Below are positions 1 to 64,000 of a stretch of 64,000 nt of DNA, one piece after another. Source of the stretch: Methanosarcina horonobensis HB-1 = JCM 15518 (lineage in GTDB: Archaea > Halobacteriota > Methanosarcinia > Methanosarcinales > Methanosarcinaceae); contig NZ_CP009516.1 in NCBI RefSeq assembly GCF_000970285.1, positions 2,149,036-2,213,035 of the forward strand, in the 5' to 3' direction. Both the position numbers and the translations under genes were made by a program. Within the stretch, counting starts at the first letter, position 1, and every line of letters starts with the position of its first letter. Below the pieces are notes generated by a model. That model saw only the letters and a program-made list of their open reading frames with translations. It did no database searches and was not told the DNA's origin.

Positions 1-34
1 ATCTTTTTGTAGAAACTAATTCAAGCATTCTCCT

Positions 35-1775
35 TCAATACTCCCAGAAATAGCCTTTTTCTCTTACAACAAGTATTGTAAACATACCCCCAAAGATTAG
101 CATATCAAAGACAAAAGTATTCAGCCCTGTACCTTCCGTAAGTCCCAGGTAGCTCATCCCTAAGTATAGTAGCCCGAAAGATTCGGCCACGATCAAGATA
201 CCCAGCAATACCGCAACTTTTGCCAGTGATGCCATGTTCCATGACTCAGGTTTCCTGAAAGGTTTGACGTTGTCCGTTGCTATAGATATAGTGACGAAGT
301 CGATCAAAAAAAGTAGCAGGACGATCTCAAAAGCACCTATGACATATTTCCCGGTAATCAGAAATGCAAGGACGACAAACAGCACTATTTCAAAAGTTTT
401 TACTATCTTATTTAAAATCCATGAAGAGATTCGCTGGTGTATTTGCCTTCCCGTTTTAACCAGCTCAATTATCTCGGCAAGACCCTCATCAGTAAGAACA
501 ACACTTGCGGCTCCTTTTGCAATGTCCGTAGCATTACTTACTGCAATTCCCACTTCTGCCTGCCTTAATGCAGGGGCATCATTCACGCCGTCTCCGGTCA
601 TACCAACGATGTGTTCTTTTTCCTGGAGGTTTTTCACTATAAGATACTTATCTTCAGGGTAAATTTCAGCAAACCCACCACTTTGCTCGCTGGCCTGTGC
701 AGCTTTTTTTGTTGGCAAGCCTTCCATCTCTCTTAGCTCAGCCACCTTGATGATTTTTCCTTCAATGCCTGCTTCTTCTGCAACTTCTTTTGCTACTGAC
801 AACGCGTCTCCAGTAAGCATCTTTGTTGTAATTCCAAGTTCTTTAAGCTCAGCGATTAGCTTCGCAGATTCTGGTCTAGGTGCATCATAGAGGGCTACCA
901 TACCAACAAGTTCCATCTGAGATCCTGTTTTTTTCACTGCGACAGCCAGAGTTCTGTAACCCTTTTCGGCATACTCCCTAATTTTTTCCTCCAGAATAGA
1001 AATCCTTCCGGCATCATAGCTGCATAAAGTTGCCAGCACCCTTACTGCTCCCTTGGCCACCTGGATGCGTTCATCATCCTTTTGTACGACTGATTCTGTT
1101 CTTCGGATAGATGGATCAAAAGGAGTGAAGCTGATCTGGGCATACTCAGCTGTATCGAGGCCTTTTTGCTTGGCGGCTTCAATGAAAGCAACATCAATGG
1201 GATCCTGGTTTGCTTCACTGGATGCAAGTGCTCCATAAAGAATCGCATCTTCTTTAGTATAGCTGTCAAGCTCGGTTATGTCGGCTACTGAAAGCTTGTT
1301 CAAAGTAATTGTGCCTGTTTTATCTACGCACAGTACATCCATCATGGACGCATCCTGCGAAGCATTGAGTCTTTGTTACCAGCACACCCTTCTTAGCTAG
1401 CTCCAGCGAGCCCAGGGCCATGGTCACCGTGAACATGGTAGGCAGTGCAACGGGAATAGCTGAGACAAGTAATATCAGTGCCAATGGCAATATCTCTACA
1501 AGGTTAATGCCCCTGATATAAGATACAGAAAAGGCGATGGCGAGCAAAACGACTACCAGCGAAATAAGCCACTTGAGCAGGTTAGTTATGACTTCTTCGA
1601 TATACATTCTTGGTCTGGCAATATGAACAAGTTGTGCTGTCCGGCCGAAATAAGTCTGCACACCAGTAGATACTACCACACCGGTAGCCTCACCTTTCCG
1701 GATAACCGAACCTGAATAGAGAATATCCCCTTTTAAACAAGGGATAACGGCTCCATACAGTACTGACATCTAACC
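35..1775 (-). pseudogene. P-type (plasma-membrane H+-type) ATPase remnant
   Basis: The lower part (35-1345) reads through the phosphorylation motif CVDKTGT, the TGD motif and the hinge GDGVNDAPAL (about residues 6-12, 178-180 and 251-260 of that piece), followed by membrane segments, as in P3A proton pumps. The upstream piece (1320-1769) carries the GDILYSGSV/KGEATGVVV actuator region and two membrane helices, but lies in another frame. The frameshift falls just before the DKTGT motif, near 1345-1370. Homology stops abruptly near 1775 at the SALTGE-like segment, so the whole N-terminus is missing. The C-terminus ends at REKGYFWEY, before the last helices expected in the family. It would have coupled ATP hydrolysis to cation export, but it cannot make an intact pump. 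Sequencing error could explain the single frameshift but not the missing ends. Confidence 0.85.
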
Positions 1776-1780
1776 AAACT

Positions 1781-2135
1781 GTCACTGCTGTCGTCTTTGC
1801 AGCCGGCTGTGCTGAAAAATACCCGAAAATATAACTGTTAACAACACAACTCAAGTTAATGAAACAATGGAAACTGGTCAGATAGTAACCGAGGCTGACA
1901 GCGGAAAAACCATACCTCAAAAACGGAGAGAACTTTACCCTAAATTCTATTGAATGATTCTGCAGCAGGCTATGAATGGGAACTTAACCCGAGCAATGGG
2001 CTCACCATTCTCGGCGAGAAATATGTAGAGCACCCAGATCCTCAACACCTTGAAGGTGTCCCTGGAACTCATTCATGGTTGATCGAGGCTGTGGCTCCGG
2101 GCAACCAGAAAGTAATTGGCACATATGAAAGATAA
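1781..2135 (+). pseudogene. Chagasin-like (I42) cysteine-protease inhibitor lipoprotein remnant
   Basis: Joining three frames gives a lipoprotein-like start VVFAAGC (about 1781-1815), a linker rich in N/T, then TEADSGKT, LKNGENFTL and finally GYEWELNPSNGL and GVPGTHSWLIEAV (1950-2135). The NPTTGY-like, GVPGT and GS/NQKVTGTY segments are typical of chagasin/I42 inhibitors, which block papain-type proteases. Frameshifts lie near 1825 and 1945, and the protein ends early after GTYER. No start codon or full signal peptide is present: the homology begins directly against the truncated 5' end of the divergent ATPase remnant. Family assignment is from remembered motifs. Confidence 0.6.
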
Positions 2136-2232
2136 GAGATCGTGGGAGAACACAACCTATATAGAGGATCATTTTACTCTCAACATTAATGTTATCTGAG
2201 AAGTCTTTGAAGTCTATTTCTTATGGTTATTT

Positions 2233-2595
2233 TCAGACAGCTTTGGAATGTTCCACGTACTCTATTACCGACCCGTCAGGATGTTTTACTGTCATGTTCC
2301 TGCCGGTCGGAACTTTCGCAGGTTCCCGGACAATTTCTGCTCCTTTTTCTTCCAGAAAAGCCCTGAAATCATCTAGAGAATCAACAAGAAACGTAGCCTG
2401 TGTGCTTCTAAAAGGTTTCAGAGCTTCTTCAGAGCCGGCTATAAGTAAAATATCTCCTATCTGAGCCAGTTCTAGGCCGATTTGCTGAATTTGAAAACGT
2501 ATGATTGCAGGTGTGCCGAGGAGTTTTTCGTAGAATTCGAGGACGGAACTCAGGTCGTTTATGTAGAGGCGGGAGAGAGTTTGAAGGATTTTCAT
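2233..2595 (-). CDS. VOC-family (glyoxalase/bleomycin-resistance-like) protein
   Basis: This 120-residue protein is the length of a single VOC unit. It starts with the LSRLYINDLSSVLEFYEKLLG segment typical of the first beta-alpha-beta module and ends with a DGSVIEYVEH motif, where a metal-binding Glu is usually found. VOC proteins act on small molecules (isomerases, dioxygenases, drug-binding proteins), and the substrate cannot be told from sequence. It stands alone between two pseudogenes and appears cytoplasmic with no signal peptide. The start is the ATG at 2595. The short length and intact frame suggest it is functional, in contrast to its neighbours. Confidence 0.8.
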   Translation of the reverse strand: MKILQTLSRLYINDLSSVLEFYEKLLGTPAIIRFQIQQIGLELAQIGDILLIAGSEEALKPFRSTQATFLVDSLDDFRAFLEEKGAEIVREPAKVPTGRNMTVKHPDGSVIEYVEHSKAV

Positions 2596-2835
2596 ATTAC
2601 TGGGCTCTTTTTAACTTCTGTCAATTCTCTAAGTTTTTAAACTCTTATTCGTGAATAAGCTGGCACTTCTGTGTAAATCTGTTTCAATCGAGTTCTTCAT
2701 TATAAAACTAATTATTCCAGATTGGAAATTCCCTTAGATTCTACGTCCAAGAAGAAAAGATTTTAAAATCTAAGTAAATATTTAACTAGCTCTTTACGTC
2801 TGATTTTACAAATAAGGGATAAAAGGAAGGAAGAA

Positions 2836-4065
2836 ATGAAAAATTATTTTCAATAGTTTTGATACCTGTACTTGCTTTGTTTTTGCTTCTTGTATTTTCC
2901 GCAGCATTGGAAAGTAAGGATTCGGAAAATCCGAAGGTTACAGAAATAGAATCGAATCCTGTTTATGATACTGAATATTTATACCCCAAAGTCCCTTCCG
3001 AGCTAATTTCGAGCTCAATATATTCTGCAAATCTCACCGTAGTAAATAAGGGCATTGAGACCTGGAGAATAAAGATGGAAAAGAGCCGGTTCACATATCT
3101 TATCACTGGAAGCAAGATAACGAAACCGTTGTTTATGACGGACTCAGGACACCCCTTCCGTATAATGTAAGTCCCGGAACCAGGATAAATACCGGGATTA
3201 CAATAAAAACACCTGATAAAGAAGGAAATTACACCCTCGTTATAGATATCTCTGGCAGCAGGATAAGGGATATTATAAGATGCATGTCCACGTCTCACCG
3301 GTTAACCTTGAATTTGACGAGAACGATATGTTTCCGATGGGAGGGAATGTGATTGCTATACAGTCCGGCCTCGCAAACCATTCTCAGGCAGAGCAAATCT
3401 TTGAAGCTGCCAAAGAAAGAAAAAAACAGGTTAATGCGAGCACCATCGGCTGTGTACTTGCCCCTGCCTATCCTGCAGGATTCTTTGAAAACCCTGGTAC
3501 GGATGAGGAATACGAGTATCAAAATGGTGATCAGTGGGACTGGTTTGCAGGCAGATTGATTCTTGAAGAATTTCTTAACGGCCGGAATGAAGATGCGCTT
3601 ATTCACTTAAGAGAAGTTGCAACTCAGGATAATAACCTGGGAGGATTTTACGAATGGTGTACCCTGAACGGCACAGGCAAAGGTAGTCCTACTTTTTTGG
3701 GAAGTGCTGGCGTGCTTGGGCAGTGTGTAATAGAAGGGTACTTTGGTGTGGATCTCTCGGCTAATAGTCTTGTGATTACCCCTAGACTTGGGTCAAGTAA
3801 CGGTTCTGTCTCTCTGTACGAGCCTGCATCGGGTACAAGGCTCTCATATAATTATACCGTGCTTCAGAATAGTACTGTACTGTTTGATTATGAGACAACT
3901 TACCCCGGAGAAATCAAATTTAATTTCTGTGTCCCTGAAAATAAAAGGGCTCACATATACTCGGACGCCCCTCCTGAAAGTGCTTACTATAATAATGAAA
4001 ATGGGAGATTCCTTACTTTTAGTAGTGAGAGTAACAGGTCAGTTTATAAAATTATGTACTACTGA
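2836..4065 (+). pseudogene. Secreted six-hairpin glycosidase-like protein, multiply frameshifted
   Basis: A ribosome site AAGGAAGG precedes an ATG at 2836. The first codons run into a stop unless one base in the A-run is restored; then a signal peptide KLFSIVLIPVLALFLLLV follows. An Ig-like N-terminal region is split between frames near 3080 (ETWRI to HISYHWKQDNE) and near 3250 (LVIDI to LWQQDKGYYK). The last open part (3280-4065) contains GDQWDWFAGRL and a beta-rich tail like alpha/alpha-barrel glycoside hydrolases (amylo-glucosidase-like). The catalytic core between HVHVSP and DMFPMGG seems absent, implying an internal deletion near 3310. A typical intact protein would be much longer. The exact glycosidase family is not certain. 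Confidence 0.6.
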
Positions 4066-4343
4066 GATATGAGCGTAAATATCTGAAATTCAGATAAAGT
4101 TAAAATGATGTTTTCCTCATTTCCTTTTTAATTAAGCAATAGACTCCAACGGCAAAACCATTTTTTTTAACTGGTTTTTTGTAGCGCGTTTTAGTTCAAA
4201 GAGGTTCTAATCTGTTACATAGCAAACTGTTACATAGCAGATTGATAGCAGATTGCGAAATGAGTTCCAAAATAAATATTACTACCCTCTCTTATTATCT
4301 GGCTTCAGATCTCAAAGCCGAAAACCAAAGAAAGGTTAGAAAA

Positions 4344-5531
4344 ATGTTAATCCTTGACCATCCCTATGTCTCCGATTTCTTAAAAGACACTGCAGCAGAG
4401 TTGCAGATTCCGGTTTTAAAAAATGAAATGACAGCCGGACTGAACACCAGAAAAGGGCTTAATCTTCTCGAAAAAACCGAGTTTATTGAGTTCATAAAGG
4501 AAAAAGGAGAGTATTCTCTTTATTCCAACTCCGAAAATTCCATTGGCTGGATTTCGGAAAACCTGGGTTTTACCGGGCTGCCTGAGAAAATAGAGCTCTT
4601 CAAGAACAAAATCAAATTCAGAGAACTGCTGGAAAGAATATATCCCGACTTTTATTTTCAGGGCATTGAGTTCGAAAAATTGGACGAGATTCGGGTTGAG
4701 GAGATAAAGAAACCCTTTATTATAAAGCCTGCTGTAGGTTTTTTCAGTCTAGGAGTGTATAAGGTTTCAACTGATGAGGAATGGGATTCCGTCCTCAGGC
4801 GAATAAAAGCTGAGGTTGAGGACATTAAGGACCGTTATCCTGTACAGGTGCTTGATGCCGGAAAGTTCATCATCGAAGAGAACATCGAAGGTGAAGAGTT
4901 TGCAATTGATGCTTACTTCAACAGTGCAGGAAAGCCTGTAGTCCTCAATATCTTAAAGCATATCTTTTCTTCTGAAAACGATGTTAGTGATCGGGTATAC
5001 TTTACTTCAAAATTAGTTATGGAAACTTACAGAGAAGCTGTTGAAGATCTTTTAAAAGAAATAGGAAAGCTTGCCGAACTCAAGAATTTCCCTTTACACA
5101 TGGAATTGCGGATAGGGAACGACAGGCGAATCCAGCTAATAGAGCTGAACCCTATGCGTTTTGCTGGCTGGTGTACAACAGATCTAGCACATTTTGCCTA
5201 TGGGATCAACACATACAGGTATTTTCTTGAACAGCTTGAACCGGAATGGGACAAAATTCTCAAAGGTAAGGAAGGAAAGAGTTTCTGCCTTGTGATCCTG
5301 AATAAACCTGCAGAAATAATTTCGGAAACTGTAAAGGCTTTCGATTATGAAAAACTGCTTTCTGATTTCGAAAAACCTCTGGAACTCAGGAAAGCCGATC
5401 ATGAGAAGTACGGGCTCTTCGGGTATATGTTTACGGAAACAAAGGAAAGTAACTGGGAAGAGATTGAAAGGATTCTGAAGTCGGATCTGAAGGAGTATAT
5501 TACTTTCAGTCAATCCATCCTTCAACCTTAA
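4344..5531 (+). CDS. ATP-grasp domain protein
   Basis: The product is about 396 residues from the ATG at 4344 (MLILDHPYVSDF). The frame is open back to 4242, but the extra 34 residues look like translated spacer, so 4344 is preferred. The middle shows ATP-grasp features: KNKIKFRELL, KKPFIIKPAVGFFSLGVY (nucleotide-binding lysine and glycine-rich loop), EEFAIDAYF and the metal-binding IQLIELNPMRF. ATP-grasp enzymes join a carboxylate to an amine or thiol through an acylphosphate; the substrate here is unknown. No signal peptide is seen, and the neighbours give no pathway clue. It is a complete single-gene unit. Confidence 0.8.
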   Translation: MLILDHPYVSDFLKDTAAELQIPVLKNEMTAGLNTRKGLNLLEKTEFIEFIKEKGEYSLYSNSENSIGWISENLGFTGLPEKIELFKNKIKFRELLERIYPDFYFQGIEFEKLDEIRVEEIKKPFIIKPAVGFFSLGVYKVSTDEEWDSVLRRIKAEVEDIKDRYPVQVLDAGKFIIEENIEGEEFAIDAYFNSAGKPVVLNILKHIFSSENDVSDRVYFTSKLVMETYREAVEDLLKEIGKLAELKNFPLHMELRIGNDRRIQLIELNPMRFAGWCTTDLAHFAYGINTYRYFLEQLEPEWDKILKGKEGKSFCLVILNKPAEIISETVKAFDYEKLLSDFEKPLELRKADHEKYGLFGYMFTETKESNWEEIERILKSDLKEYITFSQSILQP

Positions 5532-5929
5532 TCACAGCATTCCGGTCTTCCATATTAAATTTATATTCCGAATCTTCTGGACCTCAAAAATTATTTTTAT
5601 GTTCATAACATGAATTAAGACAATTTAAGACAGTTCAAATAAATTTTTACTTTTTTAATTGTGTTTTTATAGAAGCAAAATTTCAATCGAAAAGGGATTT
5701 TGATCCAAAAAAGATATCAGAAAAAGAGAATCTGCACAAAAAATTGATTGTTTTTGGTGCTATACTTCAGGAATTCCATTTTATTTGATAAAACTGTTTC
5801 TTGAGAATGTTTTACGGAAAAGGTGCAGTATATAAAAGACAAATTATATAAAGCCCGATCTATATTATTCATTGAGGTACTATTTCTATCTGCATTTACA
5901 TAAATGAAGGGGGAGAGATTATAGGGAAA
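5532..5929 (+). promoter_or_regulatory. Intergenic region with TATA boxes for the FAS1 lipoprotein gene
   Basis: This spacer is AT-rich and has no convincing gene. Two archaeal TATA-like boxes, TATATAAAAG (about 5829-5838) and TTATATAAAG (about 5844-5853), lie 80-100 bases before the FAS1 start and imply a leader of about 50-75 bases. A six-codon upstream ORF (ATG at about 5903) precedes the gene and ends in TAG; whether it is translated is unknown. Confidence 0.45.
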
Positions 5930-6514
5930 ATGAAACTTTTCGGAGCTGTGCTTATCATATTGATGGTCATCTCATTAGTATTTGCTTCCGGTTGTGCTCA
6001 AAGAGCGCCAGAAAATGAAACTAGACAAATAGAAAATGAAAGCGAAAATTTAGGAGAGGAAGTTGAAGGGGTGCCCCAAGAAATTGAAAATGTTGTAGAG
6101 AAAAGCGATAGAAATGTCATGCAAGCGTTAGCTGACAGAAACTTCGTAACTTTTGTTGAGCTTCTCAACGTTGCAGGACTTGAGCCGCTCCTTGCCGAGG
6201 AGGGAATTTATACTGTTTTTGCTCCAACTGACGAAGCCTTCGACGAACTCCCTGAAAACGAGATGACTGCGCTTGAGAACAATACCAGGGAGCTGGAAAA
6301 AGTCTTAACTTACCATATTGTTGCCGGTAAAATACTGATGGAAAAAGATCTTGAAAACATGACGAGTGTCAGGACACTTGAAGGAGGAGAACTCCCCATC
6401 ACTGTGACAGCAAATGGTGTTCAGGTTGGCGGTGCAAACATAACAGAAGCGGACATCATTGCCAGCAATGGGATAATTCATCAGATAGATAAAGTATTAA
6501 TCCCGCCACAGTGA
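5930..6514 (+). CDS. FAS1 (fasciclin) domain lipoprotein
   Basis: The 194-residue product has a hydrophobic signal ending in the lipobox VFASGC (lipidated Cys22), then an acidic E/N-rich linker (about 23-55). A single fasciclin domain follows, with the H1 motif YTVFAPTDEAF, the central YHIVAGK and the closing GIIHQIDKVLIPP. FAS1 domains mediate adhesion on the outer cell surface; the protein is probably membrane-anchored and faces outward. It is monocistronic with its own TATA boxes. Frame and both FAS1 motifs are complete. Confidence 0.92.
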   Translation: MKLFGAVLIILMVISLVFASGCAQRAPENETRQIENESENLGEEVEGVPQEIENVVEKSDRNVMQALADRNFVTFVELLNVAGLEPLLAEEGIYTVFAPTDEAFDELPENEMTALENNTRELEKVLTYHIVAGKILMEKDLENMTSVRTLEGGELPITVTANGVQVGGANITEADIIASNGIIHQIDKVLIPPQ

Positions 6515-6650
6515 AATGGAAATTACGGGCTTCTCCATGAAACTGATCCACAAAAGTAGGAACTCAGGAGTCATGAGAGAAGCTTTAATATTCCTTTCCA
6601 TTGCCTCATTTTTCTTATTTGATTTTTTTATTCCCAGTAATCATGGGTTT

Positions 6651-7013
6651 TCATTCACTGATCCAGGCTTTTGCTTCGGAAAGTTCTTCGTTCCTGTAGG
6701 TTCTTACTGAGCCGGGAATAATAAATTTGAAGACCTTTACGGCATTAACTATCCAGTCCACGTTTGAAACAAGTGCGATTTTTTCAAAGGATGTAAAGTG
6801 CCGTATGCCAAACTTGGTGTCCTCCAGCATTGCCTCATCGGTAAATCCCTCGAATTTCTCCCCCAGTTGATAAAGGATACGAATCTTCCCATACTTCTGT
6901 ACTTTGTCCTCGATAGCAGGGACTAACACCTTTTCATAGTCTTCTCCTGTCAATATCCCACTTACGGTAACTGCTAAGACATTATCCGGCAGGCCCGGTA
7001 TGATCTCTATCAT
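6651..7013 (-). CDS. STAS/SpoIIAA-like protein
   Basis: The 120-residue protein starts MIEIIPGLPDNVLAVTVSG and continues with an alternating beta/alpha pattern, a central EKFEGFTDEAMLEDTKFG and a late IALVSNVDWI strand. This matches the SpoIIAA-like (STAS/SEC14-type) small fold found in many archaea and bacteria, often linked to stress or membrane association. No catalytic residues are evident. It is transcribed divergently from the ABC transporter. The family call is fairly secure, the function is not. Confidence 0.75.
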   Translation of the reverse strand: MIEIIPGLPDNVLAVTVSGILTGEDYEKVLVPAIEDKVQKYGKIRILYQLGEKFEGFTDEAMLEDTKFGIRHFTSFEKIALVSNVDWIVNAVKVFKFIIPGSVRTYRNEELSEAKAWISE

Positions 7014-7280
7014 TTCACTCCCCCATTTCTATTTGACTTCGTTTGGTAACGCTATAAAGCCAATTAAATTTATTATAATTCCAAATGAATATAAATCTTG
7101 ACTTGAAAAGGAATAGTTTATCTATGAGTTCATTTTTACTCAAAATCGATGAAAATTTAGTTTTATTGTATTTAAATCTGTTTTTCAGAAAATGTATAAA
7201 GTAGGTTCCAAGCAGCAAAAAATCTATTTATCACTGAAGGTTCAATCAATTTAAAGTAAAAGGAAAATGGGGTAACAGTT

Positions 7281-8267
7281 CTGGATGAAAACATCATAGA
7301 GGTAAATAACCTCGAGTACTTTTTTGGGGATATAAAGGCAGTCGATAATATCAGTTTTACAGTCAGGAAGGGAGAGATATTCTCTTTTCTCGGGCCAAAC
7401 GGAGCAGGAAAGAGTACTGTTATCAATGTACTTACCACCCTCCTGCCTGTCCAGAGAGGGAGTGCAAAGATTGCAGGCTATGATTTGAAAACCGAACCTG
7501 AGAAAGTGAGGGAGTCTATAGGAATTGTTTTTCAGGAACTCACTCTTGACAGGGATATGACCGTACGTGAGATTCTGGAGTACCACGGAAGACTCTATTC
7601 CATGCCCAAAGCTGAGAGGCAGGAAAGAGTTGATGAACTTATCAGCCTGGTTGAGCTTGAAGGAAAGAGGGATACCCTTACCAAGCACCTGAGCGGCGGG
7701 ATGAAACGCAGGCTTGAGATCGCAAGGGGGCTTATGACAAGGCCTAAAGTGCTCTTTATGGACGAACCTACGATCGGGCTTGATCCTCAGACCAGGATAA
7801 GGATCTGGGACTATGTAAGGGACATTAACAGGCAGGGGACAACCATCTTCCTGACCACGCACTACATGGACGAAGCCGACCAGCTAAGTGACAGGATAAG
7901 CATCATAGACCACGGAAAAATAGTTGTTACAGGCAAATCATGGGAGTTAAAAAACACGCTTGGTCAGGACCTTATATACATGGAAACAAATGACAACTGG
8001 GCAGCCGGAGAGCTATTAAAGGACCTCGATAGCGTAAAAGGGATTAAAGAAAAGTCAAAAGGGATAATTGTTATGGTCAACGTGGACGGAACCTATTTGC
8101 TGCCTGAGATTATGGACAGACTTCGAAACGGGGGGATCGGAATTAAGGCAGTAAACCTGAAAAAGCCGTCAATGGATGATGTTTTTGTCCATTATACCGG
8201 CAGAGAGTTAAGGGACAACGGGGCAGAAAAGGGGGCTGTTGTAGTCCCCAGGATCAGGAGGCGTTAA
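7281..8267 (+). CDS. ABC transporter ATP-binding subunit (DrrA-type)
   Basis: The product is about 328 residues. It has Walker A GPNGAGKS (38-45), a Q-loop FQE, signature LSGGM (137-141), Walker B/MDEPT (about 160-164) and the H-loop TTHYMDEA, with the C-terminal extension typical of DrrA/NodI exporters. Starting at a conventional internal TTG (7485) would delete Walker A, so translation must begin earlier. The frame opens after a TAA near 7256, and no ATG/GTG/TTG lies before the N-terminal strand. CTG at 7281 (CTG GAT GAA AAC) fits a conserved MDEN-like start. Alternatively, ATG at 7267 would read in if a G run (GGGG) had one more G. It pairs with the permease immediately downstream. Confidence 0.88.
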   Translation: MDENIIEVNNLEYFFGDIKAVDNISFTVRKGEIFSFLGPNGAGKSTVINVLTTLLPVQRGSAKIAGYDLKTEPEKVRESIGIVFQELTLDRDMTVREILEYHGRLYSMPKAERQERVDELISLVELEGKRDTLTKHLSGGMKRRLEIARGLMTRPKVLFMDEPTIGLDPQTRIRIWDYVRDINRQGTTIFLTTHYMDEADQLSDRISIIDHGKIVVTGKSWELKNTLGQDLIYMETNDNWAAGELLKDLDSVKGIKEKSKGIIVMVNVDGTYLLPEIMDRLRNGGIGIKAVNLKKPSMDDVFVHYTGRELRDNGAEKGAVVVPRIRRR

Positions 8268-8270
8268 GCA

Positions 8271-9107
8271 GTGCATACAGGGTTTCTTACCATATACTGG
8301 CGCGATATGCTCAGGTTCGTCCGGTTCCGGGCTTTGCTGTTTTCCTCACTTGTCCAGCCCGCACTCTGGCTTGCATTTTTCGGGATTGCGATGTCAAACA
8401 ACTTTGAGAGGCTTACTGCAACAATGCCCGTCGTTCCCGGTGTCAGGACTATAGGATATCTTACATTCATAGGGGCAGGTGTTATTGCAATGACCACGCT
8501 TTTTACGAGCCTGTTCGGGGGAACTGTCCTGCTCTTTGACAAAAACTGGGGACTTATGCGCGAAACGCTCTCAAGCCCGCTTCCAAGGATCCACGTAATT
8601 ATTGGTATAGGCCTGTCCGGCATGACCAAGTCTTTTATTCAGGCAGCTGTAATTATGGGATTCGGGCTTTTTCTTGGCGTCGAATTTTTCGAGGGCTATT
8701 CTCCGGCACAGGTTCTTTACTCTCTGGTCGGGATAATGGCTTTTGTAGGTACGTTTTCCCTCGGATTTCTTTTCCTTTCGGCTGCAATTGCAATAACTAT
8801 GGAGAGCCCGGAAGGTATGCAGGCAGTAATCACTTTACTTACCATGCCTTTCTTTTTCACAAGCAATGCCCTTTATCCTGTAAACTCTTTCCCGCCTGTG
8901 CTCAGAGCTCTATCAACGATCAACCCGCTTACGCATCTTGTTAGCGGTATCAGGTACTTTGCAATAGGTAGCGATTTTTCTGCAATCGGAATCCGTTATA
9001 CTTACACGCATGCAGAGATCCTTGTTTCCTATATTGCCCTGCTGGCTTTTGCAGGAATAATGTTTTTTATTGCGAGGTGGAGGTTTAGTAAGGTTACTGT
9101 TACATGA
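8271..9107 (+). CDS. ABC-2 type transporter permease
   Basis: The 278-residue protein has six predicted membrane spans and the ABC-2 C-terminal pattern (TMPFFFTSNALYP, then INPLTHLVSGIRY). It starts at GTG 8271 with AGGAGG nine bases upstream, only three bases after the ATPase stop, so the two are translationally linked. The pair resembles daunorubicin/lipid-type exporters in which two ATPases and two permeases form the complex. The substrate is unknown. No accessory outer component is encoded nearby. Confidence 0.9.
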   Translation: MHTGFLTIYWRDMLRFVRFRALLFSSLVQPALWLAFFGIAMSNNFERLTATMPVVPGVRTIGYLTFIGAGVIAMTTLFTSLFGGTVLLFDKNWGLMRETLSSPLPRIHVIIGIGLSGMTKSFIQAAVIMGFGLFLGVEFFEGYSPAQVLYSLVGIMAFVGTFSLGFLFLSAAIAITMESPEGMQAVITLLTMPFFFTSNALYPVNSFPPVLRALSTINPLTHLVSGIRYFAIGSDFSAIGIRYTYTHAEILVSYIALLAFAGIMFFIARWRFSKVTVT

Positions 9108-9151
9108 CTATTACATGATCCGTATATTCAGAACAGAGAAAGGGGAATTCT

Positions 9152-9286
9152 ATGGTATGCGCGCATAGGGACACAATAAAAATCAAGTATTTTGAACCTG
9201 AGTCAAAGGGCTGTGAAGAATGCCTGAAAAGCGGGGATAGCTGGGTACACCTGAGAATATGCCTGACCTGCGGGCATGTAGGCTGA
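9152..9286 (+). pseudogene. Truncated UBP-type zinc-finger protein (44 residues)
   Basis: ATG 9152 opens a 44-residue frame with C-x(20)-C-x2-C and then CLTCGHVG, where it stops at TGA 9284. Full ZnF-UBP domains continue after GHVG with another Cys-rich part and HxxxxxH ligands; these are absent in all forward frames. It therefore looks like the N-terminal half of a UBP zinc finger, which elsewhere binds free ubiquitin-like C-termini. It might still be translated as a tiny metal-binding peptide, but the fold would be incomplete. It lies 44 bases after the ABC permease, possibly in the same transcript. Confidence 0.6.
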
Positions 9287-9428
9287 AGAATTGGAGGACA
9301 TTTTAAACTGCACTTACCGAAATAAAACCTTTTTTCAGAAACTTAATTTCCAAAAATATATCCATCTTTTTGTCCCTTGATTTAATAAAAAACGATTAAA
9401 TAAAAATTGATGGATAAAAGTGATATCA

Positions 9429-10139
9429 ATGAGTTTAGCAGGTCAAACAGCCCTTGTAACAGGAGGGAACAAAGGAATAGGAAGAGCCATCTGTTTCGCT
9501 CTGGCAAAAGAGGGAGCAAATATTGTCATTGCTGCAAGGAACGAGAGCGAGTCAAGAGAAACTCTGGACAGATTAAAAGGCATGGGAACCAAAGCCTTTG
9601 CAGTTTCTGTTGACGTGCGCAGTGAAGATGATGTAAGGCGTCTGATCTCAGTAATCATTGACAAATGCGGCGGACTTGATATTCTTGTCAACAATGCAGG
9701 AGTGGCATATAAAAATCGACTGGAAGAAACCACTCTGGAAGAATACGATGAAATCATGGATACAAACTTAAGAGGCGTCTTCCTCTGCACAAAATATGCT
9801 ATTCCTTACATCCGAAGGAGCAAAAATGGAAAGATAATAAACATCTCTTCAGTGGGAGGGCTGCACGGAATTCCTGATTTTTCCATATACTGCGGCTCGA
9901 AGTTTGCGGTAAACGGTATAACCGAATCAATTGCTTCGGAACTGGAAGGGGAAATAAAAGTTTATTCTGTCTGCCCAGGAGCTGTGGATACGGATATGTA
10001 CCGATCATTCTTCAAAGACAAGCCTCCACTCGAACCTGAACATATCGCACAAAAAGTGCTTGAGCTCGCTTCACCTGATTCAAAAGTTGCATCCGGAAAA
10101 ATTATTGAGATAAGTGCTCCGCCTGTCCCTCAGCTCTGA
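9429..10139 (+). CDS. SDR-family NAD(P)-dependent oxidoreductase
   Basis: The 236-residue product (ATG 9429; an in-frame GTG at 9420 is also possible) is a classical short-chain dehydrogenase. It has TGGNKGIG (11-18) for cofactor binding, LVNNAG (86-91), Ser140/141 and the catalytic YxxxK (Tyr154, Lys158 in YCGSK). It follows the FabG-like pattern but carries a variable substrate loop near the C-terminus. A close paralog in the same orientation follows 172 bases later. No pathway genes adjoin, so the substrate is unknown. The TATA-like stretch before it suggests its own promoter. Confidence 0.88.
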   Translation: MSLAGQTALVTGGNKGIGRAICFALAKEGANIVIAARNESESRETLDRLKGMGTKAFAVSVDVRSEDDVRRLISVIIDKCGGLDILVNNAGVAYKNRLEETTLEEYDEIMDTNLRGVFLCTKYAIPYIRRSKNGKIINISSVGGLHGIPDFSIYCGSKFAVNGITESIASELEGEIKVYSVCPGAVDTDMYRSFFKDKPPLEPEHIAQKVLELASPDSKVASGKIIEISAPPVPQL

Positions 10140-10310
10140 GAGTTTAAGTTCAGGACAGAATCCCGATGTTCGGCTGAATTTGCTGAACTCTAAAAATATG
10201 TTTTTTATCGGGTTCTTGATCAGAGTTTAGAATTATCAGAACTTATTCTTAGAAACAATGTTTCCAAAAACATATCCTTTATTCTGGCAAAATTATAATA
10301 GTGATCTTGT

Positions 10311-11021
10311 ATGAGATTGAGAGGTCAGACAGCCGTAGTAACCGGCGGGGGAAAAGGAATTGGAAGGGCAATATGCCTGGCACTCGCAAGAGAAGGAGCC
10401 GACATTGTAATTGCTGCAAGGACAAAAAAAGACATTCGGGAAACTGCCAGAATGGTAGAGGACGAAGGTAGAAGGGCTCTTGCAGTGAGTACGGATATCC
10501 GGATAGAAGAGGACGTCAAAAATATGATTTCAGAAGCAGTAAACGCTTTTGGAAGGATTGATATTCTTGTAAACAATGCAGGAGTGGCATACAGGAAGTA
10601 TATGGTAGATACCTCAAGAGAAGAATATGAAAAAATAATGGACACAAATGTGAAAGGCATGTTTTTTTGCACGAAATATGCTCTTCCTTACTTACTTAAG
10701 AGAGGAGAAGGCAGGATAGTAAACATATCTTCAGGTGCGGGAAAGCATGGGATACCCAAACTCTCAATATACTGTGCTTCAAAATTTGCAGTAATCGGTT
10801 TTACAGAGTCTATTGCGTATGAAATAGGAGGAGGAGTTCATGCATATGCAGTCTGCCCTGCCAGTGTGGATACGGATATGTACCGCTCGCTGTATTCGGA
10901 TGAACCTGTCCTGAAGCCTGAAGACGTTGCAAGGGAAGTTCTAGAGCTCTGCCTGCCGGGTACGACTCTGCCGTCAGGCTCTTCGGTTGATGTTTACAGA
11001 CCTCCTGTCAGAGTTGTTTAA
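10311..11021 (+). CDS. SDR-family oxidoreductase, tandem paralog
   Basis: This 236-residue protein aligns without gaps in its first 160 residues to the SDR upstream. It shares TGGGKGIG (11-18), LVNNAGVAY, the NISS serine region and YCASK (Tyr154/Lys158). The start is the ATG at 10311. The paralogs clearly arose by tandem duplication, but nucleotide divergence is considerable and the C-termini differ, so separate substrates are plausible. Both lack a signal peptide and should be cytoplasmic, acting on a carbonyl/alcohol pair with NAD(P)H. Confidence 0.88.
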   Translation: MRLRGQTAVVTGGGKGIGRAICLALAREGADIVIAARTKKDIRETARMVEDEGRRALAVSTDIRIEEDVKNMISEAVNAFGRIDILVNNAGVAYRKYMVDTSREEYEKIMDTNVKGMFFCTKYALPYLLKRGEGRIVNISSGAGKHGIPKLSIYCASKFAVIGFTESIAYEIGGGVHAYAVCPASVDTDMYRSLYSDEPVLKPEDVAREVLELCLPGTTLPSGSSVDVYRPPVRVV

Positions 11022-11177
11022 TCACACATTCAATTTCCGTTTACTCCACATTTGTTTGATTCATATCTTCTTTATCGGAAATCATTCTTTTAATTCATAT
11101 TTCCTTTACTGGAAATTATATTTCATCTACTGAAAAAGGACGAAAATAGGGACAAAGTTCAAAATCAGGGTGGAATT

Positions 11178-11852
11178 ATGTTTAAAAACCGTAAAGATGC
11201 GGGAGAGCAACTGGCTCAAGCTCTTGAAAGATATAAAGCTGAAAATCCTCTTATCCTTGCTATCCCACGTGGGGGAGTGGAAGTTGGACTGCAGGTTTCA
11301 AAAAAACTGGGCGCTGACTTTTCCCTTATAATTGCAAGGAAACTGCCTTTCCCTGACAATCCTGAAGCCGGATTTGGGGCAATCGCCGAGAATGGGAGCA
11401 CTTTTATTTTTGAAAATGCAGGTTACTGGCTTACCGGGGAAACTATTGAACATATTAAACAGGAACAGATTGCTGAGATAGAAAGACGAGTAAATGCCCT
11501 GAGAGGGGGAAACCCCTTGCCTGATCTTGCTGGAAGGACAGTGATCCTTATTGATGACGGGATTGCTATGGGTTCTACTATGAGGGCAGCCATCGAACTC
11601 TGCAGAAACAGAAAAGCAGGAAAAGTTGTGGTTGCCGTACCTGTAACAGGAAGAGAAACGGCAGATGCGATAGCAAAAGAAGCCGATGAAGTGGTCGTGC
11701 TCGAGATCCCTGTCTATTTCAGGGCTGTTGCTCAGGCTTATGAAAACTGGTATGACGTCTCGGACGAAGAGGTGCTTGACCTTCTCAGGGAAAGAATAAG
11801 CGAAAAAGAAACGAAAGAGCATGAGTTTGATCAGTCCGGACCAGGAACCTGA
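11178..11852 (+). CDS. Phosphoribosyltransferase-family protein
   Basis: The product is 224 residues with the PRPP-binding loop VILIDDGIAMGST (about 122-134), preceded by ILAIPRGGVEVG and ARKLPFPDNPE, which are hallmarks of type I PRTases of the predicted Alr/YhfF-like group found next to dienelactone hydrolases. The reaction would transfer phosphoribose or simply bind PRPP; the base substrate is not known. The start is ATG 11178 after AGGGTGG. It is monocistronic and complete, ending in a charged tail. Confidence 0.82.
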   Translation: MFKNRKDAGEQLAQALERYKAENPLILAIPRGGVEVGLQVSKKLGADFSLIIARKLPFPDNPEAGFGAIAENGSTFIFENAGYWLTGETIEHIKQEQIAEIERRVNALRGGNPLPDLAGRTVILIDDGIAMGSTMRAAIELCRNRKAGKVVVAVPVTGRETADAIAKEADEVVVLEIPVYFRAVAQAYENWYDVSDEEVLDLLRERISEKETKEHEFDQSGPGT

Positions 11853-12273
11853 AAGAATCCTGAATTAATATACAGGACTAAAAAAGTTCGAAATCTCAAT
11901 TTACATATCAATTTATATAAATAGACTCCTTGAGACATCATTATAAATAAATTTCCGAAACTTCAGATGCCTCCTTAGTGGACCTCTGCACTTGAAATGA
12001 GAAGTTAGAATATATTAATAATAGTCATATATAGATCTATAGATTATATAGAGCGGCATGAAATATATGGAAAATATAAAATATAATGAAATGGTCTGGA
12101 ATACCATAAGATACATGGGTTTAAGGAGAGCAGGTGCAGACTCCATAAATCAAGCATAAATGGAAGAGATCTAAATCATAGCAGTTGTGCATAAGTCATA
12201 CATCATAGCAATTTATGCATTATAGCAGTCATCGCAATTTTGGAGTTTAAAATCTCTGGAGTAAGGAAAAAAA
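11853..12273 (+). promoter_or_regulatory. Leader region of the phosphate-transport operon with imperfect direct repeats
   Basis: An AT-rich spacer contains a perfect 12-base palindrome TATAGATCTATA (about 12033-12044). A weak 33-codon ORF (12058-12159) has no recognised homology. Three imperfect repeats of the form CATAGCAxTTxTGCAT sit at about 12177, 12204 and 12220, just before the PiT gene. The repeats could be operator sites for phosphate control; this is inference. The gene itself has a good ribosome site (GGAGTAAGG). Confidence 0.35.
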
Positions 12274-13302
12274 ATGGATTTACTTGTCATAGCAATTATC
12301 CTTGCAGGCTTATATATGGCCTGGAACATAGGGGCAAACGACCTCGCAAATGCTATGGGAACTTCAGTAGGAACGGGTGCCCTAACGATCAAGCAGGTCA
12401 TTGTCATTGCCGCTGTGTTTGAATTCCTGGGTGCCGTGTTCTTCGGAAAACGGGTTACCTCAACAATTGCAAAAGGAATCGTTCCCATTGATATGATCAG
12501 CAGCATTCACCCTGATATCGTGGTGCTGGGAATGCTGGCTGCAATTCTTGCCGCAAGTTTCTGGATAACGCTCGCAACTTTTTATAACCTTCCGGTCTCA
12601 ACCAGCCATTCAATTGTGGGTTCTGTGCTCGGTTTCGGGCTGATCACAGCTTATAACGGTACTATCTCTTTTTCTGACATTCACTGGTCAGTTCTTCTTA
12701 AAATCGTTGCCAGCTGGTTTATATCTCCTGCCCTTGGAGCTGTTCTTGCGTTTCTAATCTTCTCTATCATAAGGAGCCTTTACCTTCACAGAGCATCGGA
12801 TTTGCCAGGCGTTGAGAAAAAATTCATATTCTTACAGCTCATAACTGCCTGTTATATCGCATTTGCGCACGGGTCAAACGATGTTGCAAACGCTGTAGGC
12901 CCTCTCTCTGCCGCACTTAACGTGATGGGGATAACAGGAACCGAAATCCCTATCTGGGTACTTGTAATGGGAGGACTGGGCATGGTAATAGGCATGGCAA
13001 CCTGGGGCTATAAAGTGGTCGAAACCATAGGGTCAAAGATCACCGAACTTACCCCAACTCGAGGTTTTTCCGCACAGTTTGCAACTGCCTCGGTTGTTCT
13101 GTTACACAGTTACAGTTCCCTCCCGATTTCGACCACCCATACCCTTGTGGGTTCGGTTATTGGCGTAGGGCTTGCAGGAGGTATTGCAGCCGTTGACCTT
13201 GGCGTAATATGGAGGATTATTTCTTCCTGGATAGCAACAGTCCCCATAGCTGCCCTTACATCGGCAATAATCTTTGTGGGACTTGAGGTGATCTTTTTAT
13301 GA
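12274..13302 (+). CDS. pit: PiT-family inorganic phosphate transporter
   Basis: The 342-residue membrane protein carries the two inverted PiT signatures: [18 protein letters not shown] near the N-terminus and [15 protein letters not shown] near the middle. Each is followed by the conserved PVSTSH/PISTTH serine-threonine motifs. About ten hydrophobic spans are visible. PiT proteins import phosphate with H+ or Na+. The stop overlaps the start of the DUF47 gene (ATGA), the usual pairing in archaea and bacteria. The ribosome site GGAGTAAGG supports ATG 12274. Confidence 0.95.
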
Positions 13303-13988
13303 AAGACTACATCCGTTCCGTACTCGACGTGGTCGCAGAATCTCCCTTCGTCCCCCTTGAAATGCACGCCAGGAAAGGGGTGCTTGCCGTCGAAAAGCTT
13401 GCTGAAGCAATGGAAGCCTACTGTGCAGGGAATCAGGCACTTCTTGATGAGCGTACTGAAGAAATCGATATTCTGGAACATGATGCCGACAAAATAAAAC
13501 AGAAAATAAGAGCAAGCATACCCTCTTCCGTCAGGTTGCCGGTGAACAAAAAAGATCTCCTTTCTTTCCTCAAGCAGCAGGACTCTATAGCTGACTTTGC
13601 CCAGGCTTCAGCCTACTGGATGACTCTGCGTCCCTGCAAAGATCTCCCAGACGAAATCAAGGAAGGCTTTCTGGAACTTATGGCAACCTCTCTTAAGACA
13701 GCCAGGATGTATGACCAGCTTGTGGGTGAGCTTTACAAGCTTCTTGCTACTTCTTTTAGCAAAGAAGAAATCAAAGAGACCATGCAGATTGTCCCCGAGG
13801 TCGAAAAGCTGGAACACGATGTAGACGTACTTGAGACAGCCCTCTTAAAAAAGATTTTCGAATATGAAGATGCGATCGGAGGAGCAGGTGTCTGCCACCT
13901 CATGGGGCTTGTTGAAAGGGTAGGAGGCATTGCCGACAAGTGCGCAAGTGCAGCCGACCGCCTGAGATCCATGATCCTCAGAAGATAA
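13299..13988 (+). CDS. DUF47/PhoU-like phosphate-transport regulator
   Basis: The 229-residue, all-helical, charged protein begins [17 protein letters not shown] and shows the repeated E/D-rich PhoU-type helical bundle with [14 protein letters not shown] and a second [12 protein letters not shown] copy, both expected to bind metal clusters. The start overlaps the PiT stop by four bases, so translation is coupled. In other organisms this partner modulates PiT activity. It is intact and of the usual length, and is followed by T-rich DNA that may end the transcript. Confidence 0.92.
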
Positions 13989-14322
13989 ATCCTCATTTTT
14001 ATTCTCTTTTTTTGTTTTTCCTCTTTTTTGCCCTCTTTTTATTTCATAAGCTCTCCGAGTTTTGCGGATATATTTTGATCAGTTCATTGCTTTATTCCGG
14101 CAAGATAAGAAATCATCAATTTTTTTCTTCTCCCTCTGGGCTGGTCACTGGCTGCCTGTCAGGTAAGAAAAAGCACTATGACAAACCAGCACCGCAATTA
14201 AAAATAATTACTAAAGAGATATCCATGGCTGACAGATTGTTTTTAATTAAGGGAGTGGAGCGAAAAATGGCGGATGTAATGAGAAATTCATTAAAATGTC
14301 TTTATAGCTTTCCAAGGAGACA
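13989..14322. other. Intergenic region between convergent genes
   Basis: The first 60 bases are pyrimidine/T-rich (several T6-T7 runs) and probably terminate the phosphate operon. The rest shows no gene I can support; open frames here have no recognisable domain, and no clear hairpin was found. Confidence 0.3.
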
Positions 14323-15282
14323 TCAATATTTTTCAACAATTTCTGTAGAATCCGCAAAACCTATGAAATTCATTGCGGGTTTTGAAGAGCCACTGTAACT
14401 TACGATTACAGCTGCAGCAAGCACAAGAACACATCCGGCAAGTGTGCCTGCTGAAAGAGCAACTCCAAGGAAGACCAGATCAAAAAAGACACCTGCAACC
14501 GGTTCAATTAAAGCAAGAAGGCTCCCTGTTTGGGATTGAAGGTTTGCAAATCCGATGGTCGTTAAAACTCCTCCTATCCCTACGGAAACGATCCCAAAAA
14601 CAATTAGAGTGAGCAGGTTTGGAGCAAGCAAAGAAAAAGAAGTCTCAAAAGCAAAAGGCAGCATTAAGATGCAGCTGATAGCAGTACCCCAGAAGGCAAT
14701 AGCAAATTCCGAATAGTCCCTTTTCAGAATCCTCACATTCATAATAATAACTGCAAGAAGCATTCCCGCAAAGAGCCCGGATACGATTCCTATTAAACGG
14801 CTGCCGGAAAACTCAAGAGCCCCAAATCCGCCTTCCGGCCGGATTACAAAATAAACACCTGCAATTGCGAGGACAAGAGCTGCGACACTTTCCTTTCCTA
14901 CCTTTTCTTTCAAAACGAAAGGTGAAGCCAGCATCACATAGATAGGGGCAGTGTACTCAAGCAGGATCGCTATGGAGAAACAGGTTTCTTTTACGCACAG
15001 GAAATAAAAAAACATGTTTACCGTGATAAATATGCCCTGCAGAAAAAGGCGAAACTTTCTTTTTCCAGGTTTCAATTCTTCAAGCCTGTTTGTTACCAGA
15101 AGGAAAGTGAAAATAAAGATAAGCCCGAAGAAGAGGCGGTAAAATATTATTGAAGTTATGGGCAGGCTGTGAATACCGGCAAGAAATAAGCCGGTCATCC
15201 CGTAAAGAATGCAGCCAAGCAACACTGCCAGATGGGCACCTTTTTTAACCTGGAACATAAGGCAGTAAAAAGTCTGATACAT
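14323..15282 (-). CDS. EamA-family (DMT) transporter
   Basis: The product is up to 319 residues (an internal ATG at 15258, MFQVKKG, is an equally good start). It has ten hydrophobic segments arranged as two EamA repeats: an early GLFLAGIHSLPITSIIFYR and a late IGFANLQSQTGSLLALIEPVAG with the conserved EP. DMT transporters export or import small metabolites such as amino acids or nucleotides; the substrate is unknown here. Its 5' end overlaps the leader of the divergent hydrolase gene, so the two promoters must be close together. Confidence 0.88.
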   Translation of the reverse strand: MYQTFYCLMFQVKKGAHLAVLLGCILYGMTGLFLAGIHSLPITSIIFYRLFFGLIFIFTFLLVTNRLEELKPGKRKFRLFLQGIFITVNMFFYFLCVKETCFSIAILLEYTAPIYVMLASPFVLKEKVGKESVAALVLAIAGVYFVIRPEGGFGALEFSGSRLIGIVSGLFAGMLLAVIIMNVRILKRDYSEFAIAFWGTAISCILMLPFAFETSFSLLAPNLLTLIVFGIVSVGIGGVLTTIGFANLQSQTGSLLALIEPVAGVFFDLVFLGVALSAGTLAGCVLVLAAAVIVSYSGSSKPAMNFIGFADSTEIVEKY

Positions 15283-15312
15283 TTAAATAAGTTGTCGAGT
15301 CAGAGTCTTTTG

Positions 15313-16806
15313 ATGAATAAAAAAGTTGTAGTTTGTTTGCTCCTACTGTTTGTTATAACAGTTGGCTCCGGATGTGTATCTGAGCCGATTACGTCTGATG
15401 AAAATGCTAACAATAGTATGGACCTTGAAGAAATAGAAGGGCTCTGGCTTGGCATCCTTCAGGTTCAGGGCGGAATGGAACTGAGGCTTTTATTCAACGT
15501 TTCTATCAGCCCTGACGGCTCTGTCAATGCGACGATGGACAGCCTTGACCAGGGAGTAAAAGGGATACCTGTAGAAGCTGTCACTTATAAAGATGGAAAT
15601 TTGCACCTGGGAGTAAAATCCATAAGGGGTGCTTTTGACGGGACACTCAAAGAAGACGGAAAAACAATCGAAGGCGAATGGAAACAATCAGAATTAACTC
15701 TTCCTCTTGTGCTTTCTCGCATTAATGAAACTCCTGACACACGAAAAGAACAGGACCCAGTAAAACCCTATCCTTATGATGAAGAAGAAGTTACTTATGA
15801 AAATGAAGAAGCAGGAGTAAAGCTTGCAGGCACGTTAACTCTTCCGCATTCTGAAGGTCCTTTTCCGGCAGTAATTCTCATAAGCGGTTCAGGCCAGCAA
15901 AACCGCGACGAAGAAATCCTGGGACATCGTCCCTTCCTTGTACTTTCGGATTATCTGACCCGGCGGGGTACTGCCGTGCTCCGGGTCGATGACCGGGGTG
16001 TGGGAGGATCGACCGGAAACTTTTCGCAGGCCACTACCGAAGATTTCGCAGGAGATGTGCTCGCCGGAATTGAGTACCTGAAAAGCCGTGAAGAGCTAGA
16101 CCCTACCCGCATTGGCCTGATAGGACACAGTGAAGGGGGCTTAATTGCTCCAATAGTAGCGGTACAGTCTCATGATATTGCATTCATAGTGATGATGGCA
16201 GGCCCGGGTATCCCCGGAGAAGAAATCCTGTACCTACAGAGTGACCTTATTTCCAGGGCAGAAGGAGTAGACAATGAGACTATCTCCCGGAATGAAGCTC
16301 TTATGAGAAGTATGTATTCCGTGATCAAAAAGGAACAGAACAATACAATCGCAGAAGAGAAGCTTCGTAAACTTCTGGCAGATGAGCTGGCAAATATGAG
16401 CGAAGAAGAAAAACAGAGTTCCGGCTACTCTGAAGCTGACCTGGACGCTCAGGTTAACGCTCAGGTTCAGGCTCTGGTTTCGCCCTGGATGCGCTTTTTC
16501 CTGACATACGACCCCAGTCCGACTTTAATGCAGGTGAAATGCCCGGTTCTTGCTATAAACGGCGAAAAAGACCTTCAGGTGCCTCCTGATGAAAACCTGC
16601 AGGCAATAGAAAAAGCCCTTAAAGCAGGAGGCAACAGCGACTATACTGTAAAAGAACTGCCAGGCCTCAACCACTTATTCCAGACTGCAGAAACAGGATC
16701 ACCATCAGAATATGCAAAAATTAATGAAACTATTTCTCCATCTGCTCTGGAACTGATAGGGAACTGGATTTCTGAACATACAGCTGACATGGAAAACAAG
16801 CAATGA
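15313..16806 (+). CDS. Lipoprotein alpha/beta hydrolase
   Basis: Starting at ATG 15313, the 497-residue protein has a signal with lipobox VGSGC (Cys21). A beta-rich N-terminal domain (about 40-160, like the DUF of secreted peptidase-like hydrolases) follows, then an alpha/beta-hydrolase domain. The catalytic triad is visible: Ser273 in GHSEGG, an Asp in NGEKDLQVP and a His in LPGLNHLF. The oxyanion region is ILISGSGQQNRDE. It is probably anchored outside the membrane and cleaves esters or peptides. The longer frame from 15232 lies in the leader and is less likely. The gene is followed by a perfect GC hairpin. Confidence 0.88.
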   Translation: MNKKVVVCLLLLFVITVGSGCVSEPITSDENANNSMDLEEIEGLWLGILQVQGGMELRLLFNVSISPDGSVNATMDSLDQGVKGIPVEAVTYKDGNLHLGVKSIRGAFDGTLKEDGKTIEGEWKQSELTLPLVLSRINETPDTRKEQDPVKPYPYDEEEVTYENEEAGVKLAGTLTLPHSEGPFPAVILISGSGQQNRDEEILGHRPFLVLSDYLTRRGTAVLRVDDRGVGGSTGNFSQATTEDFAGDVLAGIEYLKSREELDPTRIGLIGHSEGGLIAPIVAVQSHDIAFIVMMAGPGIPGEEILYLQSDLISRAEGVDNETISRNEALMRSMYSVIKKEQNNTIAEEKLRKLLADELANMSEEEKQSSGYSEADLDAQVNAQVQALVSPWMRFFLTYDPSPTLMQVKCPVLAINGEKDLQVPPDENLQAIEKALKAGGNSDYTVKELPGLNHLFQTAETGSPSEYAKINETISPSALELIGNWISEHTADMENKQ

Positions 16807-16858
16807 GGATGTAGGCATCAGAAAAGTCTGATCGTCCTGTCACACTCCAGTAAAGAGA

Positions 16859-16896
16859 GCAGCCTCCTTTAATTCATTCTTTTTTTCGGAGGCTGC
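16859..16896 (+). terminator. Perfect 9-bp hairpin after the hydrolase gene
   Basis: GCAGCCTCC (16859-16867) and GGAGGCTGC (16888-16896) form a perfect stem with a T-rich loop. It lies between two convergent genes and may end both transcripts or stabilise a 3' end. The right arm overlaps the start of an interspersed repeat copy. Confidence 0.5.
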
Positions 16897-16973
16897 GAGC
16901 GAGTTACTGGCGGAGAAGTTCTATAAACAGATTGAAAACCGGTTACCAGAGACGGAAAAATTTTTTTCAGGGT
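16876..16973 (+). repeat. Interspersed intergenic repeat, copy 1
   Basis: The segment includes TACTGGCGGAGAAGTT and then GATTGAAAACCGGTTACC and a T7 tract. These match the order CTGGCGGAGG ... AATTGAAAACGGTTTA ... TTTTTT found near 36.83 kb. It lies in the 3' spacer of the DUF3160 gene. See the related copies at about 19.66, 36.8, 48.28 and 57.47 kb. Confidence 0.5.
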
Positions 16974-16974
16974 T

Positions 16975-19353
16975 TTAAGCCCTGTATGTAGAAACCCACT
17001 CCGGTCTCTCCGGTGGGTTTGCCTCAAGCATCTCTCTCCATTTTTCATCGGTCAGGCGTTCTTCCATGGGCTGTTTGAACTCATAATGGCTCATAACAGG
17101 CCCTGCAGCCAGGAAAACCCTGCCGTCAGGAACCTTGTAAGCCACAATTGCCATGTCCACATACCCTGTCCCTTCCTCAAGCACAAGTTTATTATTTGGT
17201 TCTGTATGGACATCCGCAACAAGGGTAGTTTTCCGGGCTTCTTCGTCGACGTCCACGCTCATTTTGATTATTTCTCCAAACTTGAATATGTAATATTTGT
17301 CTTCTTCTGTTAGTTCCTCATTTTCGAGTTCCTTTTTGGAAATCTCGATAAGCTTTTCCAGGTTATTCTCTAGGTTTTCAAAGTTTCTTCCCGTATCTTC
17401 ATCAAGAGCATTCAGTTCTTCAAGCCCGTTTGCGGTCATCCGGGTAAGGGCTAACAGCCTGTTATAGAATTCAGGCACAGGTTCTACATATCCTACGGTT
17501 TTATCCCCAAAAATAGGAAGTGATGTCTCTATCACATAGAGCTGCTTTGCATAGAGAATTGTATCATGCCTCAGTTCGGTCCAGGAAGCCAGAGAAGTGC
17601 TTAATTCCTTATCTTGCCAGGCATCGGTCTGCATGAAGGTTGGGTAACCTGCACCATAACCTTTTAAGAGTGGCTGGAGAGAATAAAGCCAGGACCAGTA
17701 AAGGTTCCTGTTCCAGTCGGCTGCACTGAAGTTCGAGAACTCCGAATCCAGTTCTCCGTATCTGAGACTGTAATTTTTATAGCTCGAATCGTTCAGTTCG
17801 TCAAGCCAGTAAACAGCCCTCTCCGATCCCAGGAGAGCCATCGCATCAAGCCCTCGCGGGAAACCCCTGTTGTTTCCGTATTCGGAATCTATATAGGTAA
17901 AAGGCATCTGTTCCTGATTTCCTGTGTACTCTTTAGTATAGGGACCGCTGAGCCTGAAGAATATGTAAGAGTCCGGGATAAAACGCTGCCCCATGAACCT
18001 GAAACCTTTCGTATCCTCAAGGAGTTCGTCGGCCTGCTCGGCTATTATTACAGGCTCGTGAGTTCCGCTTCCCGTTCCTCCGTAGATCTCCGGACTCCGG
18101 TATCCTGCAAGTTCAATTTTTAGCTCTTCCATTGTCGTTGTGTTAAAATTCCTTGATCCATTTCCGAATACTGTCTCCATTGCCTCCATGTATTCATAAG
18201 GTCCAAGATCGTCAGAGATACCGACATAAAAAGCAGTAACTGCGTAAATCCTGTCCCATTTCATGAGGAGATCAGGGTCATCTTCGAGCCGGGAAGTGGT
18301 CAGGTTTGCCTGGATTGTCTGGATGCGAGCTTCTTTTTCAGGGTCTTCTGCCTCGATTAGCTTTCCCTTTAGGAGCATACTCATCCTTCCATGCCACATA
18401 AAAGCTTTGAAGTAATTCTTCAGAATTTCCGAGTGAGTGTAGTGTCCCCTGGGCACATACTGAGAATAATCTTCTTTATAATGGAAAATCGGAGAGAGAG
18501 CAAAGCCTTCGTGAGCTTCTATCAAAGCCAGTTCTGCATTGACTTCATCTTTTACAAAAGCAGGAATCTCAAACTGATACTTTTCCTTTGCTGCAAGGTC
18601 AAAGTATGTTCCTGCTTCAGGATCGTAAGGATCCTCAATCTCTTTTATCTGTTCTTCTTCGGGCTGGAGAAGGCTCAATGCAACTGAAAAGTAAGCAGTG
18701 TTCCTTTTTGCAGCTTCTTTTTCTTCTCCTGATGCGCTATTATAATCACTTACAGATGCATTAAGCAGAGCCTTATCAAGTTCCCACAGGAGGACATACA
18801 ACTCTTCTTGCTCGATCCGACTCATGCTGTCATCAAACTGGACATGGTAAAGGTGGAGAAGTGTATCCGAAGTTATGAAAATCAGCTGTCCTTCGTTTCC
18901 AAGCCTATTATACATAGCAGTTATATCTTCTTCCTTTGGGTTGTAAGGGTTGGAAATTACCACAAATCCGTTTTCTTTCAGCTTTTCCAGAGCTGTATCA
19001 TCTGTCAAAAATTTTTGAGAAAACTCACCGTAATTTGAAATATCTGATTCCTGCAGGGGCAGGTCGTACTGGGGAGCTTTCAGCTCTATATCAAGAGCTT
19101 CAAGCCTGTAGTTCCCCACAAGAGCCGGATTTCCTGTTTCAAAACCGGAAAGATTTACTGCTTCGGTTTTCAGATGACCAGTTGAAGGGCTTCTACCAGT
19201 TGAAGGGCTTCTATTACTGTCAACTTCTTCTATCGCTTCAGTACCGTTCTCCCTGCTTAATCCGGAACTTTGCTCAAGGCATCCTCCTGCAAGGGAGACT
19301 ATGAGGATTAAGAGAACTAAATAAGTTACAACTAGCCTGATTTCGTACTTCAT
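16975..19353 (-). CDS. DUF3160 lipoprotein
   Basis: The 792-residue protein has a signal peptide ending in SLAGGC (lipidated Cys25). A short linker contains the tandem peptide repeat SPSTGRSPSTG, and a very large globular domain with the DUF3160 pattern follows (FLTDDTALEKLKENGFVV, LIFITSDTLLHLYHVQFD, then helical repeats). The catalytic function of DUF3160 is unknown. It is probably attached to the outer membrane face. The gene stands alone; its start at 19353 follows a GAGATGAAAGAATG-like site. The frame is intact over the full length. Confidence 0.85.
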   Translation of the reverse strand: MKYEIRLVVTYLVLLILIVSLAGGCLEQSSGLSRENGTEAIEEVDSNRSPSTGRSPSTGHLKTEAVNLSGFETGNPALVGNYRLEALDIELKAPQYDLPLQESDISNYGEFSQKFLTDDTALEKLKENGFVVISNPYNPKEEDITAMYNRLGNEGQLIFITSDTLLHLYHVQFDDSMSRIEQEELYVLLWELDKALLNASVSDYNSASGEEKEAAKRNTAYFSVALSLLQPEEEQIKEIEDPYDPEAGTYFDLAAKEKYQFEIPAFVKDEVNAELALIEAHEGFALSPIFHYKEDYSQYVPRGHYTHSEILKNYFKAFMWHGRMSMLLKGKLIEAEDPEKEARIQTIQANLTTSRLEDDPDLLMKWDRIYAVTAFYVGISDDLGPYEYMEAMETVFGNGSRNFNTTTMEELKIELAGYRSPEIYGGTGSGTHEPVIIAEQADELLEDTKGFRFMGQRFIPDSYIFFRLSGPYTKEYTGNQEQMPFTYIDSEYGNNRGFPRGLDAMALLGSERAVYWLDELNDSSYKNYSLRYGELDSEFSNFSAADWNRNLYWSWLYSLQPLLKGYGAGYPTFMQTDAWQDKELSTSLASWTELRHDTILYAKQLYVIETSLPIFGDKTVGYVEPVPEFYNRLLALTRMTANGLEELNALDEDTGRNFENLENNLEKLIEISKKELENEELTEEDKYYIFKFGEIIKMSVDVDEEARKTTLVADVHTEPNNKLVLEEGTGYVDMAIVAYKVPDGRVFLAAGPVMSHYEFKQPMEERLTDEKWREMLEANPPERPEWVSTYRA

Positions 19354-19848
19354 TCTTTCATCTCGGTCGCTTTGGATCAGTTTCTGGTTCGAGCTTTGTT
19401 CGCTTAGAGAGGAAGGGATTTACCTACCAAGTCTATAAATTCAGATTTCAGGTTCAGATTTATTGTTTTGCAACCGAAGATCTGTATGGGGGTCAAATTT
19501 TCAAAAATTGACTTTCATATGTTATCTAATCAAAGATTTTAACTTATAGAACAAAGTGAAAACGAAAATAACAAAACTCTATCTAAAAACACTTTTTTAG
19601 CGTCTCTTTTTTACTGAATTTTTAAATTTCTCCTTTCAAACTTCTTTTTTATGCTTTTTAGGTAGTGCCTCCAGACAAGCTGGCGGCGGCATCCGATCCT
19701 ATCAGTGAATTAAAAAACGGCTGTCAGAAAAAGGGAGTTTCTTTATCCAGCCAGGTATTTTTTTCCATAACTTTTGCACAGTAATAGATTTTTTATATAT
19801 TTTAATATTTTATAGATGAAGACTGCTTTGAATTGATTTATTCTAGAC
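19354..19848. repeat. Intergenic region with repeat copy 2 (about 19650-19745)
   Basis: A 495-base spacer between two minus-strand genes. Its middle part contains TAGTGCCTCCAGACAAGC directly followed by TGGCGGCGGCA, then AATTAAAAAACGGCTGTCAG. These are the same ordered blocks as in the repeats near 36.8 and 48.3 kb. The rest is AT-rich with no supported gene. TATATATTTTAATATTTTAT (about 19793-19812) may be a promoter or low-complexity DNA. Confidence 0.5.
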
Positions 19849-20421
19849 TTAAGTCTCTACTTCTTTCCCGTCAATCAATAAGCTCTTAATTACGGCATTT
19901 CCGTATTTGTCAACAACAACCTTTACATCAACTCTTTCTCTCCCGGTCCACTGTTGACTTTCTATCTCTTTTCCCCTGCCCTCGGGAACGAAATAGCTCT
20001 CGATACCGTACTCAACTGTCAGTTTTTCAATATCTGTTTCGTCTATAATGCCCTCTCCATCAGTTTCCCAGTCATGTTCTATTCCTTTTACCTTGCCTTT
20101 GATGTAAAGCTCATCATCCGGAGGATTTCTGTAAATTTTTTTGGGCACTCCATACCCGTTTTCAAGTTCCAGGACAAGATATATTCTGTCATTATATTCA
20201 AAGTAAGGATCTTCGACCGGGATTTCTTCCAGATCCAGGGTGCTTATCTCGTAGTTAAGAACCACGTAGTCTCCCCTGAAAAGATCCCTCGGGTCTACAG
20301 GCTCAGTTTTAAGTATAACCTCTGTTCCGGTCCTCAGGGTATACTCTTTATACAGAATAAAACCTGAAAAAATCAGGAGCCAGAAAACTACAGTAAGATA
20401 AAAGATTTTCCTTTGATTCAT
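19849..20421 (-). CDS. GDYXXLXY-domain membrane protein
   Basis: The 190-residue product has one N-terminal membrane helix (about 6-24). The outside domain starts with TEVILKTEPVDPRDLFRG and contains the family-defining GDYVVLNY (50-57). These proteins nearly always sit beside a DUF2157 membrane protein, as here: the DUF2157 gene ends 45 bases upstream on the same strand. The function is unknown; the pair may form an envelope complex. The frame is complete. Confidence 0.85.
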   Translation of the reverse strand: MNQRKIFYLTVVFWLLIFSGFILYKEYTLRTGTEVILKTEPVDPRDLFRGDYVVLNYEISTLDLEEIPVEDPYFEYNDRIYLVLELENGYGVPKKIYRNPPDDELYIKGKVKGIEHDWETDGEGIIDETDIEKLTVEYGIESYFVPEGRGKEIESQQWTGRERVDVKVVVDKYGNAVIKSLLIDGKEVET

Positions 20422-20466
20422 CTCTGGAAGCCTCCTGTTTCTGAACCGGCAGTGAATTTACAGATC

Positions 20467-21639
20467 TCAAATCTCAGAATGGCACTCATCATTATTCTCC
20501 CCGGAAAATTGAACCTTTAATTCTCTTCTTTTTCTTTCCAGAATAATACTTATGACCAGCAGGACAAAACCTCCAAGCATGAAAAAGAGCGACCTTGGAA
20601 GTAGTTCCCAGAAGAAATCGAAATATCTCGCAAAAATAAGCAGGATAAACCAGAACATTGCAGTACTTACTATCCCTATATCTTCCATGTTATATCCGGC
20701 GTAAAGAAGCAGAGTCAAAAGTCCAAGGAAGATCACGTTGAACAGAATCATATAAACTTTTTCCGAAGCAGGAAGGTATATTGTTGTAAGAGTGATTCCT
20801 GCCATCAACAGCGCAATAACGGATATGCTTACATCTGCCTGGAAACTTCTGGACTTTTCACGCAGTGGTTTTGAAAGCAGGACTGCCAGAAGGAGGATTC
20901 CTGAAATGGCGTAAATCACAGGGACTATTTTTTCAACTCTATACTGCCAGATCTCGAAAGTATGTACGAATAAGGTAACAAGTACAGCCTGCAATCCCAT
21001 GAACTTAAAAGTCTTTTCAGCGTGTCTTGCTTTCTCTACGAGCCCGTTTAGAATTCCGGCAAAATAGACAGCAATACCTGATATGAGGTAGAGGTCTTTC
21101 ATGCTGATTAAATTCTCCAGGTCGATTCTTTCCGTGTAGAGAAGGCCGACCCAGAGGTAAAAAAGTAAGGAACAAAGTCCGGCTATTGGCGTGGACATGT
21201 AACCATAAATCAGTGGGAAAACTCCAATAATCCAGATCAGTACAAGGGTACTGTTATTAGCGTTAATATTGTAAATCTGGGCAATTAAAAAGAGACTGGC
21301 TCCGAAGAACAGGGCTGAAAGCAAAATCAGGGCAGAACCAAGCCTGGTATAATTCCGGTTTTCATACTTAAAATGATAACCGGCGTAATGTATGCCTATT
21401 GTGCTTCCAACAAGCAGCAAAACTTTAACGCTATTCCCGATTTTCTCCCAGTTGGATGCCACAAACAGAATGGCTCCAATTCCTATTAAAATTGCCCCTA
21501 TGGTTGAAAAGGCAATGACCTGCTTTTTTGATCTATGCTCCTTCTTATATTCGGCAAGATCTGCCCGCATCTTTTCAGCCTGGGCGTGATTGATTGTACC
21601 TTCATCCAGCCATTTCTGGATCAAGTCATCATCGAACAT
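20467..21639 (-). CDS. DUF2157 membrane protein
   Basis: The 390-residue protein starts with a short helical segment (LIQKWLDEGTINHAQAEKM) typical of DUF2157. About ten to eleven hydrophobic helices follow (starting VIAFSTIGAILIGIGAILFVASNW), with a basic tail (ILERKRRELK). The molecular function is unknown. It is the first gene of a two-gene operon with the GDYXXLXY protein. The start is ATG 21639; the divergent MarR/MATE operon lies upstream. Confidence 0.88.
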   Translation of the reverse strand: MFDDDLIQKWLDEGTINHAQAEKMRADLAEYKKEHRSKKQVIAFSTIGAILIGIGAILFVASNWEKIGNSVKVLLLVGSTIGIHYAGYHFKYENRNYTRLGSALILLSALFFGASLFLIAQIYNINANNSTLVLIWIIGVFPLIYGYMSTPIAGLCSLLFYLWVGLLYTERIDLENLISMKDLYLISGIAVYFAGILNGLVEKARHAEKTFKFMGLQAVLVTLFVHTFEIWQYRVEKIVPVIYAISGILLLAVLLSKPLREKSRSFQADVSISVIALLMAGITLTTIYLPASEKVYMILFNVIFLGLLTLLLYAGYNMEDIGIVSTAMFWFILLIFARYFDFFWELLPRSLFFMLGGFVLLVISIILERKRRELKVQFSGENNDECHSEI

Positions 21640-21825
21640 ATTTTTAATATATTAGCATGTTGTATTTACGTTTTTTTAGACACTTTGTTAGAGAAAAATA
21701 TTCATCGCAGAATTTGTTCATTTGTCTGGAAACTCCTGACCTCTTACTCCTGCAGAGCTGCTATTCTTTTTAGTTTCGTCCGTAACTATTATATCTATCA
21801 AGATCTTACAGAAGGCAACTATATT

Positions 21826-21851
21826 AGTTTCACATGTAACTATTTATAAAG
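21826..21851 (+). promoter_or_regulatory. TATA box with a MarR-operator-like palindrome
   Basis: AGTTTCACATGTAACT (21826-21841), an imperfect palindrome around ACATGT, directly abuts the TATA-like TATTTATAAAG (21841-21851), about 75 bases before the marR start. MarR repressors bind such palindromes overlapping their own promoter, so autorepression is likely. The operator is inferred from position and symmetry only. Confidence 0.4.
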
Positions 21852-21923
21852 CCACTATTAAGTCACTATTAAATCATTCTACTAAACAAGCCTCCTGGCC
21901 CTACAAAAAACGGAGGATTAATT

Positions 21924-22409
21924 ATGGAAGACCCAAGAGAGATCTGCGGCCCGATCGCCCACATCTACCGAAGCCACATGGCATATATGGCAAAGGAACT
22001 CGAAGCTTACGGGATTGGGAGCGGGCAATTTGATTTCCTTATGGTTCTGTACCGGAAGGATGGCATTTCTCAGGAAACCCTTGCAAAAATATTAAAAGTA
22101 AGCAAAGCAACAAGCACCAGGGCGATCCAGAGCCTGGAAAAAGAGGGGTATGTGTACAGGCAAAAGGACGAAAACGACCTTCGGGCTTACAGGGTTTACC
22201 TGACTGAAAAAGGAAAAGAAATAAGAGGCGTGGTCCTTGAAAAACTGATTTCTTTTGTTGATACTCTCCTTTCAGATTTCACATCGGAAGAAAAAGAAAT
22301 TTTCAGGCTGCTGGTCCGCAAGGCTTCACTTAAGCTCTGCGAGCCCGGATTCGGACCTGAATGTCAGGATGGCAGAACGAAGTGTAATAAAAACGAGAAG
22401 GAAGCATAA
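21924..22409 (+). CDS. MarR-family transcriptional regulator
   Basis: The 161-residue protein has the MarR winged helix: FDFLMVLYRKDGISQETLAKIL, then the recognition helix KVSKATSTRAIQSLEKEGYV and the wing DENDLRAYRVYLT. It ends with a Cys-containing tail. Only two bases separate it from the MATE efflux gene, so it very likely controls that exporter and itself through a ligand-released repressor. The ribosome site GGAGG precedes ATG 21924. Confidence 0.92.
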   Translation: MEDPREICGPIAHIYRSHMAYMAKELEAYGIGSGQFDFLMVLYRKDGISQETLAKILKVSKATSTRAIQSLEKEGYVYRQKDENDLRAYRVYLTEKGKEIRGVVLEKLISFVDTLLSDFTSEEKEIFRLLVRKASLKLCEPGFGPECQDGRTKCNKNEKEA

Positions 22410-22411
22410 AT

Positions 22412-23818
22412 ATGGAAGAAAAAAGTGAATTTCTGGGAAAAGAGAGTATAGGAAAGCTCCTGTTCAAGCTTTCGACTCCTGTAATTATCGGGATGCTCGT
22501 ACAGGCTCTCTATAATGTTGTGGACACGCTTTTCGTAGGAAGGGCATATGGAACGGAAAGTGTCCAGGCTATAGGCGGGCTTTCGATAGCTTTCCCAGTC
22601 CAGATGATAATTATGGCTTTTGGAATTGTTCTCGGCACAGGGGGCTCTTCCATTATCTCACGTGCCCTTGGAGCACGAGAAAAAGAAAAAGCCGAGAAGA
22701 CTCTTGGGAACGTTTTTTCCCTGAGCCTGATCCTCAGCGTACTTATTGCCGTTCCCTGCCTCCTTTACCTGGATGGCATTCTGGAGGTCTTCGGAGCTAC
22801 TCCCGGAATCCTGCCCTATGCTATGGAATATCTTGGGTATATAATTGCAGGAGGGATTTTCTTTGTTTTCGGAGTAGCTGTTCAGCATATCGTCAGGGCC
22901 GAAGGGAACGCCCGCCTTGCCATGAATGCAATGCTGATAGGCGCGGGCATCAACATTGTCCTTGACCCGTTTTTTATCTTCGGCTTTGGAATGGGCGTGC
23001 AGGGAGCTGCGATTGCAACCGTGCTATCCCAGGCAGTAAGTTCGGTCTGGCTTCTGCAGTACTGCCTTAAAGGAAAAGGAGCCGTACACTTTAAATCCAG
23101 ATACCTGAAACCTAACCTGGACATTATAAAAGAAATAGGGGCTATAGGGGTCGGGTCTTTTGTTATGCAGGCGTCGAGCAGTCTCATGATGATCTTTGTA
23201 TATAATGCCCTTGCAACCTATGGAGGAGATGTCGCAATCGCTGTTTTTGGAATTATTATCAAAGTTAACTCCTTTATTTTCCTGCCTCTCCTGGGCATGT
23301 CCTTTGGCCTGCAGCCGATTGTAGGGTATAATTACGGGGCAAAGCAATTCGGGAGGATAGCCGAAGCCGTAAAATTGGCTCTTATGTCGACAACGACCTT
23401 CGGACTCCTCGGCTTGCTTATTATTCATCTCTTCACGGAGCAGATCCTCGGGCTTTTCAGTGCCGATCCGCAATACCTGTCTGTCGGGAAACACGCTATA
23501 AAGATCATGCTCCTGGGAATGCCTTTGATAGGCTTGAACGTAGTCGCAATGACACTTTTCCAGGCCCTTGGGAAGGCGAGACCCTCTTTCATCCTTTCCC
23601 TCAGCAGGCAAATCTTATTCCTGATCCCGCTTATTGTTATCCTTCCGCGTTTTTATGAACTGGATGGAATCTGGGCGGCTTATCCGATTTCGGACATTCT
23701 ATCATTTATGCTCTCGACATTTCTGATCCTTAGAGTATACAGAACTTTTAAAGAACGTCCAGGTCCTTCAGGAGTTGGTGCGGGGACAGAATTAGCAGTT
23801 TCCAGCGGGCTCGAGTAA
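22412..23818 (+). CDS. MATE-family multidrug efflux transporter
   Basis: The 468-residue protein has twelve membrane spans and the MATE signatures LSTPVIIGMLVQALYNVVDT near the start and GAGINIVLDPFFIFGFGMG in the middle. MATE pumps export drugs or metabolites in exchange for H+ or Na+. It is the second gene of the marR operon (spacing two bases). The length and frame are normal, and no sequence feature identifies the substrate. Confidence 0.95.
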   Translation: MEEKSEFLGKESIGKLLFKLSTPVIIGMLVQALYNVVDTLFVGRAYGTESVQAIGGLSIAFPVQMIIMAFGIVLGTGGSSIISRALGAREKEKAEKTLGNVFSLSLILSVLIAVPCLLYLDGILEVFGATPGILPYAMEYLGYIIAGGIFFVFGVAVQHIVRAEGNARLAMNAMLIGAGINIVLDPFFIFGFGMGVQGAAIATVLSQAVSSVWLLQYCLKGKGAVHFKSRYLKPNLDIIKEIGAIGVGSFVMQASSSLMMIFVYNALATYGGDVAIAVFGIIIKVNSFIFLPLLGMSFGLQPIVGYNYGAKQFGRIAEAVKLALMSTTTFGLLGLLIIHLFTEQILGLFSADPQYLSVGKHAIKIMLLGMPLIGLNVVAMTLFQALGKARPSFILSLSRQILFLIPLIVILPRFYELDGIWAAYPISDILSFMLSTFLILRVYRTFKERPGPSGVGAGTELAVSSGLE

Positions 23819-24001
23819 TATCTGGCACGCTGAAACGAAGGCAAAAGTTCAAACTGCCCTCTTTTCCTTTTTTTCTTCTACTCTTTTAGACCCGGATACA
23901 TTGAAAATCACTCAGTTTACAGAACACTGTTCAGAATCATTGTTTCAAAAGCAGTTTGAATCTTAGTTACATACTTTTACATATCAATATACTGAGGTGA
24001 T

Positions 24002-24169
24002 ATGCAAATGAACTGTGGAGATTTGAAAATGGGTCAGGTTCTTCTTTGCGATATATGTGGTTTTGAGCTTCAGGTAGTAAAAGAGTGTGGAGATGTCACC
24101 TGCGCTACAGACACTTGCTGTACCGGCAACGTAACATGTTGTGGAGAGCCGATGAGATTAAAACAGTAA
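24002..24169 (+). CDS. Small cysteine-rich desulforedoxin-like protein
   Basis: The frame encodes 55 residues. Eight cysteines are visible: Cys5, a CDIC pair, ECGD, TC, an adjacent TCC and a final TCCGEPM. The closing CCGEPM plus a CxxC resembles the iron-binding knuckles of desulforedoxin/desulfoferrodoxin N-termini, but extra cysteines (CATDTCC) are unusual and could bind a second metal or act like metallothionein. GAGGTGAT eight bases upstream supports the start, and a strong hairpin terminator follows. Being monocistronic, it is easily missed by gene finders. Confidence 0.75.
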   Translation: MQMNCGDLKMGQVLLCDICGFELQVVKECGDVTCATDTCCTGNVTCCGEPMRLKQ

Positions 24170-24244
24170 ATTAAACGGCAGAGTATACGAAAAATAATAA
24201 ATTAATTGAAAGATATTGAAGCAGAATTTAGACGGTAGAGATAA

Positions 24245-24267
24245 AAAAGAGCTTTAAAAGCTCTTTT
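24245..24267 (+). terminator. Bidirectional hairpin terminator
   Basis: AAAAGAGCTTT and AAAGCTCTTTTT form a near-perfect palindrome ending in T5, placed between the small cysteine-rich gene and the opposed degenerate membrane-protein remnant. Confidence 0.65.
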
Positions 24268-24281
24268 TCAAAACCTGAATC

Positions 24282-24559
24282 TTAAAGTGCTTTTTCCCTG
24301 CTGTTTCCTTTTCTTTTTCTTTTAAGAATACCCTGCATCAGTATAATTGCTGCATATGAGCTGAAAAACCAGACTGCAAGGGCTATTGCCAGGGACAATC
24401 CCCGCCGGTTCAGGTTTTCCATGCAAAAAGTTTTGAGGGAAGGTGCTGAAGCAGGATGTAACAGACAACAACAGCCGTGCCTCCGAAACTCCGTGCAATC
24501 AATCTGGAAGCTACAACTGCACTCCCACCGAAAAGGAAACGGAGAAGAACAGAAGACAT
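24282..24559 (-). pseudogene. Degenerate small membrane protein
   Basis: From ATG 24559 a frame reads MSSVLLRFLFGGSAVVASRL and on to a stop at 24410-24412. A second frame, from about 24420, reads SLAIALAVWFFSSYAAIIL and then a basic tail KRKRKGNSREK to 24282. Both pieces look like parts of one small four-helix membrane protein (a DUF3147-like protein is possible), with a frameshift and a shortened middle. The family is uncertain. Confidence 0.45.
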
Positions 24560-24687
24560 ACCAGTACTGAACATTAAGTCCCAACCTATTAGTAAATGTT
24601 TTTTATATATAATGGCGCACTATGGCTTACCTGGGGATACACCTGTATGCACCTTTTTTAAAAAACTGAGCTTTTTTACTCTCCGAA

Positions 24688-25581
24688 TTAACTCTCGATC
24701 CCATACTTTTCCCTGATCTCCGATTCTTTTAAAACCTTAAGCTCGAGCTTCTCAAGAATCTCGGAGATCCTGTTCCGATCTTCGCTTTTCATTGATTTCC
24801 TGTCAAAATAAGCAAACTCAGCACCGGATTTCTCAATAGCCTGCCTGATCAGTGCTTCGTCCACAAATTCTAACTGGTACTTGGGGAAGTTGTGACCAAA
24901 AGAGATTTCGGTTTCAAGCAAAAGTCCTGTCTGGCGCATTGCATAGTGTCCTCCCCCAAAGCCGAGAGCTGCAGGCACTTTTTCAAGAGAAACTGCAAGA
25001 ATAGCTTTTGCGGCAACCTCTCCGGCTTCAGGGTCTTTCCACTGTGCTTCGGTACTGCCGATTTCGGCATAGACGGATGGAACTGAGAGTTCCGTCGGGC
25101 CGTGGTGGGTAACTTCAAGGGTAACGTCATATTTAAGCCCTTTTTCTCCGGCAAGCCGCTTCATTTCTTTAAGGATTGACTTCATTGCGGCAGGTGAAGA
25201 GACTGCAAGCTCTTTTGGGTGCCCTCCAAGCCTTGCTTCTCCTGAAGGGTTTCCCGTGCAGTGTACGGTTAAAGAATTGATCTCTTCTTTGCTCCTGTGC
25301 TTGGAGGCAAAGATTATCAGAGAGGCTGGAAATCCTGACGCTTCCAGCTTTCTGTCAAGTCCGTCCTGAAAGACATGAATCTCCTCTATATCAACAAGTC
25401 TGAATCTTCCATCCGCAGATTCTCGGGCTGCCGAAAATCCGGATTCAAGAGGGAGTTTGAGGTCTTTCCATTCTCTCAGGTTCAAAAGATGAGTTTTGAT
25501 GTTCTGGCTGGCAAGGTCTGGGGCAGAACAAATGATTGTAATTCTTGAGTTACTCTCATTTTCTGGATTCATATCTGTCAT
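24688..25581 (-). CDS. dtdA: D-aminoacyl-tRNA deacylase (archaeal/plant type)
   Basis: The 297-residue protein matches the archaeal DtdA/GEK1 family. It has SKHRSKEEINSLTVHCTGN, the metal-site segment EVTHHGPTELSVPSVYAEIG, ALGFGGGHYAMRQT and a final region AEFAYFDRKSM. The enzyme removes D-amino acids wrongly attached to tRNA, protecting translation; it is cytoplasmic and zinc-dependent. The start could be ATG 25581 or the ATG three codons later. It is intact and monocistronic. Confidence 0.92.
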   Translation of the reverse strand: MTDMNPENESNSRITIICSAPDLASQNIKTHLLNLREWKDLKLPLESGFSAARESADGRFRLVDIEEIHVFQDGLDRKLEASGFPASLIIFASKHRSKEEINSLTVHCTGNPSGEARLGGHPKELAVSSPAAMKSILKEMKRLAGEKGLKYDVTLEVTHHGPTELSVPSVYAEIGSTEAQWKDPEAGEVAAKAILAVSLEKVPAALGFGGGHYAMRQTGLLLETEISFGHNFPKYQLEFVDEALIRQAIEKSGAEFAYFDRKSMKSEDRNRISEILEKLELKVLKESEIREKYGIES

Positions 25582-25718
25582 TTTCGGATCAGTCCGGTTT
25601 TTTTCTGAATTTATCCTGAACCTATTCTGAACTTTCGTTCAGAAACAATTTCGTTCAAAAACAATTGCCTTTAGAATTCGTAAAGATAGATAAAACCAAC
25701 CCCAAAAATAGAATAAAT

Positions 25719-26415
25719 TCGGTCAGAACAATCCAACCTCAGAAGAGTATGGAATGGTGTACTTGACATAATTGATGATTGGGCTGCCGAGCGTGAACTG
25801 TACTGTGTTCACAACCACGATGATATCATGGGTGCTTGCGTAGCACGTTTCCAAGAAAACACAGTAAGGCTTGCAATGCTGATCGAACTTGGTGAGATCC
25901 CGGAACTCACAAGGAAGATGCCAACTGAGCAAATCCTCGAATTCAAAATCTCACGCAGGGCTGTGGAAATAGCACTCCACATGATTGATGCTGTGTATAT
26001 GCCATATACACAGAAGCTAATTGCAAAGCTCCACGATGATAGAAGCGGTACTTGCGTTTCAGGTATTGCCAATGACGTGGTTAGGGTTGAAGAAAAGCTA
26101 ATGGATACGTTGAAAATAGGACAGTGCGAAGCCTATCGCGAGTGTCACATGAAGGTGGCACAGTTCAACGAGTGTGTAGACTCATTGTAGTTGTCTGGTG
26201 CAGTAGAGTTTGCAACAGTACTGAACAGACAAAACAATCGTGTAGAGTGGTTGGTCTACATACCTCGTGAGCTTAGAGACCCAAAGTTCCAACATAACTA
26301 CACTCATACAAAGTTCTCAGAGTACACATGCGGAATTTGTTTTAACTATTCCTCACCTACTGTATTTAAACAGTATGAAAACACTTCTAATGCTCCAAAG
26401 ATGGCAGAGTGGTAA
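25719..26415 (+). pseudogene. C-terminal part of a DUF3987/primase-helicase-like protein, interrupted by in-frame UAG
   Basis: After a TAA near 25716 the frame is open to an amber codon at 26188-26190, then continues in the same frame to TAA at 26413-26415. The first part has FQENTVRLAMLIELGE and ISRRAVEIALHMIDAVYMPY, resembling the C-terminal helical part of DUF3987/plasmid-type primase-helicases. Next comes a winged-helix-like segment, HMKVAQFNECVDSL-UAG-LSGAVEF. The UAG sits inside that winged helix, where a Lys or Ile is common. The N-terminus and a conventional start are absent (the first ATG is 25828). In Methanosarcina UAG can be read as pyrrolysine; otherwise this is a nonsense-mutated mobile-element fragment. 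The family call is by motif memory. Confidence 0.55.
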
Positions 26416-26735
26416 GATATTTACAAACTTACCTCTCTTTTTTATTTTTATTTCTAAATAATTCTTTTTATTGCTTCTTTTTTGTAATGATGTCACAAAT
26501 TGAAATCATAGTGCAAATTCGCTTTTTTGATATCTCCATAACTCGTTTTTTATTCGTTTTTTATAATGTTGTGTGGACAGTTTAGAGAGTATTACCCGGT
26601 AGTGTAAAATCGAAGAAATCCCTGATAGTGTCACAAAATCGACTATACACAAATAAAAACATAAAATCCTCCCTAATATAATACATAATAACATTATAAA
26701 GAATAATTAGTATATATTATAATAATATATAAAAG
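26416..26735. other. AT-rich spacer before IS200 copy A
   Basis: There is no supported gene. Two similar blocks, TAGTGTAAAATCGA and TAGTGTCACAAAATCGA (about 26599 and 26629), form an imperfect direct repeat. The last 40 bases are almost pure A/T, a common landing zone for IS200-type elements. Confidence 0.3.
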
Positions 26736-27451
26736 AAGAAATCAAATTGCGGGCGGCCACCCCACCCTAAAGGATGGGGTATGCTTCGGGCCGCCCGCCC
26801 GGTTGTTCTGGTAATTAGAAATCATCAAGTCTTCTTTGCTTGGATCTCATGAACCTATGCAATCGAGACTCTTCACTCGGTTTTCCTTGCGATTCTTTAA
26901 TGTAATGCTTAATTGTATCAGCAGTTACGTTTCCAACGGATCGATAGAACTTTCCACTTGACCATAGATTTCCACCCCAATATCGTTTTTTAAGATCAGG
27001 ATGAAGCTTGAATAAGCTGTAAGAACTACCTCCTTTCAAATACTGAATTACCTCTGACAGAGAATTACTTGGATGAAATTCAAGAAACAAATGAACATGA
27101 TCATCTACTACTTCCATTGCATGTATTTTGTAGCCATTTTTAGCACAAATTATACTGAGAATCAACTCGCAATCCTTTTTAATTCTCTTATTGTAGAATA
27201 TATTGTATCGACTTAGGCACCAACACGATGTGGTAAGTAATCTGACCATAGCCATGGCTAAAACTGCGTAATTCCAACTTATATCACATCCTAGCCAAAG
27301 GTGGCTGGCACCACCTCTGGTTATGGTGCCAAAAAAACCTTATTTTACAAAAAAAGTGAGGATTTAGATAATTAAAGTGAAAAAACGAAGAGGCGAGGGT
27401 TCACTTCATCCCCGACCTGAAGGACGGGGTATTCGTGACCCTCTGCGCTCC
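26736..27451 (-). mobile_element. IS200-like element, copy A (716 bp)
   Basis: The element has a long imperfect hairpin at one end: GGGCGGCC (26751-26758) with GGCCGCCC (26789-26796), and inner arms ACCCCA/TGGGGT. At the other end is a second hairpin (AGGGTTCAC at 27396-27404 with GTGACCCT at 27435-27442). A single Y1-transposase gene reads on the minus strand, with no tnpB. These subterminal hairpins are what IS200/IS605 transposases recognise. It is closely related to copy B at 37096-37812. Confidence 0.85.
26815..27277 (-). pseudogene. tnpA: IS200 TnpA (Y1 transposase), frameshifted
   Basis: The protein shows the HUH motif HVHLFLEF, the WGGNLWSSGKFYRSVGN signature and the catalytic Tyr in the late helix DTIKHYI. 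It ends SKQRRLDDF. The N-terminus begins in another frame from TTG 27277 (LRSFSHGYGQITYHIVL) and is joined to the rest only if two bases missing after the VPK codons (near 27212) are restored, as comparison with copy B shows. Single-strand DNA transposition by this copy is therefore probably lost. Confidence 0.85.
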
Positions 27452-27942
27452 ATTAGTAATAAACGAAGATAAGAGAAGCGAATTACGGGAACAAACTCAG
27501 CAGGTGCTGCTATCTGCAGTACCTTGACCTGTAATTGGCATTATCCGTACCTGATTAGTGTTTGCGCCTGATCAGTATCTGCTTTTATACTTACTGTAGG
27601 CAGATTGGAGTGAAGTACATTAAAACAAGTTTTGAGTGGGTTCTGAGGAGATCTGGGGAATTGTTGGAATTAAAAATGATAGTACTTAAGGTAAAGTACA
27701 ATGTTCGCGGAGGCACTACTTATCTTCAGAATCCACTCAGCGTTAAATAATTTTTTATCGCTAACTATTTAGTTATTTTGAATCTATTCTACTTAACTGG
27801 AGTCAGAAACCGGCATATTCAGGAAAGAGCTGGCCACTATTTCTACCATGTCGTATTTATTTAAGAAAAATATTCTATTACCTGTTCTTTTATTACAATT
27901 AATAGAAAAAACAAACTCAGTTGTATACAGACGGAAGAAGCA
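27452..27942. other. Spacer after IS200 copy A
   Basis: A 62-codon frame (27562-27750) has no recognisable domain, and its composition does not stand out. I see nothing else I can support before the structured-RNA candidate. Confidence 0.25.
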
Positions 27943-27945
27943 TTG

Positions 27946-28105
27946 AATATACTTTTCGAAAAACCTGCATCTGAAAAGAGATTGTTGAGCGGTTAGGGAG
28001 AGAGATATGGGGAGTCTCTTTGGAAAGAAAGTTATACCATTGGGGCTGGTATGTTTGCTCGTAGAGGGTGGATAAATCCTACAAAGTTACCCGCTCAACA
28101 GTATA
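27946..28105 (+). ncRNA. Candidate structured non-coding RNA with its own TATA box
   Basis: An AATATACT TATA-like box (27946-27953) lies about 30 bases before a 10-bp perfect stem: TGTTGAGCGG (27983-27992) with CCGCTCAACA (28091-28100), extendable by two pairs outward and three inward after one mismatch. Inside are three smaller possible hairpins: AGAGA/TCTCT, ATACC/GGTAT and GGA-TAAA-TCC. A T-rich stretch follows. There is no good ORF. The layout of a closing stem with three internal hairpins resembles a stable small RNA. Its class is not recognised, and the minus-strand transcript is also possible. Confidence 0.4.
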
Positions 28106-28303
28106 GATAGTTTTACTGCTAGGTATTTATTCCTTATGAATTTATCTTACTGATTTTAGATCATTAAAAAGGTATAGCTTCACAGAAAAAAATATAGCTT
28201 CACAAAAATACCTGATCCTGTGGAGCTATATTTTACTTATTAAATCAGTTTAAATTAACAGTTATATCGATTACCATAGATATCCATCCAGGCATCTTTT
28301 GTT

Positions 28304-29875
28304 TTATCTGGAAATCTCCACCTCAACCCCTCGAAAGCCTTCAACCGGGATTCTCCTGGAAGAAAGCAAGTAACCATCTTCAATGTTCGATACCCTGAAC
28401 TTCGCATCAACTGTATTTTCCTGAGACCTGATTTTTACATTGCCTCCCTTCACAAGCTCAAGTTTCCTAACTGTTTGGAGGTTCAGTTCGACAAAGGCGT
28501 TCTCATTTTCAAGCCCGTGCCACATGAAAGGGGACAGAGAATAAACGAGCGAAACTGAGAGCGAGGCTGAAGAACACCCTGGACAGGACTCTGAAAAGGA
28601 TCTGGAATATGTTTCCTGATCTAATTCACACTTTAGACAGGAAGTTTCAACCTCAACTGGCTCGGGAACAAATTTCTCGGGAGCCCGTAGGGAAAACTCA
28701 CCTGCTTCCTTCAGTCCGAAGCCATCAAATATCTCTTTCTGGACCGATTCGAAATCAAGCTGTTTTCCAAAAGCCGCTGCAAGGCTAGAAAGAGAACCGA
28801 AACCAAGAGTGGAGTCTCCCCCTGTTGAAAGCAGCCTCCCTTCAGCATTGAGTACAGTACCCTGTTTGTGGTAAAAATGTTCGGATGCAATTACAATGTC
28901 AGCAAGCCTGGAAAATTCCCCATGCCTTGAAGTCTGGACTATCAGAGTATCCAGCTTCGAAAGGATCCGTACTGCCGTCTCCCGATCAGGTGCAAGTTCG
29001 AGAAGGTCGGATTCCAGGCAGAAGAGGGTTTTTATTTTTCCGGAATCGATATTCTCAAATATCTTTTCCAGACTGCGTCGTTTCGTGAGCGCTTCAAGCA
29101 ATTCTGCTCCTGCAGAATTGACGAAGGGTCTGAGGAAGAAGGTCTTTGCACCTGAAGCCTCTGCAAGTTCCAGAACCATTTTTATATGCTCAAGATCCGA
29201 GTAAGGGTGGATATCGGCTATAAGCACTGAGTCCTGGGAGGGAGATAGGAATTTCCCGCATTCTTCCGGTTTCAGGCAGAACTGCTCATCAGCAACAGGC
29301 AGGTGCCTTGGTCCTATGCAGACAATCTTTGTCCCATTTTTCTTTGCCCTGAGAACCCTCCTGAGAAGCAGAGGATACTGAGAGTATGGATCAACAAAGA
29401 GAAAGACCTGTTTTGCCTCTTCAACTTCCTCAAGGGACATACTCTGACTGAGTGAAGAGTGCTTTCCAGCCGGGAGTGAAGAATAAATATCCATCCCGAT
29501 CTCTACTCCAATGCCAAAAGCACTTGCAAGGACTGAGAGAGCCTTCTGTTCTTCATTTGTCGTATTACCAACAGAAAAGAAAGCCAGGCTTTCTGCGGAC
29601 GCAGTTCTCAGAGTCTCGATTGATGCCGAGATAGCAGTTTCAAGCCCTGACTTCTTTCCTCCTACCATTGAGGTTTGAGGTCCAGCATAATATAGCGGAA
29701 GCTTTAGCCCGAACCTGCAGAGTTTGCCTGCATTTACAGGAGAGCTTTTTCGGAAGTCCACCGACACCGAAGTCTCTCCTGTTTCGGAAACAATTTCCCT
29801 TAAATAAAGTCCGCATGTAAGCCCGCAGCCCGGACATATGCTCGAGTATACATTTTCCCTGTTCTTTATCTGCAT
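28304..29875 (-). CDS. Molybdopterin-oxidoreductase-like subunit (FdhA/FwdB/NuoG-like)
   Basis: The 523-residue protein begins with a 4Fe-4S site (Cys14, Cys17, Cys21, Cys53). It then follows the molybdopterin-oxidoreductase fold: RRVLRAKKNGTKIVCIGP, the ADIVIASEHFYHKQGTVLN EGR-type segment and a C-terminal beta-barrel like the FwdD/FdhA dinucleotide-binding domain. In catalytic relatives a Cys or Sec ligates Mo/W near residues 115-140; here that stretch (DIYSSLPAGK, about 129-138) has no Cys or Sec (no in-frame UGA). A CxxC...CxxC pair near 420-445 could bind another metal. It is the last gene of the Hdr operon and overlaps the previous gene by 10 bases. Probable role: electron relay or structure, as in NuoG; residual catalysis is not excluded. 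Confidence 0.75.
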   Translation of the reverse strand: MQIKNRENVYSSICPGCGLTCGLYLREIVSETGETSVSVDFRKSSPVNAGKLCRFGLKLPLYYAGPQTSMVGGKKSGLETAISASIETLRTASAESLAFFSVGNTTNEEQKALSVLASAFGIGVEIGMDIYSSLPAGKHSSLSQSMSLEEVEEAKQVFLFVDPYSQYPLLLRRVLRAKKNGTKIVCIGPRHLPVADEQFCLKPEECGKFLSPSQDSVLIADIHPYSDLEHIKMVLELAEASGAKTFFLRPFVNSAGAELLEALTKRRSLEKIFENIDSGKIKTLFCLESDLLELAPDRETAVRILSKLDTLIVQTSRHGEFSRLADIVIASEHFYHKQGTVLNAEGRLLSTGGDSTLGFGSLSSLAAAFGKQLDFESVQKEIFDGFGLKEAGEFSLRAPEKFVPEPVEVETSCLKCELDQETYSRSFSESCPGCSSASLSVSLVYSLSPFMWHGLENENAFVELNLQTVRKLELVKGGNVKIRSQENTVDAKFRVSNIEDGYLLSSRRIPVEGFRGVEVEISR

Positions 29876-31095
29876 GAGCAGCCACTTCCTTCTTTATCTT
29901 CATTGTCTTCGGGTTTCAGGGCAAAAAAAGGCGGAGTCCTGTCTGACATGCCCGGAATGTACCTGTATTCTTTCTGGATAGGCACCGCAAAGCGCTGGTA
30001 AAGGCGAGTAAGCAGAATTTCCGCAGGGCAAACATCTTCACACTGCCCGCAGCCTATACAGGAGTCCGAAAGGTGCAGGAAGCGTACCATATGGAAAAGT
30101 GACATCCTGTAGCTGTCCGCAAGGGAAGAGTACGCAGTACATTTTGAGTCTTCCCCGCAGGTGCAAACAGGACAGACTGCCTTGCAGGCTCCGCAGTGGA
30201 TACAGTTTTCAAGCTCTTTCCGGAAATACTCAAAGCGTTCTCCTCCATTTTCAATAGGGGCAAAGACTTCAGCTTTCCTTTTCTCGCTCATCCCGAGCAT
30301 TACCTTATTGACCTTTTCCCGAGCAGAGATTCCTTTTTCATCAGCAGATATAAGTTCGGCAAAGCCCGCATGGACTGCATTTCTTAGAAGTTCTGCTCCT
30401 TTCTCAGTCATAACTTCTACGAAGGTACCTTTTCCTGCAAGATCGCCGGGGACACCCCAGTTTCCGCAGGCAAGATCGGCATTCTTAGGTACCTTTACCT
30501 GGCAGTAGCGGCAGGAGTCCCTTCTTCCAAGTCCTTCTGCCTCAAGATCATCAATAGGAACTGCATGCTCTTTCCCATCCTTTGTGAAGAAAACAAGCTT
30601 ACCTTTTAAGATTTCTTCTCCTTCGATCTCTTCGGGACCAAGCCTGTAGACGGCCTCAAGCATTTTCCTGACCGTTTCAGGGTGCATTGTACCCCCGCAG
30701 TTGAGACCTATCACATAGGTATTCTCAGGAGATAGGACATTTCTTTTTGCCCTTTCGACAACTGCCCTTGTATCGCAGGGCTTTGCTGGGAGGGCTATTT
30801 TTCCGGAGCAGGTTTCGGGTTTTAAGTACCTGGCAAGGTTTACGGGCACGGAATGCATGGAACCAGCTGATTCCAGAACTTCTTTCACATCCGAAGTAAA
30901 CACAGGGTAGGCTTCAAATTCGCTGACCCTTTTCAGGACAAGCACTCTTTCCACAAACCCGGTCTCAAGGGCAGCTGCAAGCACTGCTGTCACAAGCCCT
31001 CCGGAGGCTCCACGCGACCTCACGTCTTCGGACACAGCCCAGCCGAGCAACTTATCCCCAACTTTAATATCGGAGCCAGCTTTCAGTTCCGACAT
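29866..31095 (-). CDS. F420/FrhB-FdhB-like flavo-iron-sulfur subunit
   Basis: The 409-residue protein has the FrhB/FdhB N-terminal domain (DVRSRGASGGLVTAVL; ALPAKPCDTRAV; YVIGLNCGG; DSCRYCQ, LACGNWG), which binds flavin and a 4Fe-4S cluster and reacts with coenzyme F420. Two ferredoxin clusters follow (Cys298/301/304/308 and Cys346/349/352/356). The tail IQKEYRYIPGMSDRTPP resembles FdhB. It probably passes electrons between F420H2 and MvhD/HdrA. It starts one base after the mvhD stop, within the Hdr operon. Whether the substrate is F420 or another deazaflavin/nicotinamide cannot be settled from sequence. Confidence 0.85.
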   Translation of the reverse strand: MSELKAGSDIKVGDKLLGWAVSEDVRSRGASGGLVTAVLAAALETGFVERVLVLKRVSEFEAYPVFTSDVKEVLESAGSMHSVPVNLARYLKPETCSGKIALPAKPCDTRAVVERAKRNVLSPENTYVIGLNCGGTMHPETVRKMLEAVYRLGPEEIEGEEILKGKLVFFTKDGKEHAVPIDDLEAEGLGRRDSCRYCQVKVPKNADLACGNWGVPGDLAGKGTFVEVMTEKGAELLRNAVHAGFAELISADEKGISAREKVNKVMLGMSEKRKAEVFAPIENGGERFEYFRKELENCIHCGACKAVCPVCTCGEDSKCTAYSSLADSYRMSLFHMVRFLHLSDSCIGCGQCEDVCPAEILLTRLYQRFAVPIQKEYRYIPGMSDRTPPFFALKPEDNEDKEGSGCSCR

Positions 31096-31096
31096 T

Positions 31097-31543
31097 TTAT
31101 GCCACCCCTTCTGGTTTCAAGATACTCGGACCAAGCTGCCTGACCTGTTCCGTAACCGCACGGACAACCTCGGAAAACTTTTCTCCTTCTGAGGCCGAGA
31201 TCCAGTTGAGCTGAAGCCTTTCTTCTTCCAGGCCGAGCTCTTTTAACATCGAACGCATGAAATTGAACTTCACGAGAGTTTTTTCGTTTCCGTTTATGTA
31301 GTGGCAGTCCCCGAGGTGGCAGCCCGTGATAAGTACGGCATCGGCTCCCTCAAGGAAAGCTGAAAATACATGCACAGGATCTACCCTGCTCGAGCACATT
31401 ACACGGATGATGCGCATGCTTGCAGGCTGCTGGAAACGCCCGATTCCGGCTCCGTCTGCGCCTGCATAGGAACACCAGTTGCAGCAGAACATAACAATTT
31501 TGGGTTCCCATGCCTCAGGGATTTCGTTTTTCTCAGGTTTCAT
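31097..31543 (-). CDS. mvhD: MvhD-family iron-sulfur subunit (Hdr electron transfer)
   Basis: The 148-residue protein carries the MvhD cysteines: FCCNWCSYAGAD (Cys20, 21, 24), VMCSSRVDP (Cys50) and ITGCHLGDCHY (Cys75, Cys80), expected to hold a 2Fe-2S cluster. MvhD links an electron-input module (hydrogenase, Fdh or F420 subunit) to HdrA. Its ATG overlaps the hdrA stop (TAATG), with GAGGAGGT eight bases upstream, so translation is coupled. The normal length and full cysteine set indicate function. Confidence 0.93.
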   Translation of the reverse strand: MKPEKNEIPEAWEPKIVMFCCNWCSYAGADGAGIGRFQQPASMRIIRVMCSSRVDPVHVFSAFLEGADAVLITGCHLGDCHYINGNEKTLVKFNFMRSMLKELGLEEERLQLNWISASEGEKFSEVVRAVTEQVRQLGPSILKPEGVA

Positions 31544-34500
31544 TAGAGGACCTCCTCAGAGTAAGCAAAGACATCTTTCACCTGTGCAAGGAGCTGGTCA
31601 TTTCTGAAATGCTGCTGGTCGAGTGCTCCTGTCGGGCAGCTCATAGCACATGCCCCACAGCCCTTGCAGAGGGCAGGGTTGACTTCCGATTTCCTTGCCT
31701 TATAAGAAATGCCCTGCTTCTCAAGCAGAACTTGGGTTAAGCTGATTGCCCCGTAAGGGCAGACTTTCTCACAGGCTCCGCACCCAACGCAGAGTTCGGT
31801 ATTGACTTTCGAAATAACAGCACTTGATTCCAGGGATTTCTTGGAGAGAATAATACATGCCCGCGAAGCTGCAGCCGCAGCCTGGGCAATGCTTTCGTCC
31901 ACAAGTTTGGGAGCCTGGGCTGTCCCGCAGAGGAAAACTCCTTCGGTTGCAAAGTCCACAGGTCTTAACTTTATGTGGACTTCCAGGAAAAAGCCGTTTG
32001 AGTCCAGAGGAACTTTAAACATAGGAGCAATCTGTTTGTTTGAAGCAGGAGCAGCAAGCGGAGCACTCAGAACTACAAGGTCAGCCTCGATTTCCAGGTC
32101 AAAACCAGTAATCTCGTCGTACACGCGGACCTCGTTTTCTCCTATCCATGGCAGCCGGGTATCGGAATAAGCTATAAAGCGGACACCTGCAGCCCTTGCC
32201 CTTGAGTAGAGTTCTTCCCAGGCACCATAGGTGCGCATTTCCCGATACAACACATGCACGGTAGCCGAAGGGTCCCTTTCCTTGATGCGGAGAGCATTTT
32301 TCACAGCTGTTATACAGCAGACTCTGGAACAGTAGGGGCGTTCTTTATTCCTGCTTCCTGCACACTGAACCATTACCACATGTTTTGCCTTGAAGTTGCC
32401 TTCGAGTTTTGCTTCAAGCCCGGACTGGGTGACAACATTCGGGAATTCGCCATAACTGAAGTATCCTGCAGGAGAAAGCTCTTCGGCTCCAGTTGCAAGA
32501 ACCGCGACTGCAAACGAGACTTCCTGCTCTCTGCCTGTTCTATCCCTGACCCGGCCTTTGAAGTTTCCAACCGAGCCGCTGACTTCGACCAGTTCTGAAT
32601 CTGTCATAACCGTGATCACGGGATGAGACCTGACTTTCTCTATAAGAGGACTGAGAATCTCACTGGTTTTCCTCCCGTCCTGAAGGACTGTTATATTCCT
32701 GAGAAGCCCTCCGAGTTCGGGTTCTTTTTCCACGAGTAAAACTTCAAACCCGTTTTCTGCAATCTCGAGGGCTGCATGCAGGCCTGAAATCCCTCCTCCG
32801 AGCACGAGTGCATTGTGCCCGAGTGAGAGTTCCTGTTTATAAAGAGGAGTAAGGTGCCTGACCCTGGAAACCCCCATCCTCATGATATCCTTTGCCTTTT
32901 CAGTGGCTTTCTCAGGCTCCTGCTGGTGAATCCACGAGCAGTGTTCCCTTATGTTCACAAGCTCAAAGAGGTAAGGGTTCAGTCCTGCAGCCCTGCAGCT
33001 TTCCTGGAAGAGGGGTTCGTGAGTTCTCGGAGTACAGGAGGCTACAAGTACCCTGTTAAGCCCGTACTCGGAGATCATTTCCTTGATCCTTTCCTGGGCA
33101 TCTTCGGAGCAGGCATACATTTCTTCCCGTGCAACTGCTACATTTTCAAGCGTGCCTGCATAGCTCACCACTTCAGGAACGTTAACAAAGCCGCCTATGT
33201 TCGTGCCGCAGTGGCAGACAACCACCCCAACCTTTGGTTCACCTTCAACTGCCTTTTCCGGTGGGAACTCCTTTTTACTCTCCAGAGTCCCGCGGACAGA
33301 AGAAAGCAGAGCCCCGGCTTTTGCAGCAGCTCCGCTTGCCTGAGCCACAGTATCCGGAATATCTTTTGGACCCTGCACGGCTCCTGCAGCGAAAACTCCG
33401 GGTCTGTCCGTGCTCATGGGGTTCTCTATGGAAGTATTAATAAATCCGGCTCCTGTAAGCCCTACTCCTGCAAGCCTGGCAAGTTCTTTGCCTGATTCGG
33501 ATGCCCCTATGCCTATAGAAAGGACGATCATATCGAACTCTTCATGGGATATGCTGCCGTCTTCGTTTTCATAAGGAATCCTTAATTCGCCTTTCAGAGG
33601 GTCGGTTTCAACACAGGAAGGACGAGACCGGATGAAACGGACTTTTTTCTCGTTTCTAGCTCGCTGGTAGAATTCTTCAAAGCCTTTCCCGAAAGCCCTT
33701 ATGTCGATATTGAAGATTGCACATTCGATTTCCGGGTCGTGCTCTTTTGCAATCACTGCCTGTTTTACGGCATACATACAGCAGACCGAGGAGCAGTACT
33801 TTCTTGATAATCTCTGGTTTCTGGACCCAACGCATTGAATAAAAGCGATTTTTTTGGGTTCTTTTCCCCTTGAGGTCTGAAGATGCCCGTGGTAGGGCCC
33901 GGATGCGTTCAGAAGCCTCTCAAACTGAAGGGAGGTTACAACATCAGGATGCTCTGGCCTGTAAGCCTCAAGCCCTTTCGGGTTGAAAGCCTCAAAACCC
34001 GCAGCAAGTATTACGGCTCCTGCTTTGAGAGAGAGTTCCTTATCTTTCTGGGTGTAGTCAATGGCCCCTCTTTTGCATACCTTTGCACAATTTCCACATC
34101 TGCCCTTGCTCAGGTAGATGCAGTTTTCAGGGTCAATTGTCATGATTCTGGGAACAGCTTGCGGAAATGCGAGGTAAATAGCTTTTCTCGGAGCAAGCCC
34201 TTCATTGAACCCGTCCGAGACTTTTTTAGGACACTTTTCAATGCAGTCTCCGCAGCCAGTGCATTTTGTCTCGTCGACGTACCTGGCTTTTTTCCTGACC
34301 TTTACAGTAAAGCCCCCGGCGACCCCGTCAATGGCAAGGACTTCGCTGTATGTGAGCAATTCTATATTCGGGTGCCTGCTGGCTTCAACGAGTTTGGGAG
34401 AGAGTATGCAGGCTGCGCAGTCCGAAGTCGGGAAAGTCTTGTCAAGCTGGGCCATTTTTCCGCCTATGGTCGGCCCGGACTCTATAAGATAAACTTTATA

Positions 34501-34587
34501 CCCGCTGTTTGCAAGGTCAAGGGAAGCCTGTACCCCGGCAATCCCTCCCCCGACGACAGCAACTGCTCCGGTTATATCCGTTTTCAT
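31543..34587 (-). CDS. hdrA: HdrA, enlarged two-FAD-module heterodisulfide reductase subunit A
   Basis: At 1014 residues this is far longer than classical HdrA (about 650). Residues 1-430 form a first FAD module (GGGIAGVQ 13-20, TSDCAAC, inserted ferredoxin Cys109/112/115/119). Residues 452-575 match the HdrA N-terminal domain (VVCHCGTNIGG, CTPRTHEP, NIREHCSWIH). A second FAD module starts at GGGISG (597-602). Two C-terminal 4Fe-4S motifs sit at about 933-944 and 974-985. The Cys-rich repeats QCVGSRN and QCAGSRN mark both halves. HdrA is the flavin bifurcation site of the complex. The start has a TAGGAG site; mvhD follows directly. Confidence 0.93.
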   Translation of the reverse strand: MKTDITGAVAVVGGGIAGVQASLDLANSGYKVYLIESGPTIGGKMAQLDKTFPTSDCAACILSPKLVEASRHPNIELLTYSEVLAIDGVAGGFTVKVRKKARYVDETKCTGCGDCIEKCPKKVSDGFNEGLAPRKAIYLAFPQAVPRIMTIDPENCIYLSKGRCGNCAKVCKRGAIDYTQKDKELSLKAGAVILAAGFEAFNPKGLEAYRPEHPDVVTSLQFERLLNASGPYHGHLQTSRGKEPKKIAFIQCVGSRNQRLSRKYCSSVCCMYAVKQAVIAKEHDPEIECAIFNIDIRAFGKGFEEFYQRARNEKKVRFIRSRPSCVETDPLKGELRIPYENEDGSISHEEFDMIVLSIGIGASESGKELARLAGVGLTGAGFINTSIENPMSTDRPGVFAAGAVQGPKDIPDTVAQASGAAAKAGALLSSVRGTLESKKEFPPEKAVEGEPKVGVVVCHCGTNIGGFVNVPEVVSYAGTLENVAVAREEMYACSEDAQERIKEMISEYGLNRVLVASCTPRTHEPLFQESCRAAGLNPYLFELVNIREHCSWIHQQEPEKATEKAKDIMRMGVSRVRHLTPLYKQELSLGHNALVLGGGISGLHAALEIAENGFEVLLVEKEPELGGLLRNITVLQDGRKTSEILSPLIEKVRSHPVITVMTDSELVEVSGSVGNFKGRVRDRTGREQEVSFAVAVLATGAEELSPAGYFSYGEFPNVVTQSGLEAKLEGNFKAKHVVMVQCAGSRNKERPYCSRVCCITAVKNALRIKERDPSATVHVLYREMRTYGAWEELYSRARAAGVRFIAYSDTRLPWIGENEVRVYDEITGFDLEIEADLVVLSAPLAAPASNKQIAPMFKVPLDSNGFFLEVHIKLRPVDFATEGVFLCGTAQAPKLVDESIAQAAAAASRACIILSKKSLESSAVISKVNTELCVGCGACEKVCPYGAISLTQVLLEKQGISYKARKSEVNPALCKGCGACAMSCPTGALDQQHFRNDQLLAQVKDVFAYSEEVL

Positions 34588-34740
34588 GCTTTCAGCTCCT
34601 ACAGATGTTCTTCAGATAATTCTGCTTCAGCACAGTGTTTTCAGCTTTATTCAGCCTTTTTTAGTAATTTTCGGCTCTTTTGTGCTTTTTTATGGCTTTT
34701 TTCTGCTTTTTTCAGCATTTACTTTAAAGCAGCTTCAAGC
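34588..34740 (-). other. hdrB-hdrA spacer with a lysine-rich 23-codon ORF
   Basis: A 153-base gap interrupts the otherwise tight operon. It encodes ATG 34718 to TAA 34647, a 23-residue peptide made mostly of Lys, Ala, Glu and Ser (MLKKAEKSHKKAQKS...). The A-rich blocks AAAAAAGC recur roughly every ten bases. In the same frame the codons just before it read ELEAALK-stop, which could be the original hdrB C-terminus after a one-base shift. It may be a leader for hdrA or simply spacer. Confidence 0.35.
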
Positions 34741-35736
34741 TCATGTGGGCACTCCACCCTTTCCAAAATCTGTGCCTGCACCGAGTTTTTTACCCGGAAA
34801 TTTATTTTCGGGTATCTCCCCGAGTTTTGTATAGAATTCGGTATTCTGAATGCGGTTCAAGTGAATGCCCAGTTCTTCAGGGGAGTACCCGAGAGCAAGC
34901 CCGAGGAGCTGAGAATAATGTAGCACCGGAATGCCGAACTCTTTGCCATGGCGGTCTGCAAGCTCAAACTGTCCCTGATCGAACTGAAGGTGGCAGAAAG
35001 GACAGGCGTCCACGATGCAGTCCACATCTGCTTTCTGCATGTGTTCGAGCTTTTTCTCCGTAAGCCTGAGAGCCACATCCTGTACGGCTGAGCGGGCTCC
35101 TCCCCCTGCACCGCAGCAGGCTGTTTTGTCCTCGTATTCTATACTGCGGGCGCCTGTAGCTTCTACCAGCTCGTCAAAAAAAGAAGGGTTTTCCGCGCTT
35201 CCTAGTTTTCTTTCATGTGACGGCTTTATCATGTGACAGCCGTAGTGCACTGCAACTCTGAGATCAAGTGGGTGCGTAACTGTGTCCCGGATTTTTTCGG
35301 GGCTGACTTCTCTGAAGAGGTATTCGACTATGTGCCTGACCTCAATCTTACCGGAAAACTCTTTTCCGATTCCCGAAAGTTTTTCATTGACCCCGGCTTT
35401 TGCCTCTTGGTCTTCTTTGAGGATCCGGTTGGTATCAGCAAGCGTGGCGTAACAGCCGTTGCACACGGTAAGAAGATCGGCATTTAGAGCTTCAGAAAGG
35501 CAGAGATTTCTGCTTGCAAGGGTGAGCCAGGTCTTTTTGTCAAAGGACTGGAAGACTCCCGGAGCAGGACAGCAGGAAGCCCCTTCAAGTTCCCTGATGG
35601 AAATTCCAAGCCGTCCCATTACTTTCCGCGTGGCACTTTCAATACCGGGATAGCGGTTCGGGGCGATACAACCTAAAAAGAGAGAAAGGTTACGTTTTGA
35701 ATTATCTGTACTATTTTTCGTAATGTTTTCTGTCAT
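34741..35736 (-). CDS. hdrB: HdrB heterodisulfide reductase subunit B
   Basis: From ATG 35736 (AAGAAG upstream) the protein is about 331 residues; the open frame to 35790 would overlap hdrC by 23 bases. Both CCG-type motifs are present: FLGCIAPNRYPG, SCCPAPG, CNGCYATL, then HYGCHMIKP and ACCGAGGG. They bind the two noncubane 4Fe-4S clusters that reduce the CoM-S-S-CoB heterodisulfide. The C-terminus ends GGVPT; a shifted frame would give a few more residues. It lies between hdrC and hdrA in the operon and is cytoplasmic. Confidence 0.92.
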   Translation of the reverse strand: MTENITKNSTDNSKRNLSLFLGCIAPNRYPGIESATRKVMGRLGISIRELEGASCCPAPGVFQSFDKKTWLTLASRNLCLSEALNADLLTVCNGCYATLADTNRILKEDQEAKAGVNEKLSGIGKEFSGKIEVRHIVEYLFREVSPEKIRDTVTHPLDLRVAVHYGCHMIKPSHERKLGSAENPSFFDELVEATGARSIEYEDKTACCGAGGGARSAVQDVALRLTEKKLEHMQKADVDCIVDACPFCHLQFDQGQFELADRHGKEFGIPVLHYSQLLGLALGYSPEELGIHLNRIQNTEFYTKLGEIPENKFPGKKLGAGTDFGKGGVPT

Positions 35737-35767
35737 GTTTTTCAGCTTCTTATCGCAAATTCGTGTT

Positions 35768-36307
35768 TCAGGCCCGAGAAGGCTGGTCAAACCCTATAAG
35801 CCTGTCAAACCCGCAGGCTTTAATGAGCTGCCTTACTTCTTCAATGGCTTCCGGGCAGGAATGTACGGTTCCGGGCAGTTCGTCCAGTTCAAGCTCTTTG
35901 CGCTTTTTCCTGTTCTGCTCATCAATCGGAACACCATGCCCGGTACGCATGACGTACTCGGCGATTTTTTTATGAGCTGGAAGCATGACGCCGTTTTTTA
36001 CGGCAATACTTCGAAGCTTAAGCATGGTGTCCACGGTTTTTACTCCTTCTGGGCATCGTTCTTGACACCTGAAGCAGGTAGTGCAGTACCAGAGGTGCTC
36101 ACTGTTGAGCACGCGGTCCCGCAGCCCCATTGCAGACATGCGCAGAAGTTTTTTTATGTTATACTGAGGTACAACATCGGTAACCGGGCAGCCTGTGGAG
36201 CAGCCCTTACAGTTAAAACACATCAGAATCTTTTCCGCTCCGGCTTCTTCTGTTATTTCTTCTAAGAAAGCAGGATCGGATTCTGAGGTTTTTATAGGGT
36301 GTTTCAT
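35768..36307 (-). CDS. hdrC: HdrC heterodisulfide reductase subunit C
   Basis: The 179-residue protein has two 4Fe-4S ferredoxin motifs, CFNCKGCSTGCP (Cys30/33/36/40) and YCTTCFRCQERCP (Cys75/78/81/85), and the helical HdrC tail. It carries electrons from HdrA to HdrB. It is the first gene of the six-gene operon that ends at 28304; GGGATGA lies just before the ATG. Soluble HdrC differs from the membrane HdrD/E enzyme also used by methanosarcinas. Confidence 0.92.
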   Translation of the reverse strand: MKHPIKTSESDPAFLEEITEEAGAEKILMCFNCKGCSTGCPVTDVVPQYNIKKLLRMSAMGLRDRVLNSEHLWYCTTCFRCQERCPEGVKTVDTMLKLRSIAVKNGVMLPAHKKIAEYVMRTGHGVPIDEQNRKKRKELELDELPGTVHSCPEAIEEVRQLIKACGFDRLIGFDQPSRA

Positions 36308-37095
36308 AGATTCATCCCTGATACATCTCTTAGTTTTTGAGGTGATTAGACAATTTCGGATTTTTAGATAATTTTTCGAATTCGAGTAATTTCTAAGGTT
36401 TGGATTAATTCTTTTAACTCTACCATTTTCTGGAAGACGGCCTTGCAGAAAGCGTTAATTCTCATACAGGAACCATCATTCCTTTTCAGGAACCCTCTCA
36501 GGATGCTCGCGGGGTAATAATATAATAATATACTTAAAAGTTTCGCACATTTATCATGATAAATAATTAAAAATATAGCAAACAAAAATATTTAAAAAAA
36601 GAAATATCAGCAAGCTCAGGCTCATTCTACAGAAATGTAGATTAAAAAAGATTAAAGGTTGAACAAAAATAAAGAAGAAAAAAGAATGAATAACAGAAAC
36701 TGGAAACAAAAATAATGTACAGACCAGAAGTAAAAGTAACATGAAAAGCCTGCGGGAATACAATTTAAAAAAATTCTTATGCTCTTTCTTCTGTTCCCTT
36801 TTTGAAGAGTCACCAGATGGGCTGGCGGAGGCACTTATATTTAATTGCGAATTGAAAACGGTTTATAGGAATTAAAAAAATATTTTTTCGGCAGGATTTG
36901 TTTCCTCAGGATTTTGCCCTTCTTAACCTTGATACTGGTTCAAAATTTGTTTTTAATCTGGTTAGCAGAGAGCTCTGTCCCCGCACGACGCAGAGAAAGA
37001 AAACTGAGGTATTTCCTTTCGGGATTCTGGAATAGATAATTAATCAGGAACCACAGAAGAAATAGAAATTAAAAGAGTAAATACAGAAAAACCGC
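36308..37095. repeat. Upstream region of the hdr operon; repeat copy 3 (about 36790-37060)
   Basis: The promoter-proximal part (36308-36600) is AT-rich and should contain the hdrC promoter on the minus strand; no single TATA box stands out. From 36790 a long repeat copy begins: CACCAGATGGGCTGGCGGAGGCA, then AATTGAAAACGGTTTATAGG, a T6 tract, CCTCAGGATT and finally GCAGAGAAAGAAAACTGAGG followed by ATTTCCTTTCGGG. The first half matches copies 1, 2 and 4, the last part matches copy 5. No gene is supported here. Confidence 0.5.
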
Positions 37096-37812
37096 AAGAA
37101 ATCAAATTGCGGACGGCCACCCTACCTTAAAAGGTAGGGTATGCTTCGGGCCGTCCGCCGATTTCGGGGGAAGTTAGAAATCGCTTAATTTCAATTGTCC
37201 ATATTTCTTTATTCTATTCGATCTAATCTCTTTTTTTGGTTTTCCTTAGGATTCGTTAATATAATGCCTGATTGTGTCAGCAGTTACATTCCCAATTGAT
37301 CTATAGAACTTTCCACTTGACCATAAACTTCCACCCCAGTATTTTTCCCTTAATTCAGGATGAAGCTTAAATAATCTGTAAGAACTTCCTCCTTTTAGGT
37401 GTTGAATTACCTTGGATAGTGAGGTGCGTGGGTGGAATTCCAGAAACAAGTGCACATGATCGTCTACTACTTCCATAGCATGTATGCTATAGCCTTTCTC
37501 AGTACAAATGTTTTTGAAGATTGATTCGCAATCCTTTTTAGCTCTCTTGTTGTAGAATATTTTGAATCTGTACTTAGGCGCCAGTACGATGTGGTAGGTG
37601 ATCTGACCATAGCCATGGCTAAAACTACGCAATTTCAATGCTTATCACATCCTAGCCATAGGTGGCTGTAACTGCCTGTGGCTATGGTGTCAAAAAACAT
37701 TATATTGAAAAAAGTGACGATTTTAGATTTTTAAGGTGCATGTCGAAAAACCTGCGAGGGTTCACTTCATCCCAGACTTAAAAGTCTGGGCATTCGTGAC
37801 CCTCCGCGCTCC
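37096..37812 (-). mobile_element. IS200-like element, copy B (717 bp)
   Basis: It has the same end structures as copy A: hairpin GGACGGCC...GGCCGTCC (about 37111-37158) and the right-end hairpin AGGGTTCAC...GTGACCCT (about 37757-37803), bounded by AAGAAATCAAATTGCGG and GCGCTCC. A single minus-strand tnpA is carried. The changes in the hairpin loops relative to copy A are compensatory in the stems, so the structures have been kept. Confidence 0.85.
37174..37638 (-). pseudogene. tnpA: IS200 TnpA (Y1 transposase) with nonsense codon
   Basis: The N-terminus is intact from TTG 37638 (LRSFSHGYGQITYHIVL). HVHLFLEF and WGGSLWSSGKFYRSIGN follow, with the catalytic Tyr region DTIRHYINES. A TAA at 37246-37248 replaces the Gln codon present in copy A (ESQGKP). 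The frame is open beyond it to LKLSDF and a stop at 37174. The truncation comes just after the catalytic Tyr, so the 130-residue protein could retain some activity, but a conserved tail is lost. Confidence 0.85.
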
Positions 37813-37999
37813 CATAGCAGTAAAAAGCGAAAACAGTTAATACCTGCAGTAGACTCAGCACCAGTGTCCGAATGGTTAGTAAACATTGAAAAAGAAAGTG
37901 CCTAAAAAACTTCTACAATATCCGTACTTGAAGATAGCAGCTCAAGCAGTGGGAATAGTAGTGACGGCGGTGGAGGTAGAGGTGCTGTTGGCTCTCGCG
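37813..37999 (+). pseudogene. Fragment of a surface protein (Ser/Gly-rich linker) beside IS200 copy B
   Basis: One frame reads PVSEWLVNIEKESA, then after a stop STISVLEDSSSSSGNSSDGG and GGRGAVGS before stopping at about 37998. This is like the Ser/Gly linkers before PGF-pre-PGF domains in Methanosarcina surface proteins. Nothing of the domains on either side is present. It probably marks a gene destroyed around the insertion point; the identification is by composition only. Confidence 0.35.
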
Positions 38000-38151
38000 G
38001 GCTCTATTTATAATCTATCTGAAAAGTGTTGTAAACTATGTATCTTTACAATTGTCGTTATCATAATCAGAATTAATACTGGATATTACACACCTTAATA
38101 ACTTTACAATATATTATTGACTTTTGGGATAGCCTCTTATTCAATTAATTG

Positions 38152-41100
38152 TTATTGAGCTGGAGTTGATGCCTGATTATTCTTTTCTGTTACTGTGAAC
38201 CTTATAATGAACTCTGTCCCATTATTCCTTTCCAGCTCAAGTTCTCCGTTCAATTGTTCAACAAGAGAAGTTACAAGCTGAAGTCCCAGACTTTCGGGAT
38301 TTCCAATGTCAAGTTCTTTGGGAATGCCAATGCCGTTGTCTGAGACAGAAAGAACATAAGCGGTACTATTACGGTCTTCTATCTCACGGTCTTCTATCTC
38401 GTATTCTCTGTCTTCTTCTCCATGCAGTTTAACTCTAATTTCTCCGTGGTATCTTCCTTGAAATGCATATTTTAGAGAGTTTGAGATAAGCTCATTGATG
38501 ATAATGCCTAATGGGACTGAGGTATCCATGTCGAAGAAAATGTTTTCTTCTATATCCTTACTAAACCTGGTGCCGTCATTTCCAAGCCTGTAGGTGAGGA
38601 AGAGATTATCAGCAAGTTCATTAATATACTGTGAAAAGTTAAGTTTCTCAAGCCCTTCGTTTCTATGCAGCTCTTCATGAATGAGGGCCATTGAGATCAC
38701 ACGGTCCTGACTTTCCCTGAAAGCTTCAAGAACTTCCGAGTCTTTAATATCTTCTCTGTCCTTGAACTTTTCAGCCTGTAAATCCAGAAGGGATGAGATC
38801 ACTTGCAGATTATTCTTAATGCGATGATGAATTTCCTTTTTACGGGCATTCTCAATGTTTGCCAGAGCTTCTTCAGCTTCTTTTCGCTTGGTGATATCAG
38901 TGTACATGCACAGTGAGCCTGCGAAATTACCGTCTTTATTAAAGAATGGTTTAGCGTTTATAAGTGCCCAGAAGGGTGAGCCGTCCTTACACATTAATTT
39001 CAATTCGTAGCTCTCACCGATACCACAGCGCCTCTTTTCCAAACTTCTTTCGGCAATAGGCCTGCTTTCTTCACAAATAAAATCCATTACCGGGCTGCCG
39101 ATAGTTTCTTCATGGGTGTACCCCATTAGCTCTATAGTTCTTCTATTAGCATAAGTAATCTTGAATTCGGCATCCATCAAGAATATGCCTTCATTTGCTG
39201 TTTCTACTATGTTGCGGTACTTTTCTTCACTTTCGCGGAGTTTTTCTTCTGCTATTTTACGTTCAGTAACGTCCTGAACTGTTCCCCTCATTCGAATAGG
39301 AACATTACTTCCATCAAAAATAACTTCAGTTTTTGCGTGGACTGTTCGCTCAGACCCGTCAGCCAGGATGATTCTATAATTAATGTTAAAGGTTTCCTCA
39401 TTTAAGACTTTTTTAAAAGCACTGTTTACATAGTCCCGGTCATCTGGGTGCACATAAGTTAAAAACAGGTCATATGTCATTTCAAATTCTTCAGGCTTAA
39501 GTCCAAAAATACGGTATAACTCATCAGACCAGAACAGGTTATTATTTACAATGTCCCAGTTCCAATTTCCAATATGAGCCATTTGTTGAGCTTCAGCAAG
39601 CCCTCTTTCACTTTCTTTCAATGAATTGAAAGCTATTTCAAGCTCTTTGGTACGTACTTTTACTAAGTTTTCCAGATTGTCAAGAGTTTCCTTAAGCTTT
39701 GTCTCAGCTTCTTTACGTTTGGTGACATCAGTGAACATGCACAGAGAGCCTTTGAAATCACCATCTTTATTAAATAACGGTTTAGCGCTTATAAATGCCC
39801 AGAAGGGTGAGCCGTCCTTACACATTAACTTCAATTCATAGATCTCACTGATACCATAGCGCCTTTTTTCCAGATTTCTTTCGGCTGCAGGCTTGCTTTC
39901 TTCACAAATAAAGTCCATTACCGGTCTACCTATAATTTCTTCATGGGTGTACCTCATTAGCTCCGCAGTTCTCTTATTTGCATAAGTGAGCTTGAACTCA
40001 GCATCCATCAGGAATATGCCTTCATTTGCTGTCTCTACGATGTTGCGATACTTCTCCTCACTTTCACGCAATGCCTTCTCCATCTGTTTTAGGTCGGTAA
40101 CATCCTGAACTGTTCCTCTCATCCGAACAGGTGTGTTATTCTCATCAAAAATAACTTCAGCTTTTGCGCGGACTGCACGCTCAGACCCGTCAGCCAGGAT
40201 GATTCTGTAATTAATGTCAAAAGGTTTTCCGTTTAAAGCTTTTTTAACGGCATTATCTACATAGTCCCGATCATTTGAGTGTGCATAAGTTAAAAATAAA
40301 TTATAAGTCACTTCAAATTCTTTAGGCTTAAGCCCGAAAATACGATATAACTCATCAGACCAGAGTAATTTATTATTTACAATGTCCCAGTTCCAATTTC
40401 CAATATGAGCCATTTGTTGGGCTTCAGCAAGACTTTCTTCACTTTCTTTCAAATAACTGTAAGCCTTCTCAAGCTCTGCCGTTCGTTCTATAATTTTTTC
40501 TTCTAAATTGTCGTGCGTCTTTCCAGGCTCTTCTCTCGCCTGCCTGCTTTTAGTAATATCTTTGAAAATCAACGCGAGCTTTCTATTTTCAGGGCTAAAC
40601 GCATAAACATCAAGATACCTGTTGTTAATCTCTCCACTCTTGACTTCATAATGAGTCGGTATGCCGGAGAGTGCCACTTTTTCATATTCCTTCATCTCCA
40701 TGGGACTGATATCAGGAAACACTTCAAGTATTGTCTTACCTAACAATTGTTCCTTCTTTAAGCCTGTATAACGTTCATAAGCAGGATTTATCTCAAGGAA
40801 ACGATAGTCTCGGGGCGTACCACCTTTATCATAAATTATTTCCGCAAGGAAAAAAGCATCGGTCATATTTGTGAATAGCATTCGGTAACGCTCTTCACTT
40901 TTCCGCATCGTCTCTTCAGTCCGCTTCCTCTCTGTAATGTCCCTGATAGTCATGACCGTTTTCACCTGATCATTCTTATCGAAAAAAAGCACGGTTGATA
41001 ACTCTCCAGGGAAGGTAGTACCATCTTTCCTCCTGAAATTAAGTTCCCCTTTGAACTTGCCGGTCCCGGCCATTTCAAGGGCAAGCCTGAGTCTTGAGTC

Positions 41101-41322
41101 GGATGTGTCTACAATTCCGGATCTTCCGGCCCATATGATTTCCTTTTCGGTCATCCCGAAAATTCGGCAGGAGGCTGGATTAGCTGCATAAATTGTTCCG
41201 TCAGGTGATGTGAGAAGAACGGCATCATTGCTGTTCTCGAAGAGCACCCTGTACAGTTCCTCGCCATCCCGAAGCTTTTCCTCGTCTTTCTGGTCACTTG
41301 TATCGGGTCCAGAGATAAACAT
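38152..41322 (-). CDS. Soluble multi-PAS sensor histidine kinase
   Basis: The 1056-residue protein has no membrane helix. It shows about six PAS/PAC units (roughly 21-140, 141-265, 300-415, 425-545, 575-690, 700-825), then a HisKA_2 box KKEIHHRIKNNLQ and an HATPase domain (NELISNSLKYAF; VSDNGIGIP; SLGLQLV). PAS units 3-4 and 5-6 are near copies of each other (SLAEAQQMAHIGNWNWD), a 277-residue duplication visible in DNA. A perfect CCTCCTC-complement ribosome site precedes ATG 41322. The signal and the partner regulator are unknown; none is encoded nearby. Confidence 0.93.
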   Translation of the reverse strand: MFISGPDTSDQKDEEKLRDGEELYRVLFENSNDAVLLTSPDGTIYAANPASCRIFGMTEKEIIWAGRSGIVDTSDSRLRLALEMAGTGKFKGELNFRRKDGTTFPGELSTVLFFDKNDQVKTVMTIRDITERKRTEETMRKSEERYRMLFTNMTDAFFLAEIIYDKGGTPRDYRFLEINPAYERYTGLKKEQLLGKTILEVFPDISPMEMKEYEKVALSGIPTHYEVKSGEINNRYLDVYAFSPENRKLALIFKDITKSRQAREEPGKTHDNLEEKIIERTAELEKAYSYLKESEESLAEAQQMAHIGNWNWDIVNNKLLWSDELYRIFGLKPKEFEVTYNLFLTYAHSNDRDYVDNAVKKALNGKPFDINYRIILADGSERAVRAKAEVIFDENNTPVRMRGTVQDVTDLKQMEKALRESEEKYRNIVETANEGIFLMDAEFKLTYANKRTAELMRYTHEEIIGRPVMDFICEESKPAAERNLEKRRYGISEIYELKLMCKDGSPFWAFISAKPLFNKDGDFKGSLCMFTDVTKRKEAETKLKETLDNLENLVKVRTKELEIAFNSLKESERGLAEAQQMAHIGNWNWDIVNNNLFWSDELYRIFGLKPEEFEMTYDLFLTYVHPDDRDYVNSAFKKVLNEETFNINYRIILADGSERTVHAKTEVIFDGSNVPIRMRGTVQDVTERKIAEEKLRESEEKYRNIVETANEGIFLMDAEFKITYANRRTIELMGYTHEETIGSPVMDFICEESRPIAERSLEKRRCGIGESYELKLMCKDGSPFWALINAKPFFNKDGNFAGSLCMYTDITKRKEAEEALANIENARKKEIHHRIKNNLQVISSLLDLQAEKFKDREDIKDSEVLEAFRESQDRVISMALIHEELHRNEGLEKLNFSQYINELADNLFLTYRLGNDGTRFSKDIEENIFFDMDTSVPLGIIINELISNSLKYAFQGRYHGEIRVKLHGEEDREYEIEDREIEDRNSTAYVLSVSDNGIGIPKELDIGNPESLGLQLVTSLVEQLNGELELERNNGTEFIIRFTVTEKNNQASTPAQ

Positions 41323-41439
41323 ACGTTTATCCTCCTCAGGTGAAACACAGATAATTGTGCTCCTTTCTCCATTTTAACTTACATTTATTATATAATCCGG
41401 CAAATCACTTTCTGTACATAACTTCTACTGGAAGGGACA

Positions 41440-41502
41440 CTTCTTCTACTTCTTCTACTTCTTCTGCTTCTTCTACTCCTTCTACTTCTTCTGCTTCTTC
41501 TA
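41440..41502 (+). repeat. Pyrimidine trinucleotide/9-mer tandem repeat
   Basis: CTTCTACTT-type units (CTT, CTA, CTG variants) repeat about seven times, giving a polypurine run on the minus strand about 120-180 bases before the histidine-kinase start. Such tracts slip easily during replication. It is placed in the likely leader or promoter region of the kinase. Confidence 0.7.
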
Positions 41503-42229
41503 ATACCGCAGTTTATTCATACGGTAAAATTTTTCCAGATTCTATGGGTAAAGAATAATCCCACTTAATCTACGGGAAACATTGGGTCTGGACTTGTTGT
41601 TGAAAACTGATCTGGTTTGATTTGCATTTTTCGGTTTAGACTTCTATTATTAGTGACAATACATTAATTTTAATTATCTTAATAGATCAAATTAATGCTA
41701 ATATGTTTTAATTTTGTCATAGTTTATTGTAAATAAGACATAATTATTTCTTATTAAGGTTTGCATAACTTACCATCATATACGGCTGAACCATGCTTTT
41801 CACGAGCTTATCCAAAATGTCAATAATAGCATGCTGCAATGTTATGATGAGGCACAAGACTTTTCGGATAGGCTTTAAGATTTGAATCATTAACCTCTTT
41901 TCGAAAAACGCAAGATTGTTATGAAAATTTCCCTTTTCTTGTTTCCTGTTGAGCGCCAGTGAGTCTATGGATGAACCAATAGCTGACAATTCATTATTTG
42001 GTTCTAAATAACTTATTAACCTTCAAAGTTTTTGTTAGATTTCTCCAAACATGCTCTTTTTGATTCTTTCTTAAGTCTCAAAATTTACAGTTTTAATATT
42101 TAATTTAATACAGAAAGATTTTTTATGAGTAAAGACGTGATATTATTTGCAATGTATTCTCTATTTTGTAAGCTGTTTTAACTTAAGGATGGCTTACCGA
42201 ATTTGAATTAATCATCTGGAGGGAGTTAT
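41503..42229. other. Spacer with a possible decayed minus-strand coding fragment
   Basis: The minus strand 41744-41989 holds an 81-codon frame (SLALNRKQEKGNFHNNLAFF, then helical ILKPIRKVLCLIITLQ) that looks protein-like but has no recognised family; a decayed transposase piece is possible. The rest is AT-rich. A TTG start with CTGGAGGGAG follows for the next gene. Confidence 0.3.
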
Positions 42230-43399
42230 TTGAACCCAAAATACTTGAAAACAATGATTTTATTGCTTTTTATACTCTGCACCGCAAGTGTGGCATGTGC
42301 GGAGCCGAGCAGCAAAAACTCAAAATGCGTAGCGGTTTTGGATTACACTGAAGGAGGACATAATGATACCGATTTTAATGCTAACTTTATGTCGGAATGG
42401 TGGTATCAGAACGGAGATATGAGACTTGTTGCAAAGGACGGAGAAAAGAAAGAACTTGCCTTCTTTGTTGTAATGGCTCATCAGGAGTCTCCGGAACTCA
42501 TAGATCCTGATTCGGGAAACCAATTGTCATACCTGTCTACATTCTACGGACTTTATCCCTATGGGGAAACTGCTACTCACAATTTTACCCGGACGCTTGT
42601 GCCAAGGTCCAGTATTGAAAATTACATCGAGTTTCATGTGCCTTACCTTAACTTTATTTATCCTGATGGTTTGAAGAGATTTCATGGATCAGGTTCCAAA
42701 GGATACATGCTGAATTACTCTTTTGATGATATGCAGCTTAATTTGTTTTTCAAGCCCCGTGTCGAAAAAACGGTCGATAGTGCCATAGAACCTGTGAATT
42801 TCACCACATACGAACACGCTTACGGAAAGCTTGGGGGCAGTGTGGTACTTGATGGCAAGGAATACAGGGTTACGCAGACTGACGGGTATTTCGACCATAT
42901 GATCCCTTATACCCCTGACCAAACTACATGGGAAATGGAAATGCATGGATGGAGCTGGTCGGAAGTTACAACGGATAGATACCAGACAATTTTCTACGGT
43001 GTAAGAAGCATTGATGATGGATATGAGAATTATACATACAAGCATCTGACCCTTATAAACAAACATACCGGGAAGGTAATCGCAGAATACTCCGGAGACG
43101 AGGTTAGTGTCGATGAAGAAGAATGGGAGTACATAACAGTAAAGGGCCGTACCGTGGAAAGGCCTTCCAAACTTGAAATCTCGACCCCCGACCTGGATAT
43201 TTCCATAAATGCTCAAAGTGTGGTTCAACTTGATGAGACCTCTCTACCAAACGGACAGCCTGTAGGTTTTGTCGATTTCATGGCTTTCCAGCCCGATAAC
43301 GCAACAATCAAGTACGGGGAAAATCATGAAAAGGGAAGCGCATTCTATGAGTATATGGTAACTGACCCAGGTATATCTACTTCTCAGAGTAATCCCTGA
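42230..43399 (+). CDS. Secreted CrtC/AttH-like lipocalin-fold protein
   Basis: The start is TTG 42230 with GGAGGGAG five bases upstream. A signal peptide (ILLLFILCTASVACA) leads into a 365-residue exported domain. FMSEWWYQNGDMR near the N-terminus and the paired beta-barrel pattern with EMEMHGWSW resemble the hydroxyneurosporene synthase/AttH lipocalin-like superfamily. In bacteria this family hydrates carotenoids or has unknown roles; substrate and catalytic residues cannot be assigned here. The intact frame stands out from the broken neighbours downstream. Confidence 0.65.
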   Translation: MNPKYLKTMILLLFILCTASVACAEPSSKNSKCVAVLDYTEGGHNDTDFNANFMSEWWYQNGDMRLVAKDGEKKELAFFVVMAHQESPELIDPDSGNQLSYLSTFYGLYPYGETATHNFTRTLVPRSSIENYIEFHVPYLNFIYPDGLKRFHGSGSKGYMLNYSFDDMQLNLFFKPRVEKTVDSAIEPVNFTTYEHAYGKLGGSVVLDGKEYRVTQTDGYFDHMIPYTPDQTTWEMEMHGWSWSEVTTDRYQTIFYGVRSIDDGYENYTYKHLTLINKHTGKVIAEYSGDEVSVDEEEWEYITVKGRTVERPSKLEISTPDLDISINAQSVVQLDETSLPNGQPVGFVDFMAFQPDNATIKYGENHEKGSAFYEYMVTDPGISTSQSNP

Positions 43400-43467
43400 G
43401 AGGGCAGCGAATAAGATTTCTTGAGTTCCCGTTTGAAGGAACTCACTTTTTACCTATATTTCTTTTT

Positions 43468-43760
43468 TCATATAACTACCCCGAGCACTGCTGCAAGCAC
43501 CCAGAGAGAGCTCATAAAAGGAGCACTTTTTGATTCCTGAGTAGTGTTGGATTTACAATTGTATCGGAATAGTTAGTTAACTCCTCATGAGTGTATAGTT
43601 CAAAGTCTACGCATATGCCAATCTCAATAGGTTCATTGTTATTATTTTTCTAGTTTGGCACTGTCTGAAGAATCGGGCAACATTAAAGCATTTGATGTCA
43701 GTAAAGAAAGAACCCCAAGCAAAAGTGTTCCATATTTTACAATATTCCTTATTGCACTGC
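43468..43760 (-). pseudogene. Remnant of a secreted/anchored protein
   Basis: On the minus strand, 43750-43670 reads a signal-like segment KYGTLLLGVLSLLTSNALML. Further along, EPIEIGICVDFELYTHEEL is followed, after a frameshift, by TTQESKSAPFMSSLWVLAAV and LGVVI then stop at 43468, a typical C-terminal membrane anchor of small methanosarcinal exported proteins. The middle is missing. I cannot name the family. Confidence 0.4.
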
Positions 43761-44093
43761 CTTCAAGGATGGAGTAAAAATCAGTTTTGACTTAACATTT
43801 GGGCTTTTTGACTAACCTTTAATAAATCTTTGTAAAATTTTACGCTCAATCCATCAAATTAACTCTTTCATCTATTTTCCAAGTCCCTAATTATTTCCTG
43901 ATCTCTGGTTGTTTGATGGCCTGGACAGAAAATTTATAAGGATTCAGCAAAAAGAAATTTATGGAGTTTAAATGCACTTTTCAGGTTCATCAGAACTCCG
44001 GTATCCTGAGATGCATGATTATGTTAGCTTTGCTAATTTTTAAAGCTTAACTTACCTGATCTGCCTCCTGGAAAATAAGAAGGAGTGAAATAA
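43761..44093. other. Spacer upstream of the C39-like gene
   Basis: AT-rich DNA with no supported gene. AAGGAGTG (about 44080) is the ribosome site for the ATG at 44094. Confidence 0.3.
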
Positions 44094-44990
44094 ATGGCTA
44101 TAAAGGAATTTGGAACAAGAACACTTCTTTTTGCAGTGTTACTAGCTGGTATGGTGATGATACCATCTGTTAATGCAGAGACTGAAAATAATTATTCTGT
44201 AACTTCGGAGGAAGCATTTAAGCATGCAAATGCTTATGTAATAAATTTTATAGCAGCCAATGCACCGAACTTTGAAAACTGGACAGGAGCATCTATTGAT
44301 CCCAAACCACTGGAGCTCTATGATATAAATGGTCAAAAATTGTTTTATCAGTTTTCTGTGTATAAAAATGGTAACATAATAGGTACAATCGACATTTTTG
44401 CCAACAAAACTCTGGGGCATTCATTCAACGACATTACATTTGATCCATACCAGTTTAACAGGACTGAAGCTATGGAAAAGTCAATTGAAATAGCCAAAAA
44501 CGAGTATCCAGCCGGAGAAATCAGGTCAACCATGATGGTTGTATACAGCTATCCCTGTATCGGGGCAGTAACCGTAGTAAAAGACAAAACAACAGGGGAT
44601 GAGCATCGGATAATTGTAGACGTATATACTCTTGATGTAATACCAGATAGACCTGCAACTGAAACACAACCTGGAGTTTGGTCAATGTATGAACACAGAT
44701 TGAGAAATGGAGTAGAGGGAAATTTAAGAGAGTGGCAGGCAAGTGAACAGCTTATCAGATCTATAGAACAGCAAGTGACTAAGAATGGAACTAATGTCAT
44801 TGTGCCAATTACTGAAGAAAAGACGGAAAAAGTGAGTAATGATTCCGCGACAACGTCAACAGTTACAGATGACACACTCAAAGTCCCCTCACACGGACAG
44901 AAAATTAGCTCTCTAAGCGGCGGTATAAAAGGTATCCAGATGATTGCGCTTGCTAAATACTATATCGCAAACCCGAACATACATCTATAA
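44094..44990 (+). pseudogene. C39-like secreted peptidase, truncated before the catalytic domain
   Basis: A signal peptide (AVLLAGMVMIPSVNA) and a propeptide-like domain (EEAFKHANAYVINFIA... NKTLGHSFNDITFDPYQ) are followed by DDTLKVPSHGQ, the usual entry into a C39-type papain-like domain. Related proteins then have a Cys before the first helix. Here the stretch SSLSGGIKGIQMIALAKYY has no Cys, and the protein stops 20 residues later at 44990. So the propeptide is kept and the peptidase core is lost. It may persist as an exported protein without protease activity. The family assignment is moderate. Confidence 0.5.
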
Positions 44991-45054
44991 AATAATATGT
45001 GGGGATATTGAGTCTGCTGTTGATGATAAACTACGTATGCTTCATTGAGACTGA

Positions 45055-46138
45055 ATGGAAACTATCTGTTCCGGGGTGATAGAACGGTTAAGAGTATTAA
45101 ATCTAGATTGTTCCAGAAAATCTAGATTGTTCCAGATTTTTCTCATTTTAATTCTTTTTTCACTGGCTTCGGATTTAGCCGCCGCAGAAGCGCCTGCAGA
45201 ACAATGGAACCGGTCTTTTGGTGGGGATGGTGAAGATAACTCCAGATGTGTTGAACAGACGTCAGATGGCAGATATATAGTTGCAGGCACAACGGATTCA
45301 TATAGTAAAGGCCCAGATGACCAGTCTGATGCCTGGTTAATTAAACTTGATAAAAACGGGGATATGGAATGGAACAAAACTTATGGAGAAACTTACGCTG
45401 AGTGGGGCTTTTTAACAAAACAAACTTCGGATGGAGGCTATGTGTTATCGGGTTACTCGTTTCCTCATGGATATAACCAATCTTATCTTGTAAAGACGGA
45501 TAAGGATGGAAACGAAATCTGGAGCAAGATTTCTGAAGAAATAAGCCATGAAGATTATCTTCAGCATGTAGCTGAACGCACTGATGATGGTGGTTATATA
45601 GTCGGGGATATTGTTGAGTATGAAATTCCCGATTATGATAATTATGAGCTTTTCATTGATACTGATATCAGACTAACTAAATATGATATAAATGGCAATC
45701 AGCAGTGGAATAATACTTTTGGTAATAAGAACAATTCTGAAATGGCAGATTTGTGGTCATATCCTGTCAGGCAAACTCCCGATGGATGATATTGTGGTTT
45801 CTGTTTCGATAACTTCAGACAATGGTTACTTGCTGACAGGAAGATATAATGATTCTTCGTCTTTTGTTATAGATGGTTCTGCTTTTATACTTAAAACTGA
45901 CAGCGAAGGTAATCAGAGATGGATTAAAACACTTTCAAATTGTACACTCTATTCTGTTCAACAGACTTTAGACGGCGGGTTTATTGCTGCTGGAGTTAAA
46001 AATGAGAATGCTTGGGTAGTTAAGCTGGCAGGAGATGGAGAAAGTGTTGAGTATGAGGATGCATCAGAAGGCAGCTTCAGCCAAATAAAAAATTGCATTT
46101 ATGATGTTTTTCCATGGCTTTTCAGTGGAATAACTTAA
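45055..46138 (+). pseudogene. Secreted DGGY-repeat (propeller-like) protein, frameshifted
   Basis: After a hydrophobic segment (LFQIFLILILFSLASDLAAA) the protein repeats units of the form QTSDGGYVLSGYS ... YLVKTDKDGNEIWSK, several times, as in exported beta-propeller-like proteins of methanosarcinas. The frame breaks at 45787-45789 (TPDG-stop). The continuation, with NGYLLTGRYND, DGGFIAAGV and AWVVKLAGDG, lies in a different frame to 46138, implying a short deletion in a GGY codon block. An 18-base tandem duplication (AATCTAGATTGTTCCAGA) near 45100-45135 sits in the signal region. Confidence 0.65.
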
Positions 46139-46646
46139 GTAATTGAGATTTTTCTTCTTACTTTCTCCTTACCCCTCCAAAAAATTTATAAAAAAATTCC
46201 CTACTTCACTGTTTGGCAGTTTCTTGATTCCTCTGTCAAACTTTCCGGTTCGATTATTTCCATCTAAATGGCACAGCAGGAGAGATTCTTAAGTTTAGGA
46301 TTAAAGGATACTGTGAACTCTTCCCAAATAACCGGGTGGGTGGCTCGAAGCATACTCCATCTTTAGGATTGGGGTGACCGCACATAATTTGATTTTTAAG
46401 AGGGCAAGGGCTCTTGCTTCCAATATTTTTGAGGTGACCTTAAATTAGCTTTTTTATCAAGAAATAGAAAGACTCTGAAGCCTGTCAAGAACCTATAAAA
46501 AATACCAGTTTATCCCCTATGAAAAGATTTCTGAGTTTTTAATGACATTAGGGGATAAAAGCCTGTTTTATTACTGTTTATACGACTTGTCGTTCCAAAA
46601 GATTTTGAGATATCTAAATATTTGTTAAATTAGCAACTGATGGATT
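46139..46646. other. Spacer holding an IS200 end relic
   Basis: Apart from the hairpin relic at 46332-46397 and a small GCAAG/CTTGC hairpin just after it (about 46404-46420), the spacer shows no gene. T/A-rich tracts near 46170-46200 could be a terminator region for the plus-strand remnant. Confidence 0.3.
46332..46397 (+). mobile_element. Solo IS200-type terminal hairpin (relic)
   Basis: The segment CCGGGTGGGTGGCTCGAAGC followed by ATACTCCATC...GGGGTGACCG...AATTTGATTTTT is the reverse complement, with scattered substitutions, of the hairpin end of IS200 copies A and B. No tnpA or second end is present on either side. It is either a deletion remnant or a non-autonomous end unit. Confidence 0.7.
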
Positions 46647-47825
46647 TTAACTCTTAACTTCCCATCCTCTAGAAGTTAAATTGTTTGCATATGCCATTCC
46701 TATGACTGATGGTGCAGCATTTCCAGTTAAATCTAAGGATCCATCACTAGTATCATAAGCATCCAGTGTTTGGAGTATACCATCTACTGCTGTTTGATCT
46801 AGCGAATTACGGCTGACATTTAAATGAAGTAAACCAGGGTCATTGGAAATATCCAAACTTGTGAGGTTATTATTATCGATATTCAAAATACATTTTCTGC
46901 CAGCAGGGAAACAACCAGAAAAATTGACCGCAGTATAATAATTGTTGGATAATAGAACGCTTTTCAAATTTGTTGAAGTTAGGTTCAGAGTACCGTTTTG
47001 ATTACAATTCCAAATAAAAAATTCTTCAAGCAGTGGGAACTGATTTACCGGGAACGTGCTGTTCATCTGTGGGTTATCCCTCACACATATATGCCATACC
47101 TGAGCCCCTGTATCACCCCAATTTATTGTATATGTTGAACTTAGTTGAGATGCTCCACGAAGATCAGCCAGAGAAGGAGCTTCTGATAGATCAAGATAAG
47201 AGATGTTACAATGCTCGAGGCAAAGCCTGGTAAGAGATGGAACGTTATGGAGTCTGATGGTCTCCAGTGAGGTACAATATAAACACTCAATCGTATGCAG
47301 TGCCGTGAAGTTACTGAAATCCAGTTCGGTTACTGGATTATAACTTGAAGCCCAAACCTGGAGGTATGGCGCAACATTTTCTAAACCAGTAACAGCTATT
47401 ACATTCTGGTTTTTTAAATTTTCTATTGTATTGGGACCTGGAGTTACCCCTCCGTCTGAACCGTCATAACCTATATTAATCTTAGTTACTGCACTCCATG
47501 GTGTTACTACCAAAGTGTTTGCTCTTGTCCCCTCTGAACCAAAATTTACATTAGGAGATGTAGAATCAGATGTTGAACCGTCACCAAATTTCCATTGAAT
47601 TTCAGGATTGCCTGTAACTGTGATAATTGGTGAAAATGATGAACCGGTGGTAACAAACGTGATATTTCCTTCAGGTACTGGATGTATCACCTTTGCATCT
47701 GGACTGGAGCTTGGATTGATCTTTTTCAAGACTGAATCCGTACATCCTAGACTAGAAACAACTAAAAAAATAATGGCTAATTGTCCTGCAAATTTAATTC
47801 CAAAAATTCTATTAGGGAATCGCAT
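46647..47825 (-). CDS. Leucine-rich-repeat lipoprotein
   Basis: The 392-residue protein has a signal with lipobox VSSLGC, then a beta-sandwich-like region (FGDGSTSD, PKD-like) and a stretch of irregular LRRs (VTELDFSNFTALHTIECLYC, LTSLDISNDPGLLHLNVSRN). It probably sits on the outer cell surface and binds other molecules. Cysteines are regularly placed in the LRR part (LEHCNIS, IWNCNQN), unusual for such short repeats. Frame and ends are complete; the partner is unknown. Confidence 0.75.
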   Translation of the reverse strand: MRFPNRIFGIKFAGQLAIIFLVVSSLGCTDSVLKKINPSSSPDAKVIHPVPEGNITFVTTGSSFSPIITVTGNPEIQWKFGDGSTSDSTSPNVNFGSEGTRANTLVVTPWSAVTKINIGYDGSDGGVTPGPNTIENLKNQNVIAVTGLENVAPYLQVWASSYNPVTELDFSNFTALHTIECLYCTSLETIRLHNVPSLTRLCLEHCNISYLDLSEAPSLADLRGASQLSSTYTINWGDTGAQVWHICVRDNPQMNSTFPVNQFPLLEEFFIWNCNQNGTLNLTSTNLKSVLLSNNYYTAVNFSGCFPAGRKCILNIDNNNLTSLDISNDPGLLHLNVSRNSLDQTAVDGILQTLDAYDTSDGSLDLTGNAAPSVIGMAYANNLTSRGWEVKS

Positions 47826-48531
47826 AACAGTCTCCTGGTATTATTTACTTTGAGATTTACTTTGAGATTATTTTTTCTGGAAATTTACATTATTTTTGAA
47901 CAGAGTGAGTTTAGAAAAATACTTTGCTTTTACTAAATATTCAAATTTTCTGATCTAAAAAAGTTTTCTTTTTAACCAGTTTTTAAGATATCTGAACAAA
48001 AGATTATTTCTCTAAGAGCAGAACTTTCAAAAGAGACACAAGCAAATAAAATTTAAAAGCAACTCTGAAGATTTAAAGTTGCTCAAGAAGGCAGATTATC
48101 GAACTTTTTACCAAGACTATCTTTGTTATTTCATAAGTTTTCTATAAAACTCAGCATATATTTTTAATTTTATTCAAAATTTTGGCTAATTATGATTACC
48201 AGATCAAAATTGACTATAAGTACTGCCCAAAAACTTTTCTTCAAATAATTTTTATTATCTTTTCTGGATTTTCCGTTCCTTTTCTGGAGTCAACGCCAGA
48301 CAGGCTGGCAGGGGTAAATTATAGTTTCTTGATTGAAAAGCGGTTATCGGGATTAAGGATAGTATTCCTCAGATTACATGGGATACTTTTCCGTTATTAC
48401 TCAGCTACTGGTTTTTCAGAAGAGTGGACTATTTTATTCTTTACTTTTTCTCGACTGAGTTTCGCTTCCTTTCGGCAATTTCGTGCGTCTCATTTTTAAT
48501 TTTTGGCCCTCAACGGACGCATTTTACTCAA
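47826..48531. repeat. Spacer with repeat copy 4 (about 48265-48400)
   Basis: An AT-rich spacer. TTCCTTTTCTGGAGTCAACG followed by CCAGACAGGCTGGCAGGGG, then GATTGAAAAGCGGTTATCGG and TTCCTCAGATT follow the same order as copy 3 near 36.8 kb. No gene is supported in the remainder. Confidence 0.5.
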
Positions 48532-48696
48532 CAGTGTCCATTTATGATCAAATAGCTCTCTTAAGGATCAAATTATTTATACTTTAAATTACACTAATAT
48601 TTTACAATATATAAAAATTTAGTAGATATTTCATCTGAAATAAAGTTAAACTCAGTGCAAAGCTTGTCCAATTTAATTATATGGGGATCTAAAAAA
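48532..48696 (+). promoter_or_regulatory. Promoter and long leader of surface-protein gene 1
   Basis: The block from CAGTGTCCA through a TATA box (ATTATTTATACTTT, about 48572-48585), ACAATATATAAAAATT and TATATGGGGATCT to the start is similar, over about 170 bases, to 52787-52964 before the second gene. The implied leader is roughly 100 bases. Conservation of the leader suggests shared control or recent duplication. Confidence 0.5.
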
Positions 48697-51600
48697 ATGG
48701 GAAAACTATACAAAAAAAATAAGTTGCAATTTATCACGATTGCATTTTTTATCATTCTTGTTATGAATGGAACCGCAACCGCTTCACCTTCCACTATATA
48801 TGTTGATGCAGAGGGTGGCGAAGACTATACAACTATCCAGGGAGCAATAAACAGTGCATATCCTGGTGACACCATCATTGTCTATCCAGGAATCTACACA
48901 GAAAGCGTGAATGTTTATAAAGCAAATCTGCAAATCCTTTCATATTCAGGAAATCCTGAGGATACAGTTGTAGAAAATCTGGGATCTGGATATAATTTCG
49001 CAATAAGTGCCAACAATGTAACTATCAGTGGATTCAATATTACCGGGACAAACTCTACAGGAATTTATATGAGTGGGATTTCAGGAGCTAACATCACCAA
49101 CAATAAGCTTTCCGAAGTTGACCGTGGTGTTTACCTGGATTCATCCAGTAACTGTACCTTGGACGATAACACAGTTTCAAACACTTATGACTATGGTATA
49201 TTTCTGGATGAGTCTGTGAGCTGTACTCTGACTGACAATGAAGTCTCAAACGTTGATGGTAACGGTATCTACTTGTGGTATTCCAGCGACTGTACTCTAA
49301 CCGGTAACATAGTCTCAGATGCTTACGATGGCATTTACCTGGATTCATCCAGTAACTGTACCTTGGATGATAACACAGTTTCAAACACTTATGACTATGG
49401 TATATTTCTGGATGAGTCTGTAAGCTGTACTCTGATCGACAATGAAGTCTCAAACATTGATGGTGATGGCATCTACCTTTACTATTCAGGAAGCTGTACT
49501 CTTACCGGCAACATAATTTCAGATGCTTATGATGGTATTTACCTGGATTCATCCGATAACTGCACTCTTACCGGCAACATAATTTCAGATGCATATGATG
49601 GTATTTACCTGGATTTATCCGATAGCTGCACTCTTGCCTACAATACAGTTTCAAGCACTTATGATGAGGGTTTCTTCCTGGGTAACTCTGATAACTGTAG
49701 TCTGACCAGCAATACAGTTTCAAACGCTAATTATGGTATTGATCTGTATGATTCGAGGGAATGTATCCTTAGAAATAACACTGTAAGCTCAGGAATTTAT
49801 GGGATCAGCCTTTGTGAAGTTCAAAACTGTACATTTACAGACAATAATATGTCAGGAAACTGGTACAATTTCAATTATGATATTTATGATTTCTACGATT
49901 TTGATAATGTAAGCGGGAATGTAATCGATACCAGCAATCTTGTTGACGGAAAAGTGGTTTATTTCCTTGAAAATGAACCAGATCCCTCTATTGGAATAAA
50001 TGCCGGCGTTATTTACTGCATAAACTGCGGTGAAGTCGAAATTAAGGACTTTGTCCTGCAAAACAATTCTTATGCAATTTTCCTGTACAATACAAGCTCG
50101 AAAATGCAAAATAATACCATAAATAATACCGAATTTGGAATCTCGGTTTTCTCTTCCCAGGATGTCGAGCTCTCGGACAGCAGGGTAAATAATTCATGGG
50201 CCGGAATCGTGTTTGAAGAGGATCTGAACATAAATCTCACAGGCAACACAGTTAGAAACTCTACATATGGGATTGTCACCTATTACTCTGAAAATTGTAC
50301 GCTTACGGGTAACTCTGTTCTGGATTCGATGGACTATTATGGATTTATTGCGTCCGGAAATTCAAAGCTTGTAAAAAGTGAAGAAAGTACTCCTGTACAT
50401 GAAAATACTTTCATAAACTCTAACCTGATACAGGCCGTGATGCCCCGTAGTTATGGAATCTATTCTGTGTACTGCCAGAATCTCCGTATTGAGAACAATC
50501 TCATTGACCAGATAGCTTACAGAGGAGTTTATCTTGAAGATTGTCAGAATGCCAGGCTTGTGAGCAACTCGGTAAGGAATATCGAAAGTGTGGGAATTTA
50601 TCTGGTTTCTTCTTCCGGTGTCGACCTTCTGGGCAATACAGTTCATAATGTAACAGGTACACTCTTAGTGTATGATGCAGGAGTAAAGGAAAGTATGGTA
50701 AGTACTCCAGTAAACTCGAGTCTTGTACAGGTCTCGAACAGATTCTCTGGAGTTGGGATCTTATCCGAGTACTCACAGGACCTCAGGCTTGAAAACAACG
50801 ATGTTTCCCAGATGGATGTAGGAATTCTTCTTGGTGTGTGTCAGAATATCGAGCTTGTGAGCAATTCGGTAAGTGATGCAGAATATATGGGGATTTGTGC
50901 GGTTGAATCTTCCGGTGTAGACATTCTGGACAATGTAGTTCATAATGTAACAGGTGGGTATATACTACCTGCAGCTGGATATCTACCCCTTGTCAGTTCC
51001 CCCCTTGTCAGCGATAGTGTAGATCTCTTGGGATATGGAATATGTTTAGGCTATTTAGAGGATCTCAGGCTTGAGGGCAATACTGTTAAGGACTCTTATC
51101 AGGTTTGGGGCGTTTATCTTTATGAACCTGTGAATGCAACTCTTGAAAGCAACGTTCTTCAAAACTGCAAAGGTGGACTTGTTACCGTCCTGAGTGAGAA
51201 CCTCAGCGTAAGTGACTGTTCCGTAATTAACTGTACTTCCGGAGGAGTCCTTGTCATTAATCCAGAGGAAGGAACAGGAAACGGATATACTGTCTCAAGC
51301 TGTACTGTAGACGGAAGTGATATTGGACTGCTGGTAACAGGAGAAGGTACCCTTAGAGGGAACACTTTATCCGGAAATTCTTACGGACTTGTGCTCTATG
51401 ACGTGAACAACAGTCTTATCTATGGCAACACAATGACTGAGAACAGCCTTGCAGGACTTGCCATTGATCTCGAGGATTCCGAATTTATGTCACACATCGG
51501 GCTTGTAAGGAGCATGGAAAGCCCCGAAAGTGGCAATAATACTATTTACAACAACTACTTCAAAAACATAAATAACACCCTTATTAACAGCGAGGCAAAT

Positions 51601-52455
51601 AACACCTGGAACATTAGTAAAACCTCAGGAGAAAGCATAGTTGGCGGTCCTTATCTTGGAGGGAATTACTGGGCAAATCCCAATGGGACGGGCTTTTCCC
51701 AAAACTGCATTGACGCTGACAAAGACGGAATTGCAGATTCCTCCTATGAAATTGTGAATGGAACCTTTGACTATCTGCCCCTTAAGATTATTCCAACACC
51801 ACACAAAAGCTCTGCCAATTACATTCCTTCGAGTGGAAATTCCGGAGTCACAGGTGTTGACAGCGCACAGAAGAGGGTTGCTGCAGGAACTCCGACAAGC
51901 TTCAACTTCAATAATCCTGTTTCCGGTATACTGGGACTCAGTTTCACTTCCCAGCAGTACTCCGGAAATGTCATTGTAAGGATAGAGGTGCTCGGAGAAG
52001 GAGCTTCCGGAGAAGCCCCTGATGGAGAAGTCTATCGGTTGATGAACATCCTTGTCGGAAACGAGAGGTTCGAAAGTGGAAACAACGTCAACGGAGCATC
52101 CATTAACTTCAGGATCTCAAAGAGCTGGATAGAAGAAAATAACATTGATGTCTCAACCATAGCAATGAACAGGTTCCATGATGAAGAGTGGAATGAGCTT
52201 CCAACAGAAATGACCGGTGAAGATGAAGAATACTACTATTTCACGGCAGAAACTCCGGGATTCTCCCGCTATGCAATTACAGGAGACAAACTGGGTACTC
52301 AAACAATTACTCCTGCTGAAGAGGAAGAAAACGGGACAATCACTGGGGATAAACAAACAAATGAAGATAAGAGTACACCCGGATTCGAAAGTGCCTTTGC
52401 GGTCCTCGGAATCCTTGCTTCGGTATTCTTTGCAAAGAAGAGCATCAGGAAATAA
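48697..52455 (+). CDS. Giant beta-helix surface protein 1 (PGF-pre-PGF, PGF-CTERM)
   Basis: From ATG 48697 (GGGGATCT upstream) the 1252-residue product has a signal peptide, an opening DAEGGEDYTTIQGAINSA motif and many 22-23-residue right-handed beta-helix rungs of the NosD/pectate-lyase type. A PGF-pre-PGF domain (ASINFRISKSWIEENNI, TPGFSRYAITG) and the anchor TPGFESAFAVLGILASVFF with a basic tail follow; the PGF motif is the archaeosortase A target. It is likely an exported, lipid-anchored envelope protein that may bind glycans. A 204-base (68-residue) internal duplication is visible near 49132-49540. Confidence 0.9.
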   Translation: MGKLYKKNKLQFITIAFFIILVMNGTATASPSTIYVDAEGGEDYTTIQGAINSAYPGDTIIVYPGIYTESVNVYKANLQILSYSGNPEDTVVENLGSGYNFAISANNVTISGFNITGTNSTGIYMSGISGANITNNKLSEVDRGVYLDSSSNCTLDDNTVSNTYDYGIFLDESVSCTLTDNEVSNVDGNGIYLWYSSDCTLTGNIVSDAYDGIYLDSSSNCTLDDNTVSNTYDYGIFLDESVSCTLIDNEVSNIDGDGIYLYYSGSCTLTGNIISDAYDGIYLDSSDNCTLTGNIISDAYDGIYLDLSDSCTLAYNTVSSTYDEGFFLGNSDNCSLTSNTVSNANYGIDLYDSRECILRNNTVSSGIYGISLCEVQNCTFTDNNMSGNWYNFNYDIYDFYDFDNVSGNVIDTSNLVDGKVVYFLENEPDPSIGINAGVIYCINCGEVEIKDFVLQNNSYAIFLYNTSSKMQNNTINNTEFGISVFSSQDVELSDSRVNNSWAGIVFEEDLNINLTGNTVRNSTYGIVTYYSENCTLTGNSVLDSMDYYGFIASGNSKLVKSEESTPVHENTFINSNLIQAVMPRSYGIYSVYCQNLRIENNLIDQIAYRGVYLEDCQNARLVSNSVRNIESVGIYLVSSSGVDLLGNTVHNVTGTLLVYDAGVKESMVSTPVNSSLVQVSNRFSGVGILSEYSQDLRLENNDVSQMDVGILLGVCQNIELVSNSVSDAEYMGICAVESSGVDILDNVVHNVTGGYILPAAGYLPLVSSPLVSDSVDLLGYGICLGYLEDLRLEGNTVKDSYQVWGVYLYEPVNATLESNVLQNCKGGLVTVLSENLSVSDCSVINCTSGGVLVINPEEGTGNGYTVSSCTVDGSDIGLLVTGEGTLRGNTLSGNSYGLVLYDVNNSLIYGNTMTENSLAGLAIDLEDSEFMSHIGLVRSMESPESGNNTIYNNYFKNINNTLINSEANNTWNISKTSGESIVGGPYLGGNYWANPNGTGFSQNCIDADKDGIADSSYEIVNGTFDYLPLKIIPTPHKSSANYIPSSGNSGVTGVDSAQKRVAAGTPTSFNFNNPVSGILGLSFTSQQYSGNVIVRIEVLGEGASGEAPDGEVYRLMNILVGNERFESGNNVNGASINFRISKSWIEENNIDVSTIAMNRFHDEEWNELPTEMTGEDEEYYYFTAETPGFSRYAITGDKLGTQTITPAEEEENGTITGDKQTNEDKSTPGFESAFAVLGILASVFFAKKSIRK

Positions 52456-52487
52456 ACAATTAGGAAAAACAAGAAGTCTATAGAATT

Positions 52488-52520
52488 GGGGATATCATTT
52501 CATATCCCTAATTTTTCATT
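52488..52520 (+). terminator. Hairpin terminator of surface-protein gene 1
   Basis: GGGATAT and ATATCCC (52489-52508) form a perfect stem with a six-base loop, followed by a T-rich tail. A slightly degenerate equivalent lies at 57354-57375 after gene 2. Confidence 0.65.
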
Positions 52521-52543
52521 TTTTCGATACTTATAACTCATTA

Positions 52544-52591
52544 AAACTTTTTTGCTTTTATTCTTCTAAACTTTTTTGCTTTTATTCTTCT
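52544..52591 (+). repeat. Perfect 24-base tandem repeat (two units)
   Basis: AAACTTTTTTGCTTTTATTC plus TTCT repeats exactly twice, in the spacer between the two surface-protein genes. The remaining spacer (52592-52786) shows nothing else I can support. Confidence 0.8.
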
Positions 52592-52786
52592 CTTTTTTTA
52601 TTTTACATTTTGAGCACAATTTATTTCCTATTTGATAGCTGAACAGAATAAATTTCACTCTATCTATCAGTCCTATCCTATCTTTCTTCTACGGTTTCAA
52701 GGTGATGCATCAATAACGCTCCAAATATTTTATTATTCAAATCTTTTATTAATTTGATTGTTTACAACCCTGATGTCCCTTAATAA

Positions 52787-52964
52787 CAGTGTCCATTTTG
52801 ATCAGGTAGCTCTCATAGACAGCTCTCATCAGGATCAAACTATTTATACTTTTAACTCTTAAATATTTTAACAATATATAAAAATTAAGAAGATACTTCA
52901 TATGAAATAAAATTAAACTTCATGCACAGCTGATCCAATCTAAATATATGGGGACCTGAAAAAA
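52787..52964 (+). promoter_or_regulatory. Promoter and long leader of surface-protein gene 2
   Basis: It is the counterpart of the 48532-48696 leader, with a TATA-like CTATTTATACTTTT (about 52840-52853), ACAATATATAAAAATT and TATATGGGGACCT before ATG 52965. It contains an extra partial duplication of AGCTCTCAT. Confidence 0.5.
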
Positions 52965-55900
52965 ATGGGATTACTAAGTAAAAAAAATAAGTTGCAATTT
53001 TCGATAATTGCATTTTTTATCATTCTTATTATGAACGGAACTGCAGCCTCTTCCGCTCTATACGTGGACGCAGAAGGTGGCGAGGACTTTACAACTATTC
53101 AGGCTGCAATAAACAATGCAAGTCCTGGAGACACCATTATTGTTTATCCTGGAACTTATACGGAAAACGTGAACGCTAATGTTGAAAACATAACCATCCG
53201 TTCCCTTTCCGGGAATCCTGAGGATACAATTGTAGTACATGTGGGTTCTGGTAGTAATTTCAACATAGACGCTGATAGTGTGACTATTAGCGGATTCAAT
53301 ATTACCGGAACAGACTCTACAGGAATTTATATGAGTGGGATTTCAGGGGCCAATATCACAAATAACAAGTTTTCCGGAATCGGTTGCGGTGTTCAGATGG
53401 AAAGTTCCGGCATGTGCAGTCTGATAAGTAACACAGTTATTGATTCTGCTCAACATGGATTTTATCTCGAGTCCTCAAGTGACTGTATCATCTCCAATAA
53501 CGTAATATCGGACACAGGAGAAGAGGGTATATTACTCGAGAATTCTGTTAACTGTACTCTGACTAATAATACAATTTCAAATACAGAGTATGACAGCATC
53601 TACCTTTACTATTCCGGAAGCTGTGTTCTAACGGGTAACAGTATATCAAATAGTTACGATAATGGAATTTCTCTGTATGATTCCGGAAGCTGCAGTCTTG
53701 CCGGCAATGCTATCTCAGGCAGTTACAACGGCATTGAGCTGAACTCTTCAAGCAACTGTAATATCACTGATAATATTATTTCTTACAGTTGGGATGACGG
53801 TATTGATCTGGATTCTTCCGGCAACTGTAATATTACTGATAACACAATTACAGACGCTGAGGATGATGGAATTGATCTGAACTCTTCCAGTAATTGTGAT
53901 ATTACTGGCAATACAGTTTCAAACATTGAGGAGGATGGCATCTGTCTGGAGTATTCTGAGGGTTGCAGTCTGATCAATAATACAATTTCAAATACTTCCT
54001 TTGGTATCTATCTGGCTGGTTCTGACGGAAGTACCCTTAGAAATAACACTGCCAGTTCAGGAACATACGGGATCAGCCTGTGGGGTAATAAAAACTGCAC
54101 TCTTACAGAAAATGTTATGTCCGGAAATCGGTATAATTTTGATTACGATATATACGAAATCTCAGATTTTGAGAATGCAAGTGGAAATATAATCGATACC
54201 AGTAATCTTGTTGATGGAAAAGCAGTTTATTTCTTTGAAAATGAACCAGATCCCTTAATTGGAAATGATGCAGGAGTGATCTACTGCATAAACTGCGGAA
54301 ACGTTGAAATTAAGGATCTTGTGCTGCAGAACAATACATACGGAGTTTTCCTGTATAATACAAGCTCTGAAATGCAGAACAACACCATAAACAACACCAT
54401 ATACGGAACCATGATCTTATGTTCTCAGGACGTAAGGCTCTCTGGCAGCAGGATTGAGAATTCCATGGCCGGAATAATTCTCGAAGAAGCTATGGATACG
54501 ACTCTGACTGATAACACTGTTCGGGTATCATTTTTTGGGATTGAGGCTGCCGGCTCTGAGAACTGTACATTTACGAACAATTCTATTCAGAACTCTACAT
54601 TTGTTGGGATTGCCACAATTAGTTCAGGTAACTCTACCCTTGAGAACAATTCTGTCAGGGACTTCGCATATTATGGGATCATCACCTTAGGTTCCGAAAA
54701 TTGTACGCTTGCGGGTAATTCCGTTCAGGGCTCGATGGAATACTACGGGCTTACTGTCCCTGAGAGTATGAATCTTATTAGAAGCGGAGATAATTCCCTC
54801 ATAAGTGAGAATGATTTAATTAACTCTGACCTCGTACAGTACGTGGCACCCTACGGCTATGGAATCTATTCTTTAAGTTCCGGGAATCTCAGGCTTGAAA
54901 ACAATACTATTGATCAGATACTTAAAACCGGAATTCATCTTGGAAATTGCCAGAATGCCCAGGTTGTGGGCAATTCAGTGCAGAATATCGGAGAAGTGGG
55001 AATCAATCTGAGTTATTCTTCCGGAATATGCCTTCTGGACAATACTGTTCAGAATGTAACAGGTGAGCATCTGTTTGTAGCCGGAACTTCTTCCTTTGTC
55101 AGCGGAAGTTCGACACCATCTGGATATGGAATCTATTTTGACACTTCCCAGAATGTCAATCTTGTTAGCAACTCGATACGGGATATCGGAAATGTGGGAG
55201 TTTATTCGTATAATTCTTCAGGTGTAGATATTCTGAACAACATGGTTCAGAATGTAACAGATACATCCTTTACGGTTTTCTCCGGATTAAAGGAAAGTCC
55301 TTTAACAGGTTCGAATCTCGTACAGGTTTCGGAGCCCTCTGGTGTTGGAATTTTATTTTTACAGTCACAGGATCTCAGGTTCGAAAACAATACTATTGAC
55401 CAGATAAATAACGAAGGAATTCTTCTCGGTATGTGTCAGGATATCGAGTTTGTTAACAACTTGGTACAGAACATCGGAGATGTGGGAATTTATCTGGTTT
55501 CTTCTTCCGGTATAGACTTTCTGGACAATACGGTCCAAAACGTAACGGATAGAGCCATACTATATGATTCTGGATTAAAAGAAAGTCCTTTAACAGGTTC
55601 GAATCTCGTACAGCTTCCGAGGCCCTCTGGAGTTGGGATTTTATCTGTACAGTCACAGGACCTCACGTTTGAGAATAGTGTTATTGGCCAGATAGATAAC
55701 ACAGGAATTTTTCTTATGAGATGTCAGGATGCCGAGCTTGTTAGAAGTTCGGTATGTGATGTAGGATACATGGGTATTTATACGGGAGGCTCTTTCGATG
55801 TTGATCTTCTGGATAATACCGTTCAGAATGTAACTGGCAAGTATGAACTGCGTAGATCTGTAAATTTACCCTTTGTCAGTTCTCCTCTTGTTAGCGACGG

Positions 55901-57338
55901 TCCTGATTTCGAAGGATATGGAATCGGTTCGGACTATTCTGAGAACATCAGGCTCGAGGGCAATACTGTTAAAGACTGTTATCAGGTCTGGGGCATTTAT
56001 CTCTATGAACCTGTGAACACAACCCTTAAAGGTAATACTCTTGAAAACTGTAAGATTGGACTTGCAGCGTACGATGGTGACAACTGCAGCATAAGTGACT
56101 GTTCCGTAACTAACTGTACTTCCGGAGGAATTCTGATCGAAAACATTCAGGAAGGTACAGGGACTGAATATACAGTGACAGGCTGCACTGTTGGGGGAAG
56201 TGAAATAGGGCTTCTGGTTACAGGAGAAAGCATCCTTGCAGGAAACACTTTATCCGGCAACTCTTATGGACTGGTACTCTATGATATGAATAACAGCTTT
56301 ATCTACGACAACACCATGGTCGAGAACAGCCTTGCAGGAATGGCAATAGATCTGGACCAGAACGAAATCTGGACTCGTCTAGGGCTTGTAGGGAGCATGG
56401 AATATCCTGAAAGCGGCAACAACACGATCTACAATAATCACTTCAAAAACATAAATAACACCCTTATTAACAGCGAGGCAAATAACACCTGGAACATTAG
56501 TAAAACCTCAGGAGAAAGCATAGTCGGTGGTCCGTATCTTGGAGGCAACTACTGGGCAAACCCCAATGGGACAGGTTTCTCCGAAACCTGCACGGATGCT
56601 GACAAAGACGGAATTGCAGATTCCTCCTATGAAATTGTGAATGGAACCTTTGACTATCTGCCCCTTAAGATTATTCCAACACCACACAAAAGTTCTGCCA
56701 ATTACATTCCTTCGAGTGGAAATTCTGGAGTCACAGGTGTTGACAGTGCACAGAAGAGGGTTGCTGCAGGAACTCCGACAAGCTTCAACTTCAATAATCC
56801 TGTTTCCGGTATACTGGGACTCAGTTTCACTTCCCAGCAGTACTCCGGAAATGTCATTGTAAGGATAGAGGTGCTCGGAGAAGGAGCTTCCGGAGAAGCC
56901 CCTGAGGGAGAAGTCTATCGGTTGATGAACATCCTTGTCGGAAACGAAAGGTTCGAAAGTGGAAACAACGTCAACGGAGCATCCATTAACTTCAGGGTCT
57001 CAAAGAGCTGGATAGAAGAAAATAACATTGATGTCTCTACTATAGCAATGAACAGGTTCCACAATGATGAATGGAATGCTCTTCCTACAGAAATGACCGG
57101 TGAAGACGAAGAATACTATTATTTCACGGCAGAAACTCCGGGATTCTCCCGCTATGCAATTACAGGAGACAAACTGGGTACTCAAACAATTACTCCTGCT
57201 GAAGAGGAAGAAACCGGGACAATCACTGGAGATAAACAAACAAATGAAGATAAGAGTACACCCGGATTCGAAAGTGCCTTTGCGGTTCTCGGAATTCTTG
57301 CTTCGGTATTCTTTGCAAAGAAGAGAATCATAAAATAA
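52965..57338 (+). CDS. Giant beta-helix surface protein 2 (PGF-pre-PGF, PGF-CTERM)
   Basis: The 1457-residue paralog of protein 1 has the same signal region, the DAEGGEDFTTIQAAINNA opening, more beta-helix rungs (Asn/Ser-rich CxLxxNT units), a PGF-pre-PGF domain and the PGF-CTERM anchor ending FFAKKRIIK. The last ~900 bases (about 56430-57330) are almost identical to 51520-52440 of protein 1, while the helix parts differ widely. The tandem arrangement, shared leader and identical tail suggest duplication with later gene conversion of the anchor region. It should reside outside the cell, attached by archaeosortase processing. Confidence 0.9.
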   Translation: MGLLSKKNKLQFSIIAFFIILIMNGTAASSALYVDAEGGEDFTTIQAAINNASPGDTIIVYPGTYTENVNANVENITIRSLSGNPEDTIVVHVGSGSNFNIDADSVTISGFNITGTDSTGIYMSGISGANITNNKFSGIGCGVQMESSGMCSLISNTVIDSAQHGFYLESSSDCIISNNVISDTGEEGILLENSVNCTLTNNTISNTEYDSIYLYYSGSCVLTGNSISNSYDNGISLYDSGSCSLAGNAISGSYNGIELNSSSNCNITDNIISYSWDDGIDLDSSGNCNITDNTITDAEDDGIDLNSSSNCDITGNTVSNIEEDGICLEYSEGCSLINNTISNTSFGIYLAGSDGSTLRNNTASSGTYGISLWGNKNCTLTENVMSGNRYNFDYDIYEISDFENASGNIIDTSNLVDGKAVYFFENEPDPLIGNDAGVIYCINCGNVEIKDLVLQNNTYGVFLYNTSSEMQNNTINNTIYGTMILCSQDVRLSGSRIENSMAGIILEEAMDTTLTDNTVRVSFFGIEAAGSENCTFTNNSIQNSTFVGIATISSGNSTLENNSVRDFAYYGIITLGSENCTLAGNSVQGSMEYYGLTVPESMNLIRSGDNSLISENDLINSDLVQYVAPYGYGIYSLSSGNLRLENNTIDQILKTGIHLGNCQNAQVVGNSVQNIGEVGINLSYSSGICLLDNTVQNVTGEHLFVAGTSSFVSGSSTPSGYGIYFDTSQNVNLVSNSIRDIGNVGVYSYNSSGVDILNNMVQNVTDTSFTVFSGLKESPLTGSNLVQVSEPSGVGILFLQSQDLRFENNTIDQINNEGILLGMCQDIEFVNNLVQNIGDVGIYLVSSSGIDFLDNTVQNVTDRAILYDSGLKESPLTGSNLVQLPRPSGVGILSVQSQDLTFENSVIGQIDNTGIFLMRCQDAELVRSSVCDVGYMGIYTGGSFDVDLLDNTVQNVTGKYELRRSVNLPFVSSPLVSDGPDFEGYGIGSDYSENIRLEGNTVKDCYQVWGIYLYEPVNTTLKGNTLENCKIGLAAYDGDNCSISDCSVTNCTSGGILIENIQEGTGTEYTVTGCTVGGSEIGLLVTGESILAGNTLSGNSYGLVLYDMNNSFIYDNTMVENSLAGMAIDLDQNEIWTRLGLVGSMEYPESGNNTIYNNHFKNINNTLINSEANNTWNISKTSGESIVGGPYLGGNYWANPNGTGFSETCTDADKDGIADSSYEIVNGTFDYLPLKIIPTPHKSSANYIPSSGNSGVTGVDSAQKRVAAGTPTSFNFNNPVSGILGLSFTSQQYSGNVIVRIEVLGEGASGEAPEGEVYRLMNILVGNERFESGNNVNGASINFRVSKSWIEENNIDVSTIAMNRFHNDEWNALPTEMTGEDEEYYYFTAETPGFSRYAITGDKLGTQTITPAEEEETGTITGDKQTNEDKSTPGFESAFAVLGILASVFFAKKRIIK

Positions 57339-57353
57339 ATAATCCGGAAAAAA

Positions 57354-57375
57354 GGGGATATTACTTCATATTCCC
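57354..57375 (+). terminator. Hairpin terminator of surface-protein gene 2
   Basis: GGGGATAT and CATATTCCC pair imperfectly with a short loop, followed by TTAATTTC and a T-rich stretch; the position matches the terminator of gene 1. Confidence 0.5.
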
Positions 57376-57951
57376 TTAATTTCTATTATTTTTTCTACAT
57401 CTTCTTCGATAACCCGTATTCAGTATATTTTCTCTTAATTGCGGTATCGTTTTGTCGGTCCCTTTTTTCTGGCCGGTAGGCTGATTCAGGCGCCGGCGGT
57501 GCAGAGAGAAAACTGAAAGATTTCATTTCCAGGTGCCGGAACAGATCAAAGATTAATTAGAGATAGCAAAAACCCTGAAACCCCGAAAAGGAGAAGAGCA
57601 AAAACAAAAATAAAGGGAGTTTGTAAGAAAATAACCTCAAAGTGGAACATCGATGTTATCAATGAGTCTATCGAAAACTCTATTTTATGCCAGTTTTGTC
57701 ACCTGTTCTTCTCTATTCTTTAAACCTTTTTCTATTCTCCATACCATTATTTTATAAAGAAATTCATGTTTGTGGAGACATCTCAACTTGATAAGTTATT
57801 ACGTATTTTTCTAAGCTTTTATATAATTTAATGTGAAAGTAATATACAATTGAATGAAATATACAATTGAACCGGATGTTCAATTAAACCAAATTCCTGA
57901 AAAAAAGACTCAAACTTTTGAATCTCCTAACGATTTTTACTGTGATCCCCC
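57376..57951. repeat. Spacer with repeat copy 5 (about 57450-57570)
   Basis: TCCCTTTTTTCTGGCCGG, GCGCCGGCGG, TGCAGAGAGAAAACTGAAAG, ATTTCATTTCCAGG and GATTAATTAGAGATAG correspond to the left edge and the right half of copy 3 (GCAGAGAAAGAAAACTGAGG, ATTTCCTTTCGGG), so the middle is deleted here. The rest is AT-rich; TATACAATTGAATGAAATAT and a similar following block form a short direct repeat near 57843-57870. Confidence 0.45.
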
Positions 57952-59505
57952 ATGAAAGATAAGGACAACCGTTATATCCCGAACCCGAGGGAGTTCGCTC
58001 AGGAAATCGCAGAGGAAACCAGGATGCTTCGCAATGAAATAACTGGCGGAATTATGCGTATTTATTACCCTCTGGATTTCAGGCGCAATAACTCCCTGAA
58101 AAGCCTTAGCAATCAGCTCCGTGATTTGCTTGAAAAGAAACTCTGGCTGAAGATCCTCATAGGCATGGGGCTCGGCGTATTTCTGGGACTTTTTCTCGGA
58201 CCTTTTGGAGGGTATGTCGATCCCGTTTATGCAGAAATTATAGGCGAATGGATTGCTCTTCCTGGTTATATTTTTCTCGGTCTTTTGAAGATGATCGTAG
58301 TTCCGCTTGTTTTTGCCTCCATAATTTTAGGGGTAGCTTCAAGCCAGAGCATGAGCGCCCTGAAAAAGACAGGGGTCTCAACAGCCATTTATTTTGTAAT
58401 AACGACTGCAATTGCAACTGCTATTGGTCTAGGAATGGCACTTTATATTCGCCCCGGACAGTTCATAAGTGGAGATCTTATTGAGAGTGCAATGGGAAGT
58501 GAGGTTCAGGCAGGATCAATTGATTTGAGTTTCGATACTTCGATCCTGACTCTTCCCGCATCACTTATCGGAGGGCTCTTCCCTTCTAATCCTCTAGGGG
58601 CTCTGGTTAGTGGGGAAATGCTGCAGGTTGTGATTATTGCAATAATTATAGGTGTTGCTCTCGTGTCTCTGAATAAGGATCAGTCAACCCCAATGGTCAG
58701 CTTCCTTAATTCTGTTCAGGCTGTCTGTATGACTGTGGTCAAGTGGAGTATGAGTCTTGCCCCTATTGCAGTCTTCGGGCTACTTACCAAGTTTACCATC
58801 AAACTGGGTATCGAAGCCCTCCTCGGAATGGCAGTATACGTGGGTACGGTACTTGCAAGCCTGTTGCTCCTTATGTGCCTCAATCTCTTTATTGTCTCCG
58901 TTGTTGCAAGGTACAACCCATTTGAGTTTTTGAATGCTATCCGGGATGTTATGCTACTTGCTTTTTCCACTTCCAGCTCGGCTGCAGTCATGCCCTTATC
59001 CATCAAAACCGCAGAAGAAAGGTTAGGGGTCAGGCCTTCGATTTCACAGTTCGTAGTCCCTCTGGGAGCCACCGTAAACATGAACGGAACTGCGCTTTAT
59101 CAGGGCGTGGCTACAATCTTCCTGGCTGAAGTTTTCGGGATAGACCTAGGGCCTTTCCAGCTCCTTGTAGTTATGGTCATGGCTGTTGCAGCATCCATTG
59201 GAACGCCTTCGATTCCGGGAGTAGGAATTGTTGTCCTTGCCATGATTCTTAGCAGCGTGGGGATTCCTACAAGCGGGATAGCTCTCATAATGGGTGTTGA
59301 CAGAATTCTTGACATGAGCAGGACTGCAGTAAATGTGGCAGGAGACCTTGTGACCTGCAAGGTTATGGACCGCTGGGTCGGAGGAGAAGTTAAAGAAAAT
59401 GTCAATGAAATAGCCAATGTCGAAACTAAAGCATCTGAAGAGAAAATTGATGATAAAGTTAAAACAAACACTGATCTTACAGCTTCTGAAAGTTCGAGTG
59501 TTTGA
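57952..59505 (+). CDS. Dicarboxylate/amino acid:cation symporter (DAACS)
   Basis: The 517-residue protein has a ~60-residue charged N-terminal extension, then eight helices and two re-entrant loops of the GltP/DctA family: the serine-rich STSSSAAVMPLS, the conserved NMNGTA and the late GIPTSGIALIMGVDRILDM. It imports glutamate, aspartate or C4-dicarboxylates with H+ or Na+. A strong ribosome site is lacking before ATG 57952; the start at 58023 (MLRNEITGG) is an alternative. It is monocistronic. Confidence 0.92.
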   Translation: MKDKDNRYIPNPREFAQEIAEETRMLRNEITGGIMRIYYPLDFRRNNSLKSLSNQLRDLLEKKLWLKILIGMGLGVFLGLFLGPFGGYVDPVYAEIIGEWIALPGYIFLGLLKMIVVPLVFASIILGVASSQSMSALKKTGVSTAIYFVITTAIATAIGLGMALYIRPGQFISGDLIESAMGSEVQAGSIDLSFDTSILTLPASLIGGLFPSNPLGALVSGEMLQVVIIAIIIGVALVSLNKDQSTPMVSFLNSVQAVCMTVVKWSMSLAPIAVFGLLTKFTIKLGIEALLGMAVYVGTVLASLLLLMCLNLFIVSVVARYNPFEFLNAIRDVMLLAFSTSSSAAVMPLSIKTAEERLGVRPSISQFVVPLGATVNMNGTALYQGVATIFLAEVFGIDLGPFQLLVVMVMAVAASIGTPSIPGVGIVVLAMILSSVGIPTSGIALIMGVDRILDMSRTAVNVAGDLVTCKVMDRWVGGEVKENVNEIANVETKASEEKIDDKVKTNTDLTASESSSV

Positions 59506-59870
59506 TTCTTGAGACATCTAATCATCGAAATATTTACTCCTCAAGTAAAATTTTTTCTGACTTATTCTAATTTATTTTGGCAAAATCTTAAATTAATTTA
59601 AAATGAAGTCCTGGATTGCTGTGTTCAATGAACTCTCAGGAGTCAGGGTTAATGACTGGCTGCGACTGCAGGTTTTAAACGAATTCTCAGATTCATACAC
59701 TTATAAAAAATATTTTCTCACATTAATAAAAATCTTTTTATTCGTTAATATTCTATATTTCTCCGGGCAATTTGTCATCATTTAAAATTATAATTTGTCA
59801 AATGCTCTGTTTACGGCACCTTACTTATGGGCTAAGAAAGGTGCTTAAGTGGTAGATGTGGTGATGTTCA
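59506..59870. other. Spacer with an unconvincing 60-codon frame
   Basis: The frame 59603-59785 has no ribosome site or recognised family. A GGTGATG ribosome site near 59860 serves the next gene. Nothing else is supported. Confidence 0.25.
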
Positions 59871-60599
59871 TTGAAAAAAGGAAGAAACCTTTTACTCTTA
59901 GCGGCAGCTTTGCTCTGTCTCGCAACATTTTTTACAGGTTCGGCAGAACCTCAATCCCCTCATGTCTGGAATGTGGATGATGATATGGCTGATTTTCCAA
60001 ACGCAGATTTTACCTCTATCAGTGTTGCGGTTGATGAAGCACATCCAGGCGATACGATCCTCATACACCCGGGGACGTATGCAGAGAAGATTGTTGTGGA
60101 AAAGAGCCTGAAAATAATAGCCGATCCTGAAACCTCTCCCAGCCAGGTAATCATACAGGGAATCCCGGGATCTGAGGAAATTTTCCTGGTGACTGCAGAT
60201 TCAGTTGAAATCAGCGGTTTTACTCTTACTGGCACCAGCTGTGATGTAGGGATTTACCTTAACAGGGTAACCGGAAACATAGTTAGCAATAATATCATCG
60301 AGGGAACCATAAACGGGATAGTGCTTATGAAAGCAAACTCCAATACCGTCGAAGACAACACCGTGCGTTTCACGCAGGCTTGCGGGATTTCTCTTAGCGG
60401 GTCGGATGAAAACCGGTTACTTCGGAATGAAATAACCGGCAATTCTCAGGGCATTTGTCTGCTGAATTCAAAGAACAACCTGCTCGGTGAAAACAACATT
60501 GTGGATAACCATAAGGGTTTCTATCAGGAAATGTGTGCCGATAATACGCTCTCGAACAATCGGATATACGGCAACAAACATAACTTCAAAATTTTTTAA
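59871..60599 (+). CDS. Small secreted NosD-like beta-helix protein
   Basis: The TTG start at 59871 follows GTGGTGATG. The 242-residue protein has a signal peptide (LLLLAAALLCLATFFTGSA) and a short right-handed beta-helix with the opening DFTSISVAVDEAHPGDTILI and NosD-type rungs (NSNTVEDNTVRFTQACGISL). Related domains bind carbohydrates or metals. It has no PGF anchor, unlike the two large surface proteins, so it may be free or cell-wall associated. The frame is complete. Confidence 0.8.
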   Translation: MKKGRNLLLLAAALLCLATFFTGSAEPQSPHVWNVDDDMADFPNADFTSISVAVDEAHPGDTILIHPGTYAEKIVVEKSLKIIADPETSPSQVIIQGIPGSEEIFLVTADSVEISGFTLTGTSCDVGIYLNRVTGNIVSNNIIEGTINGIVLMKANSNTVEDNTVRFTQACGISLSGSDENRLLRNEITGNSQGICLLNSKNNLLGENNIVDNHKGFYQEMCADNTLSNNRIYGNKHNFKIF

Positions 60600-60656
60600 T
60601 TATACGATCTTACATCTCTTTGAGATCCCCCGGGCTGTAACAGCTTCAAGGGATTT

Positions 60657-62420
60657 TCAAACACCTCTTTTTTCTCTGTACATTTCGATCGCTTTTCTGA
60701 CTCTTTCTTCTTCAAGCTTCCCTGTAGTAGAGGCTGTTTCAAAAAACCTTTTCGGGAGGGTAAGGTTTTCAAACTTAAAACCGAATTTCTTTTTCAGTTC
60801 GTATTTTTTCCTGAAAATGTCCTTTCCCAGTTCTTTTAATTCCTCTTCGGTTCTTTCTATCCCTATAGACTTAAGGGCCAGGATTATGTTTTCGTATGTG
60901 TAAACATTTCTGGCAAAAAGGCAGGAAACCATGCAATTCAGGATATTTCTGCGGTCCTCTTCATCGATTACATATTCAACTATTTGCTCGTCGGAAAGCG
61001 GACGGTTGAAAGCAGCCTGGTCTGCTGCATAGCCTGCGTTATCCAGGTGAGAATGCCGGGCTCCAACAGAAAGCCCAAGCACGTTTCCAAGCCCTGTGTG
61101 GTATCCTGGAATCTCCAGCCCACCCAGCCGGATGGCAAAATCTTCCCCCCCATATTTCTTTGAGGCATAGTCCACACCTTTTCCAAGGGCTTTATAGAAT
61201 TCATTAGGAGCCTGGACTACAAGCTCTATTGCCCTGAGGTAAGCGGCTTTATCTCCCCAGGACAGTTTAAGCCCCATGGTCTCTTCGGTGGAGATTTTTC
61301 CTCGCTGCTGCATCTCCGTAGCCCAGGCAAGCACCACTCCCATACTGATTATATCGACCCCGGCTTTTTCGCAGGCATCAATAAGTTCGAGCACGGCTTC
61401 AGGGTCCGCCACTCCAAGGTTCGAACCAAGAGCATAGATCAGTTCAAAATCATAGGAGATATTCAGGGTTTCGTACTCATGAGCTTTTGAGAACTGGCGC
61501 TTTAGCATAGCTATGTGAACGCAGCCTATGGGGCAGCCTGCACAGGAAACCCGCCGGATAAGGTATTTATCCGCAAAAATCTCTCCCGATATCGTTTCGG
61601 CTCCTTCGAAAGAAGCTTCCTGCAGGTTTCGGGTAGGAAGGCCTTTGAGTTCGTTTAAGACCAGGATATTTTCACTTGTGCCCAAGTTATGGTACTTCTC
61701 GGTAAGTCCTGTTTTCACAATTGTATCATAAAGCATGCTTACAGTCTTTCTGTAGGCCTTGTGTTCAGGGCTTTTTATCTCCCTGTTTCCGGAAATAAGA
61801 AGTGCTTTAAGTTTTTTTGCTCCAAAAACGGTCCCTATTCCGAGGCGCCCGAAGTGGCGGTAGGTATCAACATTAACACTTGCATACGTGATCCCTTTTT
61901 CCCCAGCAGGCCCTATCCGGATAATACTGCGCCTGCCGGCTCCGGGCTCCACTTCGCGGAGAATTTTCCCCACATCAATTGCTGAAGATAGGTGCCATAT
62001 GGAAGATGCGTCCCTGAAAGTAACCTTATCATCGTGAACTGCCACATAAACAGGGTATCTGGAAGCCCCTTTGATAACAATTGTTTCGTATCCCGAATAA
62101 CGCATGGACATAGCAAGGTGGCCGCCTGCGTAGGATTCGCCCAATTCTCCGTTAAGAGGAGAACGGAATAATGCAACGGTTTTGGTGCAGGTTGGATATA
62201 CACCTGATAGAGGTCCCGTACTGAGAATTATTGGCATTTCAGGATCTAGAGGTCCTGTTCCCTCTTTATATTCTTCAAGCATGAGGTTTGTGGCAACCCC
62301 TATACCTCCAAGATACTTTTCATAAAGATCCGGCCTTTCTTCAATATGATAACTCTGGCTGGTCAGGTCAATATAAAGTACATTTGTAAGACCTGGAATA
62401 GCATATTGTTCTGTTGTCAT
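60657..62420 (-). CDS. aor: Aldehyde:ferredoxin oxidoreductase-family tungsten enzyme
   Basis: The 587-residue protein follows the AOR fold: LGGIGVATNLMLEEY at the start, PTCTKTVALFRSPLNGELGE, RIGPAGEKGITYASVNVD for the pterin site, and a 4Fe-4S cluster with Cys293, Cys296, Cys300 (SCAGCPIGC) and a later Cys (ILNCMVSC). These enzymes oxidise aldehydes to acids with ferredoxin, using a tungsten bis-pterin cofactor; the substrate of this copy is not known. Its start overlaps the upstream ferredoxin by four bases, so the two are translated together. Confidence 0.93.
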   Translation of the reverse strand: MTTEQYAIPGLTNVLYIDLTSQSYHIEERPDLYEKYLGGIGVATNLMLEEYKEGTGPLDPEMPIILSTGPLSGVYPTCTKTVALFRSPLNGELGESYAGGHLAMSMRYSGYETIVIKGASRYPVYVAVHDDKVTFRDASSIWHLSSAIDVGKILREVEPGAGRRSIIRIGPAGEKGITYASVNVDTYRHFGRLGIGTVFGAKKLKALLISGNREIKSPEHKAYRKTVSMLYDTIVKTGLTEKYHNLGTSENILVLNELKGLPTRNLQEASFEGAETISGEIFADKYLIRRVSCAGCPIGCVHIAMLKRQFSKAHEYETLNISYDFELIYALGSNLGVADPEAVLELIDACEKAGVDIISMGVVLAWATEMQQRGKISTEETMGLKLSWGDKAAYLRAIELVVQAPNEFYKALGKGVDYASKKYGGEDFAIRLGGLEIPGYHTGLGNVLGLSVGARHSHLDNAGYAADQAAFNRPLSDEQIVEYVIDEEDRRNILNCMVSCLFARNVYTYENIILALKSIGIERTEEELKELGKDIFRKKYELKKKFGFKFENLTLPKRFFETASTTGKLEEERVRKAIEMYREKRGV

Positions 62421-62935
62421 TTTTCCTCCCCGGATTCCTTTTCCCCGTAAAGTTCCTTATGGGATGCAGTAGGGCTAACCGGACTTGTATCTTCGACCGG
62501 GCCTGTATCGGTTACTATTATTTCTCCGCTATCTTCGACTTCAATCATTTCCAGTACATCATGGGGGCAGAATTTCGGGCAGACTCCGCAGTGTTTGCAA
62601 ATAACCGCTTTTTTCTCCGCATCCAGATGGATAGCCCCCATTATGCAGGCTTCCATACAGTTTCCGCAACCATCGCAGATTTCTTTGTTAAGATCGACTC
62701 CTCCCCCTTTCCGTTTTGTCAATGCGCCAAGAGGGCAGGCTCTCATGCAAGGAGGGTCTACACACGCATGACAGACAATTTGAACATAAGGAGTTTCGAT
62801 TCCGCCCTTTGTCTGGATGTCAATTCGGCTGTTTTTCAGAGATATGGTGTCGTACCACGTCCTTGCGCAGGCCATCATGCAGGAGTAACAGCCTATGCAA
62901 CGTGCCGGGTTTGCGACTTTTAACCTTTTTGCCAT
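62417..62935 (-). CDS. Polyferredoxin partner of AOR
   Basis: The 172-residue protein has four 4Fe-4S motifs: CIGCYSCMMAC, CHACVDPPCMRACP, CDGCGNCMEAC and CKHCGVCPKFCP, in the order typical of AOR/DMSO-reductase-like electron-transfer subunits. It ends with an acidic Thr/Ser/Glu tail. It should take electrons from the AOR and hand them to ferredoxin or another carrier. It is the first gene of the two-gene operon (ATGA overlap). Confidence 0.92.
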   Translation of the reverse strand: MAKRLKVANPARCIGCYSCMMACARTWYDTISLKNSRIDIQTKGGIETPYVQIVCHACVDPPCMRACPLGALTKRKGGGVDLNKEICDGCGNCMEACIMGAIHLDAEKKAVICKHCGVCPKFCPHDVLEMIEVEDSGEIIVTDTGPVEDTSPVSPTASHKELYGEKESGEEK

Positions 62936-63139
62936 TGCTTTCCCACTCTGGAGTCCCTTTTATAAAAAATAGTTCCCTCAGTTTATATAATGTGGCATTG
63001 AAATGCCACAGCATTCGAGCACCGAATTTATTAAGATTTTAAAAACGGCAAGGATTTCCTGTGTGTAAAATTTTCTATGTAATATATTAAGGCAGTGTTA
63101 TAAGAAACCATTCCACGAATACAAATAGAAAGGTCTTTA
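62936..63139. promoter_or_regulatory. Promoter region of the AOR operon and the small membrane gene
   Basis: Divergent spacer. ATATAATG-type sequences on the minus strand near 62980-62995 could be the AOR promoter. TGTAATATATTAAGG (about 63076-63090) may be the TATA box of the plus-strand gene at 63140. Confidence 0.35.
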
Positions 63140-63346
63140 TTGTCTGATCACATAAATAGGATAGCGGATTCCGGTTTGTCGAATCGCCGAAAAAATAGTT
63201 ATCGGAGATATTTGGTCTGGAAGATTCGTATGCAGCAAGATGAAATTATACAGCACAATAAAATGATGCAACAAAACAAGGTGATAATTGGCACTTTCGG
63301 CGTATTGTTTATTTTGTTAGCGCTAGTCAGTCTGTACTTGATCTGA
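63140..63346 (+). CDS. Small hypothetical membrane protein
   Basis: The TTG start at 63140 follows AAAGGTC. The 68-residue product has a charged, Asn/Gln-rich N-terminal half (QQDEIIQHNKMMQQNK) and one C-terminal membrane helix (VIIGTFGVLFILLALVSLYL). I do not recognise the family. A coiled-coil plus tail-anchor design is suggested. Its small size and weak start make it uncertain, but the hydrophobic pattern is convincing. Confidence 0.5.
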   Translation: MSDHINRIADSGLSNRRKNSYRRYLVWKIRMQQDEIIQHNKMMQQNKVIIGTFGVLFILLALVSLYLI

Positions 63347-64000
63347 CCTCAAAACCCTTTTGGGTAAGGATAGTTCAGATACAAACAAACCGTCGTAAAC
63401 ATGGAACCGGATATTTTCTATATGGTTCCATCAGTTACCTGAAGTTCATCCTGGATCTCAGGAAGTCCAAAGTTCCCTGAACTTTTCCTGACAGGTCTAC
63501 AGGTTGATAATCGTTCCAGTTTGGCCGGCCCGGCAGAGGACGTTGTAGAAAAATGGCCATGGCTTAAAATAGCGGAACATAACTCATCATTCACTTTATT
63601 CCACGCCCTGAAAAGAAGCCCCGAGAAGAAGATGTTGCTGCAAAAAAGGGTTTTAAGAGGCTGGAGGAAGGTGCAAAGACAGGAAGTATGCAGGGAAGTG
63701 TGAACCTGCAAAAGAGTAATCGTGGAGATGCCCTGAGAGACGAGGAGACGAAAAAGGATTTCATTTTTTCCTTGATTTCAGGGTACTATTTTCGAACAGA
63801 ATTTTTCCGAGTCATCGTTTTTAAGAACTGCATGTTTCAGGATCACTTTTCTGGATATAACATTTTCAGATAAAAATAGTTCAGGCTCTAAAAGCTAAAA
63901 AAAAACCGTTTCCTTACTCTTTTAAATTAGTGAACTGTACAAAAAAATTTGCCATTGAGTAAGAATAGAAAGCTTTTTATCCTTATTTTACATAAATAAT
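63347..64000. other. End region with a hairpin and no firm gene
   Basis: The perfect 8-base arms ATGGAACC and GGTTCCAT (about 63400-63431) could form a terminator-like hairpin after the small gene. Beyond it, overlapping frames of 60-97 codons on both strands show no recognisable family or ribosome site. The plus-strand region 63520-63760 is rich in Lys/Arg/Glu codons in two frames and may be a decayed gene. Confidence 0.3.

Follow-up and report, generated by a model that had tools for sequence, protein, structure and literature searches.

A 5'-truncated relic of a putative DUF3987 helicase gene with a probably neutral in-frame TAG at a chromosomal breakpoint of Methanosarcina horonobensis

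In-frame UAG codons in mobile genes of Methanosarcina have been known since 2005. Published cases include transposases of the genus, as well as Thg1 of M. acetivorans, in which the UAG is neutral (PMC2933860, PMC8211752), and further published work concerns UAG read-through and in-frame UAG codons in Methanosarcina (PMC3639795). When a UAG was introduced into a reporter in M. acetivorans, read-through amounted to 20-30% (PMC2933860). For the DUF3987 proteins, a role as helicases in the replication of mobile-element replicons has been predicted (PMC5862659). Here we describe a DUF3987-like sequence interrupted by TAG in a stretch of 64,000 nucleotides from M. horonobensis HB-1 = JCM 15518 (contig NZ_CP009516.1, positions 2,149,036 to 2,213,035), which we call the window and whose numbering is used throughout. 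The original prediction for this locus proposed a functional mobile protein of a new, pyrrolysine-tolerant type; the published transposases and Thg1 (PMC2933860, PMC8211752) already take away its novelty. We consider it very probable (about 0.88) that the locus is a 5'-truncated relic of the DUF3987 replication-helicase gene of an integrative element, lying at a breakpoint, with a TAG that is most likely a neutral nonsense mutation.

The host genome comprises 5.02 Mb in one contig. Within the window, an open frame on the plus strand runs from 25717 to 26415, directly after a TAA at 25714-25716. Its single internal stop is the TAG at 26188-26190, and it is closed by a TAA at 26413-26415. There are thus two open segments in one frame with only the TAG between them, as originally predicted, but the predicted start at 25719 does not hold, since that position belongs to another frame and the possible starts of this one are 25717 and 25720. 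The first in-frame ATG is at 25828, with none before it. The segment 5' of the TAG (25717-26187, the head) matches DUF3987 proteins with an E value of 3e-9 and 48% identity across 54 residues. The best relative, P0002, is a complete protein of 537 residues from another genus of the same family and is itself a DUF3987 member (83.2 bits). The fragment by itself scores 11.6 bits against Pfam PF13148 (DUF3987), below the gathering cut-off of 27, and neither the head nor the 3' continuation (26191-26415, 74 codons plus TAA, the tail) gives a family match in a Pfam search when taken alone. Alignment with the C-terminal portion of complete DUF3987 members identifies this sequence as the last ~230 residues of a putative replicative helicase of ~540 residues. 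The 537-residue relative is encoded near a tyrosine integrase, so that a mobile-element origin, as originally predicted, is well supported. No relative was found in scans of genome contigs and viral contigs with either a protein or an alignment query, or in the plasmid and phage records searched, and our searches returned no close intact relative (>50% identity).

The match to the best relative begins at residue 291 of 537, such that approximately 290 residues are absent. The start codon and the P-loop-like segment of the ATPase core are missing from the relic, and the DNA upstream is instead a conserved chromosomal flank. This upstream DNA is common to eight genomes of the genus, in which the BLAST matches end at 25702-25738. 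In an alignment of the shared flank, a block of conserved sequence closes with '...aaaaccaacccc' and the genomes diverge from about 25710 onward, at the beginning of the relic; with the DUF3987 match detectable from about 25750, the truncation point can be placed within 25703-25750. The conserved gene to the left (24688-25581, minus strand), a candidate D-aminoacyl-tRNA deacylase gene, is shared with related genomes together with its upstream region up to about 25703-25738. A search of the host genome for other pieces of the DUF3987 gene found none, the relic is present as a single copy, and the fragment is absent from all 30 other genomes of the genus that were searched.

To the right of the relic lies an AT-rich stretch, followed by an IS200-type element of 725 bp at 26739-27463 (minus strand). 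Shared chromosomal sequence has returned by about 27925 in one relative, whose genome has about 50 kb between the operon on the right and the gene on the left. This separation suggests that the relic sits at a rearrangement point. We found no Rfam match between 24600 and 28600, ARAGORN detected no tRNA in the window as a candidate marker of an attachment site, and a repeat search revealed nothing resembling attachment repeats. The Y1 transposase frame of the IS200-type element (26815-27255) is frameshifted at its N-terminus relative to intact copies in the genome (L081 and L083). The whole element is 100% identical to a second, equally defective copy in the genome (L080), which suggests recent transposition of the defective form, perhaps in trans. 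Elsewhere in the window, a P-type ATPase-like gene at 35-1769 (minus strand) appears to be spread over two frames (35-1345 and 1320-1769) and is possibly broken too.

One reading of the frame is that ordinary termination at the TAG marked the end of the DUF3987 protein, the open stretch after it being a product of chance and not part of the gene. The tail alone gives no significant match in searches, as this reading would have it. The codon score of the tail is best in the frame that continues through the TAG but is weak (-0.01 to -0.00 bits per codon). The relic as a whole scores 0.13 in the head and about 0 in the tail, compared with about 0.3 bits per codon for real genes. However, when a family profile was built from 15 relatives with the window sequence left out, the read-through sequence scored 71.5 bits and the head alone 62.6 bits, and the gain of 8.9 bits contributed by the tail exceeded what was obtained with any of 300 shuffled tails (mean 63.7, maximum 70.5; 0/300 reached 71.5 bits). 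The relatives likewise continue past the TAG position in a shared pattern: the 16 aligned relatives that reach this region have a helix-turn-helix-like C-terminal block in common, in agreement with the winged-helix pattern originally proposed. An AlphaFold run without an alignment also returned a helix followed by two strands, but the quality of the model (pLDDT 37) is too low for this to carry weight. Coding resemblance beyond the TAG, as originally predicted, thus has moderate support from these comparisons, the tail is best regarded as the probable C-terminal end of the same truncated gene, and ordinary termination at the TAG is very unlikely.

The pyrrolysine readings begin from the host, which does have the pylTSBCD set that they presuppose. 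A single cluster contains intact pylS, pylB, pylC and pylD genes together with a tRNA-Pyl (anticodon CTA), the PylB, PylC and PylD matches exceed their cut-offs, and TAG is a rare terminator, ending 9 of 221 sampled long genes (TAA, 116; TGA, 96). These features, the published read-through in M. acetivorans (PMC2933860) and the openness of the rest of the frame all favor the view that the living element, before its gene was truncated, already carried the TAG and tolerated it as a neutral pyrrolysine codon, as in Thg1. What argues against it is the residue found in the relatives. The TAG lies where the putative recognition helix ends, at a position for which the original prediction held lysine to be common; lysine occupies the column in only 1 of the 16 relatives, whereas 12 have an aliphatic residue (Ile 6, Leu 5, Val 1) and the remaining three have Gln, Glu and Ser, with no stop codon in any. 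In addition, the RNA fold downstream of the TAG is ordinary (z -1.3), and the TAG of a second DUF3987 gene, discussed below, lies elsewhere in a gene that is frameshifted. We therefore regard prior tolerance in a living element as unlikely, and it is less likely still that the replication helicase of the element's lineage had UAG as a tolerated codon for pyrrolysine, which would have limited the element's replication to pyl-bearing hosts. Should the same TAG turn up in an intact copy, it would reveal a mobile element bound to hosts that decode UAG as pyrrolysine. Alternatively, 25828-26415 might be expressed today through the UAG as a short DNA-binding protein, a domesticated winged-helix fragment. 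The ATG at 25828 and a frame open apart from the TAG would permit this, but such a start would lie inside the ATPase part, the codon score is low, neither piece alone matches a family and the fragment is absent from the 30 other genomes, all of which make it extremely improbable. We also rejected the functional pyrrolysine-tolerant protein of the original prediction: the truncation near 25710 has removed the first half together with the start codon and the ATPase core, leaving no complete gene that extends to both sides of the UAG.

We favor instead a decaying relic. The gene would have lost its first half, with the start codon and P-loop, during decay of the element or rearrangement of the chromosome, and the remainder would have been left stranded at a chromosomal breakpoint beside an IS200-type insertion. 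In a gene thus freed of selection, the TAG would most likely have arisen as a neutral nonsense mutation, and the relic presumably yields no functional protein. What weighs against this reading is the presence of just one stop in 231 codons, which implies either that the decay is recent or that the TAG predates the truncation. The original prediction had offered an AAG-to-TAG nonsense mutation in a dead fragment as its alternative; the dead fragment has proved the better reading, while AAG is not a favored source. TAG can be reached by one base change from candidate codons that include the leucine codon TTG as well as AAG, GAG, CAG and others. Given that the commonest residue class among the relatives is aliphatic, a one-base change from TTG fits, and TTG or another codon is at least as likely a source as AAG; the relatives are too distant for the original codon to be named. 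If the relic is transcribed, the host tRNA-Pyl would sometimes insert pyrrolysine at this codon, as at any UAG, without function. By itself the relic matters little, being one more remnant of an integrative element, but it carries the caution that a single in-frame TAG in pyl-bearing archaea does not make a pyrrolysine gene. A check for truncation, together with a check of the residue found in relatives, settles most such cases.

Frames of this kind are readily found in the host. In a sample of 464 kb of its genome, we looked for at least 100 open codons, one stop and at least 60 further open codons, with both halves scoring best in the frame. This yielded 13 split frames (6 TGA, 5 TAA and 2 TAG), several of them merely adjacent genes, indicating that the pattern is not rare. 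The second TAG-split frame in the sample is mtbB (L100, 3824-5230), a dimethylamine methyltransferase gene with a known pyrrolysine codon, which resembles the relic in having two open segments in one frame separated solely by a TAG. There the likeness ends: mtbB is complete, matches Pfam strongly both before and after the TAG, adjoins a corrinoid-protein gene and is normal in its codon usage (scores of 0.31 and 0.29 bits per codon, versus 0.13 and about 0 in the relic). The corrinoid-protein gene followed by mtbB (L100, 3053-5230; G000:C1, about 1853053-1855230) is a clean positive control from the same genome.

A different comparison is provided by another DUF3987 relative, from another pyl-bearing genus (L077, G021:C1:829000-833000, frame 1296-2627, minus strand), which carries an in-frame TAG at a position occupied by Trp in its sisters; a frameshift also precedes the C-terminal domain of this gene, so that the domain goes on in another frame. 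This gene is a precedent for TAG in decaying members of the family, at an unrelated place. Compared with the 537-residue DUF3987 protein, the relic has the same C-terminal half, including the helix-turn-helix-like end, and a mobile-element setting, but its N-terminal half and P-loop are gone and the TAG interrupts the frame. The transposases and Thg1 of Methanosarcina (PMC2933860, PMC8211752) are similar in that they, too, are mobile or dispensable genes of pyl-bearing hosts with just one in-frame UAG. As far as they have been described, however, they are not 5'-truncated as the relic is, and the UAG of the transposases is conserved among copies, whereas that of the relic is found in a single copy and is not conserved at the same site in its homologs.
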